The notes beneath the pieces were generated by a model. The model saw only the letters and a list, made by a program, of their open reading frames with translations. It searched no databases and was not told the origin of the DNA. The position numbers and the translations under genes are program-made. Positions 1 through 64,000 of a stretch of 64,000 nucleotides of DNA are shown here, one piece after another. This stretch comes from a gamma proteobacterium symbiont of Taylorina sp. (GTDB lineage: Bacteria > Pseudomonadota > Gammaproteobacteria > GRL18). The DNA is taken from contig JAHXIV010000037.1 of NCBI GenBank assembly GCA_025655455.1, positions 186,001 through 250,000 on the forward strand. The letters run 5' to 3'. Every line of letters begins with the position of its first letter. Positions within the stretch are counted from its first letter, which is position 1.

Positions 1-415
1 CCGGCAAGCCTGTTTTATAAGCAGCATTAAGTGAGTCATCAGACTGTAACGCATTTACATCATTGATCAAACCTGCACCCGCATGAGCTGCTTCTACCAT
101 GACTATTGCTTTACTGGTATCAATAGAAACAATAACATCCAGTTCCTGATTCAACTTCTCAATAACAGGGATCACACGATCCAGTTCTTCCGCCTCATTG
201 ACTTTCTGAGCACCAGGCTTGGTTGATTCTCCACCAATATCAATAATATCGGCTCCTTCCTGCAGCATTTTTTTGGCCTGAAGAAATGCTGAGTCGACAT
301 GAGTATAGAGGCCTCCGTCAGAAAATGAGTCTGGAGTCACATTTAAAATCCCCATCACAACAGGAGATGAGAGGTCAAGGGTTCGATTAGCACATTGGAA
401 AGATTGTCTGGTCAT
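1..415 (-). CDS. folP: Dihydropteroate synthase, C-terminal part cut off by window edge
   Basis: Dihydropteroate synthase joins p-aminobenzoate to dihydropterin pyrophosphate in cytoplasmic folate synthesis. The visible 138 residues carry the pterin-binding signature GILNVTPDSFSDGG at residues 22-35 and DIGGESTKPGA near residue 65, both hallmarks of the family. An SIDTSK motif and the following IND motif of the TIM barrel are also present. The ATG at 415 is chosen because it gives the usual short lead before the first barrel strand; the frame is open back to a stop at 454 but has no better start. The gene lies downstream of ftsH on the same strand, the usual gammaproteobacterial order (ftsH-folP-glmM). 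The last half of the protein lies outside the window. Confidence 0.95.
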   Translation of the reverse strand, partial: MTRQSFQCANRTLDLSSPVVMGILNVTPDSFSDGGLYTHVDSAFLQAKKMLQEGADIIDIGGESTKPGAQKVNEAEELDRVIPVIEKLNQELDVIVSIDTSKAIVMVEAAHAGAGLINDVNALQSDDSLNAAYKTGLP

Positions 416-480
416 ACTCAGCGGAGAACGGTCTAAAATATCGGCGTTAAATTATTTTAACTCCGATACCAGCCTATAAA

Positions 481-2451
481 TTAATGTTGATCAGCTGTTC
501 CATCTATCGACTTATCAGGATCATCAAAGCTTTCTTTTTTTTGTTCCTGACTGTCATCTACATCAGCTTGTTCATTACTGACACTGGCGTCATCATCTGA
601 ATCAGAAGAGTCATCAACATCTGACCAGCCTTTAGGCTCTCGTGGTTCTTTACCTGCCATAACATCATCAATCTGATCCCGATCAATAGTTTCATACTTC
701 ATCAAAGCATCCGTCATACTATGCAGTTTTTCCAGATTATCTTTCAGTATTTTTTCTGCACGATCATAATTTTTATCAATAAAACTGCGGATTTCTTCAT
801 CAATGATATGCGCAGTTTCATCAGAAACATTTTTATGCTTGGTCACTGAACGCCCCAGAAACACTTCCCCTTCATCTTCAGAATAAGCCAGTGGGCCTAA
901 TTTGGTTGATAAACCCCATTTGGTGACCATATTCCGAGCTAAATCTGTTGCTCGTTCGATATCATTACTGGCTCCGGTTGTGACTAAATCTGAACCATAA
1001 ATCAGCTCTTCTGCAATTCGCCCCCCAAATAAACTGGAAATCTGACTATTCAGCTGTTCCTTAGTCAAACTATAACGATCTTCCTCTGGTAAAAACATCG
1101 TTACACCTAAAGCTCGGCCACGAGGGATAATACTGACTTTATAAACCGGATCATGAGAAGGCACTAACAGACCCACAATTGCGTGACCTGCTTCATGATA
1201 AGCCGTCATTTTTTTCTCTTTATCTTTCATCACCATGGATTTACGTTCTGAACCCATCATAATTTTATCTTTTGCTTTTTCCAGATGTGCCATTGAAACT
1301 ACCCGTGCATCATCTTTGGCTGCAAATAAGGCGGCTTCATTCACTAAATTCGCTAAATCAGCACCGGAAAATCCGGGAGTTCCACGGGCAATATATTTCG
1401 GCTGAACATTGTCATCAATAGGTACTTTACGCAGGTGCACCTTTAGAATATGTTCACGTCCCTTGATATCAGGCAGCGGTACTACGACCTGACGGTCAAA
1501 ACGTCCAGGACGTAATAAAGCCGGATCCAGTACATCAGGCCGATTAGTCGCAGCAATAACAATCACACCTTCATTGCCTTCAAAACCGTCCATTTCAACC
1601 AGCAACTGATTCAGAGTCTGTTCGCGTTCATCATGCCCGCCGCCAAGACCTGCACCACGATGGCGACCAACTGCATCAATTTCATCAATAAAAATAATAC
1701 AAGGTGCATGTTTCTTGCCTTGTTCAAACATGTCACGAACACGTGAGGCACCAACACCGACAAACATCTCCACAAAGTCAGAGCCGGAAATGGTAAAGAA
1801 AGGCACTTTAGCCTCACCTGAAATTGCTTTGGCTAACAGAGTCTTACCTGTTCCGGGGTTACCCACCAATAAAACACCACGAGGAATTTTTCCACCCAGC
1901 TTGGTAAATTTTCCCGGGTCTTTAAGAAAATCGACTAATTCAGAAACTTCTTCCTTAGCTTCATCACAACCTGCCACATCAGCAAAAGAAATTTTTACCT
2001 GATCTTCACCAAGTAACCGTGCCTTACTCTTACCAAAAGACATAGGGCCGCCGCGACCACCGCCGCCGCCCTGCATCTGGCGCATAAAATAAACCCAGAT
2101 ACCAACAATTAAAAGAATAGGAAAAGAAGAAATAAACAATTGCACCAGTAAGCTTTGCTGCTGAGGCGGTTCACCAATAATCTGTACGTTTCTATCCAGT
2201 AAAATACCAATCAAAGCGCGATTATCAGTTTCCGGGCTGTAGGTAGTAAACTTTTTACCTTCCATCGAGTGACCTGTAATCACTCTACCCTCAATTTTAA
2301 CTTCATTAACTGAACCACGTTCAACATTCTGAATAAAATCAGAATAAGTCATATCTTTTGGCCCCTGAGTCGGGGTAAAATTACTAAAGACGGACATCAG
2401 GATGATACCAATAACCACCCAAAGCAAGATATTTTTTGTCATTTCGTTCAA
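481..2451 (-). CDS. ftsH: ATP-dependent zinc metalloprotease FtsH
   Basis: FtsH is the membrane-anchored AAA+ protease that degrades misfolded membrane proteins and short-lived cytoplasmic regulators. It has an N-terminal membrane segment (residues 8-22), a periplasmic FtsH-extracellular domain, a second membrane segment (about 103-123), then the AAA module with Walker A GNPGTGKT (197-204), Walker B IIFIDEID and the second region of homology RPGRFDR. The zinc site HEAGH lies near residue 420. The tail is very acidic and Asp/Ser-rich. The first codon is TTG at 2451 with a GGAG eight bases upstream; an in-frame ATG at 2442 is the alternative and gives an N-terminus closer to E. coli FtsH. Length (656) is normal. 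The gene sits between rlmE and folP. Confidence 0.98.
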
Positions 2452-2530
2452 AACGAATACTCCAACGATTTCATTTATATACAGCGTTAAATTCAGCTAA
2501 AGGACTTAATATATGTAGCTAAAGGCTCCA

Positions 2531-3151
2531 TTATCCCTTAAACCCTTTTGCCAGTAAATAGACTTCTGATGAACGTGACCTTGATGCATCAGGTTTTCGT
2601 GTAATTACTTTTTGATAAGATTTTCTCAGTTCAGCCAACAAAGGCTGGAAGCCCTCGCCCTGAAATACCTTCATCAACAATGTACCTTCAGGTGTTAATA
2701 CCTGATTCGCCAAATCCATTGCCAATTCAAGCAGGTAAATACTTTTGGGCTGATCAACAGCCTTCACCCCTGTAATATTGGGTGCCATATCAGAAATTAC
2801 AAGATCTATCGGCTCATTATTTACTACGGTCAGCAATTCATTTAAAACAGCTTCTTCCCGAAAGTCACCCAAAACAAATTCAACCTGTGCCAGTTGATCC
2901 ATGGGTAAAATATCCAGAGCAACCACTTTTCCTTTACTGCCGACAAACTGTCGGGCAACCTGAGACCAGCCTCCAGGTGCAGATCCCAGATCAACAATAT
3001 TCATTCCAGGTTTAATAATTTTATCTTTTTGTTGAATTTGCAGCAGCTTATAAGCCGCACGGGAACGATAGCCATCCTGCTGTGACTTTAAAACATATTG
3101 ATCCTTAAAATGTTCCTGCAGCCACTCAGAACTGCTTTTACTGCGTCCCAT
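2531..3151 (-). CDS. rlmE: 23S rRNA (uridine-2'-O)-methyltransferase RlmE
   Basis: RlmE (RrmJ/FtsJ) methylates the 2'-OH of U2552 in the A-loop of 23S rRNA during 50S assembly. The SAM-binding loop DLGSAPGGWSQ is near residue 57. The catalytic K-D-K-E set is visible as the Lys of the early RSRAAYKL helix, VISDMAPN, LMKVFQGEGF and SSEVYLLA. The ATG at 3151 is preferred because MGRSKSSSEWLQEHF matches the family start; a TTG at 3160 would add three residues. It lies upstream of ftsH on the same strand, as in many Gammaproteobacteria, and is divergent from yhbY. Confidence 0.97.
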   Translation of the reverse strand: MGRSKSSSEWLQEHFKDQYVLKSQQDGYRSRAAYKLLQIQQKDKIIKPGMNIVDLGSAPGGWSQVARQFVGSKGKVVALDILPMDQLAQVEFVLGDFREEAVLNELLTVVNNEPIDLVISDMAPNITGVKAVDQPKSIYLLELAMDLANQVLTPEGTLLMKVFQGEGFQPLLAELRKSYQKVITRKPDASRSRSSEVYLLAKGFKG

Positions 3152-3191
3152 AGATAACAATACCTTCTAGATAATAAAGCAGTATTTTACC

Positions 3192-3220
3192 GTGAAAGTC
3201 TGATAAATTCACGGTATAAT
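3192..3220 (+). promoter_or_regulatory. Sigma-70-type promoter for yhbY
   Basis: A perfect -10 box TATAAT lies at 3215-3220. Seventeen bases upstream is GTGAAA (3192-3197), which matches the -35 consensus at four of six positions. The predicted start is about 30 bases before the yhbY ATG. It reads away from rlmE. Confidence 0.55.
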
Positions 3221-3255
3221 CACGTCTTCAACAAAAAAAGCTTAATGAGTCCTCT

Positions 3256-3552
3256 ATGTCGCTAAATAATAAACAAAACCGTTTTCTTCGTGCCCAGGCA
3301 CATTCTCTGAAACCAGTAGTCCTCATTGGTGGAGCAGGATTAACCGACAACGTCATCAATGAAATTCATCAGGCACTGGAAGATCATGAACTCATAAAAG
3401 TACGGGTCAATGCGGACGATAGAGAAGATAAAAAAGAAATGATTGAAAAAATCTCTCGTCAAACAGAATCAGAGCAAGTTCAAACTATTGGACATATTGG
3501 TATTTTTTATCGCCAGAACAAGAAAAATCCCCGTATTATATTTCCTAAATAA
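3256..3552 (+). CDS. yhbY: YhbY, CRM-domain ribosome assembly RNA-binding protein
   Basis: This is a single CRS1-YhbY (CRM) domain protein of 98 residues, the normal length for the family. YhbY associates with pre-50S ribosomal particles. The N-terminal LRAQAHSLKPVVLIGGAGL segment contains the conserved helix and the glycine-rich GxxG loop that binds RNA, followed by HELIKVRVN and a C-terminal GxIGIFYR strand. It is divergently transcribed from rlmE, the standard arrangement. Its stop codon lies four bases from the kbl stop on the other strand, so the two genes converge almost without a gap. Confidence 0.96.
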   Translation: MSLNNKQNRFLRAQAHSLKPVVLIGGAGLTDNVINEIHQALEDHELIKVRVNADDREDKKEMIEKISRQTESEQVQTIGHIGIFYRQNKKNPRIIFPK

Positions 3553-3556
3553 TGGT

Positions 3557-4756
3557 TTAAGTAACGGCTTTTAATTCCGCATAGGTTTGTGCAAATGCTG
3601 CTATGGCTTTATCCAGATCATCCCTGGTATGAGCTGCTGAAATTTGAGTTCGGATCCTCGCTTTGCCTTTTGCAACAACCGGAAAGAAAAATCCAATGGC
3701 ATAAATACCCCGTTCTAATAATTTCTGTGACATCTTTTGTGCCAAAACAGCATCCCCTAACATAACCGGCACAATAGGATGATCCCCCGGAGGCACATCA
3801 AAACCGGCCTTCTGCATCCCCTGACGAAAATAGTGTGTATTTTCCTCCAGACGGTCACGTAATTCTGTTGATTTAGAAAGCATGTCCAACACTTTAATTG
3901 AGGCAGCGCAAATAGCAGGCGCAACTGTATTAGAAAACAGATAGGGGCGGGAACGCTGACGCAACAGATCAATAATTTCTTTACGTCCCGCTGTATAACC
4001 TCCTGAGGCTCCTCCTAATGCTTTACCAAAAGTGCCGGTAATGATATCTACCCGATCTATAACATCATGGTACTCATGCACACCACGACCATTTTTACCC
4101 ATAAAACCAACTGCATGACAATCATCGTGGTGCACCATAGCATCATATTTATCCGCCAGATCACAGATCTTATCCAGCTGTGCAATCGTACCGTCCATGG
4201 AAAATACGCCATCGGTGGTAATCAATATACGCCGCGCACCACCAGCTTTAGCTTCTTGAAGCATTTTCTCAAGATCAGCCATATCATTATTATTGTATCG
4301 AAAACGCGCGGCTTTACATAAGCGCACGCCATCAATAATCGAGGCATGGTTTAATTCATCAGAAATAATCGCATCTTCTTTAGATAAAATAGTTTCAAAA
4401 AGTCCGGTATTGGCATCAAAGCAGGCAGCATAAAGAATGGTTTCTTCCATGCTCAGAAACTCAGAAACCTTATTTTCAAGGGTTTTATGAATGGTTTGAG
4501 TTCCGCAAATAAAACGCACAGAAGATAAACCAAAACCCCATTGATCATAACTTGCCTTAGCTGCCTGAATAATTTCTGCATTATTGGCCAGCCCCAGATA
4601 ATTATTAGCACACATATTGATCACTTCACGACCATCATCCAAAGTAATATCATTTTTCTGCTCAGAAGCAATCACACGTTCAGATTTCCACAGTCCTGCA
4701 GTTTTTATTTCCAGCAGATCCCGGGTCAGACTTTCCTTAGCACTTTTATAGCTCAT
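3557..4756 (-). CDS. kbl: 2-amino-3-ketobutyrate CoA ligase (glycine C-acetyltransferase)
   Basis: Kbl is a PLP enzyme that cleaves 2-amino-3-oxobutyrate with CoA into glycine and acetyl-CoA, the second step of threonine degradation. The protein (399 residues) shows the alpha-oxoamine synthase pattern: NNYLGLANN near the N-terminus, [17 protein letters not shown], and the PLP lysine in [15 protein letters not shown]. It starts 15 bases downstream of tdh, and the two form the classical tdh-kbl operon. Confidence 0.98.
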
Positions 4757-4771
4757 ATCTGTTCCTCTTAT

Positions 4772-5809
4772 CTAATCCCAGTTAAGAATAACCTTGCCTG
4801 ACTGTCCTGAGCGCATCACATCAATACCCTGCTGAAAATCAGTATAATGAAATCGATGGGTAATAATTTTTTCCAACGGGATATGACTTTGTACCATCAT
4901 CACGCCCTTATACCAGGTCTCAAATATTTCCCGACCATAAATACCTTTAATGAACAACCCTTTAAAAACTACTTTTTCCCAATCGATACCTGTGCCATTA
5001 GGCATAATAGCCAGCATAGCAATACTGCCGCCATTAATCATATTAGCTAACATATCCTTAAAGGCATGAGGTGAACCTGACATTTCCAAACCCACATCAA
5101 AGCCCTCAAGAATCCCCAGACTACACATAAATTCTTTAGTAATTGTCTCATTTTTGACATTCATAGTAATCGCTCGGGGAACAATTTCTTTGGCCAGATT
5201 CAGGCGATAATCATTGAGGTCAGTAATCACAATATTACGCGCCCCGCAGTGAGAAGCCACCATTGCAGCCATAATGCCTATTGGGCCAGCTCCGGTAATC
5301 AGCACATCTTCACCCACCATGTTAAAGGAAAGTGCTGTATGAATCGCATTGCCATAGGGATCAAAACAGGCAAGTACCTCTGTGGATATTTTGGTATTGG
5401 GTCGAAATACATTTTTGGCAGGAATAGATAAATACTCAGCAAAACAGCCTGTTCGATTCACTCCAATACCAATCGTATTAGGACAAAGGTGTCGTCTGCC
5501 TGCCAGACAATTCCGACAGCGTTCACAAACAATATGCCCCTCACCGGAAACAATATCACCCACATTCAGTTCAGTCACATTACTACCGACTTCAGCCACA
5601 ACACCGGCAAACTCATGACCGATTGTCATGGGAACAGGGATTGTTTTTTGCGCCCATTTATCCCAGTTATAAATATGGATATCGGTACCACAAATCGCTG
5701 TTTTCTGAATTTTAACCAAGACATCATTATTACCCACATCAGGAAGCGGAACATCTTCCAGCCAGAGTCCCTCTTTTGCATATTTTTTTACCAATGCCTT
5801 CATCATCAT
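4772..5809 (-). CDS. tdh: L-threonine 3-dehydrogenase
   Basis: Tdh oxidises L-threonine with NAD+ to 2-amino-3-oxobutyrate, which Kbl then cleaves. It is a zinc-dependent medium-chain dehydrogenase (345 residues). The catalytic zinc Cys is in [10 protein letters not shown], the structural zinc uses the four cysteines of [15 protein letters not shown], and the [10 protein letters not shown] loop binds NAD. Three ATG codons in a row (5809, 5806, 5803) precede the family start MKALVKKY. The GAG upstream is best spaced for the second or third of them, so the true start may be up to two codons shorter. Confidence 0.98.
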
Positions 5810-6017
5810 GATCTCATTAATTTAAATTTTAAATAATTAGTGATGATAATTATATGAAATAATCAGCCTTATACATAGACAAATTATTGATTAGTGATCT
5901 TTTTTCTCACACAGTGCGTTAATATCAAGCAGACTCACTATAGTTCTATTATGAAACCAGCTTCAAATAAGTTAGAATCATCCTATATTCTTCATTGATA
6001 TACAGGAAATTTTTTAC

Positions 6018-7136
6018 ATGACTCAATCGAAACGAATAGCTTCTATTGACTGGATGCGCGGTTTTGTCATGATATTTATGGTTCTGGATCATGTATCTAT
6101 GGTATACAATGTCAACCATATCGGCACAGATTCAGCCGCTAAATATGTTAGCGGCACAGCCTTACCTGCTTTTGAATTTTTTAGCCGCTGGCTTACTCAC
6201 TTATGTGCACCGGTATTTGTATTCCTGGCTGGTACCGCTTTGGCTATTAGTGTGGAGCGCAAAGTTGCCAAAGGAATTGACAGCTGGCAAATTGACAAAG
6301 ACATTCTGCTTCGCGGGGCTTTTATTGCCTTGCTTGATCCCACCATCATTTCATTCTTTTCAGGAAAAATAACCATACAGGTATTATATGCTATTGGTGC
6401 AGCGATGATGTGTATGGCATTATTACGACGCTTTTCCAGCACTTTTTTAATCCTTTTGGCATGCGCATGGATTGCCTTTGGTGAATTGCTGACGACTCAG
6501 GGCTGGCCGCCTGGGCAGGGCAGCGCCTCAATTATAAAGGCATTACTCTATGCAACTTATTCATCATCCGACATGGTGATCATGTATCCATTACTTCCCT
6601 GGTTAGCCATGATGGTTTTAGGCTGGGTATTTGGTCGTTATTTACTGGACTATAAAGAAGGAAAAACCAGCATTGATCCTGTACGTTTGCTACTGGGGCT
6701 TGGAATTTCAGCACTTCTTGCCTACTTTTTTATACGTTATTATAACGGTTATGGCAATATGCTGTTATACCGGGATAATAATAGCTGGCAGCAATGGCTC
6801 CATGTTAGCAAGTACCCGCCATCTGCTTCATTTACTTTTCTTGAATTAGGCTTGATGTCAGTTATTCTTGCTCTTATGATTTTTATTGAACCTATTATCG
6901 GAGTACGCCAGAATGGTGTTTTACTGGTCTTCGGTCAAACAGCCATGATATTTTATCTGGTACACCGCATCATCCTTACCGGTTCCGGTACCTATGGTGG
7001 TTTACGGGATATTTCAGATTTATATACTGCTTATCTTGTTACTATTATCATACTGGTTTTACTTTATCCTTTTTGTTTATGGTACCGGGGTTTTAAAGCC
7101 AGACATCGCGACTCAATCTGGTTGAAGTATTTATAA
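6018..7136 (+). CDS. DUF1624/HGSNAT-like multipass membrane acyltransferase
   Basis: This 372-residue inner-membrane protein has about ten hydrophobic segments. The N-terminal RIASIDWMRGFVMIFMVLDH block has the Arg-x-x-x-x-Asp and Asp-His pattern of the heparan-alpha-glucosaminide N-acetyltransferase catalytic family (DUF1624), whose members move acyl groups from cytoplasmic donors to sugars or similar acceptors. The substrate cannot be read from the sequence. An AraC-family regulator follows 13 bases downstream on the same strand, so the two are probably cotranscribed and the regulator may control this enzyme. Confidence 0.8.
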   Translation: MTQSKRIASIDWMRGFVMIFMVLDHVSMVYNVNHIGTDSAAKYVSGTALPAFEFFSRWLTHLCAPVFVFLAGTALAISVERKVAKGIDSWQIDKDILLRGAFIALLDPTIISFFSGKITIQVLYAIGAAMMCMALLRRFSSTFLILLACAWIAFGELLTTQGWPPGQGSASIIKALLYATYSSSDMVIMYPLLPWLAMMVLGWVFGRYLLDYKEGKTSIDPVRLLLGLGISALLAYFFIRYYNGYGNMLLYRDNNSWQQWLHVSKYPPSASFTFLELGLMSVILALMIFIEPIIGVRQNGVLLVFGQTAMIFYLVHRIILTGSGTYGGLRDISDLYTAYLVTIIILVLLYPFCLWYRGFKARHRDSIWLKYL

Positions 7137-7149
7137 CAGGAGCTTTAAT

Positions 7150-8148
7150 TTGACAGATAGCTGCCTGCCTCCTCATATTATTTATAAAATTCTTTGTTCG
7201 TATAATATTGATTCCATTGCACTTTTTAAAAACCATGGTATTAAATATCAGCATAATAACCAGGCAATTTCCCGGGTAGATTGCAGCAAAGTTGCTGCTG
7301 TCTGGCAGGAAGCCGAACAATTAATAAAGGATAAAAGTTTTGGCTTGAAAGCCGGAGAATACTGGCATCCATCCTATATGAATGCCCTTGGATATGCCTG
7401 GCTGGCCAGTAGCTCTCTCTACACTGCCTTCTACCGTATGCAGCGCTTTTCAAAAATTATTGCCAGTTCTCTTAAAATTAATATTATTGAAGATAATGAC
7501 TTGTTTATTATCCGGCTCGGGATTCAATATTTTGCAAAGAATCGTCCTTTAGTTGATGCCTTAATGTCAATAATTATGACCATGTGCCGTACTAACTACG
7601 GTAATCATTTACAACCATTACGTACAACTTTTCAATACCAGCAACCGCATAATCTCAATTACTATCAAGCAATTTTTGGTTCTGACATCTTATTTCATCA
7701 TGCCTACAACTCTATTATATTTCATATAGACACGGTAAAAGAACCATTGCTCAGTGGTCATGCAGAATACGCATTATTTCATGAAAAGGCTGTTATTGAT
7801 TATTTAAAGCAGATGGATGAACCCACATTTGTTGATAAAGTCAAACAGCAAATAGCTACCCAATTAGCTTCCGGAAATGTCACAGCGATTAATATTGCTG
7901 AAAGTTTATTTATCACCACCAAACAATTACAACGGAAATTAAAAACAGAGCAGTTAACATTTAAAATTTTAGTAGATGAAGTTCGTGAAAATACCGCCTG
8001 CCTGTATTTAAAAGATCCAAAATTAAGTTTAATAGAAATTGCCTTTATGCTCGGCTTTTCAGAAGTCAGTTCTTTTTCCCGTGCATTTAAACGTTATAAA
8101 AGCTTATCCCCTAAAGAATACCGAATTAAAAACCTGACTTCAACCTAG
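7150..8148 (+). CDS. AraC-family transcriptional regulator
   Basis: This 332-residue regulator has an N-terminal Arabinose_bd-type ligand domain (about residues 15-190) and a C-terminal AraC helix-turn-helix pair (about 230-328) ending in the family signature around EIAFMLGFSEVSSFSRAFKR. The start is TTG at 7150, supported by AGGAG at 7138-7142 with a seven-base spacer. It lies directly downstream of the DUF1624 membrane protein. The inducer is unknown. Confidence 0.9.
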   Translation: MTDSCLPPHIIYKILCSYNIDSIALFKNHGIKYQHNNQAISRVDCSKVAAVWQEAEQLIKDKSFGLKAGEYWHPSYMNALGYAWLASSSLYTAFYRMQRFSKIIASSLKINIIEDNDLFIIRLGIQYFAKNRPLVDALMSIIMTMCRTNYGNHLQPLRTTFQYQQPHNLNYYQAIFGSDILFHHAYNSIIFHIDTVKEPLLSGHAEYALFHEKAVIDYLKQMDEPTFVDKVKQQIATQLASGNVTAINIAESLFITTKQLQRKLKTEQLTFKILVDEVRENTACLYLKDPKLSLIEIAFMLGFSEVSSFSRAFKRYKSLSPKEYRIKNLTST

Positions 8149-8266
8149 AAGCTTGTCCGAGAATAAATGTCCATGAAAGACATATGATTGTCCCAAATTG
8201 TCATGAAATTTGTAATTAATTTCTATATAATTGTTTCATTCTTTAATTTGAGATGAGGGCAAGAAA

Positions 8267-8710
8267 ATGAATTCAGTTAGCAGCGTTTATAGTAGTAATT
8301 ATCTGGACATGGTTCATCAGGCAACACGACGCAATACACTGACTCAGGTTGTTGATGCAAAACAATCAGGTAACTCCGTTGATGTTGAAAAACTTCAACA
8401 GTCCAATCAGGAATTAAGAGACAATGCCAGAGAGACAGGTGTTGAGTTATATTCTCAAAAATTGACTAAACAAGCTTTTGAGACTTATGCAAATGCAGCT
8501 CAAAATACGCCTGACTATTCAAATACCAATTCAAGTTCTGATTCCAGCGAGAGCAGCTCTGTTTATAGTTTTGATGCTCAGCAAGTCAATGACATGAGGC
8601 AGACAGCCCAGAAAAGAGCCTTTGCTGCTTCATATTATGATAATCAGACTTCTCAACCACAACCTGCTGAACCAGATTTCGCTACCAGACCAGTTAGTGT
8701 CTATGTTTGA
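8267..8710 (+). CDS. Hypothetical Ser/Gln-rich protein
   Basis: I do not recognise this 147-residue protein. It has no signal peptide and no membrane segment. Residues 1-85 look helical and polar, with several Gln and Asn. Residues 86-105 are a Ser/Asn-rich linker, and the rest ends in a Pro-containing tail with the terminus VSVYV. A GAGG-containing site lies about ten bases before the ATG. Codon use resembles the neighbours, so it is probably a real gene. It is flanked by an AraC regulator and grxD, which give no functional clue. Confidence 0.65.
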   Translation: MNSVSSVYSSNYLDMVHQATRRNTLTQVVDAKQSGNSVDVEKLQQSNQELRDNARETGVELYSQKLTKQAFETYANAAQNTPDYSNTNSSSDSSESSSVYSFDAQQVNDMRQTAQKRAFAASYYDNQTSQPQPAEPDFATRPVSVYV

Positions 8711-8736
8711 TAAAAGCCTGTAGAAACAGGGATAAC

Positions 8737-9066
8737 TTATGTATTTTCGGTTGTTCCTGCTGCTGCTTCACAGGCAGTTTTTAACTGACCATTCTGGAAC
8801 ATTTCCAGAACAATATCACAACCACCTACCAGCTCATGGTCAATATAAATCTGAGGGAATGTCGGCCAGTCAGCATAACGGGGCAAATTTTCAAAAATTT
8901 CAGGATCTTGTAAAACGTTGACATAGGCAAATTCAACACCCGTCTTCATTAAGGCTTCACTAGCACGAGATGAAAAACCACAAGAAGGCAATTGTGGTGT
9001 ACCTTTCATAAAAATTACAATATTATTATTTTTTACTGCATCATCAATACGTTGCATAACATCCAT
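8737..9066 (-). CDS. grxD: Monothiol glutaredoxin GrxD (Grx4)
   Basis: This is a 109-residue CGFS-type monothiol glutaredoxin. The active-site PSCGFSSRA is near residue 28 and the glutathione-binding WPTFPQIYI and GGCDIVLEM motifs follow. These proteins bind a [2Fe-2S] cluster with glutathione and pass it on during iron-sulfur protein assembly. The length and motif order fit E. coli GrxD. It is preceded by a clear gap and appears to be a single-gene unit. Confidence 0.97.
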   Translation of the reverse strand: MDVMQRIDDAVKNNNIVIFMKGTPQLPSCGFSSRASEALMKTGVEFAYVNVLQDPEIFENLPRYADWPTFPQIYIDHELVGGCDIVLEMFQNGQLKTACEAAAGTTENT

Positions 9067-9189
9067 GGTAAAAACCTCATGATTAAATTAGAAAAGTGTT
9101 TCAGATAAAGCTAATATTGGGATAATCCAGGCAAATTTCAAGTTTGACTGAGGGATCATAATACTTCAGATTTATTGATGTCAGACAGG

Positions 9190-9624
9190 CTAAAAATCTA
9201 CTTTTTTACGTAATGCCTTTTGCCTGCCACTTTTTGTTTTACGATCCATACGTCGCTGTTGTGAACCACGGGTGGGTCTGGTTGCTCTACGCTTTTTTTT
9301 AATAAGCATTGCTTTACGAATAATAATCACCAGTCGACATAATGCATCTTCACGATTTTTATCCTGGGTTCGATATCTTTGCGCCTTAAGAATAATAATA
9401 CCATCAGCAGTGATATGGTGATCTTTAATGTGCAGAAGTTTTTCTTTATAAGTATCCGGTAATGATGAGGCATTAATATCAAAGCGTAAATGGACTGCGC
9501 TGGAGACTTTATTCACATTCTGTCCACCAGCACCCTGCGCCCGGATAAAGCTCATATCAATATCATTGATTGATATTGTCATTTGATTAGAAATCTGCAA
9601 TATTGAAGCATAATCATTGTTCAT
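9190..9624 (-). CDS. arfB: Ribosome-rescue peptidyl-tRNA hydrolase ArfB
   Basis: ArfB (YaeJ) hydrolyses peptidyl-tRNA on stalled ribosomes without a stop codon. The catalytic loop RAQGAGGQNVNKVSSAVHLRFD carries the GGQ motif, and the C-terminus is a strongly basic tail (RRATRPTRG to KALRKKVDF) of the type that enters the empty mRNA channel. It lacks the codon-recognition domains of RF1/RF2. The N-terminus is about 14 residues longer than E. coli ArfB, so the start could instead be the internal ATG at 9582. Confidence 0.94.
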   Translation of the reverse strand: MNNDYASILQISNQMTISINDIDMSFIRAQGAGGQNVNKVSSAVHLRFDINASSLPDTYKEKLLHIKDHHITADGIIILKAQRYRTQDKNREDALCRLVIIIRKAMLIKKKRRATRPTRGSQQRRMDRKTKSGRQKALRKKVDF

Positions 9625-9660
9625 TGCAAAGTAACAACTCCTGCATTTAAATTTGGATAT

Positions 9661-10473
9661 TTAAAGTCGAAAAAATTTTTTGCTATTTGCAATAGTCAGC
9701 CGAGTGAGCACTAATTCATCTTTATGCATATATTTTTCGAGTGTTTTAGTAATATGAGGCAAGTATTGAGGTTCATTTCTGCTACGATTTTTTTTCTTCT
9801 TTTTTCCACTTAAAGATTCATCTGTGGCCAACTTTAAATCTCGTGGAAATAAATAGGGGGCATCAGTTTCAACCATAATTTTATCATCCGGGATCAGGGC
9901 AACACAATCTTGTAATTCTTTGCCACGTCGTTCATCACACAACCAGCCAGTAATTCCAATGGAGAGATCTAAGTCAAGATAGCTTTCCAATTCAGCCTGT
10001 CCACCTGTAAAACAATGTGCAACCCCACCAACCAGGCCTGAACGATATTTTTTTATTAAGTGTACCAGATCATTATGTGCTTCTCTTTGATGTAAAAAAA
10101 CCGGCAGTTTTAATTCTACTGCCAGCTCTAATTGAGCCTCAAAACAGCTGAGTTGTTCTGCCCTGGTAGAAAAATTTCGATTATAATCAAGACCGCATTC
10201 ACCCACAGCAACCACTCTATGCATTTCCAACAAAGCTGTCAATTGTTCTAAACTCTCTTGCGTGTATAAACTGGCATCATGCGGATGAATACCCGCTGTA
10301 GAATATAAACAATCCGGATACTGCATAGTTAATTGTTGAGCTAGTCGGCTTTTTTCTACATTAGTACCCGTGACAATCATACTTTCAATACCCGCTTGCA
10401 GAGCATTCTCTATCACATCATCAATGTCATTTTGAAACCGGACACTGGTAAGATTAACACCAATATCGATCAT
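9661..10473 (-). CDS. tatD: TatD family 3'-5' nuclease
   Basis: This is a metal-dependent TIM-barrel nuclease of 270 residues. The N-terminus MIDIGVNLTS follows the E. coli TatD pattern, in which the usual HxH is replaced by IGVN. Also present are STAGIHPHDA, VAVGECGLDYNRNFS, LHQREAH, HCFTGG, GITGWLCDERRG and the metal-binding VETDAPYLFPRDL. These identify the TatD branch rather than YcfH or YjjV. A lysine-rich stretch just after residue 225 is specific to this copy. It lies 36 bases upstream of arfB on the same strand. Confidence 0.94.
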   Translation of the reverse strand: MIDIGVNLTSVRFQNDIDDVIENALQAGIESMIVTGTNVEKSRLAQQLTMQYPDCLYSTAGIHPHDASLYTQESLEQLTALLEMHRVVAVGECGLDYNRNFSTRAEQLSCFEAQLELAVELKLPVFLHQREAHNDLVHLIKKYRSGLVGGVAHCFTGGQAELESYLDLDLSIGITGWLCDERRGKELQDCVALIPDDKIMVETDAPYLFPRDLKLATDESLSGKKKKKNRSRNEPQYLPHITKTLEKYMHKDELVLTRLTIANSKKFFRL

Positions 10474-10594
10474 AGTATAAAGCTCCTAAGTTATAATAGT
10501 ACCTTAAAAGCCTAATAATACTTATGATTATTAATATTTTCCATAAAATCCTGCTAGAATAAAGAAACTTAAAATTGAGATTTGAGTTGAATCT

Positions 10595-11992
10595 ATGCTT
10601 AATCAATCAAAAAATTTATCAGCTGGCGGTACTGATAATAAAAAAACGACATCCCCTCTACTAAAAAGTTACTTAAAAATTAACATTGCTGCAATCATTC
10701 TACCATTACTATTTCTGGGACTGGTCGGTTTTTTCTTTTTCCAAAAGTTAAGCCATGCTTTTGATTATGCCATTGATGATATCGTCTCTGACATTGTTCC
10801 TATCATTGAACTCAAGGATAAAATTCAACTCAGTATTATTCCCTTCAATCAGTACCTGGATAGTTTTGAGGCAGATGATAAAGAAAAATTTTTACAGTCC
10901 AGCAATGAAATAAAACAGTCTCTAATTGATACCATAAGTCTGGGGCACAAAGATGATTCTCTGGCAAATGATCTTTATCGTTCTGCCTACCTCAGCTGGC
11001 GCAATGTGCATCGTATTGCAATAATTATTTTTAACGATACCAATTCAGTCAAACATCTCATTCCTCATTATTCACTATACGATTTTTACCAGAGTGTCAT
11101 AGAAACCACCTTAATTCTGGATCAATTACATCTTAAGATGCAGGATAGGTCAAAGATTAACTTCCATAAAGCAAAAGAGGTTAAATCTGAACTGTTCCTA
11201 TTAATAATTTATATTGTTCTATTTGTTTATATTATTACTTTGAGTAGTATCCTGTACCTGAATCGTTCAATTCTTAAACCCGTAACAATATTAGAAAAAT
11301 GGGCTGAAAATCGTTCTGGAAGTATTAAAGTTAAGCCTCTAACATTACAGTCTTATAAAGAATTTGAGTTCATTGCGGCAACCTATAACAAGTTATCACA
11401 AATAATAAAAGATAAAGAAACATTTTTAGAACAACTGACACAAAAAGATAATCTAACTAAACTTTATAATAAACGTTATTTTATCAAACGTCTGGTTGAT
11501 GAGCATCATCGCCATCAACGTTATAATACACACTATTGTCTCATGCTTATTGATGTTGATCATATAGGTGCAGTTAGCCGTAATTATGGCGATGCGGTGG
11601 GAGAACTGACTTTGATTCAAATTGCACGACTACTGGAAGAGGCTATTAGACCCACTGACTTTTTAGCTCATTATGAAAGTGACCGGTTTATTATTATTCT
11701 TCCCGAGGTTGAAATTCATGGTGCTAATATGACAGCAGAACGTATTATTAATTCTATCTCGGAAACTGTTTTCAATATCAATGAATTTAAGTTTGGAATT
11801 ACCGTCAGTGTTGGATTCTCATTTGCACAGGAGGACTTAAATTTATCCGGTGTTTTACAATGTGTTGACTATTCTCTGCAACAGGCAAAGCTTTCCGGTA
11901 GAAATCAGTTTCAATATTGTGAGTCAGACAATAACCTGCCTTTTAAATTTAAATCAAAATATCTTAAAGATAGCGACTTTAATATTTCGTGA
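10595..11992 (+). CDS. Membrane GGDEF-domain protein with degenerate active site
   Basis: The 465-residue protein has a membrane segment at about residues 28-51, a periplasmic helical sensor region, a second membrane segment at about 203-227, a short linker and a GGDEF-type domain (about 280-445). The metal-binding LIDVDH is present, but the signature GGDEF is replaced by ESDRF (in AHYESDRFIIIL), so cyclase activity is unlikely. The RxxD inhibitory-site motif (RPTD) sits exactly five residues before it, as in true c-di-GMP-binding cyclases. It may therefore be a receptor. It stands alone, divergent from tatD. Confidence 0.88.
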   Translation: MLNQSKNLSAGGTDNKKTTSPLLKSYLKINIAAIILPLLFLGLVGFFFFQKLSHAFDYAIDDIVSDIVPIIELKDKIQLSIIPFNQYLDSFEADDKEKFLQSSNEIKQSLIDTISLGHKDDSLANDLYRSAYLSWRNVHRIAIIIFNDTNSVKHLIPHYSLYDFYQSVIETTLILDQLHLKMQDRSKINFHKAKEVKSELFLLIIYIVLFVYIITLSSILYLNRSILKPVTILEKWAENRSGSIKVKPLTLQSYKEFEFIAATYNKLSQIIKDKETFLEQLTQKDNLTKLYNKRYFIKRLVDEHHRHQRYNTHYCLMLIDVDHIGAVSRNYGDAVGELTLIQIARLLEEAIRPTDFLAHYESDRFIIILPEVEIHGANMTAERIINSISETVFNINEFKFGITVSVGFSFAQEDLNLSGVLQCVDYSLQQAKLSGRNQFQYCESDNNLPFKFKSKYLKDSDFNIS

Positions 11993-12145
11993 ATGTTCCT
12001 TAGCACTTGCAAGCGATAAAATCATCCCCACTTAGTGTGGTAGATTCAATAATCCTTTAACCTGGAAAATACAGTTGGCTATTGTAATAGATTTTAACTG
12101 CTTTTTCCGGGTTTAAATAAAATACAACAATAATGTGAGAAAGTA

Positions 12146-12778
12146 ATGAGCAATACAGAGTATTCAATCGAAACAGATGCAGATAAAGTCAGTTATGGAA
12201 TAGGGCTTCAGTTAGGACAGCAGGTCAAAGGCCAGTCTTTCCCGGATTTTAGTCTGGAGGCATTAATTGTCGGTATTAGTGATATATTTAATGAGAAACC
12301 TTTACGTTTCCCCGAAGATGAAATGCAGACTGCTTTTTCAGCAATTAATCAACAAGTTCAGGCTGCCGCTTCAGAGGCCGCTGCAGTTAATAAAGAATCA
12401 GGACAATTATTTTTGGATGAAAATGCAAAGAAAGAAGGCGTTATCACAACAGAGTCCGGCCTGCAATATGAAGTGATTACCGAAGGCAGCGGTTCAAAAC
12501 CTGCCCAGACTGATATGGTTGTCACTCATTATCATGGTACTTTGACTGACGGCTCTGTTTTTGACAGCTCAGTTGATCGTGAAGAACCGGCACAGTTTCC
12601 AGTTAATGGTGTCATTCAGGGCTGGATTGAGGCATTACAATTAATGTCTGTCGGGTCTAAATGGCGTTTAACAATCCCATCTCACTTAGCCTATGGAGAT
12701 CAGGGTTCAGCACCAATGATTGGACCGGGTGCAACATTAATTTTCGAAATTGAATTATTGGAAATTAAAGGCCAGTAA
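12146..12778 (+). CDS. fklB: FKBP-type peptidyl-prolyl cis-trans isomerase (FklB-like)
   Basis: This 210-residue protein has an N-terminal helical dimerisation domain (about residues 8-90) followed by an FKBP domain (about 105-208) with YHGTLTDGSVFDSS, FPVNGVIQGWIEALQLM and LAYGDQG, the family's substrate-pocket motifs. There is no signal peptide, which fits FklB rather than the exported FkpA/Mip. It catalyses proline isomerisation in protein folding. It converges with a hemerythrin gene. Confidence 0.93.
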   Translation: MSNTEYSIETDADKVSYGIGLQLGQQVKGQSFPDFSLEALIVGISDIFNEKPLRFPEDEMQTAFSAINQQVQAAASEAAAVNKESGQLFLDENAKKEGVITTESGLQYEVITEGSGSKPAQTDMVVTHYHGTLTDGSVFDSSVDREEPAQFPVNGVIQGWIEALQLMSVGSKWRLTIPSHLAYGDQGSAPMIGPGATLIFEIELLEIKGQ

Positions 12779-12806
12779 GTTCATTGAGAACCTCAGCCAA
12801 TAAACT

Positions 12807-12860
12807 TGCCTGCTGTCGTTTTGCTAATATTTTTTATAGCAAAGAAAGGCAGGGGTAAAG
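12807..12860. terminator. Possible bidirectional terminator
   Basis: Between the convergent fklB and hemerythrin genes an imperfect hairpin can be drawn. CCTGC pairs with GCAGG as an outer stem and TTTGCT pairs with AGCAAA as an inner stem around an AT-rich loop. There is no long U-run, so this is weak. Confidence 0.3.
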
Positions 12861-12901
12861 TTTTATATGTAAAATCAATTTTGAAATTTTCAGTTACCTT
12901 G

Positions 12902-13303
12902 CTACATTACCTCACCAAGATAGGAGCCCAAATCCATATCAGTGCCGAGAATATGTCCGGTTAACCAGTGTTCCAGAAATGCAATATCTTCACTTGAGAT
13001 TGATTTACCTTCCTGCTGGTACTTCTGTTGCAGTTCCCTGGCAGTTTCGATTAACTCCTGATGTTCAGACTTGTGTTCTGCAAGGCCTTCATAATCATAT
13101 TTCAACATCAATCGCTCCTCATGTCTGAAATGCCAGACAGTACAACATATCAACTCTTCCATCACTGCATCAATATAGCTTGAATCGTCCCCTTCTGCTA
13201 CAGAATGATTCAGAATATTAAATAGATCCATAAGCTTGCGGTGGTCTTCATCTATTTCGTCAACCTGGACACTTAAGCTATTATCCCAAATTAAATCTTT
13301 CAT
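12902..13303 (-). CDS. Bacteriohemerythrin
   Basis: This 133-residue protein has the full di-iron ligand set of hemerythrins. The His of DEDHRKL, the His and Glu of WHFRHEER, the two His of AEHKSEHQ, and the His and Asp of GHILGTDMD are all present. It is soluble, with no membrane segment or fused domain. Such proteins bind O2, and some bind NO. An unannotated 55-residue membrane protein lies just upstream on the same strand. Confidence 0.94.
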   Translation of the reverse strand: MKDLIWDNSLSVQVDEIDEDHRKLMDLFNILNHSVAEGDDSSYIDAVMEELICCTVWHFRHEERLMLKYDYEGLAEHKSEHQELIETARELQQKYQQEGKSISSEDIAFLEHWLTGHILGTDMDLGSYLGEVM

Positions 13304-13387
13304 AAATTATTCTCCTGATGAGCTATTACTAAATTATGTTTGATAAGAGTAAAGAAAGGATCTTTAATCATCTTTTCAAACTATAAA

Positions 13388-13555
13388 TCATACATGATAA
13401 AATAAGGCTGCCAAGATACCACCTACACCACAACCAAACATAATAGCTGAAATGATAAGAGGAAACGAGTTTCCAGAATCTTCCCAAAGGCTGCCATTAT
13501 CACAACTATTACATATTGAAGTGTTTTTATGTTTACACCGTTCACCATATTTCAT
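13388..13555 (-). CDS. Small single-membrane-span protein with N-terminal Cys/His cluster
   Basis: This is a 55-residue protein that I could not assign to a family. An AAGGA ribosome-binding site sits seven bases before the ATG at 13555. The first 18 residues contain CKHK and CNSC motifs, a possible small metal site. Residues 31-53 form one hydrophobic segment rich in Gly (FGCGVGGILAAL). The frame runs without interruption to TGA. It lies between tadA and the bacteriohemerythrin gene, all on the minus strand, and fills the gap that would otherwise be empty. Confidence 0.65.
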   Translation of the reverse strand: MKYGERCKHKNTSICNSCDNGSLWEDSGNSFPLIISAIMFGCGVGGILAALFYHV

Positions 13556-13582
13556 TATTTTTTCCTTTAATCAATCATGTCA

Positions 13583-14056
13583 TTATCTGGTGATAATTAG
13601 TTTTTTACGCCTTGCCCTAAAAAAATTTTTTAATATGGCACTGCATTCTTCTGCCAGTATTCCTGATTTAATTTCCACCCGGTGGTTCAATTGTTTATCC
13701 TGAAGTAAATTGTTCGCGCTGCCTACAGCTCCCGCTCTTGGTTCAACAGCACCAAAAACAAGTCGCGCAATACGTGCATGGATAATAGTACCTGCACACA
13801 TAGAACAAGGCTCTATGGTGACATAAAGCGTGGTATCAGGAAGACGATAATTCTCCATTTTTTGTGCAGCATGACGAATGGCTATAATCTCAGCATGTGC
13901 AGTGGGATCATTATGGCTGATGGGTTGATTCCAGCCTTCTGCTATTAATTGTCCGTTTTTAACTAATACTGCTCCAACAGGGACTTCTCCCAGCTGAGCA
14001 GCTTTCTTTGCCAGTTCAAGTGCATGCTGCATCCAGTCTTCATCAGATTTTTTCAT
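13583..14056 (-). CDS. tadA: tRNA-specific adenosine deaminase
   Basis: TadA deaminates adenosine 34 of tRNA-Arg(ACG) to inosine. The zinc and catalytic motif HAEIIAIRHAAQ (His-Ala-Glu) and EPCSMCAGTIIHARI (PCxxC) are intact. The ATG at 14056 gives a standard N-terminus (MKKSDEDWMQHALELA); the open frame extends to a TTG at 14089 but without a ribosome-binding site. The chosen start overlaps the end of the upstream remnant gene by 14 bases, so translation may be coupled. It follows the guaB-guaA region, as is common in Gammaproteobacteria. Confidence 0.95.
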   Translation of the reverse strand: MKKSDEDWMQHALELAKKAAQLGEVPVGAVLVKNGQLIAEGWNQPISHNDPTAHAEIIAIRHAAQKMENYRLPDTTLYVTIEPCSMCAGTIIHARIARLVFGAVEPRAGAVGSANNLLQDKQLNHRVEIKSGILAEECSAILKNFFRARRKKLIITR

Positions 14057-14696
14057 TAAACTGTGCTGATTTATTGCCTTTTTTAACAAGGAAATTAGAT
14101 TTATTATTAATAAAATAGTCTGGAAAAGGATTTTTTTGCAAATCTCTCATAAACTCAGGTTTGTCTGGATTGCCAATCCATATTGGATTTTTTTGAAATA
14201 ATTCATTAACTATACTACGGCCTGGATCAAACTCATTAAAACTAATCCCCGCCAGATCAGCCCAGCTATAGATTAAATCAGCCGAACCATAGTTAGTATA
14301 GCCGGCCTGCTTCATCAGATTAATCAGAGTTGGTTTTGTCAGATAAACGTTTGGACTTTTAGCATCTGCAAAAATTAACACCTGCTGTAGTGCCTCAATA
14401 GTATAAGGACGTGCCGCATAAACATTCTCAAACACCAGTAATTCATCTTTTAGCGCATCCAGTTGAGGCGTTGTGTTGCGCTTATATCCGTATAAACTCA
14501 TCCGCTGACTATTGGTTGATTCCCCTATCAGCAGTACCAGAGTATTCGATGTGTGTTTATTTTTATCAGTCAGGTTAACCAGCGGGGGGAGTTTTTTATT
14601 GACCAGTAAATGCTGCTCTATATCATGTAATTGTTCCCTGTATTTCTTATATCCCAGAACAAGATGCCAGGGTGCAGCAGGCTCCACTCTCTCCAC
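14043..14696 (-). pseudogene. Remnant of a phosphoethanolamine transferase/sulfatase-family protein, chimeric
   Basis: The first 110 residues match the catalytic start of the EptA/CptA-type phosphoethanolamine transferases: LVLLIGESTNSQRMSLYGYKR has the nucleophilic Thr of GEST, followed by NTTPQLDAL, ALQQVLIFAD and LINLMKQAGY. The N-terminal membrane domain is absent; the open frame reaches only to a TAG at about 14770 with no good start. After residue 117 the sequence no longer follows the family, and the metal-binding C-terminal half is missing. The last 100 residues are of unknown origin. I read this as a deletion or fusion remnant. The GTG at 14696 is only a formal start. Confidence 0.7.
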
Positions 14697-15046
14697 TTGT
14701 TGGGTAATAGAATCAGATATTGATCGATATTTTATAAAAAAATTACTTTTAAAAAAATTTGTTTTCTATTATTAGTAGTTAAAAACAATAACTTAGCCTG
14801 TTCTAACTGAATAAAAAGTATTTAAATACTTTTTATTCAGTAATTTAATCGCGTTAGTTTATAATTGAGTAATAGTTGCATGTTTCATATATAACCTTAC
14901 TCTAAACACATTTTTATCCTGCATCATTTAGTCTTTTTTGTAACTTGCATCTACCAAAATCAGCTCATTAAGTTAAACGGCTATAATATCCACGCTCTAC
15001 CTTAAAATTAAAGCTTAAGCACTGAATTCACACCGAGTTTACTCTG
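14697..15046. other. AT-rich intergenic region with a perfect palindrome
   Basis: No gene is visible in these 350 bases. The left part may be a degraded upstream piece of the transferase remnant. The one clear structure is the palindrome at 14806-14841. The right part up to the diguanylate cyclase stop shows nothing I can name. Confidence 0.5.
14806..14841. repeat. Perfect 36-bp palindrome
   Basis: The arms are 18 bases each with no spacer (left arm ACTGAATAAAAAGTATTT). The sequence is its own reverse complement over the whole length. It could work as a terminator-like cruciform for either strand, or be the scar of a mobile element next to the broken transferase gene. Confidence 0.75.
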
Positions 15047-15778
15047 TTAAGAATGTCTTAATATGTTTCTACCTTCATCTTTGGCAATATAAAGATATTT
15101 ATCAGCACGTTTAATAATTGTTTCAGCACTATCATTTTTTGCAAAAGTGGTTACACCAATACTAACAGTAATATGTTCAACCACATTAAAATTAAAATTA
15201 CTGACAGTCTCTAATATCTTATTGCCTAACTCTACAGCCCCTTCTAATTGAGTGCTGTAACAAAGAATGATAAACTCCTCGCCTCCCCATCTAGCCACCA
15301 GATCAGTTTCTCTACAGCTTTGAGTATAAAGCTGAGAAACTTGATAAAGAACCTTATCCCCAACATTGTGCCCATAAGTGTCATTGATTGCTTTAAAATA
15401 ATCTAAATCCATCATAATTACTGAAAAATGATTATTTGAACGTTGTGCCTTATTTACTTCAATTTCAAGCTCTCTGTTGAAGTAGCGCCGATTAAATAAC
15501 TTAGTTAACGAATCCCTTACCGCCAATTCAGTTATTTCAGCTACTAATATCTTTGACTCTCGCAGCCTCCTTAACGCAAATATTGCTAGTGAAAAAGAGA
15601 GTGAAATAAAAATAACCAGTACTTCATCCAACTCAAAATCTTCATGCTGTTTTGAATACTCGTACAATAACTCCAGAGCATCTATCTTGCTAAAAACAAA
15701 AAACAAGCCTACATTAACAATAATGATTATAAAAATATCAAACTTCAAATTGTTAGTAAATGAGTTTTTTGATATCAT
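15047..15778 (-). CDS. Membrane-bound diguanylate cyclase
   Basis: The 243-residue protein has two N-terminal membrane segments (about residues 11-30 and 51-68) and a full GGDEF domain. The signature is GGEEF (ARWGGEEFIIL), the metal site is MMDLDYFKAINDTYGH, and the RxxD inhibitory motif RETD lies five residues before GGEEF, so the enzyme should make c-di-GMP and be product-inhibited. There is almost no periplasmic sensor. It starts 20 bases downstream of the guaA stop on the same strand, so some cotranscription with GTP-synthesis genes is possible. Confidence 0.93.
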   Translation of the reverse strand: MISKNSFTNNLKFDIFIIIIVNVGLFFVFSKIDALELLYEYSKQHEDFELDEVLVIFISLSFSLAIFALRRLRESKILVAEITELAVRDSLTKLFNRRYFNRELEIEVNKAQRSNNHFSVIMMDLDYFKAINDTYGHNVGDKVLYQVSQLYTQSCRETDLVARWGGEEFIILCYSTQLEGAVELGNKILETVSNFNFNVVEHITVSIGVTTFAKNDSAETIIKRADKYLYIAKDEGRNILRHS

Positions 15779-15798
15779 AAATACTCTTTGTAACTAAA

Positions 15799-17373
15799 TT
15801 ATTCCCACTCTATGGTTGCTGGTGGTTTTGAAGAAATATCATAGCTTACTCTGGTCACATGTTCTACTTCATTAATGATTCGACTGGAAATAATTTCTAA
15901 CACGTCATAGGGTAAATGTGCCCAGCGGGCAGTCATAAAATCAATCGTTTCAACCGCCCTTAATGCAATCACATAGGAATAGCAGCGACCATCCCCTTTC
16001 ACTCCCACGGATTTTACCGGTAAAAAAACAGCAAAGGCCTGTGATACTTTATGATAGAGATCATTTTTATACAATTCTTCAATAAAGATAGCATCCGCTT
16101 CTCGCAGAATATCAGCATATTCTTTCTTCACTTCACCCAGAATGCGAACGCCTAAGCCAGGCCCCGGAAATGGATGGCGATAAACCATATCATAAGGAAG
16201 ACCCAGTTCTAAACCCAGTTCCCTGACCTCATCTTTAAAAAGCTCTCTTAAAGGTTCAACCAGTTCCAGAGCCATATCATCGGGCAAGCCGCCCACATTA
16301 TGATGGGATTTAATTAAATGAGCTGTGCCATTTTGACCGCCTGATTCAATGACATCAGGATAAATTGTACCCTGAGCCAACCATTTAGCATTATTTAACT
16401 TGCCCGCTTCTTCATCAAAAACATTGATGAACTCGTGGCCAATAATTTTACGTTTTTTCTCCGGATCAGCCTCACCGGACAATTGAGAGAGAAAACGATT
16501 TTCTGCATCTACACGAATGACTTTGATACCCATATGCTGAGCAAACATGCTCATCACCTGATCACCTTCATTAAGACGTAATAAGCCATTATCAACAAAC
16601 ACACAAGTTAACTGATCACCAATTGCCTTATGCAGAAGCGCTGCAACAACCGATGAATCCACGCCACCGGAAAGTCCTAAAACCACCTCATCACTGCCCA
16701 CCTGTGTACGAATATTATTAATACTGTCCTGAATTATATTACCTGGATTCCATAGTGTGTCACAATGACAAATATCTTCAATAAAACGTTTAAAGATCCG
16801 TTGCCCCTGCTTAGTATGAGTAACTTCCGGGTGAAATTGAATACCGTAGAAATGTCGTGTTTCATCAGCCATGGCAGCAATCGGAGCATTATCCGTACTG
16901 GCCATCAGTTTAAAGCCTTGCGGCATTGTTACCACCCGATCACCATGGGACATCCATACATCCAGCATACCATAGCCTTCTGCAGTGCTATGATCTTCAA
17001 TATCTTTAAGTAATTGAGTATGCCCGTGTGCCCGAACCTGAGCATAACCATATTCATGATGAGCGGCATTTTCAACCTGACCGCCTAATTGCTGTGTCAT
17101 GGTCTGCATGCCATAACAAATACCTAAAACGGGTACTCCCAGTTCAAAAACCACATCAGCAGCTCTTGGAGTATCGGTGGAGGTCACTGTTTCCGGTCCG
17201 CCGGAAAGAATAATTCCATTGGCATTAAAGGATTGAATTAATGCCGCATCATAATTAGACGGATGGATTTCACAATACACTCCCGCTTCACGCACACGCC
17301 TGGCTATCAACTGGCTATATTGAGAACCAAAATCAAGAATAAGAATTCGCTGTTCATGAATATTTTGTGTCAT
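15799..17373 (-). CDS. guaA: GMP synthase (glutamine-hydrolysing)
   Basis: GuaA aminates XMP to GMP. The N-terminal glutamine amidotransferase domain has the catalytic Cys in [10 protein letters not shown] and the His/Glu pair in FHPEV. The ATP-pyrophosphatase domain has the P-loop [13 protein letters not shown]. The C-terminal dimerisation domain ends in the conserved KPPATIEWE. Length (524) is typical. It follows guaB by 20 bases, forming the guaBA operon. Confidence 0.99.
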
Positions 17374-17393
17374 CTGGCTATCCTGTTAAAATC

Positions 17394-18854
17394 CTAGGTT
17401 CTATAATTAGGTGCTTCTTTGGTGATAGTAACATCATGCACATGGCTCTCAACCATACCTGCACTGGTCACTCGTACAAATTCAGGATTATGCCTCATAG
17501 CCTCAATATTCGCACAACCAGTATAGCCCATTGATGAGCGCAAGCCTCCCAGCATTTGATGAATAACAGGATGCATAGATCCTTTAAATGGCACCCGTCC
17601 TTCAATACCTTCCGGCACTAATTTATCAGCATCGCTACTTTCCTGAAAATAGCGATCACTGGAGCCCTGCTGTTGTGACATTGCTCCTATAGAACCCATA
17701 CCGCGATAAGCCTTATAGGAACGTCCCTGATACAATTCAACTTCCCCCGGTGCTTCTTCTGTACCCGCAAAGACACTGCCAAACATGCAACAGGAAGCAC
17801 CTGCAACAATGGCCTTGGAAAAATCACCTGAAAAACGTATACCACCATCTCCAATCAGAGGAACTCCCGTACCTCTCAGCTCTTCAGCCACATTACTAAT
17901 AGCAGTAATTTGAGGTACACCCACACCGGCAACAATTCGTGTTGTACAAATCGATCCTGGACCGATACCAACTTTCACAGCATCAGCACCGGCATCTACC
18001 AAAGCCCGGGCTGCACTGGCTGTCGCAATGTTACCGCCAATAACCTGCACCTGAGGAAAATTTTTTTTCACCCAGGCCACCCTGTTAAGAACACCTTTAG
18101 AATGTCCATGTGCGGTATCAACCACTAATACATCAACTCCAGCTTCTGCAAGCGCTGCAACACGTTCATCAGTTCCGACTCCAACACCGACGGCGGCACC
18201 GACTCTTAAACGCTCCTGATCATCTTTACAGGCCAGTGGATAATCTGTTGCCTTCTGCATATCTTTAACAGTAATCATACCGCGTAATTGAAAATCTTCG
18301 TTAACAACTAATACTTTTTCAATACGGTTCTCATGCAGCAGATCCATCGCCACCTGTCGACCAGTTCCTTCAAGCACTGTTATCAAACGATCCTTCGGGG
18401 TCATAATGGTAGTGACCAGATCATCTAAATGAGTTTCAAAACGTAAATCCCGACTGGTCACTATACCTACCAGATCATCACCATCAACCACGGGAACACC
18501 TGATATTTTATTGATCCGGGTCAGTTCCATTACTTCTCGAATGGTTTTATCAGGAGAAATAGTGATCGGATCCTTCACCACACCACTTTCATGTTTTTTA
18601 ACTTTAGTGACTTCCCTTGCCTGTTCTGCAATGGTCATATTCTTATGAATAATACCAATACCACCCTGCTGTGCCATTGCAATAGCCATACGGTGCTCAG
18701 TCACTGTATCCATTGCAGCAGAGGCCATAGGTATATTCAGGGAGATATCTCTGGTCAACCTGGTTGATAAATTGACTTCTTTTGGCAAGACATCAGAAAA
18801 AGCCGGAACAAGTAAAACATCATCAAAGGTAAGTGCTTCTTCAACGATTCGCAT
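17394..18854 (-). CDS. guaB: IMP dehydrogenase
   Basis: GuaB oxidises IMP to XMP with NAD+, the first committed step to GMP. The barrel contains the catalytic Cys loop [13 protein letters not shown] and the flap region GRVPFKGS. The two CBS domains are inserted at about residues 90-205 ([12 protein letters not shown] and [10 protein letters not shown] segments). At 486 residues it is the usual bacterial length. It is divergent from xseA, the conserved gammaproteobacterial arrangement. Confidence 0.99.
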
Positions 18855-18900
18855 AGGGGAAAATCCTTCAGGTGAAATTGAATAAAATAACAGGAGATTT

Positions 18901-19125
18901 TAACATAAAATATGATGCATGGAAAATTTTTTATTACTCAAGAGCCTTCAGCCAACATGAATTTGGCCACCATCATTTGTAGTAACATAAAATACCAAAT
19001 AAGATGGTTGGAAAATTTTAAGTTACTTAGAAGTGCCCACAGCCAAAAAAATTGGCTCGAATGATTTAAGTAACATAAAAATGACTTAAAATCATTTGTG
19101 CTGATTTTTTGTTACTCAAGAGTAC
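18901..19125. repeat. Degenerate tandem palindromic repeats between guaB and xseA
   Basis: About two and a half copies of an 82-88-base unit fill the 313-base gap between the divergent genes. The word TAACATAAAA recurs at 18901, 18983 and 19071, GGAAAATTTT recurs at 18921 and 19010, and TTACTCAAGAG recurs at about 18934 and 19112. The units contain inverted repeats: GTTACTTA (19022-19029) pairs with TAAGTAAC (19067-19074), and inside it AGCCAA (19041-19046) pairs with TTGGCT (19052-19057). The same hairpin is present but mutated in the first unit. No coding frame is visible here. Confidence 0.75.
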
Positions 19126-19167
19126 CGACTATTTTTATTTTCGAACTTTATTCTGTATGATCATCTG

Positions 19168-20514
19168 ATGAACTATAATCATCAATCTAATATCCTTTCA
19201 GTTTCTGAATTCGTACGCAATGTTAAGAGTGTTCTGGAGTCCAATTTTCCGTCAGTATGGATCTCAGGAGAAATATCTAATCTGGCCATGCCTCGTTCCG
19301 GACATTGGTATTTTACTCTCAAAGATGATCGTGGACAGGTACGTTGTGCTATGTTCCGCCAAAGTAATCAGCGTCTAAGATTCAAACCCGATGAGGGTAA
19401 TCAGGTTCTGGTTAAAGCTCATGTCAGCTTATATGAGGCTCGGGGTGATTTTCAGCTGATTATTGACAGCATGGAAGATGTCGGTGCCGGTGCTTTGCAA
19501 CGCGCTTATGATGAATTAAAACTCAAATTACAAACACAGGGTCTATTCGATCAGCAACACAAAAAGACACTGCCTGAAATACCTAATCGTATCGGTATCA
19601 TCACCTCTGCAACAGGTGCTGCACTACATGATATTTTAAATGTACTCAAGCGGCGTTTCCCATCACTTGCTATTATCATTTATCCCGCTCAGGTACAGGG
19701 GAAACAAGCATCTGAGCAACTTATTCATGCACTCAAATACGCACAGCAGCAAGCACTATGTGATGTATTAATTATTGGCCGTGGTGGTGGTTCCATTGAA
19801 GACTTATGGGCATTTAATAATGAACAACTGGCTCAAATCATCTTCCAGTGCTCAATTCCGATCATCAGTGCAGTAGGTCATGAAGTAGACTTTACTATTT
19901 GTGACTTTGTAGCGGATGTACGAGCCGCTACACCTTCTGCTGCAGCCGAATTAGTCAGCCCCGATCAAGCTGAATGGAAAGGCTGGTTATTAGATATAGA
20001 AAACCGTCTGATTCAATTGGTTAATCAGAAGATTTCATCACTGCAACAACAATTGCAATGGCAGCAGAAACAACTGAAACATCCCGGACAGGCATTAGAA
20101 GAAATATCACAACGTGTCGATGAGCTGTCCATGCGCATGGAACAATCTCTGCTTGTACGGATACAATTGCATCAAGAAAAGCTGTTCACTATCAATGCTC
20201 AATTACAGCTGCACTCCCCCATTCATTCTTTAAATCAGAAAAAAGAACAATTGGCTTATATACAACAGAGACTTCAACAAACTATACAATCATATTTAGA
20301 TCAACAACGACAAAGATTATCTTCACTGGCTCGTGAAATGGATGCCTATAGTCCTCTCACAACCTTGGGCAGAGGTTATACACTGGTCAAAGATGAACAT
20401 AATAAACTGGTAAAATCCGGTTCTCAATTAAAAGTCGGACAAAAACTCAAACTCCATTTTGCACAGGATCAAGCCCTGGTGACAGTTAATAAACTAACAC
20501 ATAAAACATTTTAG
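19168..20514 (+). CDS. xseA: Exodeoxyribonuclease VII large subunit
   Basis: XseA is the large subunit of ExoVII, which degrades single-stranded DNA to short oligonucleotides. The N-terminal OB fold ([23 protein letters not shown]) is followed by the catalytic region with [15 protein letters not shown] and [28 protein letters not shown], then a long coiled coil (about residues 265-385) and the C-terminal GYTLV segment. The 448-residue length is normal. xseB is not next to it. Confidence 0.97.
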
Positions 20515-20748
20515 TTTATATTCATCCCATAAAATCAAACTTATAAAGAATTACCTGAGGCAACACAGGACTGATAAAAAATCCTTTCTACAAAATTACT
20601 CTCTAATGTTCTAATATACTAAAATTTCTGCATCCCTTATCCTTACTGACTTTCTAAAATATCTATTTCTTTCATTAAAAAAAAGTACTTTTTTATTCTA
20701 AAAACACTTGATCTTCTCCAAGCAAAAATTTACGATCAGTTCACAGAA

Positions 20749-20796
20749 ACACAATATCTAGTATCAAATGATAAACAAAAACACTAGATATAAGAT
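20749..20796 (+). promoter_or_regulatory. Pair of NrdR-box-like sites upstream of nrdJa
   Basis: Box 1, acacaatatctagtat (20749-20764), matches the published NrdR consensus acaCwAtATaTwGtgt at 14 of 16 positions. Box 2, acactagatataagat (20781-20796), matches at 12 of 16. Their starts are 32 bases apart, about three helical turns, which is the usual NrdR spacing. They lie in the 399-base gap (20515-20913) before the ribonucleotide reductase gene; the rest of that gap is AT-rich and shows nothing else I can name. Confidence 0.65.
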
Positions 20797-20913
20797 AACA
20801 GTCCGAAAAGAAAACTCTAAATTCAAAGGCTTAATAGCCATTCTTTTCTCAGTACATTAAATAGCGGCTGTTAATCATTAAACAAAAACTTTTTAAGCCA
20901 GAGACCTTAATCA

Positions 20914-23064
20914 ATGACCGCACAATTACATGCCATACCCAATACCGTCACAGAAATTCCACTTCAGGATGCCTCTTTAGATATCTGGAATACTAAATAC
21001 CGTTTAAAAACCAAGGACGGTGATGCAATCGATAATAATATTGATGAAACCTATCAACGAGTTGCCAGAGCATTATCAGATGTTGAACAGGGCAAGAAAA
21101 ATCAGGATCGATATTATAAAGAATTTTTATGGGCATTACGTCAGGGTGTGATTCCAGCCGGTCGTATTATATCTAATGCAGGCGCACAGGAACATAAACC
21201 TGCAACATCCACTATTAACTGCACTGTCTCTGGTGCTATTAGCGATTCAATGGATGATATTCTGGGTAAAGTGCATGAGGCAGGCCTCACTCTAAAAGCC
21301 GGTTGTGGTATTGGTTATGAGTTTTCTACTTTGCGTCCTAAAAATGCTTATGTATCCGGCGCAGGTGCCTACACATCCGGTCCACTTTCCTTTATGGATA
21401 TTTATGACAAGATGTGTTTTACCGTCTCCTCTGCAGGCGGTCGCCGTGGCGCACAAATGGCAACCTTTGATATTGGCCATCCTGATGTGATTGATTTTAT
21501 TCGTGCCAAACGGGAGGATGGCCGTCTACGTCAATTCAATCTTTCCCTGCTGATCACCACAGAGTTCGTAGAAGCGGTTAAAAATGATGGAAACTGGTCA
21601 CTTTCTTTTCCTGTCACTGAGAAGGAAATTAAAATAGATAATATTGATATCAATAATATTGAGCAGGTTACCTGGCGTGATTTGCCCAATAAGGATGGAT
21701 ATATTGTCAACAACGATGGGCTGGTTGCTTGTCGTGTTACAAGAACTCTTCAGGCTCGTCGTTTGTGGGATATCATTATGTCCTCCACCTATGATTATGC
21801 TGAACCCGGTTTTATTCTCATTGATAAAGTCAATGAAATGAATAACAACTGGTTCTGTGAAAATATTCGTGCCACTAACCCCTGTGGTGAACAGCCATTG
21901 CCACCCTATGGCAGCTGCCTGCTAGGTTCAATTAATCTAACTCGTTTTGTTGATAAACCCTTTACCTCTGAAGCCAGTTTTGACTGGGATTCCTATCGTA
22001 AAACTATCGGTATTTTTACTCGTATGCTGGATAATGTTGTAGAAATTAATGGACTACCATTAGAACAGCAGCGTGAAGAAATTACCAACAAACGCCGTCA
22101 TGGTATGGGTTATCTTGGGCTGGGATCTACCTGTACCATGCTGGGTATGAAATATGGTGACGAGAATTCATTAGCACTCACTGAAGACGTGACCAGAGTC
22201 ATGGCCATCGAAGGCTGGAAAGCAGGTTTAGAGCTGGCTAAAGAAAAAGGTCCTGCACGGATTATGGATCAGATGTTTACCGTAACAGGTGAAATGTTAC
22301 ATAAACGTCCTGAAATGTTGACGGACGGCCTTAAAATCGGTGATGAAATTCCAGGAAAGATTTTACATGCAAAATACAGTCGCTATATGCAGCTGCTGGC
22401 TAAAAAAGAGCCTGAGTTAGTTGCCGCACTGGCAGAAACCGGTGCCCGCTTCACCCATCATAGTTCTATAGCACCCACAGGCACCATCTCACTCTCTCTG
22501 GCTAATAATGCCAGTAACGGTATTGAACCCAGTTTTGCACACCATTATTCCCGTAATGTCATTCGTGAAGGAAAAAAGACCAAAGAGAAAGTTAATGTTT
22601 TTTCTTTTGAACTACTGGCCTATCGTGAAATGGTAAACGCGAATGCCATGCCTTATTCCGATAAAGCCGAAGAGCAATTACCTGATTATTTTATTACCGC
22701 AGACAGTATTTCACCCAAGCAACATGTTGATGTACAGGCAGCCGCTCAGAAGTGGATTGATTCATCTATATCCAAAACAGCCAATATACCTACCGATTAT
22801 CCCTATGAAGATTTTAAGGATATTTATGAATATGCTTATGATAAAGGTCTAAAAGGCTGTACGACTTTCCGTTTTAATCCAGAAGCATTTCAGGGTGTAT
22901 TAGTCAAGGAATCTGATCTTGAAAACACCACCTACCAATTTACTCTGGAAAATGGTGAAACGATTGAATTAAAAGGAAATGAAGAAGTTGAGTATGACGG
23001 TGAAACACATTCAGCAGCCAATCTTTTTGATGCTTTAAAAGAAGGTTACTACGGAAAATTCTAA
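20914..23064 (+). CDS. nrdJa: Cobalamin-dependent class II ribonucleotide reductase, catalytic subunit
   Basis: This 716-residue protein is the catalytic barrel of an adenosylcobalamin-dependent ribonucleotide reductase, which makes deoxyribonucleotides with or without oxygen. Visible motifs are TSTINCTVSG (one of the redox cysteines), LKAGCGIGYEFSTLRP, SSAGGRRGAQM, the finger loop NPCGEQPLPPYGSCLLGSINL with Cys and Glu, and SIAPTGTISL. The C-terminal redox cysteines that normally regenerate the site are missing here and sit in the next gene, as in the split NrdJa/NrdJb of Pseudomonas. NrdR-like boxes lie upstream. Confidence 0.94.
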   Translation: MTAQLHAIPNTVTEIPLQDASLDIWNTKYRLKTKDGDAIDNNIDETYQRVARALSDVEQGKKNQDRYYKEFLWALRQGVIPAGRIISNAGAQEHKPATSTINCTVSGAISDSMDDILGKVHEAGLTLKAGCGIGYEFSTLRPKNAYVSGAGAYTSGPLSFMDIYDKMCFTVSSAGGRRGAQMATFDIGHPDVIDFIRAKREDGRLRQFNLSLLITTEFVEAVKNDGNWSLSFPVTEKEIKIDNIDINNIEQVTWRDLPNKDGYIVNNDGLVACRVTRTLQARRLWDIIMSSTYDYAEPGFILIDKVNEMNNNWFCENIRATNPCGEQPLPPYGSCLLGSINLTRFVDKPFTSEASFDWDSYRKTIGIFTRMLDNVVEINGLPLEQQREEITNKRRHGMGYLGLGSTCTMLGMKYGDENSLALTEDVTRVMAIEGWKAGLELAKEKGPARIMDQMFTVTGEMLHKRPEMLTDGLKIGDEIPGKILHAKYSRYMQLLAKKEPELVAALAETGARFTHHSSIAPTGTISLSLANNASNGIEPSFAHHYSRNVIREGKKTKEKVNVFSFELLAYREMVNANAMPYSDKAEEQLPDYFITADSISPKQHVDVQAAAQKWIDSSISKTANIPTDYPYEDFKDIYEYAYDKGLKGCTTFRFNPEAFQGVLVKESDLENTTYQFTLENGETIELKGNEEVEYDGETHSAANLFDALKEGYYGKF

Positions 23065-23158
23065 TCCATATAAAAGCAATTAATCAGGAGCCATTTGCAC
23101 CTAAAAAAATTGGCATATTAAACTCCGACTCAAAACTAGTATTTAAAGGTTATCAACC

Positions 23159-23854
23159 ATGGCATTAAAAATAAAAAATAAAATTGTCGGCTATAAAGTT
23201 CTGACAGAAGAAGATAAAGAAGAAGTTAAACAATCTAGTAACGATGATACCATTGCAGACGTTGAAAGTATGCATGAAAATCTGACTCGTCCGGAAATGT
23301 TATTTGGTTCAACTTATAAAATTAAAACGCCGCAATCTGAACATGCACTCTATATTACCATCAATGATATGATTCTGAATATGGGCACAGAACATGAAGA
23401 ACGTCGTCCTTATGAAGTATTTATTAATTCCAAGAACATGGAACACTTCCAATGGGTGTTAGCTTTGACCCGAGTTATCTCGGCCGTCTTTCGTAAAGGT
23501 GGTGATGCCTGCTTTCTGGTGGAAGAACTAAAAGCCGTATTTGACCCAAAGGGTGGTTATTTCAAAAAAGGCGGTACCTTTATGCCTTCCCTTGTCGCTG
23601 AAATTGGCTGTGCCATTGAATCACATATGAAATTCATTGGTATGCTCAAAGAGCATGAGCTGGATGAGCATCAGAAAAAACTCATCGCATCAAAGCGAAA
23701 AGAGTTTGAAGAAAAAAACAAAGCCGTAGAAGACGATACGGATAATAATTTCCCGGAAAAAGCACAGCTCTGTACTAAGTGCCAAACAAAGGCACTGGTT
23801 CTGATGGATGGTTGTATGACATGTCTTAATTGCGGTGACAGCAAATGTGGTTAG
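23159..23854 (+). CDS. nrdJb: Class II ribonucleotide reductase, C-terminal subunit
   Basis: The 231-residue protein matches the C-terminal part of class II reductases that is encoded separately in Pseudomonas as NrdJb. It contains the TSCPD-like domain (about residues 75-165, with the Cys in GGDACFLVEEL) and a C-terminal Cys cluster, LCTKCQTKALV and GCMTCLNCGDSKCG. This should act as a swinging thiol arm or zinc ribbon that re-reduces the active site of NrdJa. It starts 94 bases after nrdJa on the same strand. Confidence 0.9.
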   Translation: MALKIKNKIVGYKVLTEEDKEEVKQSSNDDTIADVESMHENLTRPEMLFGSTYKIKTPQSEHALYITINDMILNMGTEHEERRPYEVFINSKNMEHFQWVLALTRVISAVFRKGGDACFLVEELKAVFDPKGGYFKKGGTFMPSLVAEIGCAIESHMKFIGMLKEHELDEHQKKLIASKRKEFEEKNKAVEDDTDNNFPEKAQLCTKCQTKALVLMDGCMTCLNCGDSKCG

Positions 23855-23993
23855 AAAGTAATTTGTTATTTTTCAATCAGTTAAAGTATGGTAATATGTA
23901 GGTCTAGTTTTTCTGTACATACACAAATAACTTTACACTGAAAGAAAATATCAAACATAACAATAAACATATCTTATTGATTTATTATAGAAA

Positions 23994-24503
23994 ATGGAAA
24001 TAGAAGGCTATAAAATACTGGAAAAAGTGGGTGAAGGGGGGATGGCTGTCGTTTATAAGGGCTACCAACTCTCATTAAAAAGACCCGTTGCTATCAAAGT
24101 TCTTACCCATACATTCACTGATCAACCTGACTTTATTCAGAGATTTGAAAAAGAATCTCTGATTATTGCACGCCTGAGTAATCCATTTATCATTCCCGTG
24201 ATTGAAAGAGGGATCAGCAGGGAAGGTATTCCCTATTTTATAATGGAATACGTCGGAGGTCACGAACTCAGTGACATTATGGACAGAGGCAAACTGGAGT
24301 TTAACCGAAAATTAGATATTATTGTACAAATTTGTAAAGCCCTATCTTATGCTCATCGCAATAACGTGGTACACCGTGATATTAAGCCCGCCAATATACT
24401 CATCGATATAGAAGGTATGTACGTATCCTGGATTTTGGCATTGCACAATTTTATGACGATGATAAAGACAAGCAGCAACAAAATAATAACCAGACAAAAG
24501 TAG
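23994..24503 (+). pseudogene. Ser/Thr protein kinase, N-terminal part before a frameshift
   Basis: This is the first part of a Hanks-type kinase. The glycine loop VGEGGMAVVYKG, the Lys of VAIKVL and the catalytic loop HRDIKPANILID are intact. After ILIDIEG the frame fails: the expected DFG strand is encoded one frame over. Reading TATGTACGTATCCTGGAT from 24416 gives YVRILDFGIAQF, so a single base appears to be missing at about 24415. The annotated end at 24503 is out-of-frame sequence. With the second part the intact gene would encode about 580 residues. Confidence 0.85.
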
Positions 24504-24511
24504 GAACCATT

Positions 24512-25735
24512 ATGGGCACAATGGCCTACATGTCACCAGAACAAAGACGTTCAGCAACAGAAGTGACGTTTAAAAGCGATCTCTACTCCCTGGGTATATT
24601 AATGTATAAATTATTTACCCACCGGGATCCCATTGGTCGATTTAAAGCACCTGATGAACTGGAACAGGAGATCCCTCATAACTTAAGCCAGATAATACTG
24701 CAATGTCTTGAAACAGAGGCTGAAGACAGACCTGCATCCGCCAATGAAATAAAAGATACCTTATTACTTATTTTGCGTGGGGCACATTTACAAACAGAAC
24801 AAAGGGAGCGAGTTCAAAAAGACTTTAAACAATTTGATCTGCTGGATGTCATCAGTGAAAATAAATATAGCTCCGTTATGCTGTTTCAAAACCGTACATC
24901 AAAAAAATTAATTATCATAAAAAAAAGAACCATTGGCGATGCAGGTTTTGAAGAGGCCAAATTATTGACCTCATTAAAGCACCCTAATATTCTCAATATT
25001 CTGGGGACTTCAAATAATCAACGTTATTACATTATTGTGATGGAGTATCTCAAGGGTGGAAATTTACAGGAACGTCTTGTTCAGACAATACAATGGAGAA
25101 ATTTTATACCAATGGCAAAGGAAATTGCCACAGGTTTAGCTTTTGCTCATAAAAATCGTATTGTGCATGGTAATCTGCGTCCTGTTAATATCCTGTTTAA
25201 TGAAACAGAACAGATTAAGCTAACAGACTTTAATCTGGAAGAACATTATATAAAAAGTACACCCAAAAATAACTGGTATCGTCTAAAAAATGAACAAAGC
25301 TCTGTCAGACAGGATATTTTTTCAATTGGAGTGATCTATTATCAGATGCTTGTCGGTAGTATTCCTGTACTATCTGATCAAACTTTTTTGTTAAACAAAA
25401 CGTTTAAACAATTACCGCTTAAACTTCAGCAATTAATTGCCAGCATGCTAAAAATTATTCCTCAGGAACGTATTGATAATTTTTCACTGGTACTGAGTCA
25501 ATTGGATGACATTATGACAGAAGCGAATATGACTCTTATTTCACCCAAAAAAATGACTAAAACTAAAAAGCGATATAAAATCAGCCCGCTACTCTATTCT
25601 ATAATAACGCTCATTTTACTTCTGTTTCTGTTTTATTATTTTGTTGACCTGCAGGAAATACAATATATTATTGAGGATATTTTTTTCCCTCAGGAGACTC
25701 AGGAAGCACCAGTCAATTTTATTGAGTTGCAATAA
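24512..25735 (+). pseudogene. Ser/Thr kinase, C-terminal part: kinase lobe end, pseudokinase domain and membrane anchor
   Basis: The frame is open from about 24416 and continues the kinase with DFG, MGTMAYMSPEQ and the rest of the C-lobe. A second kinase-like domain follows (about residues 108-325 of this piece). It keeps a Lys in the VAIK position (LIIIKKR), but its catalytic loop reads HGNLRPVNIL (Asp replaced by Asn) and its DFG is DFN, so it should be a pseudokinase. A single membrane helix (about 360-382) and a short acidic tail end the protein. The ATG at 24512 is internal and probably not a real start. If the frameshift is a sequencing error the whole 23994-25735 stretch is one gene. 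Confidence 0.85.
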
Positions 25736-25818
25736 GAACTCTCTTATTTATCATTGCAAATAAGACAGCGGTACTCTTACCCGCTCAAGGCTGTTTATGT
25801 TAGATAAGAGTCAGGTAA

Positions 25819-26685
25819 TTATTTCAAACTACAAGGTAATCGAATATGATCTAATACTGGAAATTTCTTTCGAGTAGTTTGCAATTTGCTGGTTTCAATC
25901 TGTGCAATTGCAAAACCTGAACCCCTGGCAAGACGATCAATAATTCTCCCCCACGGACCAACAATCATACTATCTCCAAAAGTCTCACGACCATTGACAT
26001 GATAGCCGCCCTGAGCTGAGGAAATAACAAAGCTTAAGTTTTCAATGGCTCTGGCACGATTAAGGATTTCCCAGTGTGCTTTTCCGGTTGTTGCAGTGAA
26101 AGAAGAGACAATACATATAATATCAACATTCTGATTCGCCATATCACGAAAAATTTCCGGAAAACGCAAATCATAACAGATTGCCATACCCAGCTTGCCA
26201 AATGGCGTTTCAACCACCACAACTCTGTCACCTGCTTGTGTATAAGTAGACTCATTATAGGTGCCGCATTTTTCACCTAAATCAACATCAAATAGATGTA
26301 TTTTATTATAGCGCTCAACGACTTTACCCTGATCATTAAAAAGTAAACAGGCGGACAGTACCTTATCAGAATCTGCAGACTTCAGTGGTATCGTACCACC
26401 AATAATCCAGATACCTTTCTCTTTAGCCAGGGAAGATAAAAAAGCTTGAACCTGACAGTTTGTCTGACTGCTATTTTCCTCACTACAAAGATTTCCTATA
26501 CCGATGAAATCCTCTGTAATCGTCAGTATATCTGACTCCAGCATACCCATATGAGAAAAATTTTCCGGCAATACAACCAATTCAGCACCTTGTTCCACTG
26601 CATCTGAAATCAGCCGTTTTGCTTCATTTAAGTTACCTTGAATGTTTGGCCCTGAAGCCATTTGAATTGCTGCTACTTTTACCAT
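25819..26685 (-). CDS. Nitrilase-superfamily amidohydrolase
   Basis: The 288-residue protein has the Glu-Lys-Cys triad of carbon-nitrogen hydrolases: VVLPENFSHM (Glu), YNKIHLFDVDLGE (Lys) and AICYDLRFPE (Cys). The order and motifs fit the Nit1/YbeM branch, whose members repair deaminated glutathione or hydrolyse related amides; the exact substrate is not shown. It lies downstream of yhdP, where many Gammaproteobacteria carry a nitrilase followed by tldD. No tldD is present here. Confidence 0.92.
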   Translation of the reverse strand: MVKVAAIQMASGPNIQGNLNEAKRLISDAVEQGAELVVLPENFSHMGMLESDILTITEDFIGIGNLCSEENSSQTNCQVQAFLSSLAKEKGIWIIGGTIPLKSADSDKVLSACLLFNDQGKVVERYNKIHLFDVDLGEKCGTYNESTYTQAGDRVVVVETPFGKLGMAICYDLRFPEIFRDMANQNVDIICIVSSFTATTGKAHWEILNRARAIENLSFVISSAQGGYHVNGRETFGDSMIVGPWGRIIDRLARGSGFAIAQIETSKLQTTRKKFPVLDHIRLPCSLK

Positions 26686-26803
26686 TATTTCTCAATTGTT
26701 TTTTTGTCACATTTATAAGCTTGGATAAAGCTTCTTATAGTTTCAACGATTAAACATAAAAATACAAGTCTATAGAAAAAACAAAGCTATTTTTTATCAG
26801 AAT

Positions 26804-29800
26804 TTAATCAGTGGATTCAAATAATGGATTATTATTTTCATCTGACTGATTTTTTTCTGTTTCTGCTGAGGTTTTTTCATGTTTAAAGTTAAACAATTTG
26901 TTAAAGTTTTCTGCTGATACCCTGTTATTTTTTTGCCTTTCAATAACTGGATTCTGCCAACTTCCCGTGACACTATAGTTAAAGGCAGATATCTTATTAA
27001 GCTCCTTACCTATTAGTTTCTGTCCCACCCAGCCAATAGCAACACCTGCAGGACCTGCAACAGCAGCACCGGCAAGAGGCAGTGTTGCTGATATTTCAGG
27101 AATCACTATAACCTGTTGATCAAGATCTTTTGCTACCATACCTGTTCTGCCCAGTATGAGCAAATCAGCACTGGGTGAAAAAATATGTAAGTTTTCAGTA
27201 TAGGCACTACCATTAAGCAATCGAAAATCTCCATTAATTTTTTCAAATGCAAAACCTTTTCCCGACACATTTTTAGAATCATATGAAATTCGGCGTACCA
27301 GAGCATTCAAATTTAACAAGCCCAATAAATGTCCTGCAGCTCCCTGGTCAGCATCAATAAAATTTCCATCCTGAACATTAATTTTAATATTACCTTTTAT
27401 ATTTTTTTTACTGATATCAGTAGGTGCCCCCTTCCAACTAATAAAACCGGAGAACTCCCCCTTACCATTGCTCATAATCTGGTTCATACTCAACTCTCTA
27501 AACAATGTTTCCATAGAAGGTACCTTAATTACTCCCTCCAGATTAACCTCAGGTTCAGCATACCAGTGATGCCAGTCAGCACGCCCTTCAAATGACATAT
27601 GCTCACCTTCAAGGCGCAGTACATCAAAGAGCATATCTTCATCTACCCGACTTGATTGTATGGTCAATTTACCCAGTTCCACTGAGCCCAATTTGAGTGA
27701 CTGGATAGTGCCATTAATCAAAGAAAATTGTCCGGGTTCCATTTTACTGATACTTTCAGGTTTCCAAATTTTTGAGTTTTTCTGCTCAGACTCTAGTTCT
27801 GACTCAAGATCTGAATTTAAAAAATTGAGCTCGGGCAAAACTAATTCTGTCATTGCTAATTCTATCGGTGCAATTTTTTTTTGTTTTACCGGCTCAGATA
27901 ATTTTTTTTGCTGCAATGACTCTAATACCATCCCCCACTCGTCAATCGGTGTTTCTGATATACTGCCGGAAATTTTTAATATATTCTGCTCCGGTAACTT
28001 AGCTTGTTCAGCGGCAAAAACAATATTACCTCTGAGTAGATCAAATTCTTTTTTGCTGGTACTTAATAATAATGCCAGAGAAAGCTTATCAGAGTAATTA
28101 ATATTGAGGTAAGATTGTTTAGCTGAGGATTTTGTTACTGATTGCAATGTATTTTTAAAATGGCTGGATACAGGTATTTCTACATAATGTAAATTAAAAG
28201 GAGATTTTTCTTCCTTTTGTTTTGTAAAAGGTGCGGGGAGATCAGATGAAAGGCCTTTAAAATTACTTTTAATATGAAAGGAAAAAGTCTGCTCTTCATT
28301 AGGCAAATTAACATCCAGAAAAACCCGGCTACCACCTGATAAATAGTTTTTTATAGGTTTAAATTTCTCTGGAAAAACATTATATTTTTCTAATTGTTTA
28401 ATAGTAATATTACTGGCAACAGCAACACTAATATATGGTTCCTGATTCTTCTTCGTTAATTTTTTTTCTGACTTAATAGATAGTTCAGCAGGAAAATTCA
28501 TAATACTGGCTGTCAGATTTTTTGCATCAAGATGCCCATTATGCAATAACACCTTTCCCTTAACATGACTAACCAGTCCTTTTTTTCGTTCAAATCCAGG
28601 GGGATAATAATCAACATCATTTAAACTAATCAAGATCCTGGTATCAGATTTTCCTTCTTCCATGGGAATAACAAGATCCAGATTAAGATCCAGATTACCT
28701 TCTGCATCCAGCATATCCAGCACATCCTTAGACAACAGATTAGACTGCTGCAAATAGTGTAATGAATCTTTAATAGGAGTTCTCACATCCCCTTTAATAG
28801 TTAATACAGATTTTAAATAATCATCTATATGCGCATGAATATTATTGGAATCTGCCGAAAATATTTCACTTTGTTGTGATCTGACTAACATACCCTTTTC
28901 AGTAAATTGAACCAAGGCATTAATATTCTTAATTTTTGGCCAGTCTTTTTGGTAATCCAGTAAAACCTCTTTAGTATTAAAACTGATATCTAAAACACCA
29001 CTTTTATCCTGAAATGGAAAATGACTTAACTGCCCACGAAAAAGAACACCACCATCAGTTGCTCTGCCAGAATCAAAGGCATTATCCAACCAGTCAACCA
29101 AACCATCACTCATTACTTTTGAGGGTAAATAAAGTGGCACTTGTTTTACATCAGCATCACGAAAAAAAGCGCTTAAATCTATAAAGAGTTGATTATCTTC
29201 TAACAACCAGAGCTTTAAATCTGCATCAGCATTTAAATGTGGGTTATCAAAAAATATATTATTGATACCTAACAACCAGTCTCCATCTTCTTTTTGCCAG
29301 TAAACCTCACCTTTAAGCTGATTAACCGGCCAGGCATCACGAAATAATGAGTGAATATGCAAATCCATATTCTGACTATCGATAAGGACTTGACCACGTT
29401 CTTTATTCAAAATAAGCTGTGCAGAAAGATTCATTATTGCCGGAGTAGAGGCAGAAGGTTTAATAGAAATATCACTCAGATCTGCCTGTAGCTGATAATT
29501 TAATAATTCCCATCCCGGCTTATCAGAAATACTTAAGCTTAAAAGCAGGTTGCTGATTTCCCCACCGGGATCAGCCGCTTGAAAAATTTGCCCCATATTA
29601 TCTTGAGATGAAGAATCCTGAGCTGGAATTTGTAATGATAAAAAGAAGTTTGTAAAAGGAGATAATTTCTCTAACTCCAGCTTATTAATAAAAATCTTTA
29701 TCTGAGAATTCTGCTCATTCTCATCTTTTATATGACTTATATGAATACGTTGCCCGGAAGAATCCTCCTCAGCAACACTAAAAGCCAGCTCATATAAATC

Positions 29801-30844
29801 AGCAGACCAGTTTTTTTTCAATAATGATAATTGTTCAGAGGCAGAGTACTTTTGAATAGTATCAAAAGCAAATCTAAAGTTTGTTTTTAGATCATAAATA
29901 TTAATATTTTGTTTATTGTCAATGTGCATTATTTCACTTTCATTGACAGAAAGTCGTCCTGTTGCAGACTGAAATTGTCCTTTTCTTATTTCTGACCAAA
30001 TTTTAATATTGGCTTTTAAATTATCCAACTGGTAATTTTCAAGCTGAACTTTATCCTCTTTTATAAAATGCTGTAGTGTTTCATGAGTTAACTTATTAAT
30101 TAAACCATACATTCTTCCACTTAAACTTTTTGGATCCTCAAGTCTACCAATGAGATCCATGCGTAATTCTAATTGAGTAGCCACTTTATCTAATTTGGTT
30201 TGCACTTCAATTTGATGTTTTATACCACTATTTTTTATATCAATATGGATATTGGTCAATGCAGCAGATGAATATTCATTCATTTTATCAACAATTAACA
30301 ATTTACTATTATTGATAATCAGTCTTTTTTGAGCCAATAATTGTAGTAGAAGTTGATCACTGTTATCAGCATCAACATGACTCATATTTTCAGTAGAATC
30401 TAACTTTATTCCCGCAATAGATATGCTGCTATCTGGCTCACGTTGGATTAATATTTCACTACCATTGAGTGATAATTCATTCACCACAATTTCTTTACGA
30501 ATAATTGAGCTGATAATGTCCAGTTGAATATTCACTGAAGAAAATGACAGAAGGGTTTTACGTCCAGTAGAATCTTTTATAATAAAATTATTGACTGATA
30601 AAGAAGGATAGATCGGACTAATATTTACATAAAGTTTGTCAAAGGTTACGGCATGCTGTAATTCTGATTCAAGATAATCCTGAATTATCTGAGGATTAGA
30701 TTCAAGATAAAAAGTACTCAGGCGCAGGGAAATTAAAACAAAAGCAAGTAGTACAACAATGCTGATAAAGAGTCTGTGATGCAGATGCCAAACAAACAGC
30801 AGTACTTTGTGAAGGAAGTAGGCTAAAGATTTTTTTAAAGTCAT
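26804..30844 (-). CDS. yhdP: YhdP-family AsmA-like envelope protein
   Basis: The 1346-residue protein has one N-terminal membrane anchor (about residues 15-45) and a long periplasmic region rich in beta strands, as in the AsmA-like YhdP family (DUF3971). These proteins are thought to form long grooves that carry phospholipids to the outer membrane. The C-terminal AsmA-like part with GEFSGFISWKGAP, GAAGHLLGLLNLNALVRR and the glycine/alanine-rich LPLAGAAVAGPAGVAIGW segment is clear. It sits between rng and a nitrilase gene, the conserved order. Confidence 0.93.
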   Translation of the reverse strand: MTLKKSLAYFLHKVLLFVWHLHHRLFISIVVLLAFVLISLRLSTFYLESNPQIIQDYLESELQHAVTFDKLYVNISPIYPSLSVNNFIIKDSTGRKTLLSFSSVNIQLDIISSIIRKEIVVNELSLNGSEILIQREPDSSISIAGIKLDSTENMSHVDADNSDQLLLQLLAQKRLIINNSKLLIVDKMNEYSSAALTNIHIDIKNSGIKHQIEVQTKLDKVATQLELRMDLIGRLEDPKSLSGRMYGLINKLTHETLQHFIKEDKVQLENYQLDNLKANIKIWSEIRKGQFQSATGRLSVNESEIMHIDNKQNINIYDLKTNFRFAFDTIQKYSASEQLSLLKKNWSADLYELAFSVAEEDSSGQRIHISHIKDENEQNSQIKIFINKLELEKLSPFTNFFLSLQIPAQDSSSQDNMGQIFQAADPGGEISNLLLSLSISDKPGWELLNYQLQADLSDISIKPSASTPAIMNLSAQLILNKERGQVLIDSQNMDLHIHSLFRDAWPVNQLKGEVYWQKEDGDWLLGINNIFFDNPHLNADADLKLWLLEDNQLFIDLSAFFRDADVKQVPLYLPSKVMSDGLVDWLDNAFDSGRATDGGVLFRGQLSHFPFQDKSGVLDISFNTKEVLLDYQKDWPKIKNINALVQFTEKGMLVRSQQSEIFSADSNNIHAHIDDYLKSVLTIKGDVRTPIKDSLHYLQQSNLLSKDVLDMLDAEGNLDLNLDLVIPMEEGKSDTRILISLNDVDYYPPGFERKKGLVSHVKGKVLLHNGHLDAKNLTASIMNFPAELSIKSEKKLTKKNQEPYISVAVASNITIKQLEKYNVFPEKFKPIKNYLSGGSRVFLDVNLPNEEQTFSFHIKSNFKGLSSDLPAPFTKQKEEKSPFNLHYVEIPVSSHFKNTLQSVTKSSAKQSYLNINYSDKLSLALLLSTSKKEFDLLRGNIVFAAEQAKLPEQNILKISGSISETPIDEWGMVLESLQQKKLSEPVKQKKIAPIELAMTELVLPELNFLNSDLESELESEQKNSKIWKPESISKMEPGQFSLINGTIQSLKLGSVELGKLTIQSSRVDEDMLFDVLRLEGEHMSFEGRADWHHWYAEPEVNLEGVIKVPSMETLFRELSMNQIMSNGKGEFSGFISWKGAPTDISKKNIKGNIKINVQDGNFIDADQGAAGHLLGLLNLNALVRRISYDSKNVSGKGFAFEKINGDFRLLNGSAYTENLHIFSPSADLLILGRTGMVAKDLDQQVIVIPEISATLPLAGAAVAGPAGVAIGWVGQKLIGKELNKISAFNYSVTGSWQNPVIERQKNNRVSAENFNKLFNFKHEKTSAETEKNQSDENNNPLFESTD

Positions 30845-30885
30845 ATAGAGCTTATCAAAGAACGCATAGGAACTTATATGACAAT

Positions 30886-32352
30886 TTACATAGGGACGAC
30901 ATCATATTGCTCCTGATTATACTCATCATCAATTTTTAGCTGTATAGTTCGCTGCAAAAACTCTTCTAATTCTGCAAGTGCTGATGATTCTTCATCCATT
31001 AAATAATCACCCACATTTTTAGATGTTAATACTAATAATCTTTCTGTATCATATTGTCTGGCCTCTCTGATGATTTCCCGAAAAATTTCAAATGCGACCG
31101 TTTCAACTGTTTTAATCGCACCACTGCCATTACACAGGGGACAGGATTCGCATAGCACATGTTCCAGGCTTTCACGGGTTCGTTTCCTGGTCATCTCAAT
31201 TAAGCCAAGATTGGACACTTCTGTAATACAAGTCTTGGCATGATCTTTTTCTAAAGCCCTTTCAAACGAACGCAATACCTGACGCTTATGCTCTTCTTCT
31301 TTCATATCAATGAAATCAATAATAATAATTCCACCAAGATTTCTTAAACGTAATTGACGCACAATAGCCTGTGTCGCTTCAAGGTTGGTTTTGAAGATAG
31401 TCTCTTCCAGGTTACGCTTGCCAACATAACCGCCTGTATTAATATCGACAGTTGTCATGGCTTCTGTTTGATCAATAATCAAATAACCACCGGACTTGAG
31501 TTTTATTTTTGACTGAAGGGCTCTTTGAATTTCGTCCTCCACACCAAAGAGATCAAATAAAGGACGTTCTCCGGGGTAATATTCTATACCGGGAGCCAAC
31601 TCCGGAATAAATTTTTTAGCAAATTTAAGTACCTTATCGAAGGTCTCACGGGAATCAATCCGAATTGCACCAATATTACTATCAGCCATATCTCTCATGA
31701 CACGCATTGCCAACGGCAGATCTTCATAAACCAGACTACTGATTTTGGCAGATTGATTATTATCCATAATACACTGCCAGATTTTTTGCAGGAACTGCAT
31801 ATCAGCCTGAACCGATTTTTCAGTAATACCTTCTGCAACTGTTCTGATAATATAACCACCATTAAATTCTGATTCTGTTAATTGTGATTTAATCAGTTCC
31901 TTTAATCTTGTCCGTTCAGTCTCATCTTCAAGTTTCTGGGAAACACCTATATGCCTGGAATTAGGCATATAAACCAGATAGCGGGCAGGTATGGTGATAT
32001 TTGTCGTCAGGCGCGCTCCTTTGCTTCCCATCGGATCTTTAACTACCTGTACCAAAATTTCCTGACCATCTCTTATGACATCACAGATGCTAAGTTCCTG
32101 TTCAGGCGTATTTTTCTTATCTTCCGGGATAACAATATCTGAAAGGTGTAAAAACGCCGTCCGTTCAAGACCTATTTCCAAAAAAGCCGCCTGCATACCT
32201 GGTAGGACACGGCACACTTTGCCCTTGTATACATTGCCCACCAGACCTCTTTTTCTGGCACGTTCAATGATAACCTCCTGCAGCATTCCATTTTCAATGG
32301 TTGCAACACGAGTTTCCTGAGGGGTTACATTAATTAATAGTTCATCACTCAT
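30886..32352 (-). CDS. rng: Ribonuclease G
   Basis: RNase G is an endoribonuclease that matures 16S rRNA 5' ends and decays some mRNAs. The N-terminal S1 domain (VGNVYKGKVCRVLPGMQAAF) is followed by the catalytic region with TTVDINTGGYVG and IIIIDFIDM, which hold the two metal-binding Asp, and the zinc-link motif CESCPLCNGSG. It has 488 residues and lacks the C-terminal scaffold of RNase E, so it is RNase G. Maf lies upstream and yhdP downstream. Confidence 0.97.
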   Translation of the reverse strand: MSDELLINVTPQETRVATIENGMLQEVIIERARKRGLVGNVYKGKVCRVLPGMQAAFLEIGLERTAFLHLSDIVIPEDKKNTPEQELSICDVIRDGQEILVQVVKDPMGSKGARLTTNITIPARYLVYMPNSRHIGVSQKLEDETERTRLKELIKSQLTESEFNGGYIIRTVAEGITEKSVQADMQFLQKIWQCIMDNNQSAKISSLVYEDLPLAMRVMRDMADSNIGAIRIDSRETFDKVLKFAKKFIPELAPGIEYYPGERPLFDLFGVEDEIQRALQSKIKLKSGGYLIIDQTEAMTTVDINTGGYVGKRNLEETIFKTNLEATQAIVRQLRLRNLGGIIIIDFIDMKEEEHKRQVLRSFERALEKDHAKTCITEVSNLGLIEMTRKRTRESLEHVLCESCPLCNGSGAIKTVETVAFEIFREIIREARQYDTERLLVLTSKNVGDYLMDEESSALAELEEFLQRTIQLKIDDEYNQEQYDVVPM

Positions 32353-32391
32353 AAATTTTTATTATTTAGTTTTAAATAAAATACCTTCAAG

Positions 32392-32976
32392 CTAAAGTAA
32401 ATTAATTCCAAATTGGTTTAATAATAGTCCGGTTTCATAAACTGGTAAGCCCATTACTCCGGAATAACTCCCATTAATATTTTTTATAAATAAAGCCGCC
32501 TGTCCTTGAATGCCATAACTGCCTGCCTTATCAACAGGTTCATTAGTCTGCCAGTAATTTTCACACAAATTTCGATCAAGTTGAGAAAAAGTCACTTCAC
32601 TAATAGAAATTGCTTTTTTTATATGCCTCTCATTCGCCAAAACAACAGCTGTCATAACCTGATGCGTCTTGTCAGACAGACTCAACAGCATTTCAATTGA
32701 CTGCTCTTTATTGTCAGGCTTACCAAGAATTTCTCCATTTAGAACAACGATGGTATCTGAACCCAATACTGGTATTTTCTGATTGTTCTGTCGTTTTAAT
32801 CCATCCTTTGATTTTTCCAGAGCGAGACGAATAACTAATTCTTCAGGGGATTCATGTGTACGTGTTTCTTCTTCAACTCGTTGAGGAATCACCGCAAATG
32901 ACACTCCCATTTGCTGTAAAATTTCCTGCCTACGTGGTGAGCTGGATGCTAAATAAATTTGCGGCTGATGATTCAT
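32392..32976 (-). CDS. maf: Maf-family nucleoside triphosphate pyrophosphatase (YhdE type)
   Basis: Maf proteins hydrolyse non-canonical or excess dNTPs such as dTTP and UTP. The motif IYLASSSPRRQEIL is the family signature, and LGSDTIVVLNGEILGKP and KAGSYGIQGQAA complete the active site. The YhdE branch is chosen by its place before rng. It has 194 residues, as expected. It lies ten bases after rlmH. Confidence 0.96.
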   Translation of the reverse strand: MNHQPQIYLASSSPRRQEILQQMGVSFAVIPQRVEEETRTHESPEELVIRLALEKSKDGLKRQNNQKIPVLGSDTIVVLNGEILGKPDNKEQSIEMLLSLSDKTHQVMTAVVLANERHIKKAISISEVTFSQLDRNLCENYWQTNEPVDKAGSYGIQGQAALFIKNINGSYSGVMGLPVYETGLLLNQFGINLL

Positions 32977-32986
32977 TTTGCGCTTA

Positions 32987-33454
32987 TCATCGATGGTAAG
33001 GGTGATTTTTTAAAATACTATAGGCTCTATAAATTTGTTCACTTAATAAAACCCGGACTAAGGGATGAGGAAGGGTTAATGGTGACAATGACCACTTGAC
33101 ATCAGCGCGTTCAACACAGGCATCACTGAGTCCCTCAGGGCCGCCAATTAATAATGCGATATCCTGTCCACTATGCAGCCATCCATCCAGTTGTTTTGAC
33201 AATTCCCGGGTACTCCATGGACGCCCTTTTACTTCCAATGCAATCACCAGGCTTCCTTTAGGAATCGCTGCTAATATCTTTTCACCTTCCTGCTGTTTGA
33301 TCCTCACCAAGTCAGAGTTTTTTCCACGTTTACCGGGTATGATCTCGAGCAGTTTTAAACGACAGTCCGCATTCAAACGCTTAGCATATTCATGATATGC
33401 TTTATTAACCCAATCAGGCATTTTATTACCAACAGCAAGCAGGTAAATATTCAT
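32987..33454 (-). CDS. rlmH: 23S rRNA (pseudouridine1915-N3)-methyltransferase RlmH
   Basis: RlmH is a small SPOUT methyltransferase acting on Psi1915 in helix 69 of 23S rRNA. The knotted SAM site is visible as ALLIGGPEGLSDACVERADVKWSLS and the C-terminal LPHPLVRVLLSEQIYRAYSILKNHPYHR tail is diagnostic. The length of 155 is normal. It follows rsfS, the standard order. Confidence 0.98.
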   Translation of the reverse strand: MNIYLLAVGNKMPDWVNKAYHEYAKRLNADCRLKLLEIIPGKRGKNSDLVRIKQQEGEKILAAIPKGSLVIALEVKGRPWSTRELSKQLDGWLHSGQDIALLIGGPEGLSDACVERADVKWSLSPLTLPHPLVRVLLSEQIYRAYSILKNHPYHR

Positions 33455-33494
33455 TTTGTCAGCCTTGAATTAAAGAGTCTAATCTTAAGAAGCC

Positions 33495-33860
33495 CTAATC
33501 AGCAATGTCTTCCTCGGACTGTTCAAAACCTTCACCCTCATCTGCTTCCCACATCCTTTCGATACCATAATAATCTCTCACCTGAGGTAACATCACATGA
33601 ACCACAATATCACCCAGATCAACCAGAACCCAGTCACCCGTATTTAAACCTTCAACTCCAAGCGCCTTAATACCGGCTTTCTTAGCTTCCAGTATGACAT
33701 TATTCGCAATAGATTTTACTTGTCTGTCAGAACGACCACTGGCAAACAACAATACATCAGTGACACTACTTCTTCCCTGCACATCCACAAGATTAATGTC
33801 AAATGCTTTTAGATCCTCAACCGCATTGATCACCAATGCCTTAATTTCATCCAGTTCCAT
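33495..33860 (-). CDS. rsfS: Ribosomal silencing factor RsfS
   Basis: RsfS binds uL14 and blocks 30S-50S joining in starvation. The protein has the family core VEDLKAFDINLVDV, DVLLFASGRSDRQVKSIA, GLNTGDWVLVDLGDIVVHVM and RDYYGIERMW. The ATG at 33860 is preferred; a TTG at 33869 would add three residues. It lies between nadD and rlmH. The tail beyond the core is acidic. Confidence 0.97.
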   Translation of the reverse strand: MELDEIKALVINAVEDLKAFDINLVDVQGRSSVTDVLLFASGRSDRQVKSIANNVILEAKKAGIKALGVEGLNTGDWVLVDLGDIVVHVMLPQVRDYYGIERMWEADEGEGFEQSEEDIAD

Positions 33861-33888
33861 TAAAATCAATTTACCTTTATTGTTATGA

Positions 33889-34554
33889 TTAATTATACAG
33901 ATTATAGCACTCTATCAGATTAATAATTGATTCAGGTACTAAAAAACGTATTGATTGCTTGTTTTTTAAGCGATCACGAATATCAGTCGCTGATATTGAC
34001 AACTGTGTGACTGTTTCAAGCTGAATTTTTCCACAAAGTGAGTTGTGGATATTTTTCGAACCTGTCTTACATTTTTGATACTTGTGCTCCTGATAGAAGG
34101 CAGATAAAGAGTCAGACCATAATTCCTGTGCATGAAAGTCTGTATCAGGTCTTTGACTCACAATGATATGGGCATAATTAAGTAATTCCTGCCAGTGATA
34201 CCAGTTTTCAATACCGCTAAAAGCATCCATTCCCATTAACAGACACAACGGACTATCAGAAAAATCCTGGCGCAGACTTTTTAGCGTATCCAGCATATAA
34301 GAGGAGCCGCCACGTGTGATTTCCCTGTCATCCAGAACAAAAGATGGCTCTGATTCAATTGCCAGCGCCACCATTTCCAGGCGATGTTCAACTTGTGTTA
34401 CTGGATTATTTCTATGTGGAGGGAGAAAAGCCGGAATAAAACGCACATGATCCAAACCCAGAACTTCACACAATTCCAGATTTGGCCTCAAATGTCCATA
34501 GTGAATGGGATCAAATGTCCCGCCATAAATACCAATAGGTGGTTTCAAATACAA
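33889..34554 (-). CDS. nadD: Nicotinate-nucleotide adenylyltransferase
   Basis: NadD adenylylates nicotinate mononucleotide in NAD synthesis. The nucleotidyltransferase motif GGTFDPIHYGHLRP and the C-terminal ISATDIRDRL are intact. The start is TTG at 34554 with AGGGA four bases upstream; the next TTG at 34548 is better spaced and could be used instead. No ATG fits. It lies 23 bases after proA. Confidence 0.96.
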   Translation of the reverse strand: MYLKPPIGIYGGTFDPIHYGHLRPNLELCEVLGLDHVRFIPAFLPPHRNNPVTQVEHRLEMVALAIESEPSFVLDDREITRGGSSYMLDTLKSLRQDFSDSPLCLLMGMDAFSGIENWYHWQELLNYAHIIVSQRPDTDFHAQELWSDSLSAFYQEHKYQKCKTGSKNIHNSLCGKIQLETVTQLSISATDIRDRLKNKQSIRFLVPESIINLIECYNLYN

Positions 34555-34577
34555 GTTGTCCCTGGATAAGTTGATAT

Positions 34578-35846
34578 CTACTGACGGATATGCCCATCAC
34601 CTAACACAATATATTTCTGCGATGTTAAACCTTCCAGGCCAACCGGCCCACGAGCATGAATTTTATCTGTACTGATTCCTATTTCCGCACCTAGCCCATA
34701 TTCAAAACCATCAGCAAATCGAGTAGAAGCATTCACCATGACTGAACTGGAGTCCACTTCAGCAAGAAAACGTCTGGCCAGAGATAAATCTTCAGTAATA
34801 ATTGATTCTGTATGACCTGAACTATGCTGGAAAATATGTTCCATTGCGGCATCAATACCACCCACCACACGGATAGATAACACCGGTGCCAGATATTCCG
34901 TATCCCAATCTTCTTCTGTTGCAGCCACTACTGAATCCATCATACCAGATAAGACTGAGGCACTTTTTTCGCAGCAGCGTAATTCAACACCTTCCTGCTC
35001 ATACATTTTAGCCAGTTCCGGCAATATATCAGCCACAATATCAGCATCTATCAACAAAGTTTCCATGGCATTACAAACACCATAACGATGTGTTTTAGCA
35101 TTATAGGCAATATCAATTGCTTTTTGACGATTCGCTGTTGCATCAATATAAACATGACAAATGCCATTAAGATGCTTAATCACCGGTACACGGGCATTGC
35201 CACTAATTCTTTCAATTAAGCCTTTTCCACCCCGAGGAATGATCACATCAACATATTTCTGCATAGTGATCAGTTCACCAACGGCGTCTCTATCTGTTGT
35301 TTCAATCACCTGAACCACATCGACAGGTAAATCAGCCTGTTCCAGACCCTGTTTAATACAAACAGCGATAGCCTGATTAGAATGCATAGCCTCTGAACCA
35401 CCACGCAAAATCGCTGCATTTCCAGATTTTAAACATAAAGCCGCAGCATCTGCAGTTACATTTGGTCTGGACTCATAAATAATACCAATCACCCCCAAAG
35501 GCACACGCATTTTTCCAATTTGTAAACCGGATGGCTGGTAATTCATATCTGAGATTTCACCCACTGGGTCAGGCAATGCAGCAATCTGACGTAAACCTTC
35601 TGCCATACCCTGCACACGTTCTTCATTTAATGCCAGACGATCTAATAAAGCCTCATCCAGACCTTTTTCTTTACCGGCATCCAAATCTTTATTATTCTCA
35701 GCAATCAAAGTGACCATGGATGATTCCAATAAATCAGCAATTGACAACAATGCCTTATTTTTCTTATTACTATCAGCCTTTGCCAATTCTCTGGAAGCCT
35801 GACGTGCTTGCTGGCCGATTTGAGTCATATATTTTTTAATATCCAT
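34578..35846 (-). CDS. proA: Gamma-glutamyl phosphate reductase
   Basis: ProA reduces gamma-glutamyl phosphate to glutamate semialdehyde in proline synthesis. The catalytic Cys lies in [14 protein letters not shown], and [27 protein letters not shown] and IPRGGKGLI are family motifs. The length of 422 is standard. It is between holA and nadD, as in Pseudomonas. proB is not in the window. Confidence 0.98.
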
Positions 35847-35866
35847 GCTATTCCTATCTAATAAGT

Positions 35867-36907
35867 TTATTTAATCAATCCGGGGTCAAGGTACGACTTG
35901 TTAGCAATACCAGCCAAAACTAATTGCACCAGATCCCAGGGATCACCTGCTTCAATACCCTTGGCCATTTTATCCGCAAATAGCAGTCGTATCAGTAATT
36001 GCTGCCAGTGTTCTACCTTACCATTACGCAATGCCTGAGTGACCAGATTTTTTCGTTTCGGATAAATATAAAAGCCTTTCATTGCCTCTTGTATATTCTG
36101 CTTTTGGCTCATGACCTCAGTCATTCTGGCCAGCATTCTCACTTCTCTGGCAAGCAGGGTCAGAATTAACATGATTGGCTGTCCTTCCCTTTGCAAACCA
36201 TAAAGCATGCGTGATGCTCGTTTTAAATCACCTGATAAAGCACAGTCAAACAAGTCAAATACATTATAGCGTGCATTATCAAAAACGGCATAAGAAACCT
36301 GCTCATAATCCAATGCCAGCATTTGATCTTTGGATGGATACAGTAGACTCAGTTTTTCAATTTCCTGATCAGCAGCCAGTAAATTCCCTTCGACCCGGTC
36401 ATTAATTAATTGCAATGAATCTGCCTGCAGGCTTAATTTCTTAAGTTGCAGGCGTTTATTAAGCCACTGGTTAAGTTGTGTTCCTGCAATCGGCCAGACA
36501 GAAATAATACCTGCCACTTTATCAATTGCTTTATACCACTTGCTTTTACGTGTGGCAGATTCAATTTTACCGGCCACAATCAGTAAAATCACATCCTCCG
36601 GTAGATTTTCACAATAATGAATTAAAGCTGCTCCTTTGTCAGAAGGCTTTCCTGAAGGTATATGAAGTTCTATCAAACGTTTACTGGCAAATAATGATAG
36701 TTCACTGGCAGCAACTTCCAATCTGCTCCAGTCAAAATGTACATCAGCTATATACACTTCCCGTTCATCATAGCCATAATATTTTGCAGCCTTGCGCAAC
36801 ATGTCAACACATTCACGGTGCTGTAACGGCTCTTCACCACAAAGCAAATAAACAGGATATTGTTTTGCTATTAGATCATTGCGTAATTGTTCAGGCCTTA
36901 TTTGCAT
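35867..36907 (-). CDS. holA: DNA polymerase III subunit delta
   Basis: HolA is the delta subunit of the clamp loader that opens the beta clamp. The protein shows the family's N-terminal [11 protein letters not shown], the [22 protein letters not shown] segment with the clamp-binding strand, and the middle [15 protein letters not shown]. The ATG at 36907 directly follows an in-frame TTG. It starts 17 bases after the lptE stop and is part of the leuS-lptE-holA series. Confidence 0.96.
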
Positions 36908-36924
36908 CAATTATGGCTCTGTAG

Positions 36925-37422
36925 TTATTGAGCAATTGCTTTCAAACGATACAAAATTTGTGTCACTGCCGTTTGATTCATTTCCTGGCGAATAATTTGT
37001 TCTTCATTATCCTTACTGAGAGCATTATTTTGATCGTTTTCATAATTACGCACCACATTAACAGTTTGCTGCTCACCAAGTTGAGCGCCCTGATGATCCT
37101 GTACCACAAAGGAAATATTAAGCCGCAGCTCATATTCGCGAATTTCTCTACCGGCAATATTCATTGCCCTGCGCTGAAAATCACGAGCTAATAATATCAC
37201 CGTAGACGAGGCAGAGTCTGATGAACTGACGATAGAAACGCCTGCATTTTTAAGTCTCTTTTTCAATGGTCCGGCGATATCCAGATAGCCCTTATCCACC
37301 AGATACACTTTTTCATATAATGCCGGCAAATCGATAGCACCGCGCAACTGAAATCCACACGCACTTAAAAAAAAGAGAGTGAATAGTAAAGAATAGGTTC
37401 TAAAACCCCCAACTATTTTCAT
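36925..37422 (-). CDS. lptE: LPS-assembly lipoprotein LptE
   Basis: LptE is the outer-membrane lipoprotein that plugs LptD during LPS export. A lipoprotein signal peptide ends in the lipobox LSAC (Cys at residue 22), followed by GFQLRG, the conserved start of mature LptE. GGGGA five bases before the ATG is a good ribosome-binding site. The 165-residue length is normal. It lies 28 bases after leuS. Confidence 0.96.
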   Translation of the reverse strand: MKIVGGFRTYSLLFTLFFLSACGFQLRGAIDLPALYEKVYLVDKGYLDIAGPLKKRLKNAGVSIVSSSDSASSTVILLARDFQRRAMNIAGREIREYELRLNISFVVQDHQGAQLGEQQTVNVVRNYENDQNNALSKDNEEQIIRQEMNQTAVTQILYRLKAIAQ

Positions 37423-37450
37423 TTTTTTCCCCTGGATAAATTATATATCG

Positions 37451-39958
<2,508 letters not shown>

Positions 39959-39970
39959 CTATAGACGGAA

Positions 39971-40008
39971 GTTGGAGTCAATAGAAGAAACCATTTGACT
40001 CCGACCCC
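39971..40008. repeat. Short inverted repeat, copy A of the GACTCCGACCCC family
   Basis: GGAGTCAA (39974-39981) pairs with TTGACTCC (39995-40002), and the right side continues to CGACCCC. The right arm TTTGACTCCGACCCC is identical to that of the hairpin at 45942-46003. It lies between leuS and the zinc-ribbon gene. Confidence 0.65.
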
Positions 40009-40108
40009 AAACTGCTAAAAAAACGAATTATAACATTAATAATTGACCAAGTAATTGTAATTTAGGCTATACTTATAGTCAGGAATAACTTTTTATGGGG
40101 AGATGCTC

Positions 40109-40630
40109 ATGAATTACAAAAACAGCAACATTGATGAAGTCACTGATAAGCTGGTGCATGGCTATAACACAATGATTGACAAGCTATCTGACTGGACAGA
40201 GAAAGCCGATGAGACCGCGGGTCCGATGATTATTAACGGGGTAAAAGAGGCAGAAGAATTTCTGGCTGAATTACAACAATGGAGTAAAGAAGAAATTGGC
40301 TTAATTTCCCGTTATGTACAACGCGATCTGCATGACACTGCCATTAAAATGGAAAAAGAAAATAAAAACTTTCAACAATGGCTGGAATTTGATGTCCGTC
40401 AAGTTGAAGAAAAAGTGCTATCTGTCTTTGCCAATATGGCCGATCGAACTCGCCAGGAACTGGATCATATCAATGACAAAGCCAATGAATGGCATACCGG
40501 TGAAGTCACCAGTATTGGAACTCTTGTTTGTAAAAGCTGTTCTAAAGAGCTGCATTTTCATAAAGCCGGTCGAATTCCACCCTGCCCGTCCTGCCACCAC
40601 ACAGAATTTAAACGGCTTAATGAGGATTGA
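40109..40630 (+). CDS. YbeL-like zinc-ribbon protein
   Basis: The protein has a charged alpha-helical N-terminal region of about 130 residues and a C-terminal zinc ribbon (CKSCSKELHFHKAGRIPPCPSC, Cys pairs about 25 residues apart), as in the YbeL/DUF1451 family. In E. coli ybeL lies near leuS as well. The function is not known. GGGGAG (40097-40102) abuts an ATG at 40103 and is well spaced for the ATG at 40109, so the latter is chosen. Confidence 0.88.
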   Translation: MNYKNSNIDEVTDKLVHGYNTMIDKLSDWTEKADETAGPMIINGVKEAEEFLAELQQWSKEEIGLISRYVQRDLHDTAIKMEKENKNFQQWLEFDVRQVEEKVLSVFANMADRTRQELDHINDKANEWHTGEVTSIGTLVCKSCSKELHFHKAGRIPPCPSCHHTEFKRLNED

Positions 40631-40657
40631 ACGGGTGTTAGAATAAAATTGACTGGT

Positions 40658-42211
40658 ATGAAAAGTAACTATATTATTTTACTCACTGCTATTTTCAGCA
40701 TCAATGGCTATTGTGCTGATATTGAGCAAACAACTCTTGACCTGTTTAAAAATCATTGTGCCAGTTGTCATGCAGAAAATAGGCTGGGTCTCATTGGTCC
40801 TCCTCTGATACCGCAAAGTTTTAAACGTCTAAAACCCGATGCTGCAGCGCTGGTCATAAAAAATGGCCGTACTGCAACGCAAATGCCTGCCTTTGATAAA
40901 CTATTATCAGATGCTGAAGTAAAGACACTGGTAGATTATATTTATACAAAACCAGCACAAAAACCCGATTGGGATATGGCTGATATTAAAAACAGTCATA
41001 TAATTATTAACCCGCCAGATAGTCTTGGCAATGAGCCGGTATTTAAGGCTGATATGCAAAACCTTTTTCTGGTCGTTGAATTAGGTGATCATCATGTGAC
41101 ACTATTGGATGGAGATAAGTTTAAGCCCATCTTTCGCCTGAAAACACACAATGCTCTGCATGGTGGTCCCAAGTATTCTAAAAACGGGCGTTTCGTCTAC
41201 TTTACTTCTCGTGACGGCTGGATAACTAAATTTGATATTTATAATCTTAAAACCATTGCCGACATCCGCGTAGGCATTAATACCCGGAATCTGGCCGTAT
41301 CCGATGACGGGCTGTTTATTATTGTCGGCAATAATCTACCCCATACTGCAGTAATTTTAAATGCAGCTGATCTTTCTCCTGTTAAGGTCATCCCGGTCGT
41401 GAATGAGGCTGGAGAAAGTTCCCGGGTCAGTGCGGTTTATACGGCAGCACCACGAAAAAGTTTTATCCTTGCCTTGAAGGATTTTCCCGAAGTATGGGAA
41501 ATTCCCTATGTAGATAAAAAAATCTTTGTGCATGATTATCGTTATGAAATGCCTGCCTACACTGGCAAACCATTCAGTATACGCCGTTTGAAACTGGACA
41601 ATTTTCTCGATGACTTCTTTTTTGATCAGAAATATCAGCATATTATTGGTGCTGCACGTCCGGAAGGAGAACGTTTTCCACAAGGAGGCGAAGTGATCAG
41701 GCTTTCATCCGGACGTAAGGTAGCCAGTATTGATATGCCGGGCATGCCGCATTTAAGTTCCGGTATTAGCTGGCAATACAAAGATACACGCATCATTGCA
41801 ACACCCAATATCAAAGAAGGTGTGGTCACGATTATTGATACAGAAAACTGGCAGACCATCAAGAAAATAAAAACTCAAGGACCTGGTTTTTTTATGCGCA
41901 GCCATGAAAAAAGTCCTTATGCATGGGTTGATGTGTTCTTTGGTCCACATAAGGATCTGGTGCATATTATTGATAAGTCCACTCTTGAAATTGTGAAAAC
42001 ATTGCAACCAATTCCAGGAAAAACAGCCGCACATGTTGAATTTACCAAAGATGGGCGTTATGCTTTACTGAGTATTTGGGAAGATGAGGGTGCTATTATC
42101 ATTTACGATGCAAAAACATTGGAAGAAGTCACTCGTTTGCCAATGAAAAAACCTTCAGGCAAGTATAATGTTTATAATAAAACGCATTTGGAAGAAGGCA
42201 CAAGTCATTAA
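40658..42211 (+). CDS. nirN: NirN-like cytochrome c / cytochrome d1 protein
   Basis: A signal peptide (MKSNYIILLTAIFSINGYCA) precedes a cytochrome c domain with the heme site CASCH and a Met ligand candidate in ATQMPAF, then an eight-bladed d1-type propeller. The conserved d1-iron His is seen in ALHGG. The two catalytic His of nitrite reductase NirS, expected near ALKDFPEVW and FLDDFFF, are replaced, and the C-terminus ends EGTSH. By memory these features fit NirN, which oxidises dihydro-heme d1 in the periplasm, better than NirS. The window holds no nirS or other heme d1 genes. A TTG at 40649 is an alternative start. Confidence 0.78.
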   Translation: MKSNYIILLTAIFSINGYCADIEQTTLDLFKNHCASCHAENRLGLIGPPLIPQSFKRLKPDAAALVIKNGRTATQMPAFDKLLSDAEVKTLVDYIYTKPAQKPDWDMADIKNSHIIINPPDSLGNEPVFKADMQNLFLVVELGDHHVTLLDGDKFKPIFRLKTHNALHGGPKYSKNGRFVYFTSRDGWITKFDIYNLKTIADIRVGINTRNLAVSDDGLFIIVGNNLPHTAVILNAADLSPVKVIPVVNEAGESSRVSAVYTAAPRKSFILALKDFPEVWEIPYVDKKIFVHDYRYEMPAYTGKPFSIRRLKLDNFLDDFFFDQKYQHIIGAARPEGERFPQGGEVIRLSSGRKVASIDMPGMPHLSSGISWQYKDTRIIATPNIKEGVVTIIDTENWQTIKKIKTQGPGFFMRSHEKSPYAWVDVFFGPHKDLVHIIDKSTLEIVKTLQPIPGKTAAHVEFTKDGRYALLSIWEDEGAIIIYDAKTLEEVTRLPMKKPSGKYNVYNKTHLEEGTSH

Positions 42212-42238
42212 CAACAAAATACTCTTAAGGGGATAGTT

Positions 42239-42808
42239 ATGTTTAGAACGATGGGTACATTTGGTTTGGTTTTATTGATGGTTGTTGTATTGGTGATGGT
42301 GGGCTTGAGTATACTCACTTTTGGGATCAACCACCCTATTACCTGGGTTTTAATAGCAGCAGTACTGGTCATCCCATTTATTCATAATAAAGTCACTGCC
42401 AATCGGTATTTGACATGGAAAGACGAATATAGTGTTGGCATTGAGGCAATGGATAATGATCATAAAAAGTTATTAAACTTAATCAACCAATTGCAAACTG
42501 CCTCTACCTATTACACTGGTAAAGAATCAGAAGAAAAAGCGCTGGCTGAACTCATTGATTACACAAAAACACACTTTAAAAATGAAGAAACATTACTGGA
42601 AGAGAATGAGTATGCTGATTTAGTTGCCCATAAAGAACAACATAAGCAATTTATCGATAAAGTGAATGGACTGGTCGAACAGTACAAAAAAGATCCCAAT
42701 GCCACACTGGTTGATGCATTAGCTTTTCTTAAAGAATGGCTGATCAAACATATTAACGGCACTGATAAGGAATATGGAAAAATACTCAATGAAAAGGGGA
42801 TTCATTAG
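42239..42808 (+). CDS. Membrane-anchored hemerythrin
   Basis: The protein (189 residues) has two membrane segments (about residues 7-29 and 34-48) followed by a hemerythrin domain. The ligand set is complete: DNDHKKL, THFKNEETLL, AHKEQHKQF and KHINGTDKEY. It starts 27 bases after the NirN-like gene with AGGGGA before the ATG, so both are probably cotranscribed. Its place beside nitric-oxide-related genes suggests binding or sensing of NO or O2 at the membrane; that is inference. Confidence 0.9.
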   Translation: MFRTMGTFGLVLLMVVVLVMVGLSILTFGINHPITWVLIAAVLVIPFIHNKVTANRYLTWKDEYSVGIEAMDNDHKKLLNLINQLQTASTYYTGKESEEKALAELIDYTKTHFKNEETLLEENEYADLVAHKEQHKQFIDKVNGLVEQYKKDPNATLVDALAFLKEWLIKHINGTDKEYGKILNEKGIH

Positions 42809-42911
42809 AATCGTTCAGAAATAGCAAGGTAAAATCCGTGCTTGATTGGATCCAGCACTACCTATGTATCTTCTTCAACAGGAATGGTAAAGAACGGAGC
42901 TAAGACTATTA

Positions 42912-43157
42912 TTAATGGCTTTTCATTGCCTCTTTATATTGTTGTAACAATTCAGGCAATTGCTCTGCAGGCACAAATTCCTGCCATTGTAGCTGGGGGA
43001 TATTAGCCATAGCAGTCCCTTTATAATCACCACATTTTGGACAGATAAATAGAAAGATGTGTTTATTCTGGCAAGACTTGTCAAAGGCCACATCGTCCAG
43101 TTTATATTGAATCTGGCATTTTTGACAATCAAGATTATAAATTGGTGCATCACTCAT
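42912..43157 (-). CDS. Small zinc-ribbon-like protein of unknown function
   Basis: This 81-residue protein contains CQKC near residue 11, one further Cys near residue 30 and CPKC at about 39, spaced as a possible zinc ribbon. The C-terminal half is acidic and helical (QLQWQEFVPAEQLPELL). GGGGA lies seven bases before the ATG. It lies between a membrane hemerythrin and norD, and transcription runs away from norD's promoter side. I do not recognise the family. Confidence 0.7.
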   Translation of the reverse strand: MSDAPIYNLDCQKCQIQYKLDDVAFDKSCQNKHIFLFICPKCGDYKGTAMANIPQLQWQEFVPAEQLPELLQQYKEAMKSH

Positions 43158-43242
43158 AAAATATTCCCCGTAAAATACATTAGTAAATTAGTCAGGAATT
43201 ATATCAAATACAATTGTTTATTTCCAGAAAATAATTTTCTGA

Positions 43243-45129
43243 CTAAACTGGATTTGTCGTTAGATTTGCATAAAGGATAGGTAGTTTTTGCGGCAGGTGT
43301 TCCGGTTTTCTAATAATGGTATAACCACTATTGCCAAAAATATGCGGCAGATATTCTCCACCCTGATCATCAATAGTAATACAAAAAGTCTGCAAACCCT
43401 GTGCTTTTGCTTCATGGATAGCACGGCGGGTATCTTCTACCCCATAACGACCTTCATAACGATCCAGATCATTGGGCTTACCGTCAGTTAAAATGAGCAA
43501 TAATCTTTGTTGTGTGTCCTGTACTTCCAATTTTTTAACCGCATATCGAATGGCAGCCCCCATACGGGTATAAAAACCGGGTTTTATCGCCTGAATACGG
43601 GAACGGACAATGCCATTATATTTTTCCTGAAAGGTCTTTAAAGTATTAAAACGAATATGACCCCGGTTGCGTGATGAAAAACCATAAATAGAAAACTGAT
43701 CACCGGTATTACGCAGGCTCTCACTAAACAGAAACAACGAATCTCTGATCACATCAATAATGCGCGCATCATTGGATAACCAGGTATCGGTAGACAATGA
43801 AAAATCAGCCAATAACAAACAGGATAAATCCCGTTCACTGGAACGCAACTGCTGATAGAGATCCGGTTGTTCTACTTTATGACCACTATAGCGCTCACCG
43901 ATATAGTTGATATAGGCATCCAGATCCAGTTCACTACCTTCACTTTGATGACGATGCCAAACCCGTTTGGTTGTCAATGTTTCCAACTGATGACGCAATT
44001 TTTTTGCCGTGCGGCGCAGCCTTTCCGGTAATTCACCCACTTTCCCGGTATCATGCATATAGTTAATCACTGAGCAATACTCTTTTTGCAGGATTTGCTT
44101 CTTATAATCCCATTCCGGCAATAAAACATCACTTTCAAGAACGACTTCATTACTGGACTCCGCCGGCAGGTCAAGGTCAAATTTGACCTTGCCGCCTTTA
44201 GTTTTATTGTCCCGGGCTACTGATAGAAAATCCATATCATCTGCATTTTTATCCGCACTATCCTGATCAGCCTCTTCATCATCGTCAGTACTACGATCAA
44301 CATTAAGGAATTCACTGAAACCAAAGACACTTTCGAAGCGATGCAGGATCAAACCATCTTTACCATCAGGCATATCTACCCGTTCAGCATTGCGGCGTTT
44401 GTTTTCCTGCTCATTTTTTTTCGGTTTTGAAGGAGAAGATTCCTCTTCTTCCTCTGCATTATCCGGCTGAGATTTTTTAGCGCTGAGATCAACCACTTCC
44501 GGGGGATTGGGATGAGGCCATAACAGCACAGGTTTGGGTGCATATTGCGTGGTGGGTAATTGCTCAATACTACCGGGCTTGTTTAACGCCTGAGCAATCG
44601 CATCTTCCTGACCCTGCTCCTCTGGCGTGAATTGTTCATCAATTTGTCGTAGTGGTAAATAGGCTGTCACCAGACGTTGATAACGGGAATGTAAGCCCGG
44701 AAAGCGTTCTAATACCTGTTGTGTTAAGCTTTGACTATAGGAAAACCAGCCCTGTAAGCCTCGTTCTCTTGCAGAAGGATTTTCCAGACTATGGGCACTG
44801 ATGGCGGCTAGCCAGTAATAACAATCTTTATTGAGTGCAGCTTCCGGAAAGAGATTGATTTGTTTTGGTAAATGCAGTGTATCCTCATCCTGCCAGCTTA
44901 GCTCGGTATATTTTCCGGTGCCGGCAAGACGATGCTTCCAATTACGTTTGGCAAAGTGCTGGGTTGCAGTTGACTCAACAATACGTAATGCGTTATCACC
45001 ACCCAGAGCGCGGAAAAATATGCCCAGGGGCTTGCTCACTTCAGACAGAGTCACCGCTGATTCTTTATATGTCCGATCCGATATCTGAGTAACCAGCTTA
45101 TCCCAGAGCTGTCCTACATGTTCTTCCAC
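43243..45129 (-). CDS. norD: NorD, VWA-domain nitric oxide reductase activation protein
   Basis: NorD works with the AAA+ protein NorQ to activate respiratory nitric oxide reductase, probably by inserting its non-heme iron. The C-terminal von Willebrand A domain has the MIDAS motif DFSLS at about residue 440 and a second metal motif around LTDGKPND. The middle is highly acidic and charged (residues 215-330). The start is GTG at 45129, one base after the norQ stop, which points to coupling. The length of 628 is normal. Confidence 0.94.
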   Translation of the reverse strand: MEEHVGQLWDKLVTQISDRTYKESAVTLSEVSKPLGIFFRALGGDNALRIVESTATQHFAKRNWKHRLAGTGKYTELSWQDEDTLHLPKQINLFPEAALNKDCYYWLAAISAHSLENPSARERGLQGWFSYSQSLTQQVLERFPGLHSRYQRLVTAYLPLRQIDEQFTPEEQGQEDAIAQALNKPGSIEQLPTTQYAPKPVLLWPHPNPPEVVDLSAKKSQPDNAEEEEESSPSKPKKNEQENKRRNAERVDMPDGKDGLILHRFESVFGFSEFLNVDRSTDDDEEADQDSADKNADDMDFLSVARDNKTKGGKVKFDLDLPAESSNEVVLESDVLLPEWDYKKQILQKEYCSVINYMHDTGKVGELPERLRRTAKKLRHQLETLTTKRVWHRHQSEGSELDLDAYINYIGERYSGHKVEQPDLYQQLRSSERDLSCLLLADFSLSTDTWLSNDARIIDVIRDSLFLFSESLRNTGDQFSIYGFSSRNRGHIRFNTLKTFQEKYNGIVRSRIQAIKPGFYTRMGAAIRYAVKKLEVQDTQQRLLLILTDGKPNDLDRYEGRYGVEDTRRAIHEAKAQGLQTFCITIDDQGGEYLPHIFGNSGYTIIRKPEHLPQKLPILYANLTTNPV

Positions 45130-45130
45130 C

Positions 45131-45916
45131 TTAACGACCGAAAGAAGCGAATACTACTTCCATTAAAGCGCTGACAACATCTTCCTCATCACTTAATGGT
45201 TCAATCAGACCCGCCAGACAAGCCTCAACCGGATCAAAGCCGGATTGAATCAGACGTGCGGTATAAACCAAGAGACGTGTACTTGCCCCTTCTTCCAGAT
45301 CATGATCCTTAAGTTGGCGCAGGGCATTTGCCATAGCCACTAATTTCTTTGCCATGAGTGCATCAATGCCAGTTTCCTTTTCAACGACCTGCTGTTCCTG
45401 TTCAGGTTTTAGATAATTAAAACTCATGGAAATAAAACGCTGCCGGGTACTCGGCTTTAAACCCTTCATCATACTTTGATAACCAGGATTATAGGAAACT
45501 ACCAGCATAAAATTATCCGGAGCATGTAAGGTCTCACCGGTACGATCAATAGGCAGAATACGTCTATCGTCCGTTAAAGGATGTATCACAACAGTGGTGT
45601 CTTTGCGCGCTTCAACCACCTCATCCAGATAACAAATACCGCCTTCACGTACCGCGCGCGTCAAAGGACCGTCATTCCAGACAGTTTGGCCATCACCAAT
45701 TAAATAACGACCAACGATATCCGATGCAGTCAGATCATCATGGCAGGAAACTGTATGCAGCGGGATATTCAACTGTGCTGCCATATGGGAAATAAAACGG
45801 GTTTTACCACTGCCCGTCGGACCTTTTAATAAAACCGGAAGCTGATTTTTAAAAGCGTGTTGAAAAAGGGATTCTTCGTTACCCTGTGGGGAGTAAAAAG
45901 GGATTTCTGCTGTCAT
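45131..45916 (-). CDS. norQ: NorQ, MoxR-type AAA+ ATPase
   Basis: NorQ is the ATPase partner of NorD. The Walker A is LKGPTGSGKTRFISHMA, the Walker B segment is ICYLDEVVEAR, and DDRRILPIDRTGE and SYNPGYQS are MoxR-family motifs. The ATG at 45916 gives MTAEIPFYSPQGNE, the usual start; the open frame continues to a TTG at 45955 that falls within the repeat hairpin and is unlikely. Upstream lie norF and norE. No norCB operon is next to it. Confidence 0.95.
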   Translation of the reverse strand: MTAEIPFYSPQGNEESLFQHAFKNQLPVLLKGPTGSGKTRFISHMAAQLNIPLHTVSCHDDLTASDIVGRYLIGDGQTVWNDGPLTRAVREGGICYLDEVVEARKDTTVVIHPLTDDRRILPIDRTGETLHAPDNFMLVVSYNPGYQSMMKGLKPSTRQRFISMSFNYLKPEQEQQVVEKETGIDALMAKKLVAMANALRQLKDHDLEEGASTRLLVYTARLIQSGFDPVEACLAGLIEPLSDEEDVVSALMEVVFASFGR

Positions 45917-45941
45917 ATTTATTATCGTCTTATTCAAGTAT

Positions 45942-46003
45942 GGGGTCGGAATCAAATAGTATTTTGTTCATTTTTGGACAAAATACTATTTGACTCCGAC
46001 CCC
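45942..46003. repeat. Near-perfect 26-bp inverted repeat, copy B
   Basis: Arms 45942-45967 and 45978-46003 pair with one mismatch around a ten-base loop. The outer ends read GGGGTCGGA and TCCGACCCC. It lies in the norF-norQ gap, so transcripts from norE would carry it as a strong stem-loop. Copies of the right arm occur at 39994-40008 and 47054-47068. Confidence 0.9.
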
Positions 46004-46028
46004 TGTTTGAGGAAACTATAGTTTGAGA

Positions 46029-46307
46029 TTATACACTGCTTAGATAATAACCGGTAAAAATAATTCCAGGGATTATAATCACAAAACCCAACATGGCATG
46101 ACGCCATAAGCCTCTGACATTCCTTAAACCCATAAAATGATCAATGATTAATTGACCCTTTACAAGCACAGTAAGTAATACAAAGCCGACAACATAGAGA
46201 CCGGATAATTCCAGATAACCCACATAGGCAGTAGTCAGTGTCAGGACAATGAGTATTATCCATATTAGCGTCAGATATTTACTTGATGTAAATCTAGCTT
46301 GAGACAT
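46029..46307 (-). CDS. norF: NorF-like small membrane protein (cytochrome c oxidase subunit IV family)
   Basis: The protein has three hydrophobic segments in 92 residues and matches the prokaryotic cytochrome c oxidase subunit IV family that partners NorE in denitrifiers. AGAAGG upstream supports the ATG at 46307; the frame extends to a TTG at 46316. It follows norE by 27 bases and precedes norQ. Confidence 0.82.
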   Translation of the reverse strand: MSQARFTSSKYLTLIWIILIVLTLTTAYVGYLELSGLYVVGFVLLTVLVKGQLIIDHFMGLRNVRGLWRHAMLGFVIIIPGIIFTGYYLSSV

Positions 46308-46334
46308 AATAAACAACCTTCTTTTTGCAAATCA

Positions 46335-46922
46335 TTAGCGAATAATATAAACCAGGGGAAACAGCACAATCCAGAGTAAATCAACCATATGCCAGTAAGA
46401 AGCACCTGTTTCAATACCATGATGATCATCTGCCGTGTATTTGCCCTGTCTTAAAAAATAATAAAGTGCACCCAGAATCACCATTCCCATCATCACATGC
46501 ATAAAGTGAAAGAAGGTGAGTGAGATGTAAAAGGTATAAAAAGTATTGGTACTCAGATGAATTCCAGCACCAAAAACATGAGAATATTCCCACATCTTAA
46601 CAGCCACAAAAACAGCACCCATGAATAGTGCCGATAACAGCATGTGTCCGGTACGTTGAATATTATTCTGACGAATACAATAAACCCCCATTGCCACAAA
46701 ATAACTACTGGTGATTAATGCAATTGTGTTAATAATCCCTGCCACACGATGCAATTCCAGTTGATAGGTATTAAATAGCTCAACATTATTGCTGCGAACA
46801 AAAACATAGGTAATAAAAAAAATACCAAAAACAAGCATTTCTGCCATAATAAAAAACCAGATCGCCAGATCACCCGGTAAGGGATCTTTGACTTTTGCCA
46901 TTTCATTGCTTGCGACAGACAT
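46335..46922 (-). CDS. norE: NorE, cytochrome c oxidase subunit III-like protein
   Basis: This 195-residue membrane protein has five hydrophobic segments and the subunit III motifs FGIFFITYVFVRSN, FYISLTFFHFMHVMMGM and SYWHMVDLLWIVLFPLVY. NorE lacks the metal sites of a catalytic subunit. In denitrifiers norE and norF support nitric oxide reductase activity, though the mechanism is unclear. It heads a norE-norF-norQ-norD series on the minus strand. Confidence 0.9.
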   Translation of the reverse strand: MSVASNEMAKVKDPLPGDLAIWFFIMAEMLVFGIFFITYVFVRSNNVELFNTYQLELHRVAGIINTIALITSSYFVAMGVYCIRQNNIQRTGHMLLSALFMGAVFVAVKMWEYSHVFGAGIHLSTNTFYTFYISLTFFHFMHVMMGMVILGALYYFLRQGKYTADDHHGIETGASYWHMVDLLWIVLFPLVYIIR

Positions 46923-47017
46923 GATATTAACCTTATTTTCTCTTTTATATGCAGAATTTAGTCAGGATTATACAAAGAAGTCATTGGATGATATGCAACA
47001 TATATCACATATAGTTG

Positions 47018-47068
47018 GAAACAGGAGTCGGATATAAGCAGGGGATTTTCTCTTTTAACTCTGACCCC
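47018..47068. repeat. Degenerate copy C of the GACTCCGACCCC repeat
   Basis: TTTAACTCTGACCCC (47054-47068) matches the copy A and B right arm at 13 of 15 positions and in the same orientation. A partial left-side word GGAGTCGG lies at 47024-47031. It sits upstream of norE, at the outer edge of the denitrification block. Confidence 0.5.
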
Positions 47069-47089
47069 GGGATACCTGAACCCGTCGTA

Positions 47090-47653
47090 TTATTTAGGTG
47101 TATATGAAAACTTCTGCCCACCAATACTTGCTTCATACATCAAACCACCTTTTGCCACCGTAAACACCATCATGCCTTTATGATACCCATCACTGGCGGT
47201 GCTGGCATTATTTTTACCACCGCTGGCAGTTGCTGAATTTCCTGTGGTATTGGCACTGGCAGAAACGCCTGCAGTAATTGCTACAGCTTGTGCGGTTGCT
47301 CCAAATTCAAAGTTACCATTGGTAAATTCATCAAAAGCTCTCTTATCCTGAAAGAAAATGATCTGACTATAACCCTGGGCACCGAGTTGAAAGCCAATGG
47401 ACACCTGGGTCATACCAGATTCACCAACATGGTTTTTTTGTGCATAGACCTGTCCTTTTCCATAAGCACCACCAATACCAATGCCTGCTTTACCAATGGT
47501 GGGGAAAACAGCATAGCCATAGCTATTATTTAAATACCTGGAACTTTCGCCAGCATTACTAAAGACTTTTAGTGTATCAGAGACATCATCTGCAAAAACA
47601 GGCTGCCATAATAAGAAAAGTGATAAGCATAAAATTGATAATAGTTTTTTCAT
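47090..47653 (-). CDS. SYLF (Ysc84) domain exported protein
   Basis: A signal peptide MKKLLSILCLSLFLLWQPVFA precedes a SYLF domain of about 165 residues, with GIGIGGAYGKGQVY, VSIGFQLGAQGYSQIIFF and a glycine-rich C-terminal strand with SIGGQKFSY. Bacterial members are exported and bind lipids, but no clear function is established. An Asn/Ala/Ser-rich insertion (about residues 135-155) looks flexible. The frame extends 23 codons upstream, but the ATG at 47653 directly precedes the signal peptide. Confidence 0.88.
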   Translation of the reverse strand: MKKLLSILCLSLFLLWQPVFADDVSDTLKVFSNAGESSRYLNNSYGYAVFPTIGKAGIGIGGAYGKGQVYAQKNHVGESGMTQVSIGFQLGAQGYSQIIFFQDKRAFDEFTNGNFEFGATAQAVAITAGVSASANTTGNSATASGGKNNASTASDGYHKGMMVFTVAKGGLMYEASIGGQKFSYTPK

Positions 47654-47772
47654 AATATAGTCGTCCATAAAGTGAGTTATAAGATTTTTTTTGTGGGATG
47701 AAGAAATAACGATATAAATCATATTTCAAACAAAAGTATATTATACTTTAATTAAGAAAACGAGAAAAAAAC

Positions 47773-47800
47773 TTGTCTGTATCATTAAATCCCCTATAAT
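47773..47800 (+). promoter_or_regulatory. Promoter of tRNA-Leu
   Basis: TTGTCT (47773-47778) and TATAAT (47795-47800) are 16 bases apart, a close match to sigma-70 consensus. The tRNA begins 13 bases after the -10 box. Confidence 0.65.
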
Positions 47801-47813
47801 GTCACTTCAAAAC

Positions 47814-47898
47814 GGCGGTATGGTGAAATTGGTATACACGCGTGATTCAAAATCACGTGCCTTCGGGCGTGACGGTTCGACTCCGTCTACCGCTACCA
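47814..47898 (+). tRNA. tRNA-Leu (anticodon CAA)
   Basis: All parts of a class II tRNA are visible. The acceptor GGCGGTA pairs with TACCGCT (with a G1-U72 wobble), and the D-arm contains GGTATACACG. The anticodon stem CGTGA/TCACG encloses TTCAAAA (anticodon CAA, decoding UUG), followed by a short variable arm with a TTCG loop. The T-arm is GACGG-TTCGACT-CCGTC. The CCA end is encoded (47896-47898). Confidence 0.95.
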
Positions 47899-48046
47899 CT
47901 TCTTTATAAAAAATTCCATATATATTAAATCTTCGTTTCCTCTCTTCCCCAATAAAGTTTAATTATCAATCACTTTCATCCGTTCATATTGAACAATTTT
48001 AAGAATATGCTATTATCTGTAAATACTATACTACCTATTGGAGTAA

Positions 48047-48206
48047 TTACGCCGGGACGACGAACTTTTTGTAGATAAATGGCGTGAATCCTATATACAA
48101 ACATACATTGAAAGAGATATTCGTTCCCTGTTTCCAGGTTTTAAATTTTAGTGCATTTAAACGTTTTGTAAAAATGAGCTGTTTTGCCAGTGGTGAAATT
48201 ATCTGA
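48047..48206 (+). pseudogene. Decayed fragment of a DUF4143/AAA-type ATPase
   Basis: From 48056 the frame reads DDELFVDKWRESYIQTYIERD and then IRSLFPG, which matches the conserved middle of DUF4143-type ATPases. A stop at 48148-48150 interrupts it. Reading from 48150 in another frame continues with SAFKRFVKMSCFASGEII, which is the next family segment. Both ends are missing and no start exists, so this is a relic of a gene. It lies between tRNA-Leu and the pilin accessory gene; the rest of the 366-base gap shows nothing else. Confidence 0.75.
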
Positions 48207-48264
48207 AAAGATAATACAAATTCCAGCTATATTCTTATAATGACAAGAGTTATGATTAGATCCT

Positions 48265-49008
48265 ATGAAGAATAACTTAATGATCAAACTAAAAGCCTTT
48301 CTTATTCACTTCAGCGGCAGCGCCATCATTCTAGGGGCTTTTTTGTCCATTGTTTTCTTTTTCTGGTACCCCTCGCCTTATTTTGAGTTAGAAGGTGTTT
48401 CAAGTTTAATCACACTCTTAATTCTCAGCGTATTAATAGCTGGGCCCTTACTCACAGGGGTTGTTTATCAGCCTGGGAAAAAAGGGATGTTATTTGATAT
48501 TATTGTGATCATCATCGTTCAGATTATTTTTCTTGGCTATGGAATGCATACGATTTATAACGAGCGTCCCCAATATATTGTCTTTAATGAAGGTTGGTTT
48601 TATGTTGTTCAAGCTTCTGCGATTGATCAGAATAAACTCCAGAACGAGGTATTAAACAATTCATTTTTTGCATCACCTAAGCTTGTTTTTAATCTTGTTC
48701 CCAGTGATCCAAAAGAAAAGTTAACGATTGTTAAAGCAATGTTTAGCGGAGGTAAAGAAATGCACCACCATGCTGAATTTTACCGCTCCTACAACCATTA
48801 TATTTCTGAAATTACTACTACAAAGCAACAGACCCTGTCAAAAATCAAAAAAAAATATCCTTCCACATTAAAAACCATCAATAAATTAGAAATTAAAGAA
48901 AATATCAATCATCAACAATTCATCTATTTTCAGATTGAAGGAAAAAAAGAAAAAGGAATAATGGTTTTGAACAAGCGATCAGCCTTGCCCCTGGGTGTTA
49001 TTTATTAA
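48265..49008 (+). CDS. TfpX/TfpZ-like type IV pilin accessory protein
   Basis: This 247-residue protein has four hydrophobic segments in the first 110 residues and a periplasmic C-terminal domain. The start MIKLKAFLIHFSGSAIILG and the FNEGWFYVVQASAID segment fit the TfpX/TfpZ family, small inner-membrane proteins found next to pilA that aid assembly of particular pilin types. Here it lies upstream of the pilin, whereas it usually follows it. An alternative start is the ATG at 48280. Confidence 0.8.
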   Translation: MKNNLMIKLKAFLIHFSGSAIILGAFLSIVFFFWYPSPYFELEGVSSLITLLILSVLIAGPLLTGVVYQPGKKGMLFDIIVIIIVQIIFLGYGMHTIYNERPQYIVFNEGWFYVVQASAIDQNKLQNEVLNNSFFASPKLVFNLVPSDPKEKLTIVKAMFSGGKEMHHHAEFYRSYNHYISEITTTKQQTLSKIKKKYPSTLKTINKLEIKENINHQQFIYFQIEGKKEKGIMVLNKRSALPLGVIY

Positions 49009-49166
49009 CATAAATTTATCAAATGTTACATAATGACATTACAAATAAAGAAAAAACATAGAAACTCATTCTAATAAATTACAAATAATATTATACAAGC
49101 TCAAAAAATTTTCAAAATGTATATTACATCACACTCAATTCATAATAAACGGGAATAATTCATTAT

Positions 49167-49182
49167 TGGTATTAAATTTGCT
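49167..49182 (+). promoter_or_regulatory. Sigma-54-type promoter for the pilin gene
   Basis: TGGTATTAAATTTGCT has the invariant GG (49168-49169) and GC (49180-49181) separated by ten bases and the TTGCT -12 core. Sigma-54 control is well known for type IV pilins. The predicted transcript start is about 55 bases before the pilin ATG. It lies in the 240-base gap after the accessory gene. Confidence 0.55.
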
Positions 49183-49248
49183 TAACTCATATCAGCAATA
49201 AAAAAGTATCTATTTAAAATTAATAAATTCATCTATTGGAGAACTATT

Positions 49249-49785
49249 ATGATGATTAGAAAAATACAAAAAGGTTTTACCTTAATCGAATTAATGATCG
49301 TTGTGGCGATCATTGGTATTCTGGCCGCAGTTGCACTACCTGCTTATCAGGACTATATTGTTAAGGCAAAAGTATCTGAAGTAATTCTGGCAACCAGTGC
49401 CTGTCGTACGACTATTACAGAAGTTTATCAATCAGCTCGTACTGCTGCTGTAACACCTGGATATAATAATTGGGGTTGTGGCGAACAAGTCAATAGTACT
49501 CAATACACATCTAATCTGAGAACAGATGATAATGGTGTTATTAGAATACAAGCTCGACTCATTGGTAATGTTGAAGTGGATGGAAGTGATTTAATGTTAG
49601 TTCCTGAATCCAGCTTGGGTACCAATGCAACATGGCTTGCAGGAGTAGCTTTAAGTGGTTTCAGATGTACATATCCTGGCGCCACCAATGCACCAGCAGC
49701 TGTAACTGCATCAGCTGACGGAACTGGTTCTACAGTTGCTAACTCTGCAATAGCAGCAAAATATCTACCTGGTTCATGTAAATAA
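49249..49785 (+). CDS. pilA: Type IV major pilin
   Basis: The leader MMIRKIQKG is followed by the processed mature start [27 protein letters not shown], with the Phe+1 and Glu5 that PilD and assembly need. The body (178 residues total) has two Cys pairs: one around the central SACRTT and NNWGCGE, and the C-terminal FRCTYPG to GSCK pair that closes the D-loop. GGAG lies seven bases before the first of two adjacent ATGs. No other pilus genes are in the window. Confidence 0.95.
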
Positions 49786-49797
49786 TAATTAAAAACT

Positions 49798-49839
49798 TCA
49801 AGTACATTCATATTATAATAATGAATGTACTTGATTTTT
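49798..49839 (+). terminator. Rho-independent terminator after pilA
   Basis: A perfect 14-bp stem (arms 49798-49811 and 49821-49834) with a nine-base loop is followed by TTTTTC. It starts 12 bases after the pilin stop codon. Confidence 0.9.
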
Positions 49840-49973
49840 CAAATGACAGGAACTTCTCACTTCGTTTTTAAATCTTGATTTTTACTTTATTTACACAAAT
49901 ATCGATAAGACTCTCTTATTTTTATAGTTTGTATCCCTACCCTACCAGTGATACAGAATAATAGTAATTAAAA

Positions 49974-51110
49974 TTACAAAGCCTCAAAAAATTCTTTTAT
50001 CATACTAATAATATAATTTTGTTCTTCTATAGTAATTTCATAATAAACCGGAATACGAAGCAAACACTCACTTATTTTATCCGTTACAGGAAGACTTTTC
50101 TCAACTATTCTACTTATTTTTTTTCCTTCTGGTGATGAATGTAAGGGGATATAATGAAAAACAGAATTCACACCACGATCTGATAAATAAGCAATTAATT
50201 GGTTTCGTTCATTATTAGTACGACATATTAAAGCAAATAAGTGATAGTTCACTTCATTATGTGAAAGTATTTTTGGCAACCTGATATAACCGGAATCTTC
50301 CAGTGATTTTAAATGTAACTGATAATATTCAAGCGCTTTTCTTCTGCGTTTAATAATTAATTTTAAGTTTTCAAGTTGGGCATATAAGAAAGCCATCTGT
50401 AATTCAGATGGCAAATAGGAAGATCCTTTATCAACCCATGTATATAAATCAGTTTCCTTTCTAAAAAATGCTTCGCGATTAGTGCCTTTTTCACGAATAA
50501 TTTCTGCCCTTTTAATAAAATCGGGATTGTTAATTAATAATGCTCCTCCTTCACCACACATAATGTTTTTTGTTTCATGAAAAGAGAAACAACCTAAATC
50601 TCCAATAGTTCCTGCATGTTGGCCATTTTGGTATGCGCCTACACTTTGTGCTGCATCTTCAATAACAAATAAACCATGTTCATGAGCAATTGACATGATA
50701 GAGTTCATTTCACAACTTTGCCCCGCATAATGAACTGGAATAATGGCTTTAGTTTTATCACTAATACACATTGGAATTTTAGCTTCATCCAGATTATAGG
50801 TATCATCTCTAATATCACAAAAAACAGGTACTGCCCCTCGTAATACTACAGCATTAGCTGTAGACACAAAGGTATAAGAAGGCATAATCACTTCATCACC
50901 AGGTTCCAGATTAATAAGCATACAAGCCATTTCTAAAGCTGCAGTACATGAGTTTGTCATTAAGACTTTATTGGCAAGGGTGATTTTTTTTAAAAGTACT
51001 TCGCATGATTTGGTATAAAAACCATTGCCGCTTATAGAACCTTTCATTACACTATCTGCTATGTAATATAACTCTTTTCCGGAAATAAAAGGTTTATTAA
51101 AAGGAATCAT
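49974..51110 (-). CDS. wecE: WecE-type dTDP-4-amino-4,6-dideoxygalactose transaminase
   Basis: This is a DegT/DnrJ/EryC1 PLP aminotransferase of about 378 residues. The N-terminus MIPFNKPFISGKELYYI follows WecE (RffA), which makes dTDP-4-amino-4,6-dideoxy-D-galactose. The PLP Lys lies in CFSFHETKNIMCGEGGAL and PSYTFVSTANAVVLRGA is typical. It is oriented away from the pilin and stands apart from the later operon. Its product could be the amino sugar that other genes here modify. The ATG at 51110 is preferred over a TTG at 51122. Confidence 0.88.
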   Translation of the reverse strand: MIPFNKPFISGKELYYIADSVMKGSISGNGFYTKSCEVLLKKITLANKVLMTNSCTAALEMACMLINLEPGDEVIMPSYTFVSTANAVVLRGAVPVFCDIRDDTYNLDEAKIPMCISDKTKAIIPVHYAGQSCEMNSIMSIAHEHGLFVIEDAAQSVGAYQNGQHAGTIGDLGCFSFHETKNIMCGEGGALLINNPDFIKRAEIIREKGTNREAFFRKETDLYTWVDKGSSYLPSELQMAFLYAQLENLKLIIKRRRKALEYYQLHLKSLEDSGYIRLPKILSHNEVNYHLFALICRTNNERNQLIAYLSDRGVNSVFHYIPLHSSPEGKKISRIVEKSLPVTDKISECLLRIPVYYEITIEEQNYIISMIKEFFEAL

Positions 51111-51269
51111 TTCTACATCCAAGAAGAGATCAATACAAGCATAATGAATAATTGAATTGAATATCCAAAGATATCCAGTTTAAAGTATGAGGAGCTATAA
51201 CTTATTAAGCTTTTATTATAGAATGATTTGATGCCAGTTTCCAATTAAGAATTTACCTGATTATTAAAA

Positions 51270-53357
51270 ATGATTTTAAAAAAAAATAATACAATTTCAC
51301 TTATCTTAATACATCTGTTTTTTCTAGCTATTTTCATTGTTTTTTCTTTTGCCAATCATGTATCAATTGATGCATTTTTTCACCTGAATATGGGTAATGA
51401 GTTTCTAAAAGATGGATTTTCATCCTGGAATGATAGTTTTAGTTTTACATTTAACGATCAGCATGTCACAGGACCACCCTATCTTTTTCAATCTTTACTT
51501 GCAATCTATGTTAACTTTGCAGGCTTAGAAAATGGCTTTATCTTATTAAGGATTACAGTTTTTTTCTTTTTTATTATTAGCCTCTATTTATTTTATAATA
51601 TTAATAATATTAGTATCGTTATGGTTTTAATAACATTACCATTTATTACTGCCACTCTCATGGATAGAATTGCTGTAAGACCCGAACTTTTTTCCTATCC
51701 TCTTTTTGTGCTTTGTTTAATTATGTATTTTAAAGCACAATCTCAATTTGATTCCAGAAGATTATTTCCAATTGCCTTATTATTTCTTTTTTGGGTTAAT
51801 TATCATATTCCAATTTTTGGTTATATCATTATTTTTGGTTTATTTGTAGAAAAAGGAATAAGGAAAATACAAACACAAGAAGATTTTTCATGGTTTTTTT
51901 GGTGCACATGGGGTTTAATTCTCTTTCTTATTGGTTTTTTAAATCCTGAAAAAACACACTTTTTTTTTGATATTCTTAACTTTGATAATGCCTGGAAAAA
52001 GTTGGTCAGTGAATTTATTTCAACTTTCAGTTATCGTTCAAAATCATTAATTTATCCAATCTTATTTTTATCCATAATTTTTACTCTCTATTTAATAATA
52101 AAAAAACAATATGGTTTATTTATCGCTAGCATTGTATTTACTATTAGTGCTCTGCAAATGTACCGACTCGTTCAAATTTATTTTATTTTCCATTTACTTG
52201 TAATCGCTTATGTATTGTCAAATTATAATATTACTATGTTAAATAGTACTATTATCCCTATTAGTAAAGCCAAAAAATATTTTTTCAAAGCTCTTATACT
52301 AAGTATCATTATATCTGGTATTTATTTTAACTTTTATATGCTGGTAAATGAGCATATAAATTCACAACGGAAGTCAACGCTGCCAATAACATTGGCTAAA
52401 TTTTTAAAAGAAAATGGTGATGGTGGAAATATTTTTAACCAGATTCAAATTGGGGGTTATTTAAGTTATATACTATCACCAAATTATAAGGTGTTTATTG
52501 ATGGGAGAACGAATATTCTATATCCAATAGAATTTGCTCGTCACTATAGAGAACTATTTTATAATTCAGAAAAATTAGAAGAAGAAATCAAAAAGTATGA
52601 TATTAAGTATGGCATTATAGCCCGAAACCCTTCTTTGTTTAGTACACTATTTAAAACTTATTCCTTTTCAATTGATTATATCGATGATCAATTTATATTA
52701 ATGCGTAAAACAAAAGCACGCTATCCACTGTCAGGTTTATTAATGCTTAAACCCGCTTGCTGGACCAGCAAGATGGAAGATGAGCTACTAATTGAAATAC
52801 ATAAAAAAACATCTTTTAGTCGAGATGAAGATGAAATAAAGGAACTACAAAGAATTTTTAATCATTATTTAACACTATCAAAAAATGAAAAAAATCATTT
52901 TATTAGGGAACTTTCCGGTTATAGAGCTACAACCTATGATTCTATAATACGCATTTTTACTTTTATCGCTATTGAAGATGAACTATACCAGACTGCTCAG
53001 GAATTGATTGAGAAGGTCAAAAGTAAAAATATTCAGGATTACATTATTGCCAGTTATATCTACCTTAAACAAGAAAATTATAGTACTGGAATAAAGATTA
53101 TAAACTTTACACTTAATACAGATTGGACAAAAAAAAATTCACCTTACTTATATCAACGCTATATGCATTTATCTGTCGTCCACAAAGTTATTATTCTAGA
53201 TTTACTCTATAAATTTAGTAGTAAGACAACATCAAAAACAAACAAGCAAATAATTTCAAGACAGATTGAAAAACTTACTAGCAATAATTTTATACATAAT
53301 GGTCAAAAAGAAAATAAATTCAATACTGTAGAGAGTCTATGCTTGTCCGATCATTAA
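51270..53357 (+). CDS. Large GT-C-like membrane protein, function unknown
   Basis: This 695-residue protein has about nine to ten membrane segments in the first 360 residues, then a hydrophilic C-terminal part with a helical TPR-like tail. The motif SIDAFFHLNMGNEFLKDG near residue 32 and the SWNDSFSFT after it match the D-x-x-x-HL-x-x-G pattern of bacterial GT-C-type membrane proteins that may use lipid-linked sugars. No precise reaction can be named. The gene is very AT-rich. It converges with the methyltransferase gene. Confidence 0.7.
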   Translation: MILKKNNTISLILIHLFFLAIFIVFSFANHVSIDAFFHLNMGNEFLKDGFSSWNDSFSFTFNDQHVTGPPYLFQSLLAIYVNFAGLENGFILLRITVFFFFIISLYLFYNINNISIVMVLITLPFITATLMDRIAVRPELFSYPLFVLCLIMYFKAQSQFDSRRLFPIALLFLFWVNYHIPIFGYIIIFGLFVEKGIRKIQTQEDFSWFFWCTWGLILFLIGFLNPEKTHFFFDILNFDNAWKKLVSEFISTFSYRSKSLIYPILFLSIIFTLYLIIKKQYGLFIASIVFTISALQMYRLVQIYFIFHLLVIAYVLSNYNITMLNSTIIPISKAKKYFFKALILSIIISGIYFNFYMLVNEHINSQRKSTLPITLAKFLKENGDGGNIFNQIQIGGYLSYILSPNYKVFIDGRTNILYPIEFARHYRELFYNSEKLEEEIKKYDIKYGIIARNPSLFSTLFKTYSFSIDYIDDQFILMRKTKARYPLSGLLMLKPACWTSKMEDELLIEIHKKTSFSRDEDEIKELQRIFNHYLTLSKNEKNHFIRELSGYRATTYDSIIRIFTFIAIEDELYQTAQELIEKVKSKNIQDYIIASYIYLKQENYSTGIKIINFTLNTDWTKKNSPYLYQRYMHLSVVHKVIILDLLYKFSSKTTSKTNKQIISRQIEKLTSNNFIHNGQKENKFNTVESLCLSDH

Positions 53358-53391
53358 CTATTATTATATGATTGGAAAATTTTAAACAAAG

Positions 53392-54204
53392 TCACTGTTT
53401 AATAGCTATAACAAATAAACTTCCACCAATAAAATTTGGTAATAACTTATTAATCTTATTTTCAAACTTTGTAATATAAAGCAATATTTTATTAAGAATT
53501 GGATTTATTGAAATATTACTTTTATATTCTTCCGGGCTAATAGCATCAAAACTATCCTTATTCAAAAGACTCCTTAGTAATAAAAGCGGGATAATACTAA
53601 TAAAAAAATAACTTGTAGAAATAATTGAAAAACCAGCATCTTCAAGTTTAGAAATAATCTGTCTTCTTGTATAACGTCGCTTGTGACCCGCAATCGAATC
53701 AGCACGATTCCATAACCACTGGTGAGCAGGAATAGTCAAAATTATTTTTCCAGATTTAGTTAGCATTTTATATATATTTTCCAGAGCTACTTCATCCTTT
53801 TCAATATGTTCCAATACATCGAAAGCACAAACTACTTCAAATTCATCCTCAAAAGGTGAGCGTAAAAGATCGAACTGATAACAATCTTTTAAACCATAAG
53901 AATTTGCATACACTAATCCTTTAGCATGCATTTCTCCAACGGATATATTAGTATATCCGTTAAGCTTCAAATATTGGGAAACATTTCCAGTGCCTGCACC
54001 TATTTCAATTATTTTACTTGTAAAATCAATATCTTTTATCATTTGTTGTAAAATAAAATCTTTTCTACTTATAAACCAAAAATGTTCTTCCTCTACTTTA
54101 TAAATATTGTCCAAACCTTGTGAATTATAATCAGCATGATTCTTATTGGTATCATGGTGGAAAATTTTTACTCCATTTTTTTCTTTATATTCTTGTATAA
54201 TCAT
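53392..54204 (-). CDS. SAM-dependent methyltransferase
   Basis: The 270-residue protein is a class I methyltransferase. The SAM motif is IIEIGAGTGNVSQYL near residue 66, followed by FDVLEHIEKDEVALENI and IILTIPAHQWLW. The C-terminus has one hydrophobic stretch (SYFFISIIPLLLLRSLL) that could dock to the membrane. It starts exactly after the stop of the SMR-like gene and ends the six-gene operon. The substrate is probably a sugar or lipid-linked intermediate. Confidence 0.85.
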   Translation of the reverse strand: MIIQEYKEKNGVKIFHHDTNKNHADYNSQGLDNIYKVEEEHFWFISRKDFILQQMIKDIDFTSKIIEIGAGTGNVSQYLKLNGYTNISVGEMHAKGLVYANSYGLKDCYQFDLLRSPFEDEFEVVCAFDVLEHIEKDEVALENIYKMLTKSGKIILTIPAHQWLWNRADSIAGHKRRYTRRQIISKLEDAGFSIISTSYFFISIIPLLLLRSLLNKDSFDAISPEEYKSNISINPILNKILLYITKFENKINKLLPNFIGGSLFVIAIKQ

Positions 54205-54576
54205 CTAAGAATTATTACTCAATAAATAAACTCCTGAAACGATTAATAATAATGCTATAATTTTAATTAAAGTAAATGATTCTTTTAAGAAAAAAATTGC
54301 AAAAATGCTGGTTAATACAGCAAGACCTCCGACAATAATTGGGTAAGCATTAGAAATTTCAAATTTAGTCATTGCAGCCATCCAGAAAAGTGAGGCTATA
54401 AAAGCAGCAACAAAACCACTAAATATATAGGGATCAAAAACCAGCTTTATTAAAAAAACTATTTTTTCAATAGTTGGTTCTGGCAAGGCAGCAATTCCAT
54501 TCATTCTCCACTTCATAATCAACTGTCCGTAAACTGTAAAAATAATTGTCCCTGCAATATAAAAATAACTCACCAT
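54205..54576 (-). CDS. Small SMR/EamA-type membrane protein (possible lipid-sugar flippase)
   Basis: The 123-residue protein has four membrane segments and the look of an EamA/SMR family half-transporter. ArnE and ArnF, which flip the L-Ara4N-polyprenyl phosphate carrier, belong to the same type and size class. It sits between the ATP-grasp and methyltransferase genes, 16 bases after the former. A role in flipping the polyprenyl-linked sugar made by the GtrB-like enzyme is inference from the operon. Confidence 0.75.
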   Translation of the reverse strand: MVSYFYIAGTIIFTVYGQLIMKWRMNGIAALPEPTIEKIVFLIKLVFDPYIFSGFVAAFIASLFWMAAMTKFEISNAYPIIVGGLAVLTSIFAIFFLKESFTLIKIIALLLIVSGVYLLSNNS

Positions 54577-54592
54577 TATATCCTATAAAAAA

Positions 54593-55789
54593 TCATATTA
54601 TTTTCACCTGAATTAGTTCAGATAAACACTTTGTTATATCCAACATCTCATCCATAGAATCAAACTGAAGAAAAACTACACCTACTTTTTGAGATAAATA
54701 ATTATCAATGATATCTCCAGATTTCCACCAGAATAAACTATCATAAATATATTTTCTAACTTCTTCAGAAATAGTTACATCTGCAATGATGCCATTTTTA
54801 TTACTCATAACACAGTGACGACCACAAAAACCTGTTTGTTTAACCTCTGGAAATTTAGAACAGTCTAATCCTGCTTCTGCACGAACAATCCAATCACTCC
54901 AATTAATATTAGTTGAGTGGTTCACAGGATAGGGATATAAATCACCAGAACAACGTCTGGTTATATCAATAATAGTTGCTTCCTGACCATTTGCTAAATA
55001 TTGTATATGAAAAATACCATCGGTTAAATTCAACATTCCTGCAATTTTCTCAACAGCATTAACTAATGTCGATGAATACTTCTCTACATCAATCGCGGGA
55101 GCAGCAGAGGACGAAACATAAAATGGATTTAGATAAGAATATTCATTGTCACTAAAAGAAAAAACCACTTTCCGGTTAAGTAGAAAAGAGCTAAAACTAT
55201 GCTGAGTACCAATGAAAAATTCTTCTACAACAATTCGTTTCTCAACTGAAAGTTCAAAAGCGGACTCAATACCTTTTACATATTCATCCTGACTCCAGAC
55301 TGTTGATACACCTTTTCCACCAGTGAGATCAACTGGTTTTATAATTAATGGGAAAGAATATTTATCTATTTCATCCAGTGCTGATTCAATAGTATCAAAA
55401 CAGTCCGCACAGGGTGTCGGGATATTATATTTTTGGGAAAAGCGTTTAAATGAATCCTTATGATGTAATAATAAAGCGATATCATAGGAATCATGTCCCG
55501 CTAATCCCATTTTTTCAGCAACATAAGCCGCAGTAATTGCGCCAAAATCATTAGCACAGGAACAGATTGCATCTATACTCAGTTTTTTCGCTAAATCCAG
55601 AGTTTCATTTTTATTTGAATAATCTGCAGAATAATACTCATCTGCATATGAGTGTCCTATGAGTTCTGGTGCATTACCCGTTGTAATAACATGAAAACCT
55701 AATTCTTTTCCTGCTTTTATCAGAGGAATATCTGAATGACTTCCATTAAGAATAAGTAATTTTTTCTTAATTGTCATTAATAGGCTCAT
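54593..55789 (-). CDS. ATP-grasp ligase, substrate unknown
   Basis: The 398-residue protein is an ATP-grasp enzyme of the carbamoyl-phosphate-synthase/PurK-like type, which activates a carboxylate as acyl phosphate to form an amide or similar bond. LIIKPVDLTGGKGVSTV is the nucleotide-binding loop, RIVVEEFFIG is the second loop and IIDITRRCSGDLYPYP holds the metal-binding residues. The N-terminal KKLLILNGSHSDIPLIKAGKELG is the usual pre-ATP-grasp fold. It overlaps the end of the aldehyde dehydrogenase gene by 23 bases. The acceptor cannot be told. Confidence 0.85.
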   Translation of the reverse strand: MSLLMTIKKKLLILNGSHSDIPLIKAGKELGFHVITTGNAPELIGHSYADEYYSADYSNKNETLDLAKKLSIDAICSCANDFGAITAAYVAEKMGLAGHDSYDIALLLHHKDSFKRFSQKYNIPTPCADCFDTIESALDEIDKYSFPLIIKPVDLTGGKGVSTVWSQDEYVKGIESAFELSVEKRIVVEEFFIGTQHSFSSFLLNRKVVFSFSDNEYSYLNPFYVSSSAAPAIDVEKYSSTLVNAVEKIAGMLNLTDGIFHIQYLANGQEATIIDITRRCSGDLYPYPVNHSTNINWSDWIVRAEAGLDCSKFPEVKQTGFCGRHCVMSNKNGIIADVTISEEVRKYIYDSLFWWKSGDIIDNYLSQKVGVVFLQFDSMDEMLDITKCLSELIQVKII

Positions 55790-57269
55790 AATGTATCCAA
55801 GTAGTTTTTAGATAACTATATTCATCAAAAGCATAAATAGATTTGTCTTTACCTATACCAGATTCTTTTATACCACCAAACGGTACGCTATTATCATCAT
55901 CACCATAACTGTTAATATGTACAATACCCGCCTGTAATTGTCTGGATACCCAGTATGCTTCATCACTATCATTGCTCCAAATTGATGCAGCTAAACCATA
56001 TTTGCTATCATTAGCAATCGATACCGATTCCTGTATCGAGTTTGAACCAATAACGAGCAACACAGGGCCAAAAATCTCTTCCTGGGCAAGAATAGAATGA
56101 TTATTTTCCTGAACAAAAATAGTGGGTAAAACGTAGCTGCTATTGGGGTGCATATTTTTTGCTGTGCTGCTTGAATATTTTTTAGCTCCTGATTGTATGC
56201 CCAGTTCAATATAAGTCTGAATCTTATGCTGTTGTTCCTTACTCACAACACAACCTACTTCACTTTCTATATTAAATGGGTCATTAGGGATATAATTTTC
56301 TAATTCACGAATTAATAACTCAACAAACTTATCTTTAATCTCGTTAGCAACAATGGCTCTTGAGGGTGCTGAACAGATTTGTCCTTGATTATAAAACATA
56401 TTTTTTGCTAAAACTTTGGCTGTTTTAGGCAGATCAGTACATTTTTCTGAAACAATAAAGGGGCTTTTACCTCCACATTCAAGTCCTACTTTTTTCATAT
56501 TGGATTGACCTGAGTATTGTAAAATCTTTTTGCCAACTTCCGATGACCCTGTAAAAAAAATGCCTGAAATATCAAGATGAAGAGCCAAAGCTTTTCCTGC
56601 TGTTTCTCCAAATCCTGTGACCACGTTAAAGACACCATCAGGTATCCCTGCCTCTTTTGCCAGACGGGCAACCAACAAAATTGAAAATGAGGATTGTTCT
56701 GCAGGTTTGACAATAGTAGAGTTCCCCATTAATAGCGCTGGAGCTAATTTCCACATGGATACCACCATGGGATCATTCCAGGGCATAATGAGTGCAACAA
56801 CTCCTAATGGCTCCCTTGTAATACTTGCAAATGCATCTGCTCTCGGAGGGATTGCATGATCATAATATTTATCAATACATTCAGCAAAATAACGTAAGGC
56901 TTCTATTGCTTTTGGGACTGAATCATTATAATAATTTTTGAATGCTCTACCTGTTTCAAGTGTATCCAGCAAAGCCAGTTCTTCATGATGCAGCAGCATT
57001 AAGTCAGCTAAACGATATAAAACCTGTTTTTTTTCCTGTGGGGATTGATTACACCAGATTTTTGATTCAAAAGAGCTTTTAGCAGCAGCTACTGCAATAT
57101 TAACATCACCCTGATTACAAGCACTCAAACCGGAAAGGTCACGACCATCAACTGGACTCACCTTATTGATAATATTCATATCAATTGAATTAACATACTC
57201 ACCATTAATAAATGATCGTTTTTCTATTTCTAATGCATTAATTTTATTGATAATATTATTTATATTCAT
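55767..57269 (-). CDS. Aldehyde dehydrogenase family protein
   Basis: The 500-residue NAD(P)-dependent dehydrogenase has the catalytic Cys in NQGQICSAPSR, the general-base Glu in LECGGKSP, and the cofactor loop FTGSSEVGKK. PWNDPMVVSMWKLAPALLMGNS is the usual middle segment. Housed in a glycan operon, it probably oxidises an aldehyde made by a partner enzyme, which would supply the carboxylate for the ATP-grasp ligase; that link is inference. It overlaps the ATP-grasp gene. Confidence 0.9.
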   Translation of the reverse strand: MNINNIINKINALEIEKRSFINGEYVNSIDMNIINKVSPVDGRDLSGLSACNQGDVNIAVAAAKSSFESKIWCNQSPQEKKQVLYRLADLMLLHHEELALLDTLETGRAFKNYYNDSVPKAIEALRYFAECIDKYYDHAIPPRADAFASITREPLGVVALIMPWNDPMVVSMWKLAPALLMGNSTIVKPAEQSSFSILLVARLAKEAGIPDGVFNVVTGFGETAGKALALHLDISGIFFTGSSEVGKKILQYSGQSNMKKVGLECGGKSPFIVSEKCTDLPKTAKVLAKNMFYNQGQICSAPSRAIVANEIKDKFVELLIRELENYIPNDPFNIESEVGCVVSKEQQHKIQTYIELGIQSGAKKYSSSTAKNMHPNSSYVLPTIFVQENNHSILAQEEIFGPVLLVIGSNSIQESVSIANDSKYGLAASIWSNDSDEAYWVSRQLQAGIVHINSYGDDDNSVPFGGIKESGIGKDKSIYAFDEYSYLKTTWIHYEPINDN

Positions 57270-57308
57270 AATTACAATACTATTTTCACCGGTAAAGTTA
57301 GATTTAGC

Positions 57309-58439
57309 TTATATAAAACGATCAAATTCATCAACAATAATGATATCTTTCCCCTCTTTTATTGTCTGTAACATATTGTTTACCTCCAAATTTGATTCAT
57401 GTCTCAGACAATGAAAAGTACAATCTTTACTAGCATCAAGTCGATCCATCACATTTTTACGTTGTTGACTATGCCACATCTCAGAAAATCCCATATTATT
57501 TAGATTTCCAATTTGCATATGATCTTTTCCACGCCAATAAGGGCAGACAAAGGTTCCTGAAGGACACACCAGGGTCCTAAGTTCTGTTGCAGGACAATGG
57601 ATATAATTTTTTTCTTGCTGTAACTGGCTCCCTTGCAATGAATAATCTAAGTTGATTGCCTTCATTACAGAAAATGTATCAGTGGTTAATTCATCTAAAC
57701 GTGAAATTTCTTCCTTGGCTCTTTGCATAATTGTTTGATCATGTATCATCAAAGCATGATCAATGCCTTCTCTAAACTGATAGCTGGGCTTGACTTCAAA
57801 ATAATCACAACCAATATCTCTTGCAAGCACAGCTGCTTTATATATTTCATCTATATTTGAGATAATGCCCTGACCATCTCTAGGTGTTTGAATCAGATAG
57901 GAATAACCCAGTTTGCCTGTTTTTACTTCAGCCAGTTTCCTCATGTTTTCAACAATACTGTCAAATTTCGATTTACCTCCTTTTGAAGGCCTTAGTATCT
58001 TAAAGGTTTCTGTAGTGCCTGCATCCATTGATACACGAGTCCAACTCGAATATTTGGCAATCGTCTCTAAATATTTATCAATAAAAGTACCGTTAGTCGT
58101 AATACCAATATGAATATCATGTTCACCAAGATAATCCATAAACTCACCTACAGCAGGATGAGCTAAAGGTTCCCCTCCACCGATAAGAATAACCCCTTTG
58201 ACACCATTTTTATAAAACTCTTCACCAAGCTGTAAGAGACGTTCATTAGAAAAACGATTTTTTGTTTTCATAATATCTTCACTAATACAACCAGGACAGG
58301 CTAAATCACAGGCTTCTGTAGTGTCAAGCTCAATAATCAATGGAGTTTTACTGGAACCACTCGACCAATCTGTATTTTTTATTGCCTCAATGACAAAAGG
58401 CTGATGCAATTTATCCAGCAAGTTCATTTTTTTTGGCAT
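57309..58439 (-). CDS. Radical SAM/SPASM protein
   Basis: The protein has the radical SAM cluster motif CDLACPGC (CxxxCxxC) near residue 45, GVILIGGGEPLAHP as the GGEP motif, and a C-terminal SPASM-type Cys cluster (CPATELRTLVCPSGTFVCPYW and CTFHCLRH) that should hold one or two extra iron-sulfur clusters. SPASM enzymes usually act on peptides or sugars. The ATG at 58439 is preferred; the frame extends 11 codons to 58472, overlapping the glycosyltransferase gene by 26 bases. No precursor peptide gene is visible beside it. Confidence 0.9.
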   Translation of the reverse strand: MPKKMNLLDKLHQPFVIEAIKNTDWSSGSSKTPLIIELDTTEACDLACPGCISEDIMKTKNRFSNERLLQLGEEFYKNGVKGVILIGGGEPLAHPAVGEFMDYLGEHDIHIGITTNGTFIDKYLETIAKYSSWTRVSMDAGTTETFKILRPSKGGKSKFDSIVENMRKLAEVKTGKLGYSYLIQTPRDGQGIISNIDEIYKAAVLARDIGCDYFEVKPSYQFREGIDHALMIHDQTIMQRAKEEISRLDELTTDTFSVMKAINLDYSLQGSQLQQEKNYIHCPATELRTLVCPSGTFVCPYWRGKDHMQIGNLNNMGFSEMWHSQQRKNVMDRLDASKDCTFHCLRHESNLEVNNMLQTIKEGKDIIIVDEFDRFI

Positions 58440-58446
58440 AAAATAA

Positions 58447-59382
58447 TTACTCTTGAAGAAATGTTGTTTCATGAATGATATACAAAGGTCGTTCTTTCAC
58501 CTCACTATAAATTTTTCCTATATAAATTCCAACCATTCCAATCACACTGATAATCATACCTGATAAAAAAAACAATGAAACAATGACACTTGTCCAACCT
58601 TCTACGGCCTGAGACCAGAAGATATAACGTAAAATTAATGATAAGGCATAAACAGATGAGAATAATGAACATAAAAACCCAGCCTTAACCACTAGTAGCA
58701 ATGGCTTATTTGAATGAGACAATATATGACTAATGGCTAAATTAAATCGCTTTCTAAAATCATAACTTGATGCACCATTCACTCTTAAGCTATGTTCAAT
58801 ATTAATTTCAGCACGTCTGAATCCAACTAAAGTAACCAGTAAGCCAAATGATCTATCTTTTTCTTTGTATTTTTTTACCTGTTCAATCACACTCTTCGAA
58901 TATATCCCAAAATTAGCAATCCTTTCATCTAAAGTTTGATCTGAAAGGTAGTTAAATACAATATAGAATAACCTTGATGTTAATTTTGTAACAAAATTAT
59001 CCTTTCTATTTTCTCGCACACCAACAACCTGTTCGTAGCCTTCTTGTGCTTTATTATATAGTTTTATAATCTCTTCCGGCTGATCTTGTAAATCACAATC
59101 CATCACAATAACCCAATCACCCCACGCATAATCCAAGCCTGCTGCAATGGCATAATGCTGACCAAAGTTTCGTGAAAGATTAATACCCTTTACTCTATTA
59201 TCCTGCTTCGCTAATTGTTGAATAATTTTCCAGGAATTATCAGGACTACCATCATTCACCATAATAATTTCAAAATCTTCTGTAATAGCAGATAATGATT
59301 TATTAAGCCTCTGATAGAGCTGTTCTAAACACTCATAACAGCCATAGACAGGAGTCACTACGGAGATATGGGTTTTAGACAT
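58447..59382 (-). CDS. GtrB/ArnC-like polyprenyl-phosphate glycosyltransferase
   Basis: This 311-residue GT2 enzyme starts with VVTPVYGCYECLEQLYQRL and has the DxD-type motif VMDCDLQDQPEE and INLSRNFGQHYAIAAGLDYA, as in dolichyl-phosphate mannosyltransferase, GtrB and ArnC. Two C-terminal membrane segments (about residues 228-255 and 262-288) anchor it. It should move a sugar from a nucleotide donor to polyprenyl phosphate. It is the first gene of the six-gene operon that runs to 53392. Confidence 0.88.
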   Translation of the reverse strand: MSKTHISVVTPVYGCYECLEQLYQRLNKSLSAITEDFEIIMVNDGSPDNSWKIIQQLAKQDNRVKGINLSRNFGQHYAIAAGLDYAWGDWVIVMDCDLQDQPEEIIKLYNKAQEGYEQVVGVRENRKDNFVTKLTSRLFYIVFNYLSDQTLDERIANFGIYSKSVIEQVKKYKEKDRSFGLLVTLVGFRRAEINIEHSLRVNGASSYDFRKRFNLAISHILSHSNKPLLLVVKAGFLCSLFSSVYALSLILRYIFWSQAVEGWTSVIVSLFFLSGMIISVIGMVGIYIGKIYSEVKERPLYIIHETTFLQE

Positions 59383-59471
59383 TTAGATAACCTGTTATTT
59401 GTAAATGGGGAATTGTGTTATTATAGAGTGTAAAAGAAAAAAATAAAAATTAATTTTTGCTGGATGTTATT

Positions 59472-60221
59472 ATGTGGAATGGTCAAAAAGTATCAGTAAT
59501 ATTTCCCACTTATAATGAAAAAAATTCTATCCGCGCTGCCATTGAAGACTTTCAAATGGATAGTATTGCCGATGAAATCATTGTAGTCAATAATAATGCA
59601 GCTAATGGTACCAGCGAAGAAGTTAAAAAAACCTCAGCTCGTGAAATATTTGAAACAACACAGGGTTATGGCGCAGCTATTCAGCGGGGATTTGAAGAAG
59701 CAACAGGTTACTATATTATCGTTTCAGAGCCGGATGGAACATTTCAGGGGCGGGATATTATTAAACTTCTCTCTTATGCCAATGATTTTAATGTTGTGTA
59801 TGGAAGCAGAACACTTAGAGAGCTTATATGGGAGGGAGCCAATATGTGTATTTTCCTTAAATGGGGAAATTATGCAGTGGCAAAGCTCATGGAGGTTCTT
59901 TTTAATACCATTTCACTCACCGATGTTGGTTGCACTACACGATGTATTACCCGACCTGCCTTAAAACATATTCAACCCTATTTTACTGTCAATGGTAGTT
60001 TTTTTGGCCCTGAAATGATGCTGCTCTCTATTCAGAGTAAAATGAAAATAATACAAATTCCGATTAATTATACAAAGCGGGTAGGATCATCCTCTGTTAC
60101 AGGCAATAAAATACTTGCTTTTTTTCTTGGTTTACGGATGATCAGGTTGATTTTATCTTTCCGCTTCAGAACATGGTTTCAATTATCTAAACTTAAGCAA
60201 TTTGATCGGAAAAACATCTAG
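59472..60221 (+). CDS. Family 2 glycosyltransferase
   Basis: This soluble GT2 protein begins MWNGQKVSVIFPTYNEKNSI and has ADEIIVVNNNA and SEPDGTF in place of DxD, and an ending with one hydrophobic region. GGA seven bases before the ATG at 59472 supports this start; the open frame begins with a TTG at 59457. It is divergent from the GtrB-like gene and starts a plus-strand group of three. Sugar and acceptor are unknown. Confidence 0.88.
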   Translation: MWNGQKVSVIFPTYNEKNSIRAAIEDFQMDSIADEIIVVNNNAANGTSEEVKKTSAREIFETTQGYGAAIQRGFEEATGYYIIVSEPDGTFQGRDIIKLLSYANDFNVVYGSRTLRELIWEGANMCIFLKWGNYAVAKLMEVLFNTISLTDVGCTTRCITRPALKHIQPYFTVNGSFFGPEMMLLSIQSKMKIIQIPINYTKRVGSSSVTGNKILAFFLGLRMIRLILSFRFRTWFQLSKLKQFDRKNI

Positions 60222-60225
60222 GAAC

Positions 60226-61215
60226 ATGCTCAAACAATCCTCCTATACTCATCAAAAATGTCCTATTTGCTATGAGCAACACATGAATTTCATCTATTTG
60301 GCCTACGACTTTGACAATTCAACACAACCATTTAGACTGATACAATGTCCAGAATGTGGTTTGGCCATAACTGACCCCAAACCCTCCACTGAACAATTAA
60401 ACAGCTATTATTCACAAAATTATTATGGCAGCGATGAACAAAAATTTACTGCAGTTATTGAAAAATTCACATGTTACGCAAATCATTTACGTGCTAAAAA
60501 AATTCTAGCCTTATTAAAGGAAAATAACAGTGGTTCCAATCCCATCCGTATCCTTGATATTGGTTGTGGTCGGGCAAACTTATTACTAGAATTCAATAAA
60601 ATGGGATGTGAATGTCATGGTGTTGAGCGAAGTGCATTTCAACGATCAGAAAAATATGATGGCATACATTTCTACCAAAATACCTTCCATTTTGAAGACA
60701 ATTATTTTGATGCCATAATCATCTGGCATGTATTAGAACACTTGCATACACCATTTAATATATTAGATGATATTGAACGAACTTTAAAACCAGGAAAACC
60801 ATTAGTCATTGCGGTACCAAATTTCTCCAGCCTGCAAGCCAGAATATTTCGTTCTCATTGGTTTCATCTGGATATTCCCAGACATTTATTTCATTTTGGG
60901 AATGATAACTTACTTAAAACGTTAAAATCCAGAAGTTTTACGATAGAGCATTTAACGACATTATCATTGGAACAAAATATATTTGGATTTATTCAAAGTG
61001 TGTTTAATGCAATATATTTTTTAGGCAAACCCAACAGTTTTTATCAAATATTAAAAAAACATCGAATTCACTCATACCCTATCAAATATACCATTTGGCT
61101 GGCAGCAGCTATTGTTTTGCTACCTATTGCTTTTCTGGAAACCATGTTAACACATATCAGTGATAAAGGCGCCAGCCTCATTATTATTGCCAAAAAATCA
61201 ATTAAAGACAGGTAA
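60226..61215 (+). CDS. SAM-dependent methyltransferase with N-terminal zinc-ribbon
   Basis: A CPICYE/CPECGL pair near the N-terminus (two CxxC motifs about 40 residues apart) should bind zinc and precedes a class I methyltransferase domain with RILDIGCGRANLL and IIWHVLEHLHTPFNILDDIERTL. The C-terminus has a hydrophobic helix. Such proteins occur in glycan clusters and methylate sugars. The ATG at 60226 is preferred; a TTG at 60202 overlaps the preceding GT2 gene. Confidence 0.85.
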   Translation: MLKQSSYTHQKCPICYEQHMNFIYLAYDFDNSTQPFRLIQCPECGLAITDPKPSTEQLNSYYSQNYYGSDEQKFTAVIEKFTCYANHLRAKKILALLKENNSGSNPIRILDIGCGRANLLLEFNKMGCECHGVERSAFQRSEKYDGIHFYQNTFHFEDNYFDAIIIWHVLEHLHTPFNILDDIERTLKPGKPLVIAVPNFSSLQARIFRSHWFHLDIPRHLFHFGNDNLLKTLKSRSFTIEHLTTLSLEQNIFGFIQSVFNAIYFLGKPNSFYQILKKHRIHSYPIKYTIWLAAAIVLLPIAFLETMLTHISDKGASLIIIAKKSIKDR

Positions 61216-61216
61216 C

Positions 61217-62986
61217 ATGATGATGAACTTAAAAAATAAGAAAAGTTTACCTTCTTTTAATCATTCAATAATGAATTGGCTACTAATATTCATTCCAATA
61301 ATACTACTTGGGATATTTCTTAGAATATACTTACTACCAGAACAAATATTAATGGATGATGAATGGCATAGCCTTGCATATGTTATTGACAAATCACTTT
61401 TTGAAATTTTTACAACTTTCTCATATCCTCCCAATACACCGTTAAATCTATACTATGCAACTTTACTTGATACCGTTGGATGGAATGAAATAACACTTAA
61501 ACTACCTTCTATTTTAACGGGAATAATTAGCCTTTTTATCTTTCCATTATTAGTAAAAAAACAATTTAATATTCGCATTACACTATTTTTTAGCTGGATG
61601 TTAGCCATATCCCCATTTCTTATATTTTATAGCCGAATGGCTCGCAGTTATAGCCCTGCAGTATTTTTTTCCTTCATTGCTATACTATGTGCCTATTACT
61701 GGATGACTACAAACAATAAAAAACATCTGCTTATTTATTTATTTTCCAGTACGATGGCTGTTTATTTCCATCTATTTTCATTAATCGGCATTGCTATACC
61801 GATTTTTATAGGATTACTGATTAAATTACAACAAAATATAGAAACAACAACAAAATTTACCTATAAAATTCTACCTGATATAAAAATGTTTCTGCTAACA
61901 TATGTTATTTTGTTGTTTTTGTTATGCTCATTATTGTTGTATCCTATGATTGAATTTATTCAACAGGACTTACATAAATTTGTTAATACAAGCGAAATAT
62001 CTGGAAAGATGTCACTCGTGACAATAAAAGAAACATTCTATCTTATAAGCGGTTCTTCCCACCTTCTTGCAGTCAGCCTCTACTCTTTTTTATTTATTTG
62101 GGGAAGCATTAGCACTTTTAAAAATAATACATTCTTTTTTATACTAATCTACAGTATATTTTTATCTTATCTATTCATAATTTCTTTGCTAAACCTATCC
62201 GGCATTCAAAACCCTATCGTATTAACAAGATATATGATTATAGTAATACCATTATCCATAATATTAGTGTCTATTGGCCTGGACAGCTTGTATAAAAAAA
62301 TACGTGATTATCCTTTACCATCATCTAAATGGATGGCAATTATCGTATGTCTTGCCTGTTTATTAATATTTGGTTTATCATCCCCCATTCTTCATACATA
62401 CCATAGCCCAAATAATTTTACTAATCATGCAGCCTATCAGGAATCATATAATCCCATCAACTTAATTCGCTCATATACCAGCAGAGTACTTGCCGCTGAT
62501 TTTCATACTGATTGGAGAAAAATATCAAATTTTTATTTCCAAATTAAGAAGCAAAAAAATATTGACACAATAATAGAATATCCAATGTTTATCGGGTTTC
62601 ATTTCAATTTTAATTATTATTACCAATATTTCCACAAAAAGAGAATTATAGCGGGATATATAACAACTCTGAAAAATGATGAAATTCCTGTTAAAAGAAA
62701 CGTTAATGGTTATTTATTGTTTGGACACGTTCTCAGTAGAATAAATGAAAAAGAAAAATTAAAATTTAATAATATGGTGGATGTATCAAATATAAATTCT
62801 GTCTTAAACAGCGGCGCTCAATATATTATTTTACATAAAAACCTTGCTTCAGAGTTTGTCCCTTACGTTGCTCGTTTAACTCCTCCAGCAAAAACAATAG
62901 AATTAAGGAATAAATATTCTCAGGCACCAGGGTTATCGCTCATCTATGAAGATGATTTTATAGTTGTCTTTGGTATTAATCAATAA
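61217..62986 (+). CDS. GT39/ArnT-like membrane glycosyltransferase
   Basis: The protein (589 residues from this start) has about eleven membrane segments. After the first one, the loop has MDDEWHSLAY, the acidic residues expected of the catalytic base in GT-C enzymes such as ArnT and PMT, and FYSRMARSYSP follows. These use polyprenyl-phosphate sugars outside the cytoplasm. It could use the product of the GtrB-like enzyme. The start is the first of three close ATGs, after AGG; the previous gene ends two bases upstream. Confidence 0.8.
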   Translation: MMMNLKNKKSLPSFNHSIMNWLLIFIPIILLGIFLRIYLLPEQILMDDEWHSLAYVIDKSLFEIFTTFSYPPNTPLNLYYATLLDTVGWNEITLKLPSILTGIISLFIFPLLVKKQFNIRITLFFSWMLAISPFLIFYSRMARSYSPAVFFSFIAILCAYYWMTTNNKKHLLIYLFSSTMAVYFHLFSLIGIAIPIFIGLLIKLQQNIETTTKFTYKILPDIKMFLLTYVILLFLLCSLLLYPMIEFIQQDLHKFVNTSEISGKMSLVTIKETFYLISGSSHLLAVSLYSFLFIWGSISTFKNNTFFFILIYSIFLSYLFIISLLNLSGIQNPIVLTRYMIIVIPLSIILVSIGLDSLYKKIRDYPLPSSKWMAIIVCLACLLIFGLSSPILHTYHSPNNFTNHAAYQESYNPINLIRSYTSRVLAADFHTDWRKISNFYFQIKKQKNIDTIIEYPMFIGFHFNFNYYYQYFHKKRIIAGYITTLKNDEIPVKRNVNGYLLFGHVLSRINEKEKLKFNNMVDVSNINSVLNSGAQYIILHKNLASEFVPYVARLTPPAKTIELRNKYSQAPGLSLIYEDDFIVVFGINQ

Positions 62987-62988
62987 AG

Positions 62989-63747
62989 CTAATTCCCTTT
63001 TCGGTTATTAAAAAAACGTTTACTATGGATAAGCCGCCATTTTGCAAGCTTGTACTCCAGGGTTACAGCTAAAACAGATAAACCATACTGTACTGAACGG
63101 AAAATACTAATAGATGAGGAATCATGCATATAACGTGTTGGACATGTCACTTCACCAATCAAATAATTTTCAGCAATAATTTGCAATAACATCTGGTTAT
63201 CAAAGATGAAATCATTACTATTCTGTTCGAGTGCTATTGTTTCAAGAACCTCTCTTGAAAATGCTCTGTATCCTGTATGGTATTCAGATAATTTATACGG
63301 GATTAGAATATTTTGATATCCTGTAAGCAACCGATTAGCAACGTATTTATAAAACGGCATCCCTCCTTTCAATGCCCCGGTACCTAGAATTCTGGATCCC
63401 ATCACACAATCAAAAACATTGCTTGAAATCAGTGAAGCCATAGCAGTTACCAGTCTAGGGTCATATTGGTAGTCAGGATGAACCATAATAACCACATCTG
63501 CACCAAGATCCAGTGCCTTTTGATAGCAAGTTTTTTGATTTGCTCCATACCCCTGGTTTGTTTTGTGGCTGACAATATAGGGAATATCAATATCTCTAGC
63601 GATATCGACAGTTTGGTCATCACTGGCATCATCTACCAGAATAACATGATCTACAATGCCATGTGGCAGTTCACGATATGTTTTAGCTAAAGTTTCTTCA
63701 GCGTTGTAAGCGGGCATAACAACAACAATATTTTGATCATTTAACAT
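62989..63747 (-). CDS. Family 2 glycosyltransferase (DPM1-like)
   Basis: This 252-residue GT2 protein has VVVMPAYNAEETLAKTY at the start, HVILVDDASDDQT, the NQGYGANQKTCYQKAL helix, and VMVHPDYQYDP in place of the usual DxD. It has no C-terminal membrane domain. It converges with the ArnT-like gene, with a two-base gap between stops. The target is unknown, probably a polyprenyl phosphate or a glycan. Confidence 0.88.
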   Translation of the reverse strand: MLNDQNIVVVMPAYNAEETLAKTYRELPHGIVDHVILVDDASDDQTVDIARDIDIPYIVSHKTNQGYGANQKTCYQKALDLGADVVIMVHPDYQYDPRLVTAMASLISSNVFDCVMGSRILGTGALKGGMPFYKYVANRLLTGYQNILIPYKLSEYHTGYRAFSREVLETIALEQNSNDFIFDNQMLLQIIAENYLIGEVTCPTRYMHDSSSISIFRSVQYGLSVLAVTLEYKLAKWRLIHSKRFFNNRKGN

Positions 63748-63948
63748 GCTTTACTTTCTTCACCTAAATCACTATGTTCTGCCAATCATCTGATACTAAG
63801 TTCATTTCTTATATGGAAGTATATCATCATGTATAGTTCATTTCTGTAAACAATTGGAGATTAAAATACTACTTGGTCAATTGAGCTAATAATTTTTTTA
63901 CTGTACACTCCGCTTTATACAACAAGTTATATCGATGGATTTTGATTA

Positions 63949-64000
63949 ATGACACAAAAAAAAACAATAATATTAACAACTTTATGTTTGTTTTTATTCT
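63949..64000 (+). CDS. Start of a gene running off the right edge
   Basis: From the ATG at 63949 the frame is open to the window end with MTQKKTIILTTLCLFLF, a hydrophobic start that looks like a signal peptide or membrane anchor. GGA lies nine bases before the ATG. Only 17 codons are visible, so the identity is unknown. The 201 bases before it show nothing I can name. Confidence 0.5.
   Translation, partial: MTQKKTIILTTLCLFLF

Follow-up and report, generated by a model that had tools for sequence, protein, structure and literature searches.

JAK proteins combine FERM and SH2 parts with a tyrosine kinase domain (JH1), which the pseudokinase (JH2) precedes. In a passage of PMC6287396, JH2 pseudokinases are described as carrying HGN for HRD, as presumably inactive, and as binding ATP. 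In bacteria, seven pseudokinase families have been described (ActPs1-3, GLW, CP1, DYD, and DLHK), with functions given as unknown in the available part of PMC12599244. These are also dead Ser/Thr kinase domains, in many cases followed by a membrane helix, as far as that part goes; the word "tandem" is absent from the text of PMC12599244. Plant tandem kinase-pseudokinases such as wheat Yr15, which we compared by description, hold both domains in one chain but are plant resistance proteins. Judging by titles and the starts of abstracts in the open-access literature (subscription papers and preprints lay outside this scope), we recognized no bacterial kinase-pseudokinase chain.

Here we describe such a chain, found in the window, that is, the whole stretch of 64,000 nucleotides that we analyzed from a gammaproteobacterial symbiont of Taylorina sp. 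Like PknB/Stk1-type kinases (NCBIfam NF033483, Pfam PF00069), the proteins of this family are membrane anchored, and their domain 1 has the same fold and motifs. Unlike them, the family has an added pseudokinase before the membrane helix and just a short tail after it. Set against the seven families, as they are described in the available text of PMC12599244, the difference is that an active-looking kinase precedes the dead domain. We lean somewhat toward the reading that these are membrane-anchored bacterial Ser/Thr kinases, ordered kinase, pseudokinase, and one membrane helix, that would be regulated by the pseudokinase, and that the window's copy was recently inactivated or mis-sequenced.

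One gene in two reading frames

We observed by ORF calls, tblastn, and Pfam that a single plus-strand gene at 23994-25735 is spread over two reading frames (Table 1). In the first frame, an ORF at 23994-24503 encodes a kinase N-lobe followed by HRDIKPAN. The second frame stays open between 24386 and the stop codon (ORF called at 24512-25735) and contains ILDFGIA, MSPEQ, a second kinase-like domain, and a hydrophobic helix. We used two intact relatives of 581 aa as tblastn queries (the second is listed as 582, with one extra leading residue). Both matched the window to 24416 (genome 210416) and resumed at 24422 (genome 210422) in the other frame, an interval one base shorter than the relatives' two codons there. 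The ORFs and tblastn matches confirm the first-pass annotation, which had read an intact N-lobe, a frame change at about 24415, and then DFG and SPEQ in the other frame. The second kinase-like domain with HGN and DFN and the single membrane helix after it, which it had also proposed, are both present, the former with a Pkinase match of its own. Pfam Pkinase matched the N-terminal piece with an E value of 1.6e-26 and the C-terminal piece, in two stretches, with 1.7e-38; an intact relative gave two matches (E 1.1e-82). These matches far exceed chance. Because two species of the genus carry intact orthologues of 581 aa, we read the locus as one protein and not two genes. Ordinary translation in the window's genome cannot give the intact protein; it gives at most an inactive 169-aa N-lobe fragment and a C-terminal fragment from 24512.

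Table 1. Features of the kinase gene (positions in the window)
Feature	Position	Strand	Basis
Kinase domain 1, N-terminal part (GEGG glycine loop, VAIK, HRDIKPAN 24372-24395)	23994-24416	+	First frame; Pkinase 1-135 of 263
One-base frame change	24416-24422	+	tblastn pieces end and restart in different frames
Kinase domain 1, C-terminal part (DFG 24431-24439, SPE 24533-24541)	24423-24778	+	Second frame
Domain 2, predicted pseudokinase (HGN 25166-25174, DFN 25226-25234; without glycine loop or APE)	24779-25513	+	Second Pkinase stretch; motif table
Single membrane helix	25589-25645	+	19-residue hydropathy peak of 2.49
Short acidic C-terminal tail	ends 25732	+	After the membrane helix
Stop codon	25733-25735	+	

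We then asked how old the frame change is. The gene has no further stops, where a neutral simulation gave 3.4 new stops expected at 5% divergence and a 4% probability of none. The window's domain 1 is 80-82% identical to the intact relatives in its N-terminal part and 75-81% in the last 89 aa of its C-terminal part. For a test of rates, we divided the window's distances to G012 and G006 by the distance between those two, which carry the gene in one frame (public MAG contigs JADGEK010000041.1 for G006 and JAPHSW010000021.1 for G012; 79% identical to each other, aligned over 581 aa). Three parts of the kinase gave ratios of 2.20, 1.88, and 2.20, versus 1.26 to 2.44 for six other genes. For the tail after domain 2, which is poorly conserved (40-49% identity), the ratio was 0.91. 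Thus, the gene shows no rate acceleration, and selection appears to have acted on it until recently. Because there are no other stops and no acceleration, the frameshift is either a recent event or an error, as the first-pass annotation had held.

We consider the frameshift probably real. A sequencing or assembly error, with the gene intact in the organism, has a smaller though sizeable chance of being correct: the gene shows no other lesion and evolves at the rate of its intact relatives. However, there is no homopolymer of at least three bases at 24400-24432, and another copy in the genus, that of G011, is independently broken (see below). Of 62 places tested against relatives in 400 kb of the window's genome, none of the 61 besides the kinase had a one-base frame change (upper bound about 5%), which is weak evidence because the kinase was chosen for being broken. 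One of the 61 had two in-frame stops, and one gave a two-frame signal resembling tandem copies. A programmed -1 frameshift yielding the full protein is very improbable: the open frames overlap at 24386-24503 and the remaining sequence is conserved, but this overlap has no slippery X XXY YYZ heptamer and two intact relatives read the gene in one frame. G000:C3:88338-89279 (in L099) of the same genome has two in-frame stops compared with an intact G004 ORF at 55% identity and is a possible pseudogene.

A rare family and a second lesion in the genus

Searches with domain 2 or the C-terminal part of the gene collected 13 members: four from this genus, one from its family, five from two other gammaproteobacterial families, and three from Desulfobacterota. 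The first-pass annotation had reasoned that homologues all lacking the second domain would speak against it; full-length homologues with both domains exist in related genomes. Wherever a member reads both domains in a single frame, the kinase precedes the pseudokinase. The gene is present in 4 of 16 genomes of the genus, the window's own counted, and the domain 2 search gave no match at member level in the other 12 (the listed completeness is below 90% for five of the 16). At the level of the family, one further genome carries it (5/24 in total). A draw of 369 genomes from the class gave five matches better than 1e-80 (the window's own, G132, G248, G159, and G366) and nothing else better than about 1e-40; in a draw of 398 genomes from the phylum, none but the window's own passed E 1e-45. 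Among 54 genomes of one family, three carry the gene, and G438 was gained as a member. Six of the 19 loci from a GTDB scan are family members, the other 13 being taken as generic kinases; three member contigs are titled Desulfosudis or Desulfobacterium. A plasmid search returned 172 records, generic kinases only, all below 60% identity. The family is rare and patchy in its distribution.

To follow the two domains, we built a quick tree of 74 kinase domains, omitting kinase matches of fewer than 180 profile positions; some branches elsewhere in it are long. The 11 rows of domain 1 formed one fully supported group and the 13 of domain 2 another, and their subgroups mirrored each other. Because both domains form single groups with matching subgroups, kinase and pseudokinase were most likely fused a single time and are passed on together. 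We also asked whether domain 2 is a duplicate of domain 1: the two groups stand apart in the tree, but a topology uniting them was not rejected (p-AU 0.417). At 12 loci, no neighboring gene was conserved across lineages, so the neighborhood suggests no partner. Three genus relatives share the order kinase, small ORF, greA, and carB, and other lineages have different neighbors; carB of the window's genome is on a different contig. Nearby, at 20914-23854 of the window, the large chain of a ribonucleotide reductase and a TSCPD domain are separate adjoining ORFs (716 and 231 aa).

The second broken copy is in G011, the gammaproteobacterial symbiont of Bathyaustriella thionipta, which we take to be a tubeworm. 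Its kinase gene is split over contigs C22 and C20. Contig C22 begins with 78 bases (L007 1-78) that match 21 places in that genome, mostly near contig edges, and codons 1-104 are on C20, at its end, and run into sequence found at 20 places (L166 1814-1901). The same 8 bases stand on both flanks of the break, as an 8-bp target duplication. The element's ends, which start with GTAA, are inverted repeats matching at 15 of 24 positions; its interior is not assembled on C20 or C22. The duplication and the inverted-repeat ends indicate that a transposed mobile element with roughly 20 copies, possibly akin to the IS66 family, which its ends recall, inserted after codon 104. Thus, two of the four genus copies are interrupted, by different events, which makes a real frameshift in the window more likely. 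Death of the gene in other strains, which the first-pass annotation had named as evidence against its reading, holds for this one congener; two congeners are intact. Since the module suffered two different lesions among four copies and is absent at member level from 12 of 16 genus genomes, it is dispensable in some carriers.

A kinase domain, a dead domain, and a membrane helix

We compared motifs in a joint alignment of 11 domain 1 rows and 13 domain 2 rows. The domain 1 sequences of the window and G011, each in two pieces, were for that reason omitted. VAIK, HRD, DFG, and SPE are found in all 11 domain 1 rows, and the window's copy has all four, over two frames. With the VAIK Lys, HRD Asp, DFG Asp, and SPE Glu present, domain 1 is by prediction a Hanks-type bacterial Ser/Thr kinase of the protein kinase superfamily and apparently a competent one. 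Structure searches matched it to PknB, PknA, and RAF kinases. Scores against the PknB/Stk1 PASTA kinase model (NF033483) were 366.8 for P0004 and 384.8 and 390.4 for two others, below its cutoff of 450, and P0004 scored 253.8 against the MAD6 antiphage kinase model (NF047741; cutoff, 460). In PADLOC, many kinase models matched at once, as any Ser/Thr kinase would.

Domain 2 differs at the catalytic positions. All 13 rows have HGN in place of HRD and Arg at the position of the catalytic-loop Lys, and none has the glycine loop or the APE Glu. The β3 Lys and the HRDxxxxN Asn are each kept in 12/13, the DFG Asp in 13/13, the DFG Gly in 12/13, and the αC Glu in 10/13 (the exceptions are three Desulfobacterota, with Asp or Ser); several rows are near-copies, and this retention reflects descent from few ancestors and not 13 independent events. 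DFN, which the first-pass annotation had given as a feature of this domain, is private to the window's copy, and the other 12 members have DFG. Between DFG and the F-helix Asp, domain 2 has 29 to 30 residues (29 in the window) versus 38 to 47 in domain 1, so the activation loop of domain 2 is shortened. The Pkinase match, the change of the HRD Asp to Asn in every row, and a kinase fold in the structure model together mark domain 2 as a predicted pseudokinase. It has lost the catalytic Asp, the glycine loop, and APE but retains residues that would hold a nucleotide. In G016 (L050 8183-9937), domain 2 has lost the β3 Lys and the HRDxxxxN Asn; therefore, this copy is not expected to bind Mg-nucleotide in the usual manner, and nucleotide binding would not be universal in the family. 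ActPs2 has the same Asp-to-Asn change in HRD, but by its description in the available text of PMC12599244, it has Arg at the β3 Lys and mostly a deletion of DFG, residues that domain 2 keeps as counted above.

A membrane helix was found by hydropathy in 11 of 13 members. The other two, G132 and G248 (L075 7721-9349 and L076 7786-9459), are without one and have short basic ends (FARLRAAVFG and FARLRAAIFG) that could rest on the membrane. In the genus members, Lys and Arg precede the helix and acidic residues follow it. By the positive-inside rule, the basic flank of a membrane helix is inside, which suggests that the kinase domains are inside and the short tail outside. An AlphaFold model of the intact G012 protein had two kinase folds and a helix at 528-550 (mean pLDDT 73), with a pTM of 0.47, so the relative placing of the domains is not fixed by the model. 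Domain 2 modeled alone from a single sequence, with no alignment, had a pLDDT of 42.4. The match lists of Foldseek and VIA-align were filled by domain 1 and hence are silent on the nearest solved fold of domain 2.

Proposed role of the pseudokinase

Domain 1 would phosphorylate substrates at the membrane, and the pseudokinase would act as an in-cis regulator or sensor from the membrane side. The pseudokinase takes the place that, in other bacterial kinases of this type, is filled by a juxtamembrane linker alone. We propose the regulatory role because the pseudokinase occupies this usual linker position and there is no folded outside domain. Most likely, by analogy with the action of JAK JH2 on JH1, domain 2 would hold domain 1 off or on according to whether a nucleotide or a partner is bound. 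The family and the JAKs both have a kinase and a pseudokinase in one chain, with HGN for HRD and nucleotide-site residues kept in the latter. However, the domain order is reversed, kinase first here and pseudokinase first in the JAKs, and the FERM and SH2 parts are absent from the bacterial family. The JAK comparison made in the first-pass annotation is thus strengthened as an analogy by the common HGN, while descent, and any kinship beyond the kinase superfamily, is not indicated.

A rather doubtful alternative to this regulatory role is that the pseudokinase is a scaffold, docking substrates or partners at the membrane without allosteric control of the kinase. YukC/EssB pseudokinases serve as membrane scaffolds (available text of PMC12599244), domain 2 adjoins the membrane helix, and the model leaves the arrangement of the domains unfixed. 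However, a pure scaffold need not retain the β3 Lys and DFG Asp, whose conservation suggests that the nucleotide site still matters. It is highly unlikely that domain 2 is a decaying, functionless kinase: it evolves faster than domain 1 (stem of 1.34 versus 0.72 in the tree; 63-67% versus 80-82% identity between the window and intact relatives, the latter for the N-terminal part of domain 1), but motif losses and kept residues are alike in 13 members across three gammaproteobacterial families and Desulfobacterota, and intact members have no stops.

The family is a possible bacterial test case for pseudokinase control of a kinase; a dead domain fused to its presumed client allows a direct test of whether bacterial pseudokinases control kinases. 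The HGN common to JAK JH2 would mean convergence on one noncatalytic design. As a bolder and tentative proposal, which we think rather unlikely as a whole, a kinase-pseudokinase switch in a single chain, with the HGN of JAK JH2, may have arisen in bacteria separately from that of animals, with a nucleotide-holding dead domain beside the membrane that gates the kinase; this switch would have spread between Gammaproteobacteria and Desulfobacterota and been repeatedly knocked out within one genus.

We also observed neighboring Ser/Thr kinase genes in several genomes of genus relatives (L010, L011, L013, L014, L015, L021, L024, and L025). One kind of these has HGD for HRD. In the tree, these neighboring kinases form a clade of their own, apart from the kinase-pseudokinase family.

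Follow-up and report, generated by a model that had tools for sequence, protein, structure and literature searches.

A candidate route to an N-acylated amino sugar at the bacterial cell surface, encoded by a recurrent set of radical SAM, ATP-grasp and glycosyltransferase genes

The 64,000-nucleotide stretch of DNA analysed here, referred to as the window in the following, contains a six-gene operon on the minus strand (positions 53392-59382), in which a GtrB/ArnC-like glycosyltransferase and a small membrane protein are encoded together with a radical SAM enzyme, an aldehyde dehydrogenase, an ATP-grasp ligase and a methyltransferase. What could such a combination make, and for what destination? 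The original prediction placed the operon in polyprenyl-phosphate-linked glycan decoration and proposed that the radical SAM enzyme and the dehydrogenase generate a carboxylate, which the ATP-grasp enzyme then amidates. We find that the genes are part of a larger set, which probably makes an unusual amino sugar, attaches it to a membrane lipid and hands it to the cell surface.

Extent and distribution of the gene set

All six open reading frames were located (Table 1). Starting from the glycosyltransferase gene, the junctions measure -26, +39, -23, +16 and 0 bases; the largest gap is thus 39 bases, in agreement with the predicted packing of below 45. Promoter and terminator scans gave results near shuffle expectation and were uninformative. 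While the prediction was right about these six genes, it overlooked the WecE-type aminotransferase, to which the functional set extends; the nine-helix membrane protein is probably a further member. A type IV pilin gene neighbours the locus.

Table 1. Features of the locus, with positions in the window
Feature	Position	Strand	Evidence
WecE-type aminotransferase	49974..51122	-	NF008687 539.6 bits
9-TM protein, GT-C-like topology	51270..53357	+	hydropathy; no Pfam family
SAM-dependent methyltransferase	53392..54204	-	Methyltransf_23 PF13489 1.9e-15
Half-size EamA/ArnF-like membrane protein	54205..54576	-	EamA PF00892 5.9e-07
ATP-grasp ligase, L-amino-acid-ligase-like	54593..55789	-	GARS_A/ATP-grasp 2.2e-11
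NAD(P)-type aldehyde dehydrogenase	55767..57269	-	PF00171 9.9e-141
Radical SAM enzyme	57309..58472	-	PF04055 8.2e-19
GtrB/ArnC-like GT2	58447..59382	-	PF00535 2.9e-31

As the prediction requires, the gene set travels as a unit: it recurs in the genomes of unrelated sulfide- and sediment-dwelling bacteria, which rules out a chance juxtaposition. The order radical SAM, dehydrogenase, ATP-grasp is kept, despite insertions, in four loci, namely in the window and in three further gammaproteobacterial MAGs (L003, L004 and L005), and in a more distant member of the Pseudomonadota (G322), the ATP-grasp, GtrB, aminotransferase and radical SAM genes lie side by side. The content of the set is nested. 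WecE, ATP-grasp and the GtrB-like glycosyltransferase are found in all six genomes, as is a gene for dTDP-glucose 4,6-dehydratase, while the radical SAM gene is found in five and the aldehyde dehydrogenase gene in four: G322 has no such dehydrogenase at E<=1e-100, and G646 carries neither the radical SAM gene nor a dehydrogenase of the operon type. The observed linkage varies as well. Insertions or contig ends part the trio from WecE and GtrB in L003 and L004, and in G767 the latter two reside on other short contigs. The GtrB homologues of G767 and G768 are more distant (36-40% identity), and an insertion interrupts the one in G768. Since these two genomes are close kin, the number of independent lineages with the set is about five. 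Overall, it is rare and patchy, with no occurrence in 23 genomes of the same family and presence in a remote lineage within the phylum, a distribution to be expected of a surface-antigen island that moves horizontally.

An amino-sugar core and a route to the surface

The aminotransferase exceeds the cut-offs of the WecE equivalog models NF008687 (375 bits; score in Table 1) and TIGR02379 (497 bits vs 434.85), and its closest structures in the PDB are those of WecE (4piw, 3.9e-178; also 6blg). Its PLP lysine, K185, lies in an SFHETKN motif (S180-N186) that is invariant across four homologues. Judged by these sequence features, the enzyme is a dTDP-4-amino-4,6-dideoxyhexose aminotransferase. In L005 and G322, its gene adjoins those of the GtrB-like glycosyltransferase and the radical SAM enzyme.

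The ATP-grasp protein matches 4dim (1.7e-62), the L-amino acid ligase BL00235 (3vot, 1.2e-34) and BacD (3.6e-19) in profile searches, and thus combines an ATP-grasp domain with full-length likeness to L-amino acid ligases. Its relatives without a radical SAM gene are accompanied by a DegT/WecE aminotransferase in nine of ten loci, directly adjacent in seven, and in G072 an entire rml cluster lies alongside. The ATP-grasp proteins from genomes with the radical SAM gene form a single clade (99/97), and their WecE partners likewise cluster (100/100). This constant partnership points to acylation of the amino-sugar nitrogen, and we propose the ATP-grasp enzyme, from its sequence relationships, as a candidate amino-sugar N-acyl ligase. 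An AlphaFold2 model built from a four-row alignment was too poor for use (mean pLDDT 41.7).

The glycosyltransferase resembles GtrB and ArnC over its full length, with a GT2 domain, a DCDLQDQP motif (DxD..QD) and two C-terminal transmembrane helices. Its best solved relatives are GtrB sll0501 (5ekp, 3.4e-57) and ArnC (2.9e-47), which, together with the presence of homologues in all six genomes, upholds the predicted polyprenyl-phosphate setting. The place of the small membrane flippase would be occupied not by GtrA but by the EamA/ArnF-like half protein, a candidate lipid-sugar flippase subunit whose best NCBIfam match is ArnF (5.3e-09, under the cut-off); its gene is clearly common only to the window and L005, where the copy beside the operon is 58% identical. 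The nine-helix protein has a long loop following its first transmembrane helix and matched no Pfam family. We propose it, from its topology, as a candidate GT-C-like acceptor glycosyltransferase; G646, G768 and G322 likewise encode large multi-TM proteins next to WecE or the radical SAM enzyme. The methyltransferase, the least conserved member of the operon, is proposed to provide a finishing step.

With a probability of roughly 0.55, we favour an extracytoplasmic route, similar to the Arn and three-component Gtr systems, that delivers an N-acylated 4-amino-4,6-dideoxyhexose; its substrates, acceptor and chemistry are inferred. RmlA and RmlB, whose genes are present elsewhere in the genome, would supply dTDP-4-keto-6-deoxyglucose, and the WecE-type enzyme would aminate it to dTDP-4-amino-4,6-dideoxyhexose, probably in the galacto form according to the curated equivalog model. 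The ATP-grasp ligase, given its fold family and its constant partner, would then couple the sugar amine with a carboxylic or amino acid. Oxidation may fall to the radical SAM enzyme and its partner dehydrogenase, which would together convert a hydroxymethyl or similar carbon, either of the acyl precursor or of the sugar once acylated, to an aldehyde and onwards to a carboxylate. As its family suggests, the GtrB/ArnC-like enzyme would load the sugar on polyprenyl phosphate, the EamA/ArnF-like protein may flip it, and the GT-C-like protein may pass it on to an acceptor in the periplasm, for which LPS/O-antigen and the type IV pilin encoded nearby are candidates. Methylation could follow as an optional last step.

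The oxidative enzymes and competing explanations

Among radical SAM homologues of 41-74% identity, the CX3CX2C core (C55/C59/C62) is invariant, and so are only four C-terminal cysteines (C293/C310/C351/C355). The predicted radical SAM assignment therefore stands, but its SPASM part needs correction: the protein lacks the seven-cysteine motif defined in PMC6231123 and has no Pfam SPASM match (PF13186). By sequence, the four cysteines are a Twitch-like pattern, as in BtrN (PMC6231123), and a putative auxiliary cluster site, for the geometry of which an AlphaFold2 model from a four-row alignment was too poor (mean pLDDT 49.4). In NCBIfam, all matches lie far below the cut-offs, so that no family with a known, unrelated role, which would have spoken against the prediction, claims this enzyme. 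A scan of viral contigs gave no match. Distant relatives (24-26% identity) are mostly found in sugar or LPS loci. A homologue with 41% identity occurs in Streptomyces BHT-5-2, and the stretch examined there holds no WecE, ATP-grasp or dehydrogenase gene near it, so that this homologue tells no more than that members of the radical SAM family exist beyond the gene set.

The aldehyde dehydrogenase, with invariant catalytic residues C299 and E264, is closest to the KauB/PuuC omega-aminoaldehyde dehydrogenases (KauB 6b4r, 6.9e-139). Enzymes like KauB mostly use free omega-aminoaldehydes, and the dehydrogenase may therefore take a free metabolite here. We infer that both enzymes perform add-on oxidative tailoring steps. 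More tentatively, they might carry out a four-electron radical oxidation directly on the amino sugar, while it is bound to a nucleotide or lipid, or on its N-acyl group; if so, this would constitute a new class of surface monosaccharides and a radical-chemistry branch of Arn/Gtr-type decoration.

The predicted order of carboxylate formation and amidation survives in an alternative that we consider unlikely, in which the oxidative pair converts a sugar carbon to a carboxylate and the ATP-grasp enzyme amidates it, to yield a uronamide-like sugar on polyprenyl phosphate. The gene order in the operon and the chemistry of these enzyme families agree with this, and distant radical SAM relatives group with sugar nucleotide genes. 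However, the order is weakened because a ligase of the same clade, or the nearest relative of that clade, is present in G322, which has no such dehydrogenase, and in G646, which has neither oxidative enzyme; moreover, the ligase is constantly partnered with an aminotransferase producing a sugar amine, and C6 of the WecE product is a methyl group rather than CH2OH.

More doubtful still is a self-standing small-molecule pathway of radical SAM enzyme, dehydrogenase and ATP-grasp ligase (e.g. to an omega-amino acid conjugate) inside a glycan island whose glycosyltransferase, EamA and WecE proteins serve another surface sugar. The KauB-like dehydrogenase and the separation of the trio from WecE and GtrB in L003 and L004 would fit, whereas the tight operon of radical SAM, ATP-grasp, GtrB and WecE in G322 and L005, and the presence of WecE-like and GtrB-like genes throughout, argue against it. 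Similarly doubtful is a DesII- or BtrN/SpcY-like reaction, in which the radical SAM enzyme would deaminate the amino sugar or oxidise one of its ring carbons, with the target of the dehydrogenase elsewhere. For this speak the direct adjacency of WecE and radical SAM genes in G322 and the BtrN-style cysteine set (PMC6231123), but the similarity to the best solved relatives (BlsE 1e-7, MoaA 2e-7) is confined to the generic core, and a dehydrogenase found in four genomes would be left without a substrate. Lastly, we rejected, as highly improbable, a graspetide-like RiPP maturation by ATP-grasp and radical SAM enzymes and a viperin-like defence role: the core is generically similar to RiPP maturases and viperins, but these matches are weak, no such NCBIfam family reaches its cut-off, a precursor gene would not fit into the gaps of the operon, and membrane sugar-transfer genes accompany the set.

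If the route to an N-acylated amino sugar is right, extracytoplasmic glycosylation gains an acyl ligase of the ATP-grasp type that works on amino sugars, as well as a tailoring pair of radical SAM enzyme and dehydrogenase, and the route predicts a novel N-acyl amino sugar, detectable by mass spectrometry. The nested content of the genomes provides a built-in guide to the order of the steps.

Relation to known systems

In the open-access literature, to which our search was confined (subscription papers were outside its scope), we found no described glycan system of ATP-grasp ligase, aminotransferase and radical SAM enzyme; its parts have counterparts elsewhere. The radical SAM enzyme shares its core with the SPASM/Twitch dehydrogenases of the BtrN/anSME type, and the four cysteines conserved in its C-terminal part, a putative auxiliary cluster site, have their parallel in BtrN; it shows no specific similarity to them outside the core. 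Homologous ATP-grasp ligases are paired with DegT aminotransferases in polysaccharide loci of Rhizobium and of Bacteroides and Brachyspira plasmids (G594, G072, G045, G143). These ligases are 25-31% identical, and the loci lack the dehydrogenase and this radical SAM family; some carry a Gfo/Idh oxidoreductase, and the radical SAM enzyme of the Brachyspira locus belongs to a different SPASM family.

At the level of the whole locus, the three-component Gtr systems (GtrA-GtrB-GT-C), with which the GT136 pentofuranose systems (PMC11127046) belong in this comparison, unite a lipid-phosphate sugar synthase with a small membrane flippase and a GT-C-like transferase, roles for which the EamA/ArnF-like and the nine-helix protein are candidates here, but they handle a common hexose or pentose, whereas here an amino sugar would be built and tailored by genes of the island. 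The Arn system for L-Ara4N (ArnB-ArnA-ArnC-ArnD-ArnE/F-ArnT) parallels the proposed route in these steps: a DegT aminotransferase makes a 4-amino sugar whose nitrogen is acylated, an ArnC-type GT2 enzyme attaches it to undecaprenyl phosphate, flipping is done by a pair of half-size EamA proteins, and a GT-C enzyme carries out the final transfer. None of the NCBIfam equivalog cut-offs tested for Arn was reached (ArnB 202.7 of 631 bits, ArnF 36.6 of 99, ArnC 186 of 529). In place of ArnB, which acts on a UDP-pentose, the gene set has WecE, which acts on a dTDP-hexose; in place of the formyltransferase, it has an ATP-grasp ligase; and to these it adds the radical SAM enzyme and the aldehyde dehydrogenase.

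Operon and recurrence of the gene set

The six-gene minus-strand operon of the original prediction was confirmed in its reading frames (junctions of -26, +39, -23, +16 and 0 bases), and its gene classes (GT2, radical SAM, aldehyde dehydrogenase, ATP-grasp, half EamA and methyltransferase) are backed by Pfam and NCBIfam. It is accompanied by an additional member that the prediction had missed, a WecE-type aminotransferase gene. The window corresponds to G000:C1:186001-250000, in a 4.5 Mb genome (G000) of 100% completeness and 0.19% contamination. The operon island is low in G+C, with 0.27-0.36 in the six genes, the WecE gene and a gene for a 9-TM protein versus 0.372 in the whole window. A second glycan block encodes an AglJ/polyprenyl-P-type GT2, a Methyltransf_23 protein, a 9-TM GT-C-like protein and another GT2, and extends into a further stretch (L014) with two similar tandem multi-TM proteins, further GTs and a pair of small VapBC-like genes.

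A GTDB contig scan with the radical SAM protein yielded three homologues of ~72% identity, in a Guaymas gammaproteobacterium, a Thiotrichaceae bacterium and a symbiont of Bathyaustriella thionipta; two of the three are named deep-sea or sulfur-bacterial sources. The proposal that the set travels as a unit was borne out: all three loci keep the order radical SAM, dehydrogenase (66-73% identity), ATP-grasp (63%), interrupted in the first two by inserted ATPase, toxin-antitoxin-like and methyltransferase genes, and preceded in the third by WecE and GtrB (the polyprenyl-phosphate glycosyltransferase) and followed by a reversed EamA-half gene. In genome G322, from the phylum-wide sample, ATP-grasp, GtrB, WecE and radical SAM (49-60% identity) form a single compact operon where a contig begins. 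Occurrences of the radical SAM gene are rare, with 2 among the 398 genomes of the phylum sample and none in the other 23 genomes of the same-order sample. The set is thus sporadic but coherent. It is found in about five independent lineages. In genome G768, WecE, GtrB and the trio share one strand of one 36.9 kb contig; its GtrB-like gene forms two ORFs, split by an inserted reverse-strand ORF.

Coordinates of features in the window and at related loci
Feature	Location	Strand	Setting
Six-gene operon	window 53392-59382	-	
WecE gene	window 49974-51122	-	
Pilin gene pair	window 48265-49785	+	adjoins WecE and 9-TM protein genes
Second glycan block	window 59457-62986; 62989-63747	+; -	extends into L014
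rml cluster	L063 9008-12453		window's genome
Split GtrB-like gene	L050:5611-7994		G768 contig C128
Nucleotide-sugar cluster	L079:2259-18318		G000:C12:70000-89000
Radical SAM homologue	L009:13989-15101		Streptomyces sp. BHT-5-2 plasmid
DegT/ATP-grasp group	L024:142-6301		Brachyspira hyodysenteriae plasmid
B12-binding radical SAM	L003:15057-16580		inside the Guaymas cluster
B12-binding radical SAM	G646:C65:15628-17130		adjoins GtrB
B12-binding radical SAM	G322:C222:67658-69154		away from gene set

Aminotransferase and ATP-grasp ligase

The WecE protein scores above its equivalog cut-off (539.6 vs 375 bits), and the best solved structures for its profile are E. coli-type WecE. WecE-like, GtrB-like and dTDP-glucose 4,6-dehydratase genes (the latter above the family cut-off) occur in all six genomes examined; in the window's genome, the dehydratase sits within an rml cluster. 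The ATP-grasp profile matches L-amino acid ligases along its length, and nine of the ten loci reached with this enzyme alone (L023-L032) contain a DegT/WecE homologue, directly adjacent in seven. In genome G072, rmlA, B, C and D also lie beside the ATP-grasp locus.

In genome G646, a 39%-identical ATP-grasp enzyme is paired with a WecE of 51% identity as well as a 7-TM protein, and GtrB (54%) lies at a separate locus; a search of this genome found neither radical SAM nor dehydrogenase, and G322 gave no dehydrogenase match at E<=1e-100. Aminotransferase, ligase and GT are thus the core (6/6 genomes), onto which radical SAM (5/6) and dehydrogenase (4/6) are layered. In trees, a single clade (99/97) holds the ATP-grasp enzymes from radical-SAM genomes; their WecE counterparts also cluster (100/100). 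The likeliest role of the ligase is to acylate the sugar amine. The original prediction, in which radical SAM and dehydrogenase make a carboxylate that the ATP-grasp enzyme amidates, still stands as a rival, but is weakened because G322 has the ligase without the dehydrogenase and G646 has it without either.

The Brachyspira plasmid group comprises DegT, methyltransferase, SPASM radical SAM and ATP-grasp genes; its ATP-grasp enzyme is 31% identical to the window's, whereas its radical SAM protein, at 27% over 104 aa, belongs to another family.

Radical SAM proteins

The operon's radical SAM protein has a CX3CX2C core and four C-terminal cysteines (C293, C310, C351, C355), conserved down to 41% identity. 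The earlier SPASM label does not quite fit, as that motif has seven cysteines (PMC6231123); the pattern is nearer to Twitch enzymes such as the dehydrogenase BtrN, in which four cysteines fully ligate the auxiliary cluster (PMC6231123). No named NCBIfam family matches at cut-off, solved relatives match the core only (BlsE 1e-7, MoaA 2e-7), and predicted structures were of poor quality. Distant homologues (24-26%) lie mostly within nucleotide-sugar and LPS loci, which makes a carbohydrate-linked substrate plausible: in Solidesulfovibrio, Streptomyces vietnamensis, an LPS-core region (G067/G593) and a heptose-type cluster of the window's genome, with gene names in the loci of our genome set read by eye.

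A separate nucleotide-sugar cluster of the window's genome (L079) contains SIS, nucleotidyltransferase, epimerase, transketolase-like and carbamoyltransferase-like genes and three more radical SAM proteins, distant relatives of the operon's. The 41%-identical homologue on the Streptomyces plasmid, where the record is unannotated, neighbours ABC sugar-transporter-like, GHMP-kinase-like and amidinotransferase-like genes; ATP-grasp and dehydrogenase were not found there.

Three of the six genomes with the system also encode a B12-binding radical SAM protein (50-68% identity), which was not found in the window's genome. Strains may therefore differ in how radical chemistry tailors the product.

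Proposed pathway

The genes present, their order, their recurrence and their families are observed; from these we infer a pathway in which dTDP-4-amino-4,6-dideoxyhexose would be made, N-acylated by the ATP-grasp enzyme, oxidatively tailored by radical SAM and dehydrogenase, loaded onto polyprenyl phosphate, flipped, and transferred by a GT-C-like protein. A TfpX/TfpZ-like pilin accessory gene (below the NCBIfam cut-off) and, after it, a type IV pilin gene adjoin the WecE and 9-TM protein genes. By analogy with TfpW/TfpO pilin glycosylation, the pilin is a candidate sugar acceptor.

Among open-access papers, no described system with this combination of genes came up. One of the two closest working analogies to this pathway is the Arn pathway, to which the set does not belong by equivalog tests. 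The other is provided by the three-component Gtr systems (PMC11127046).
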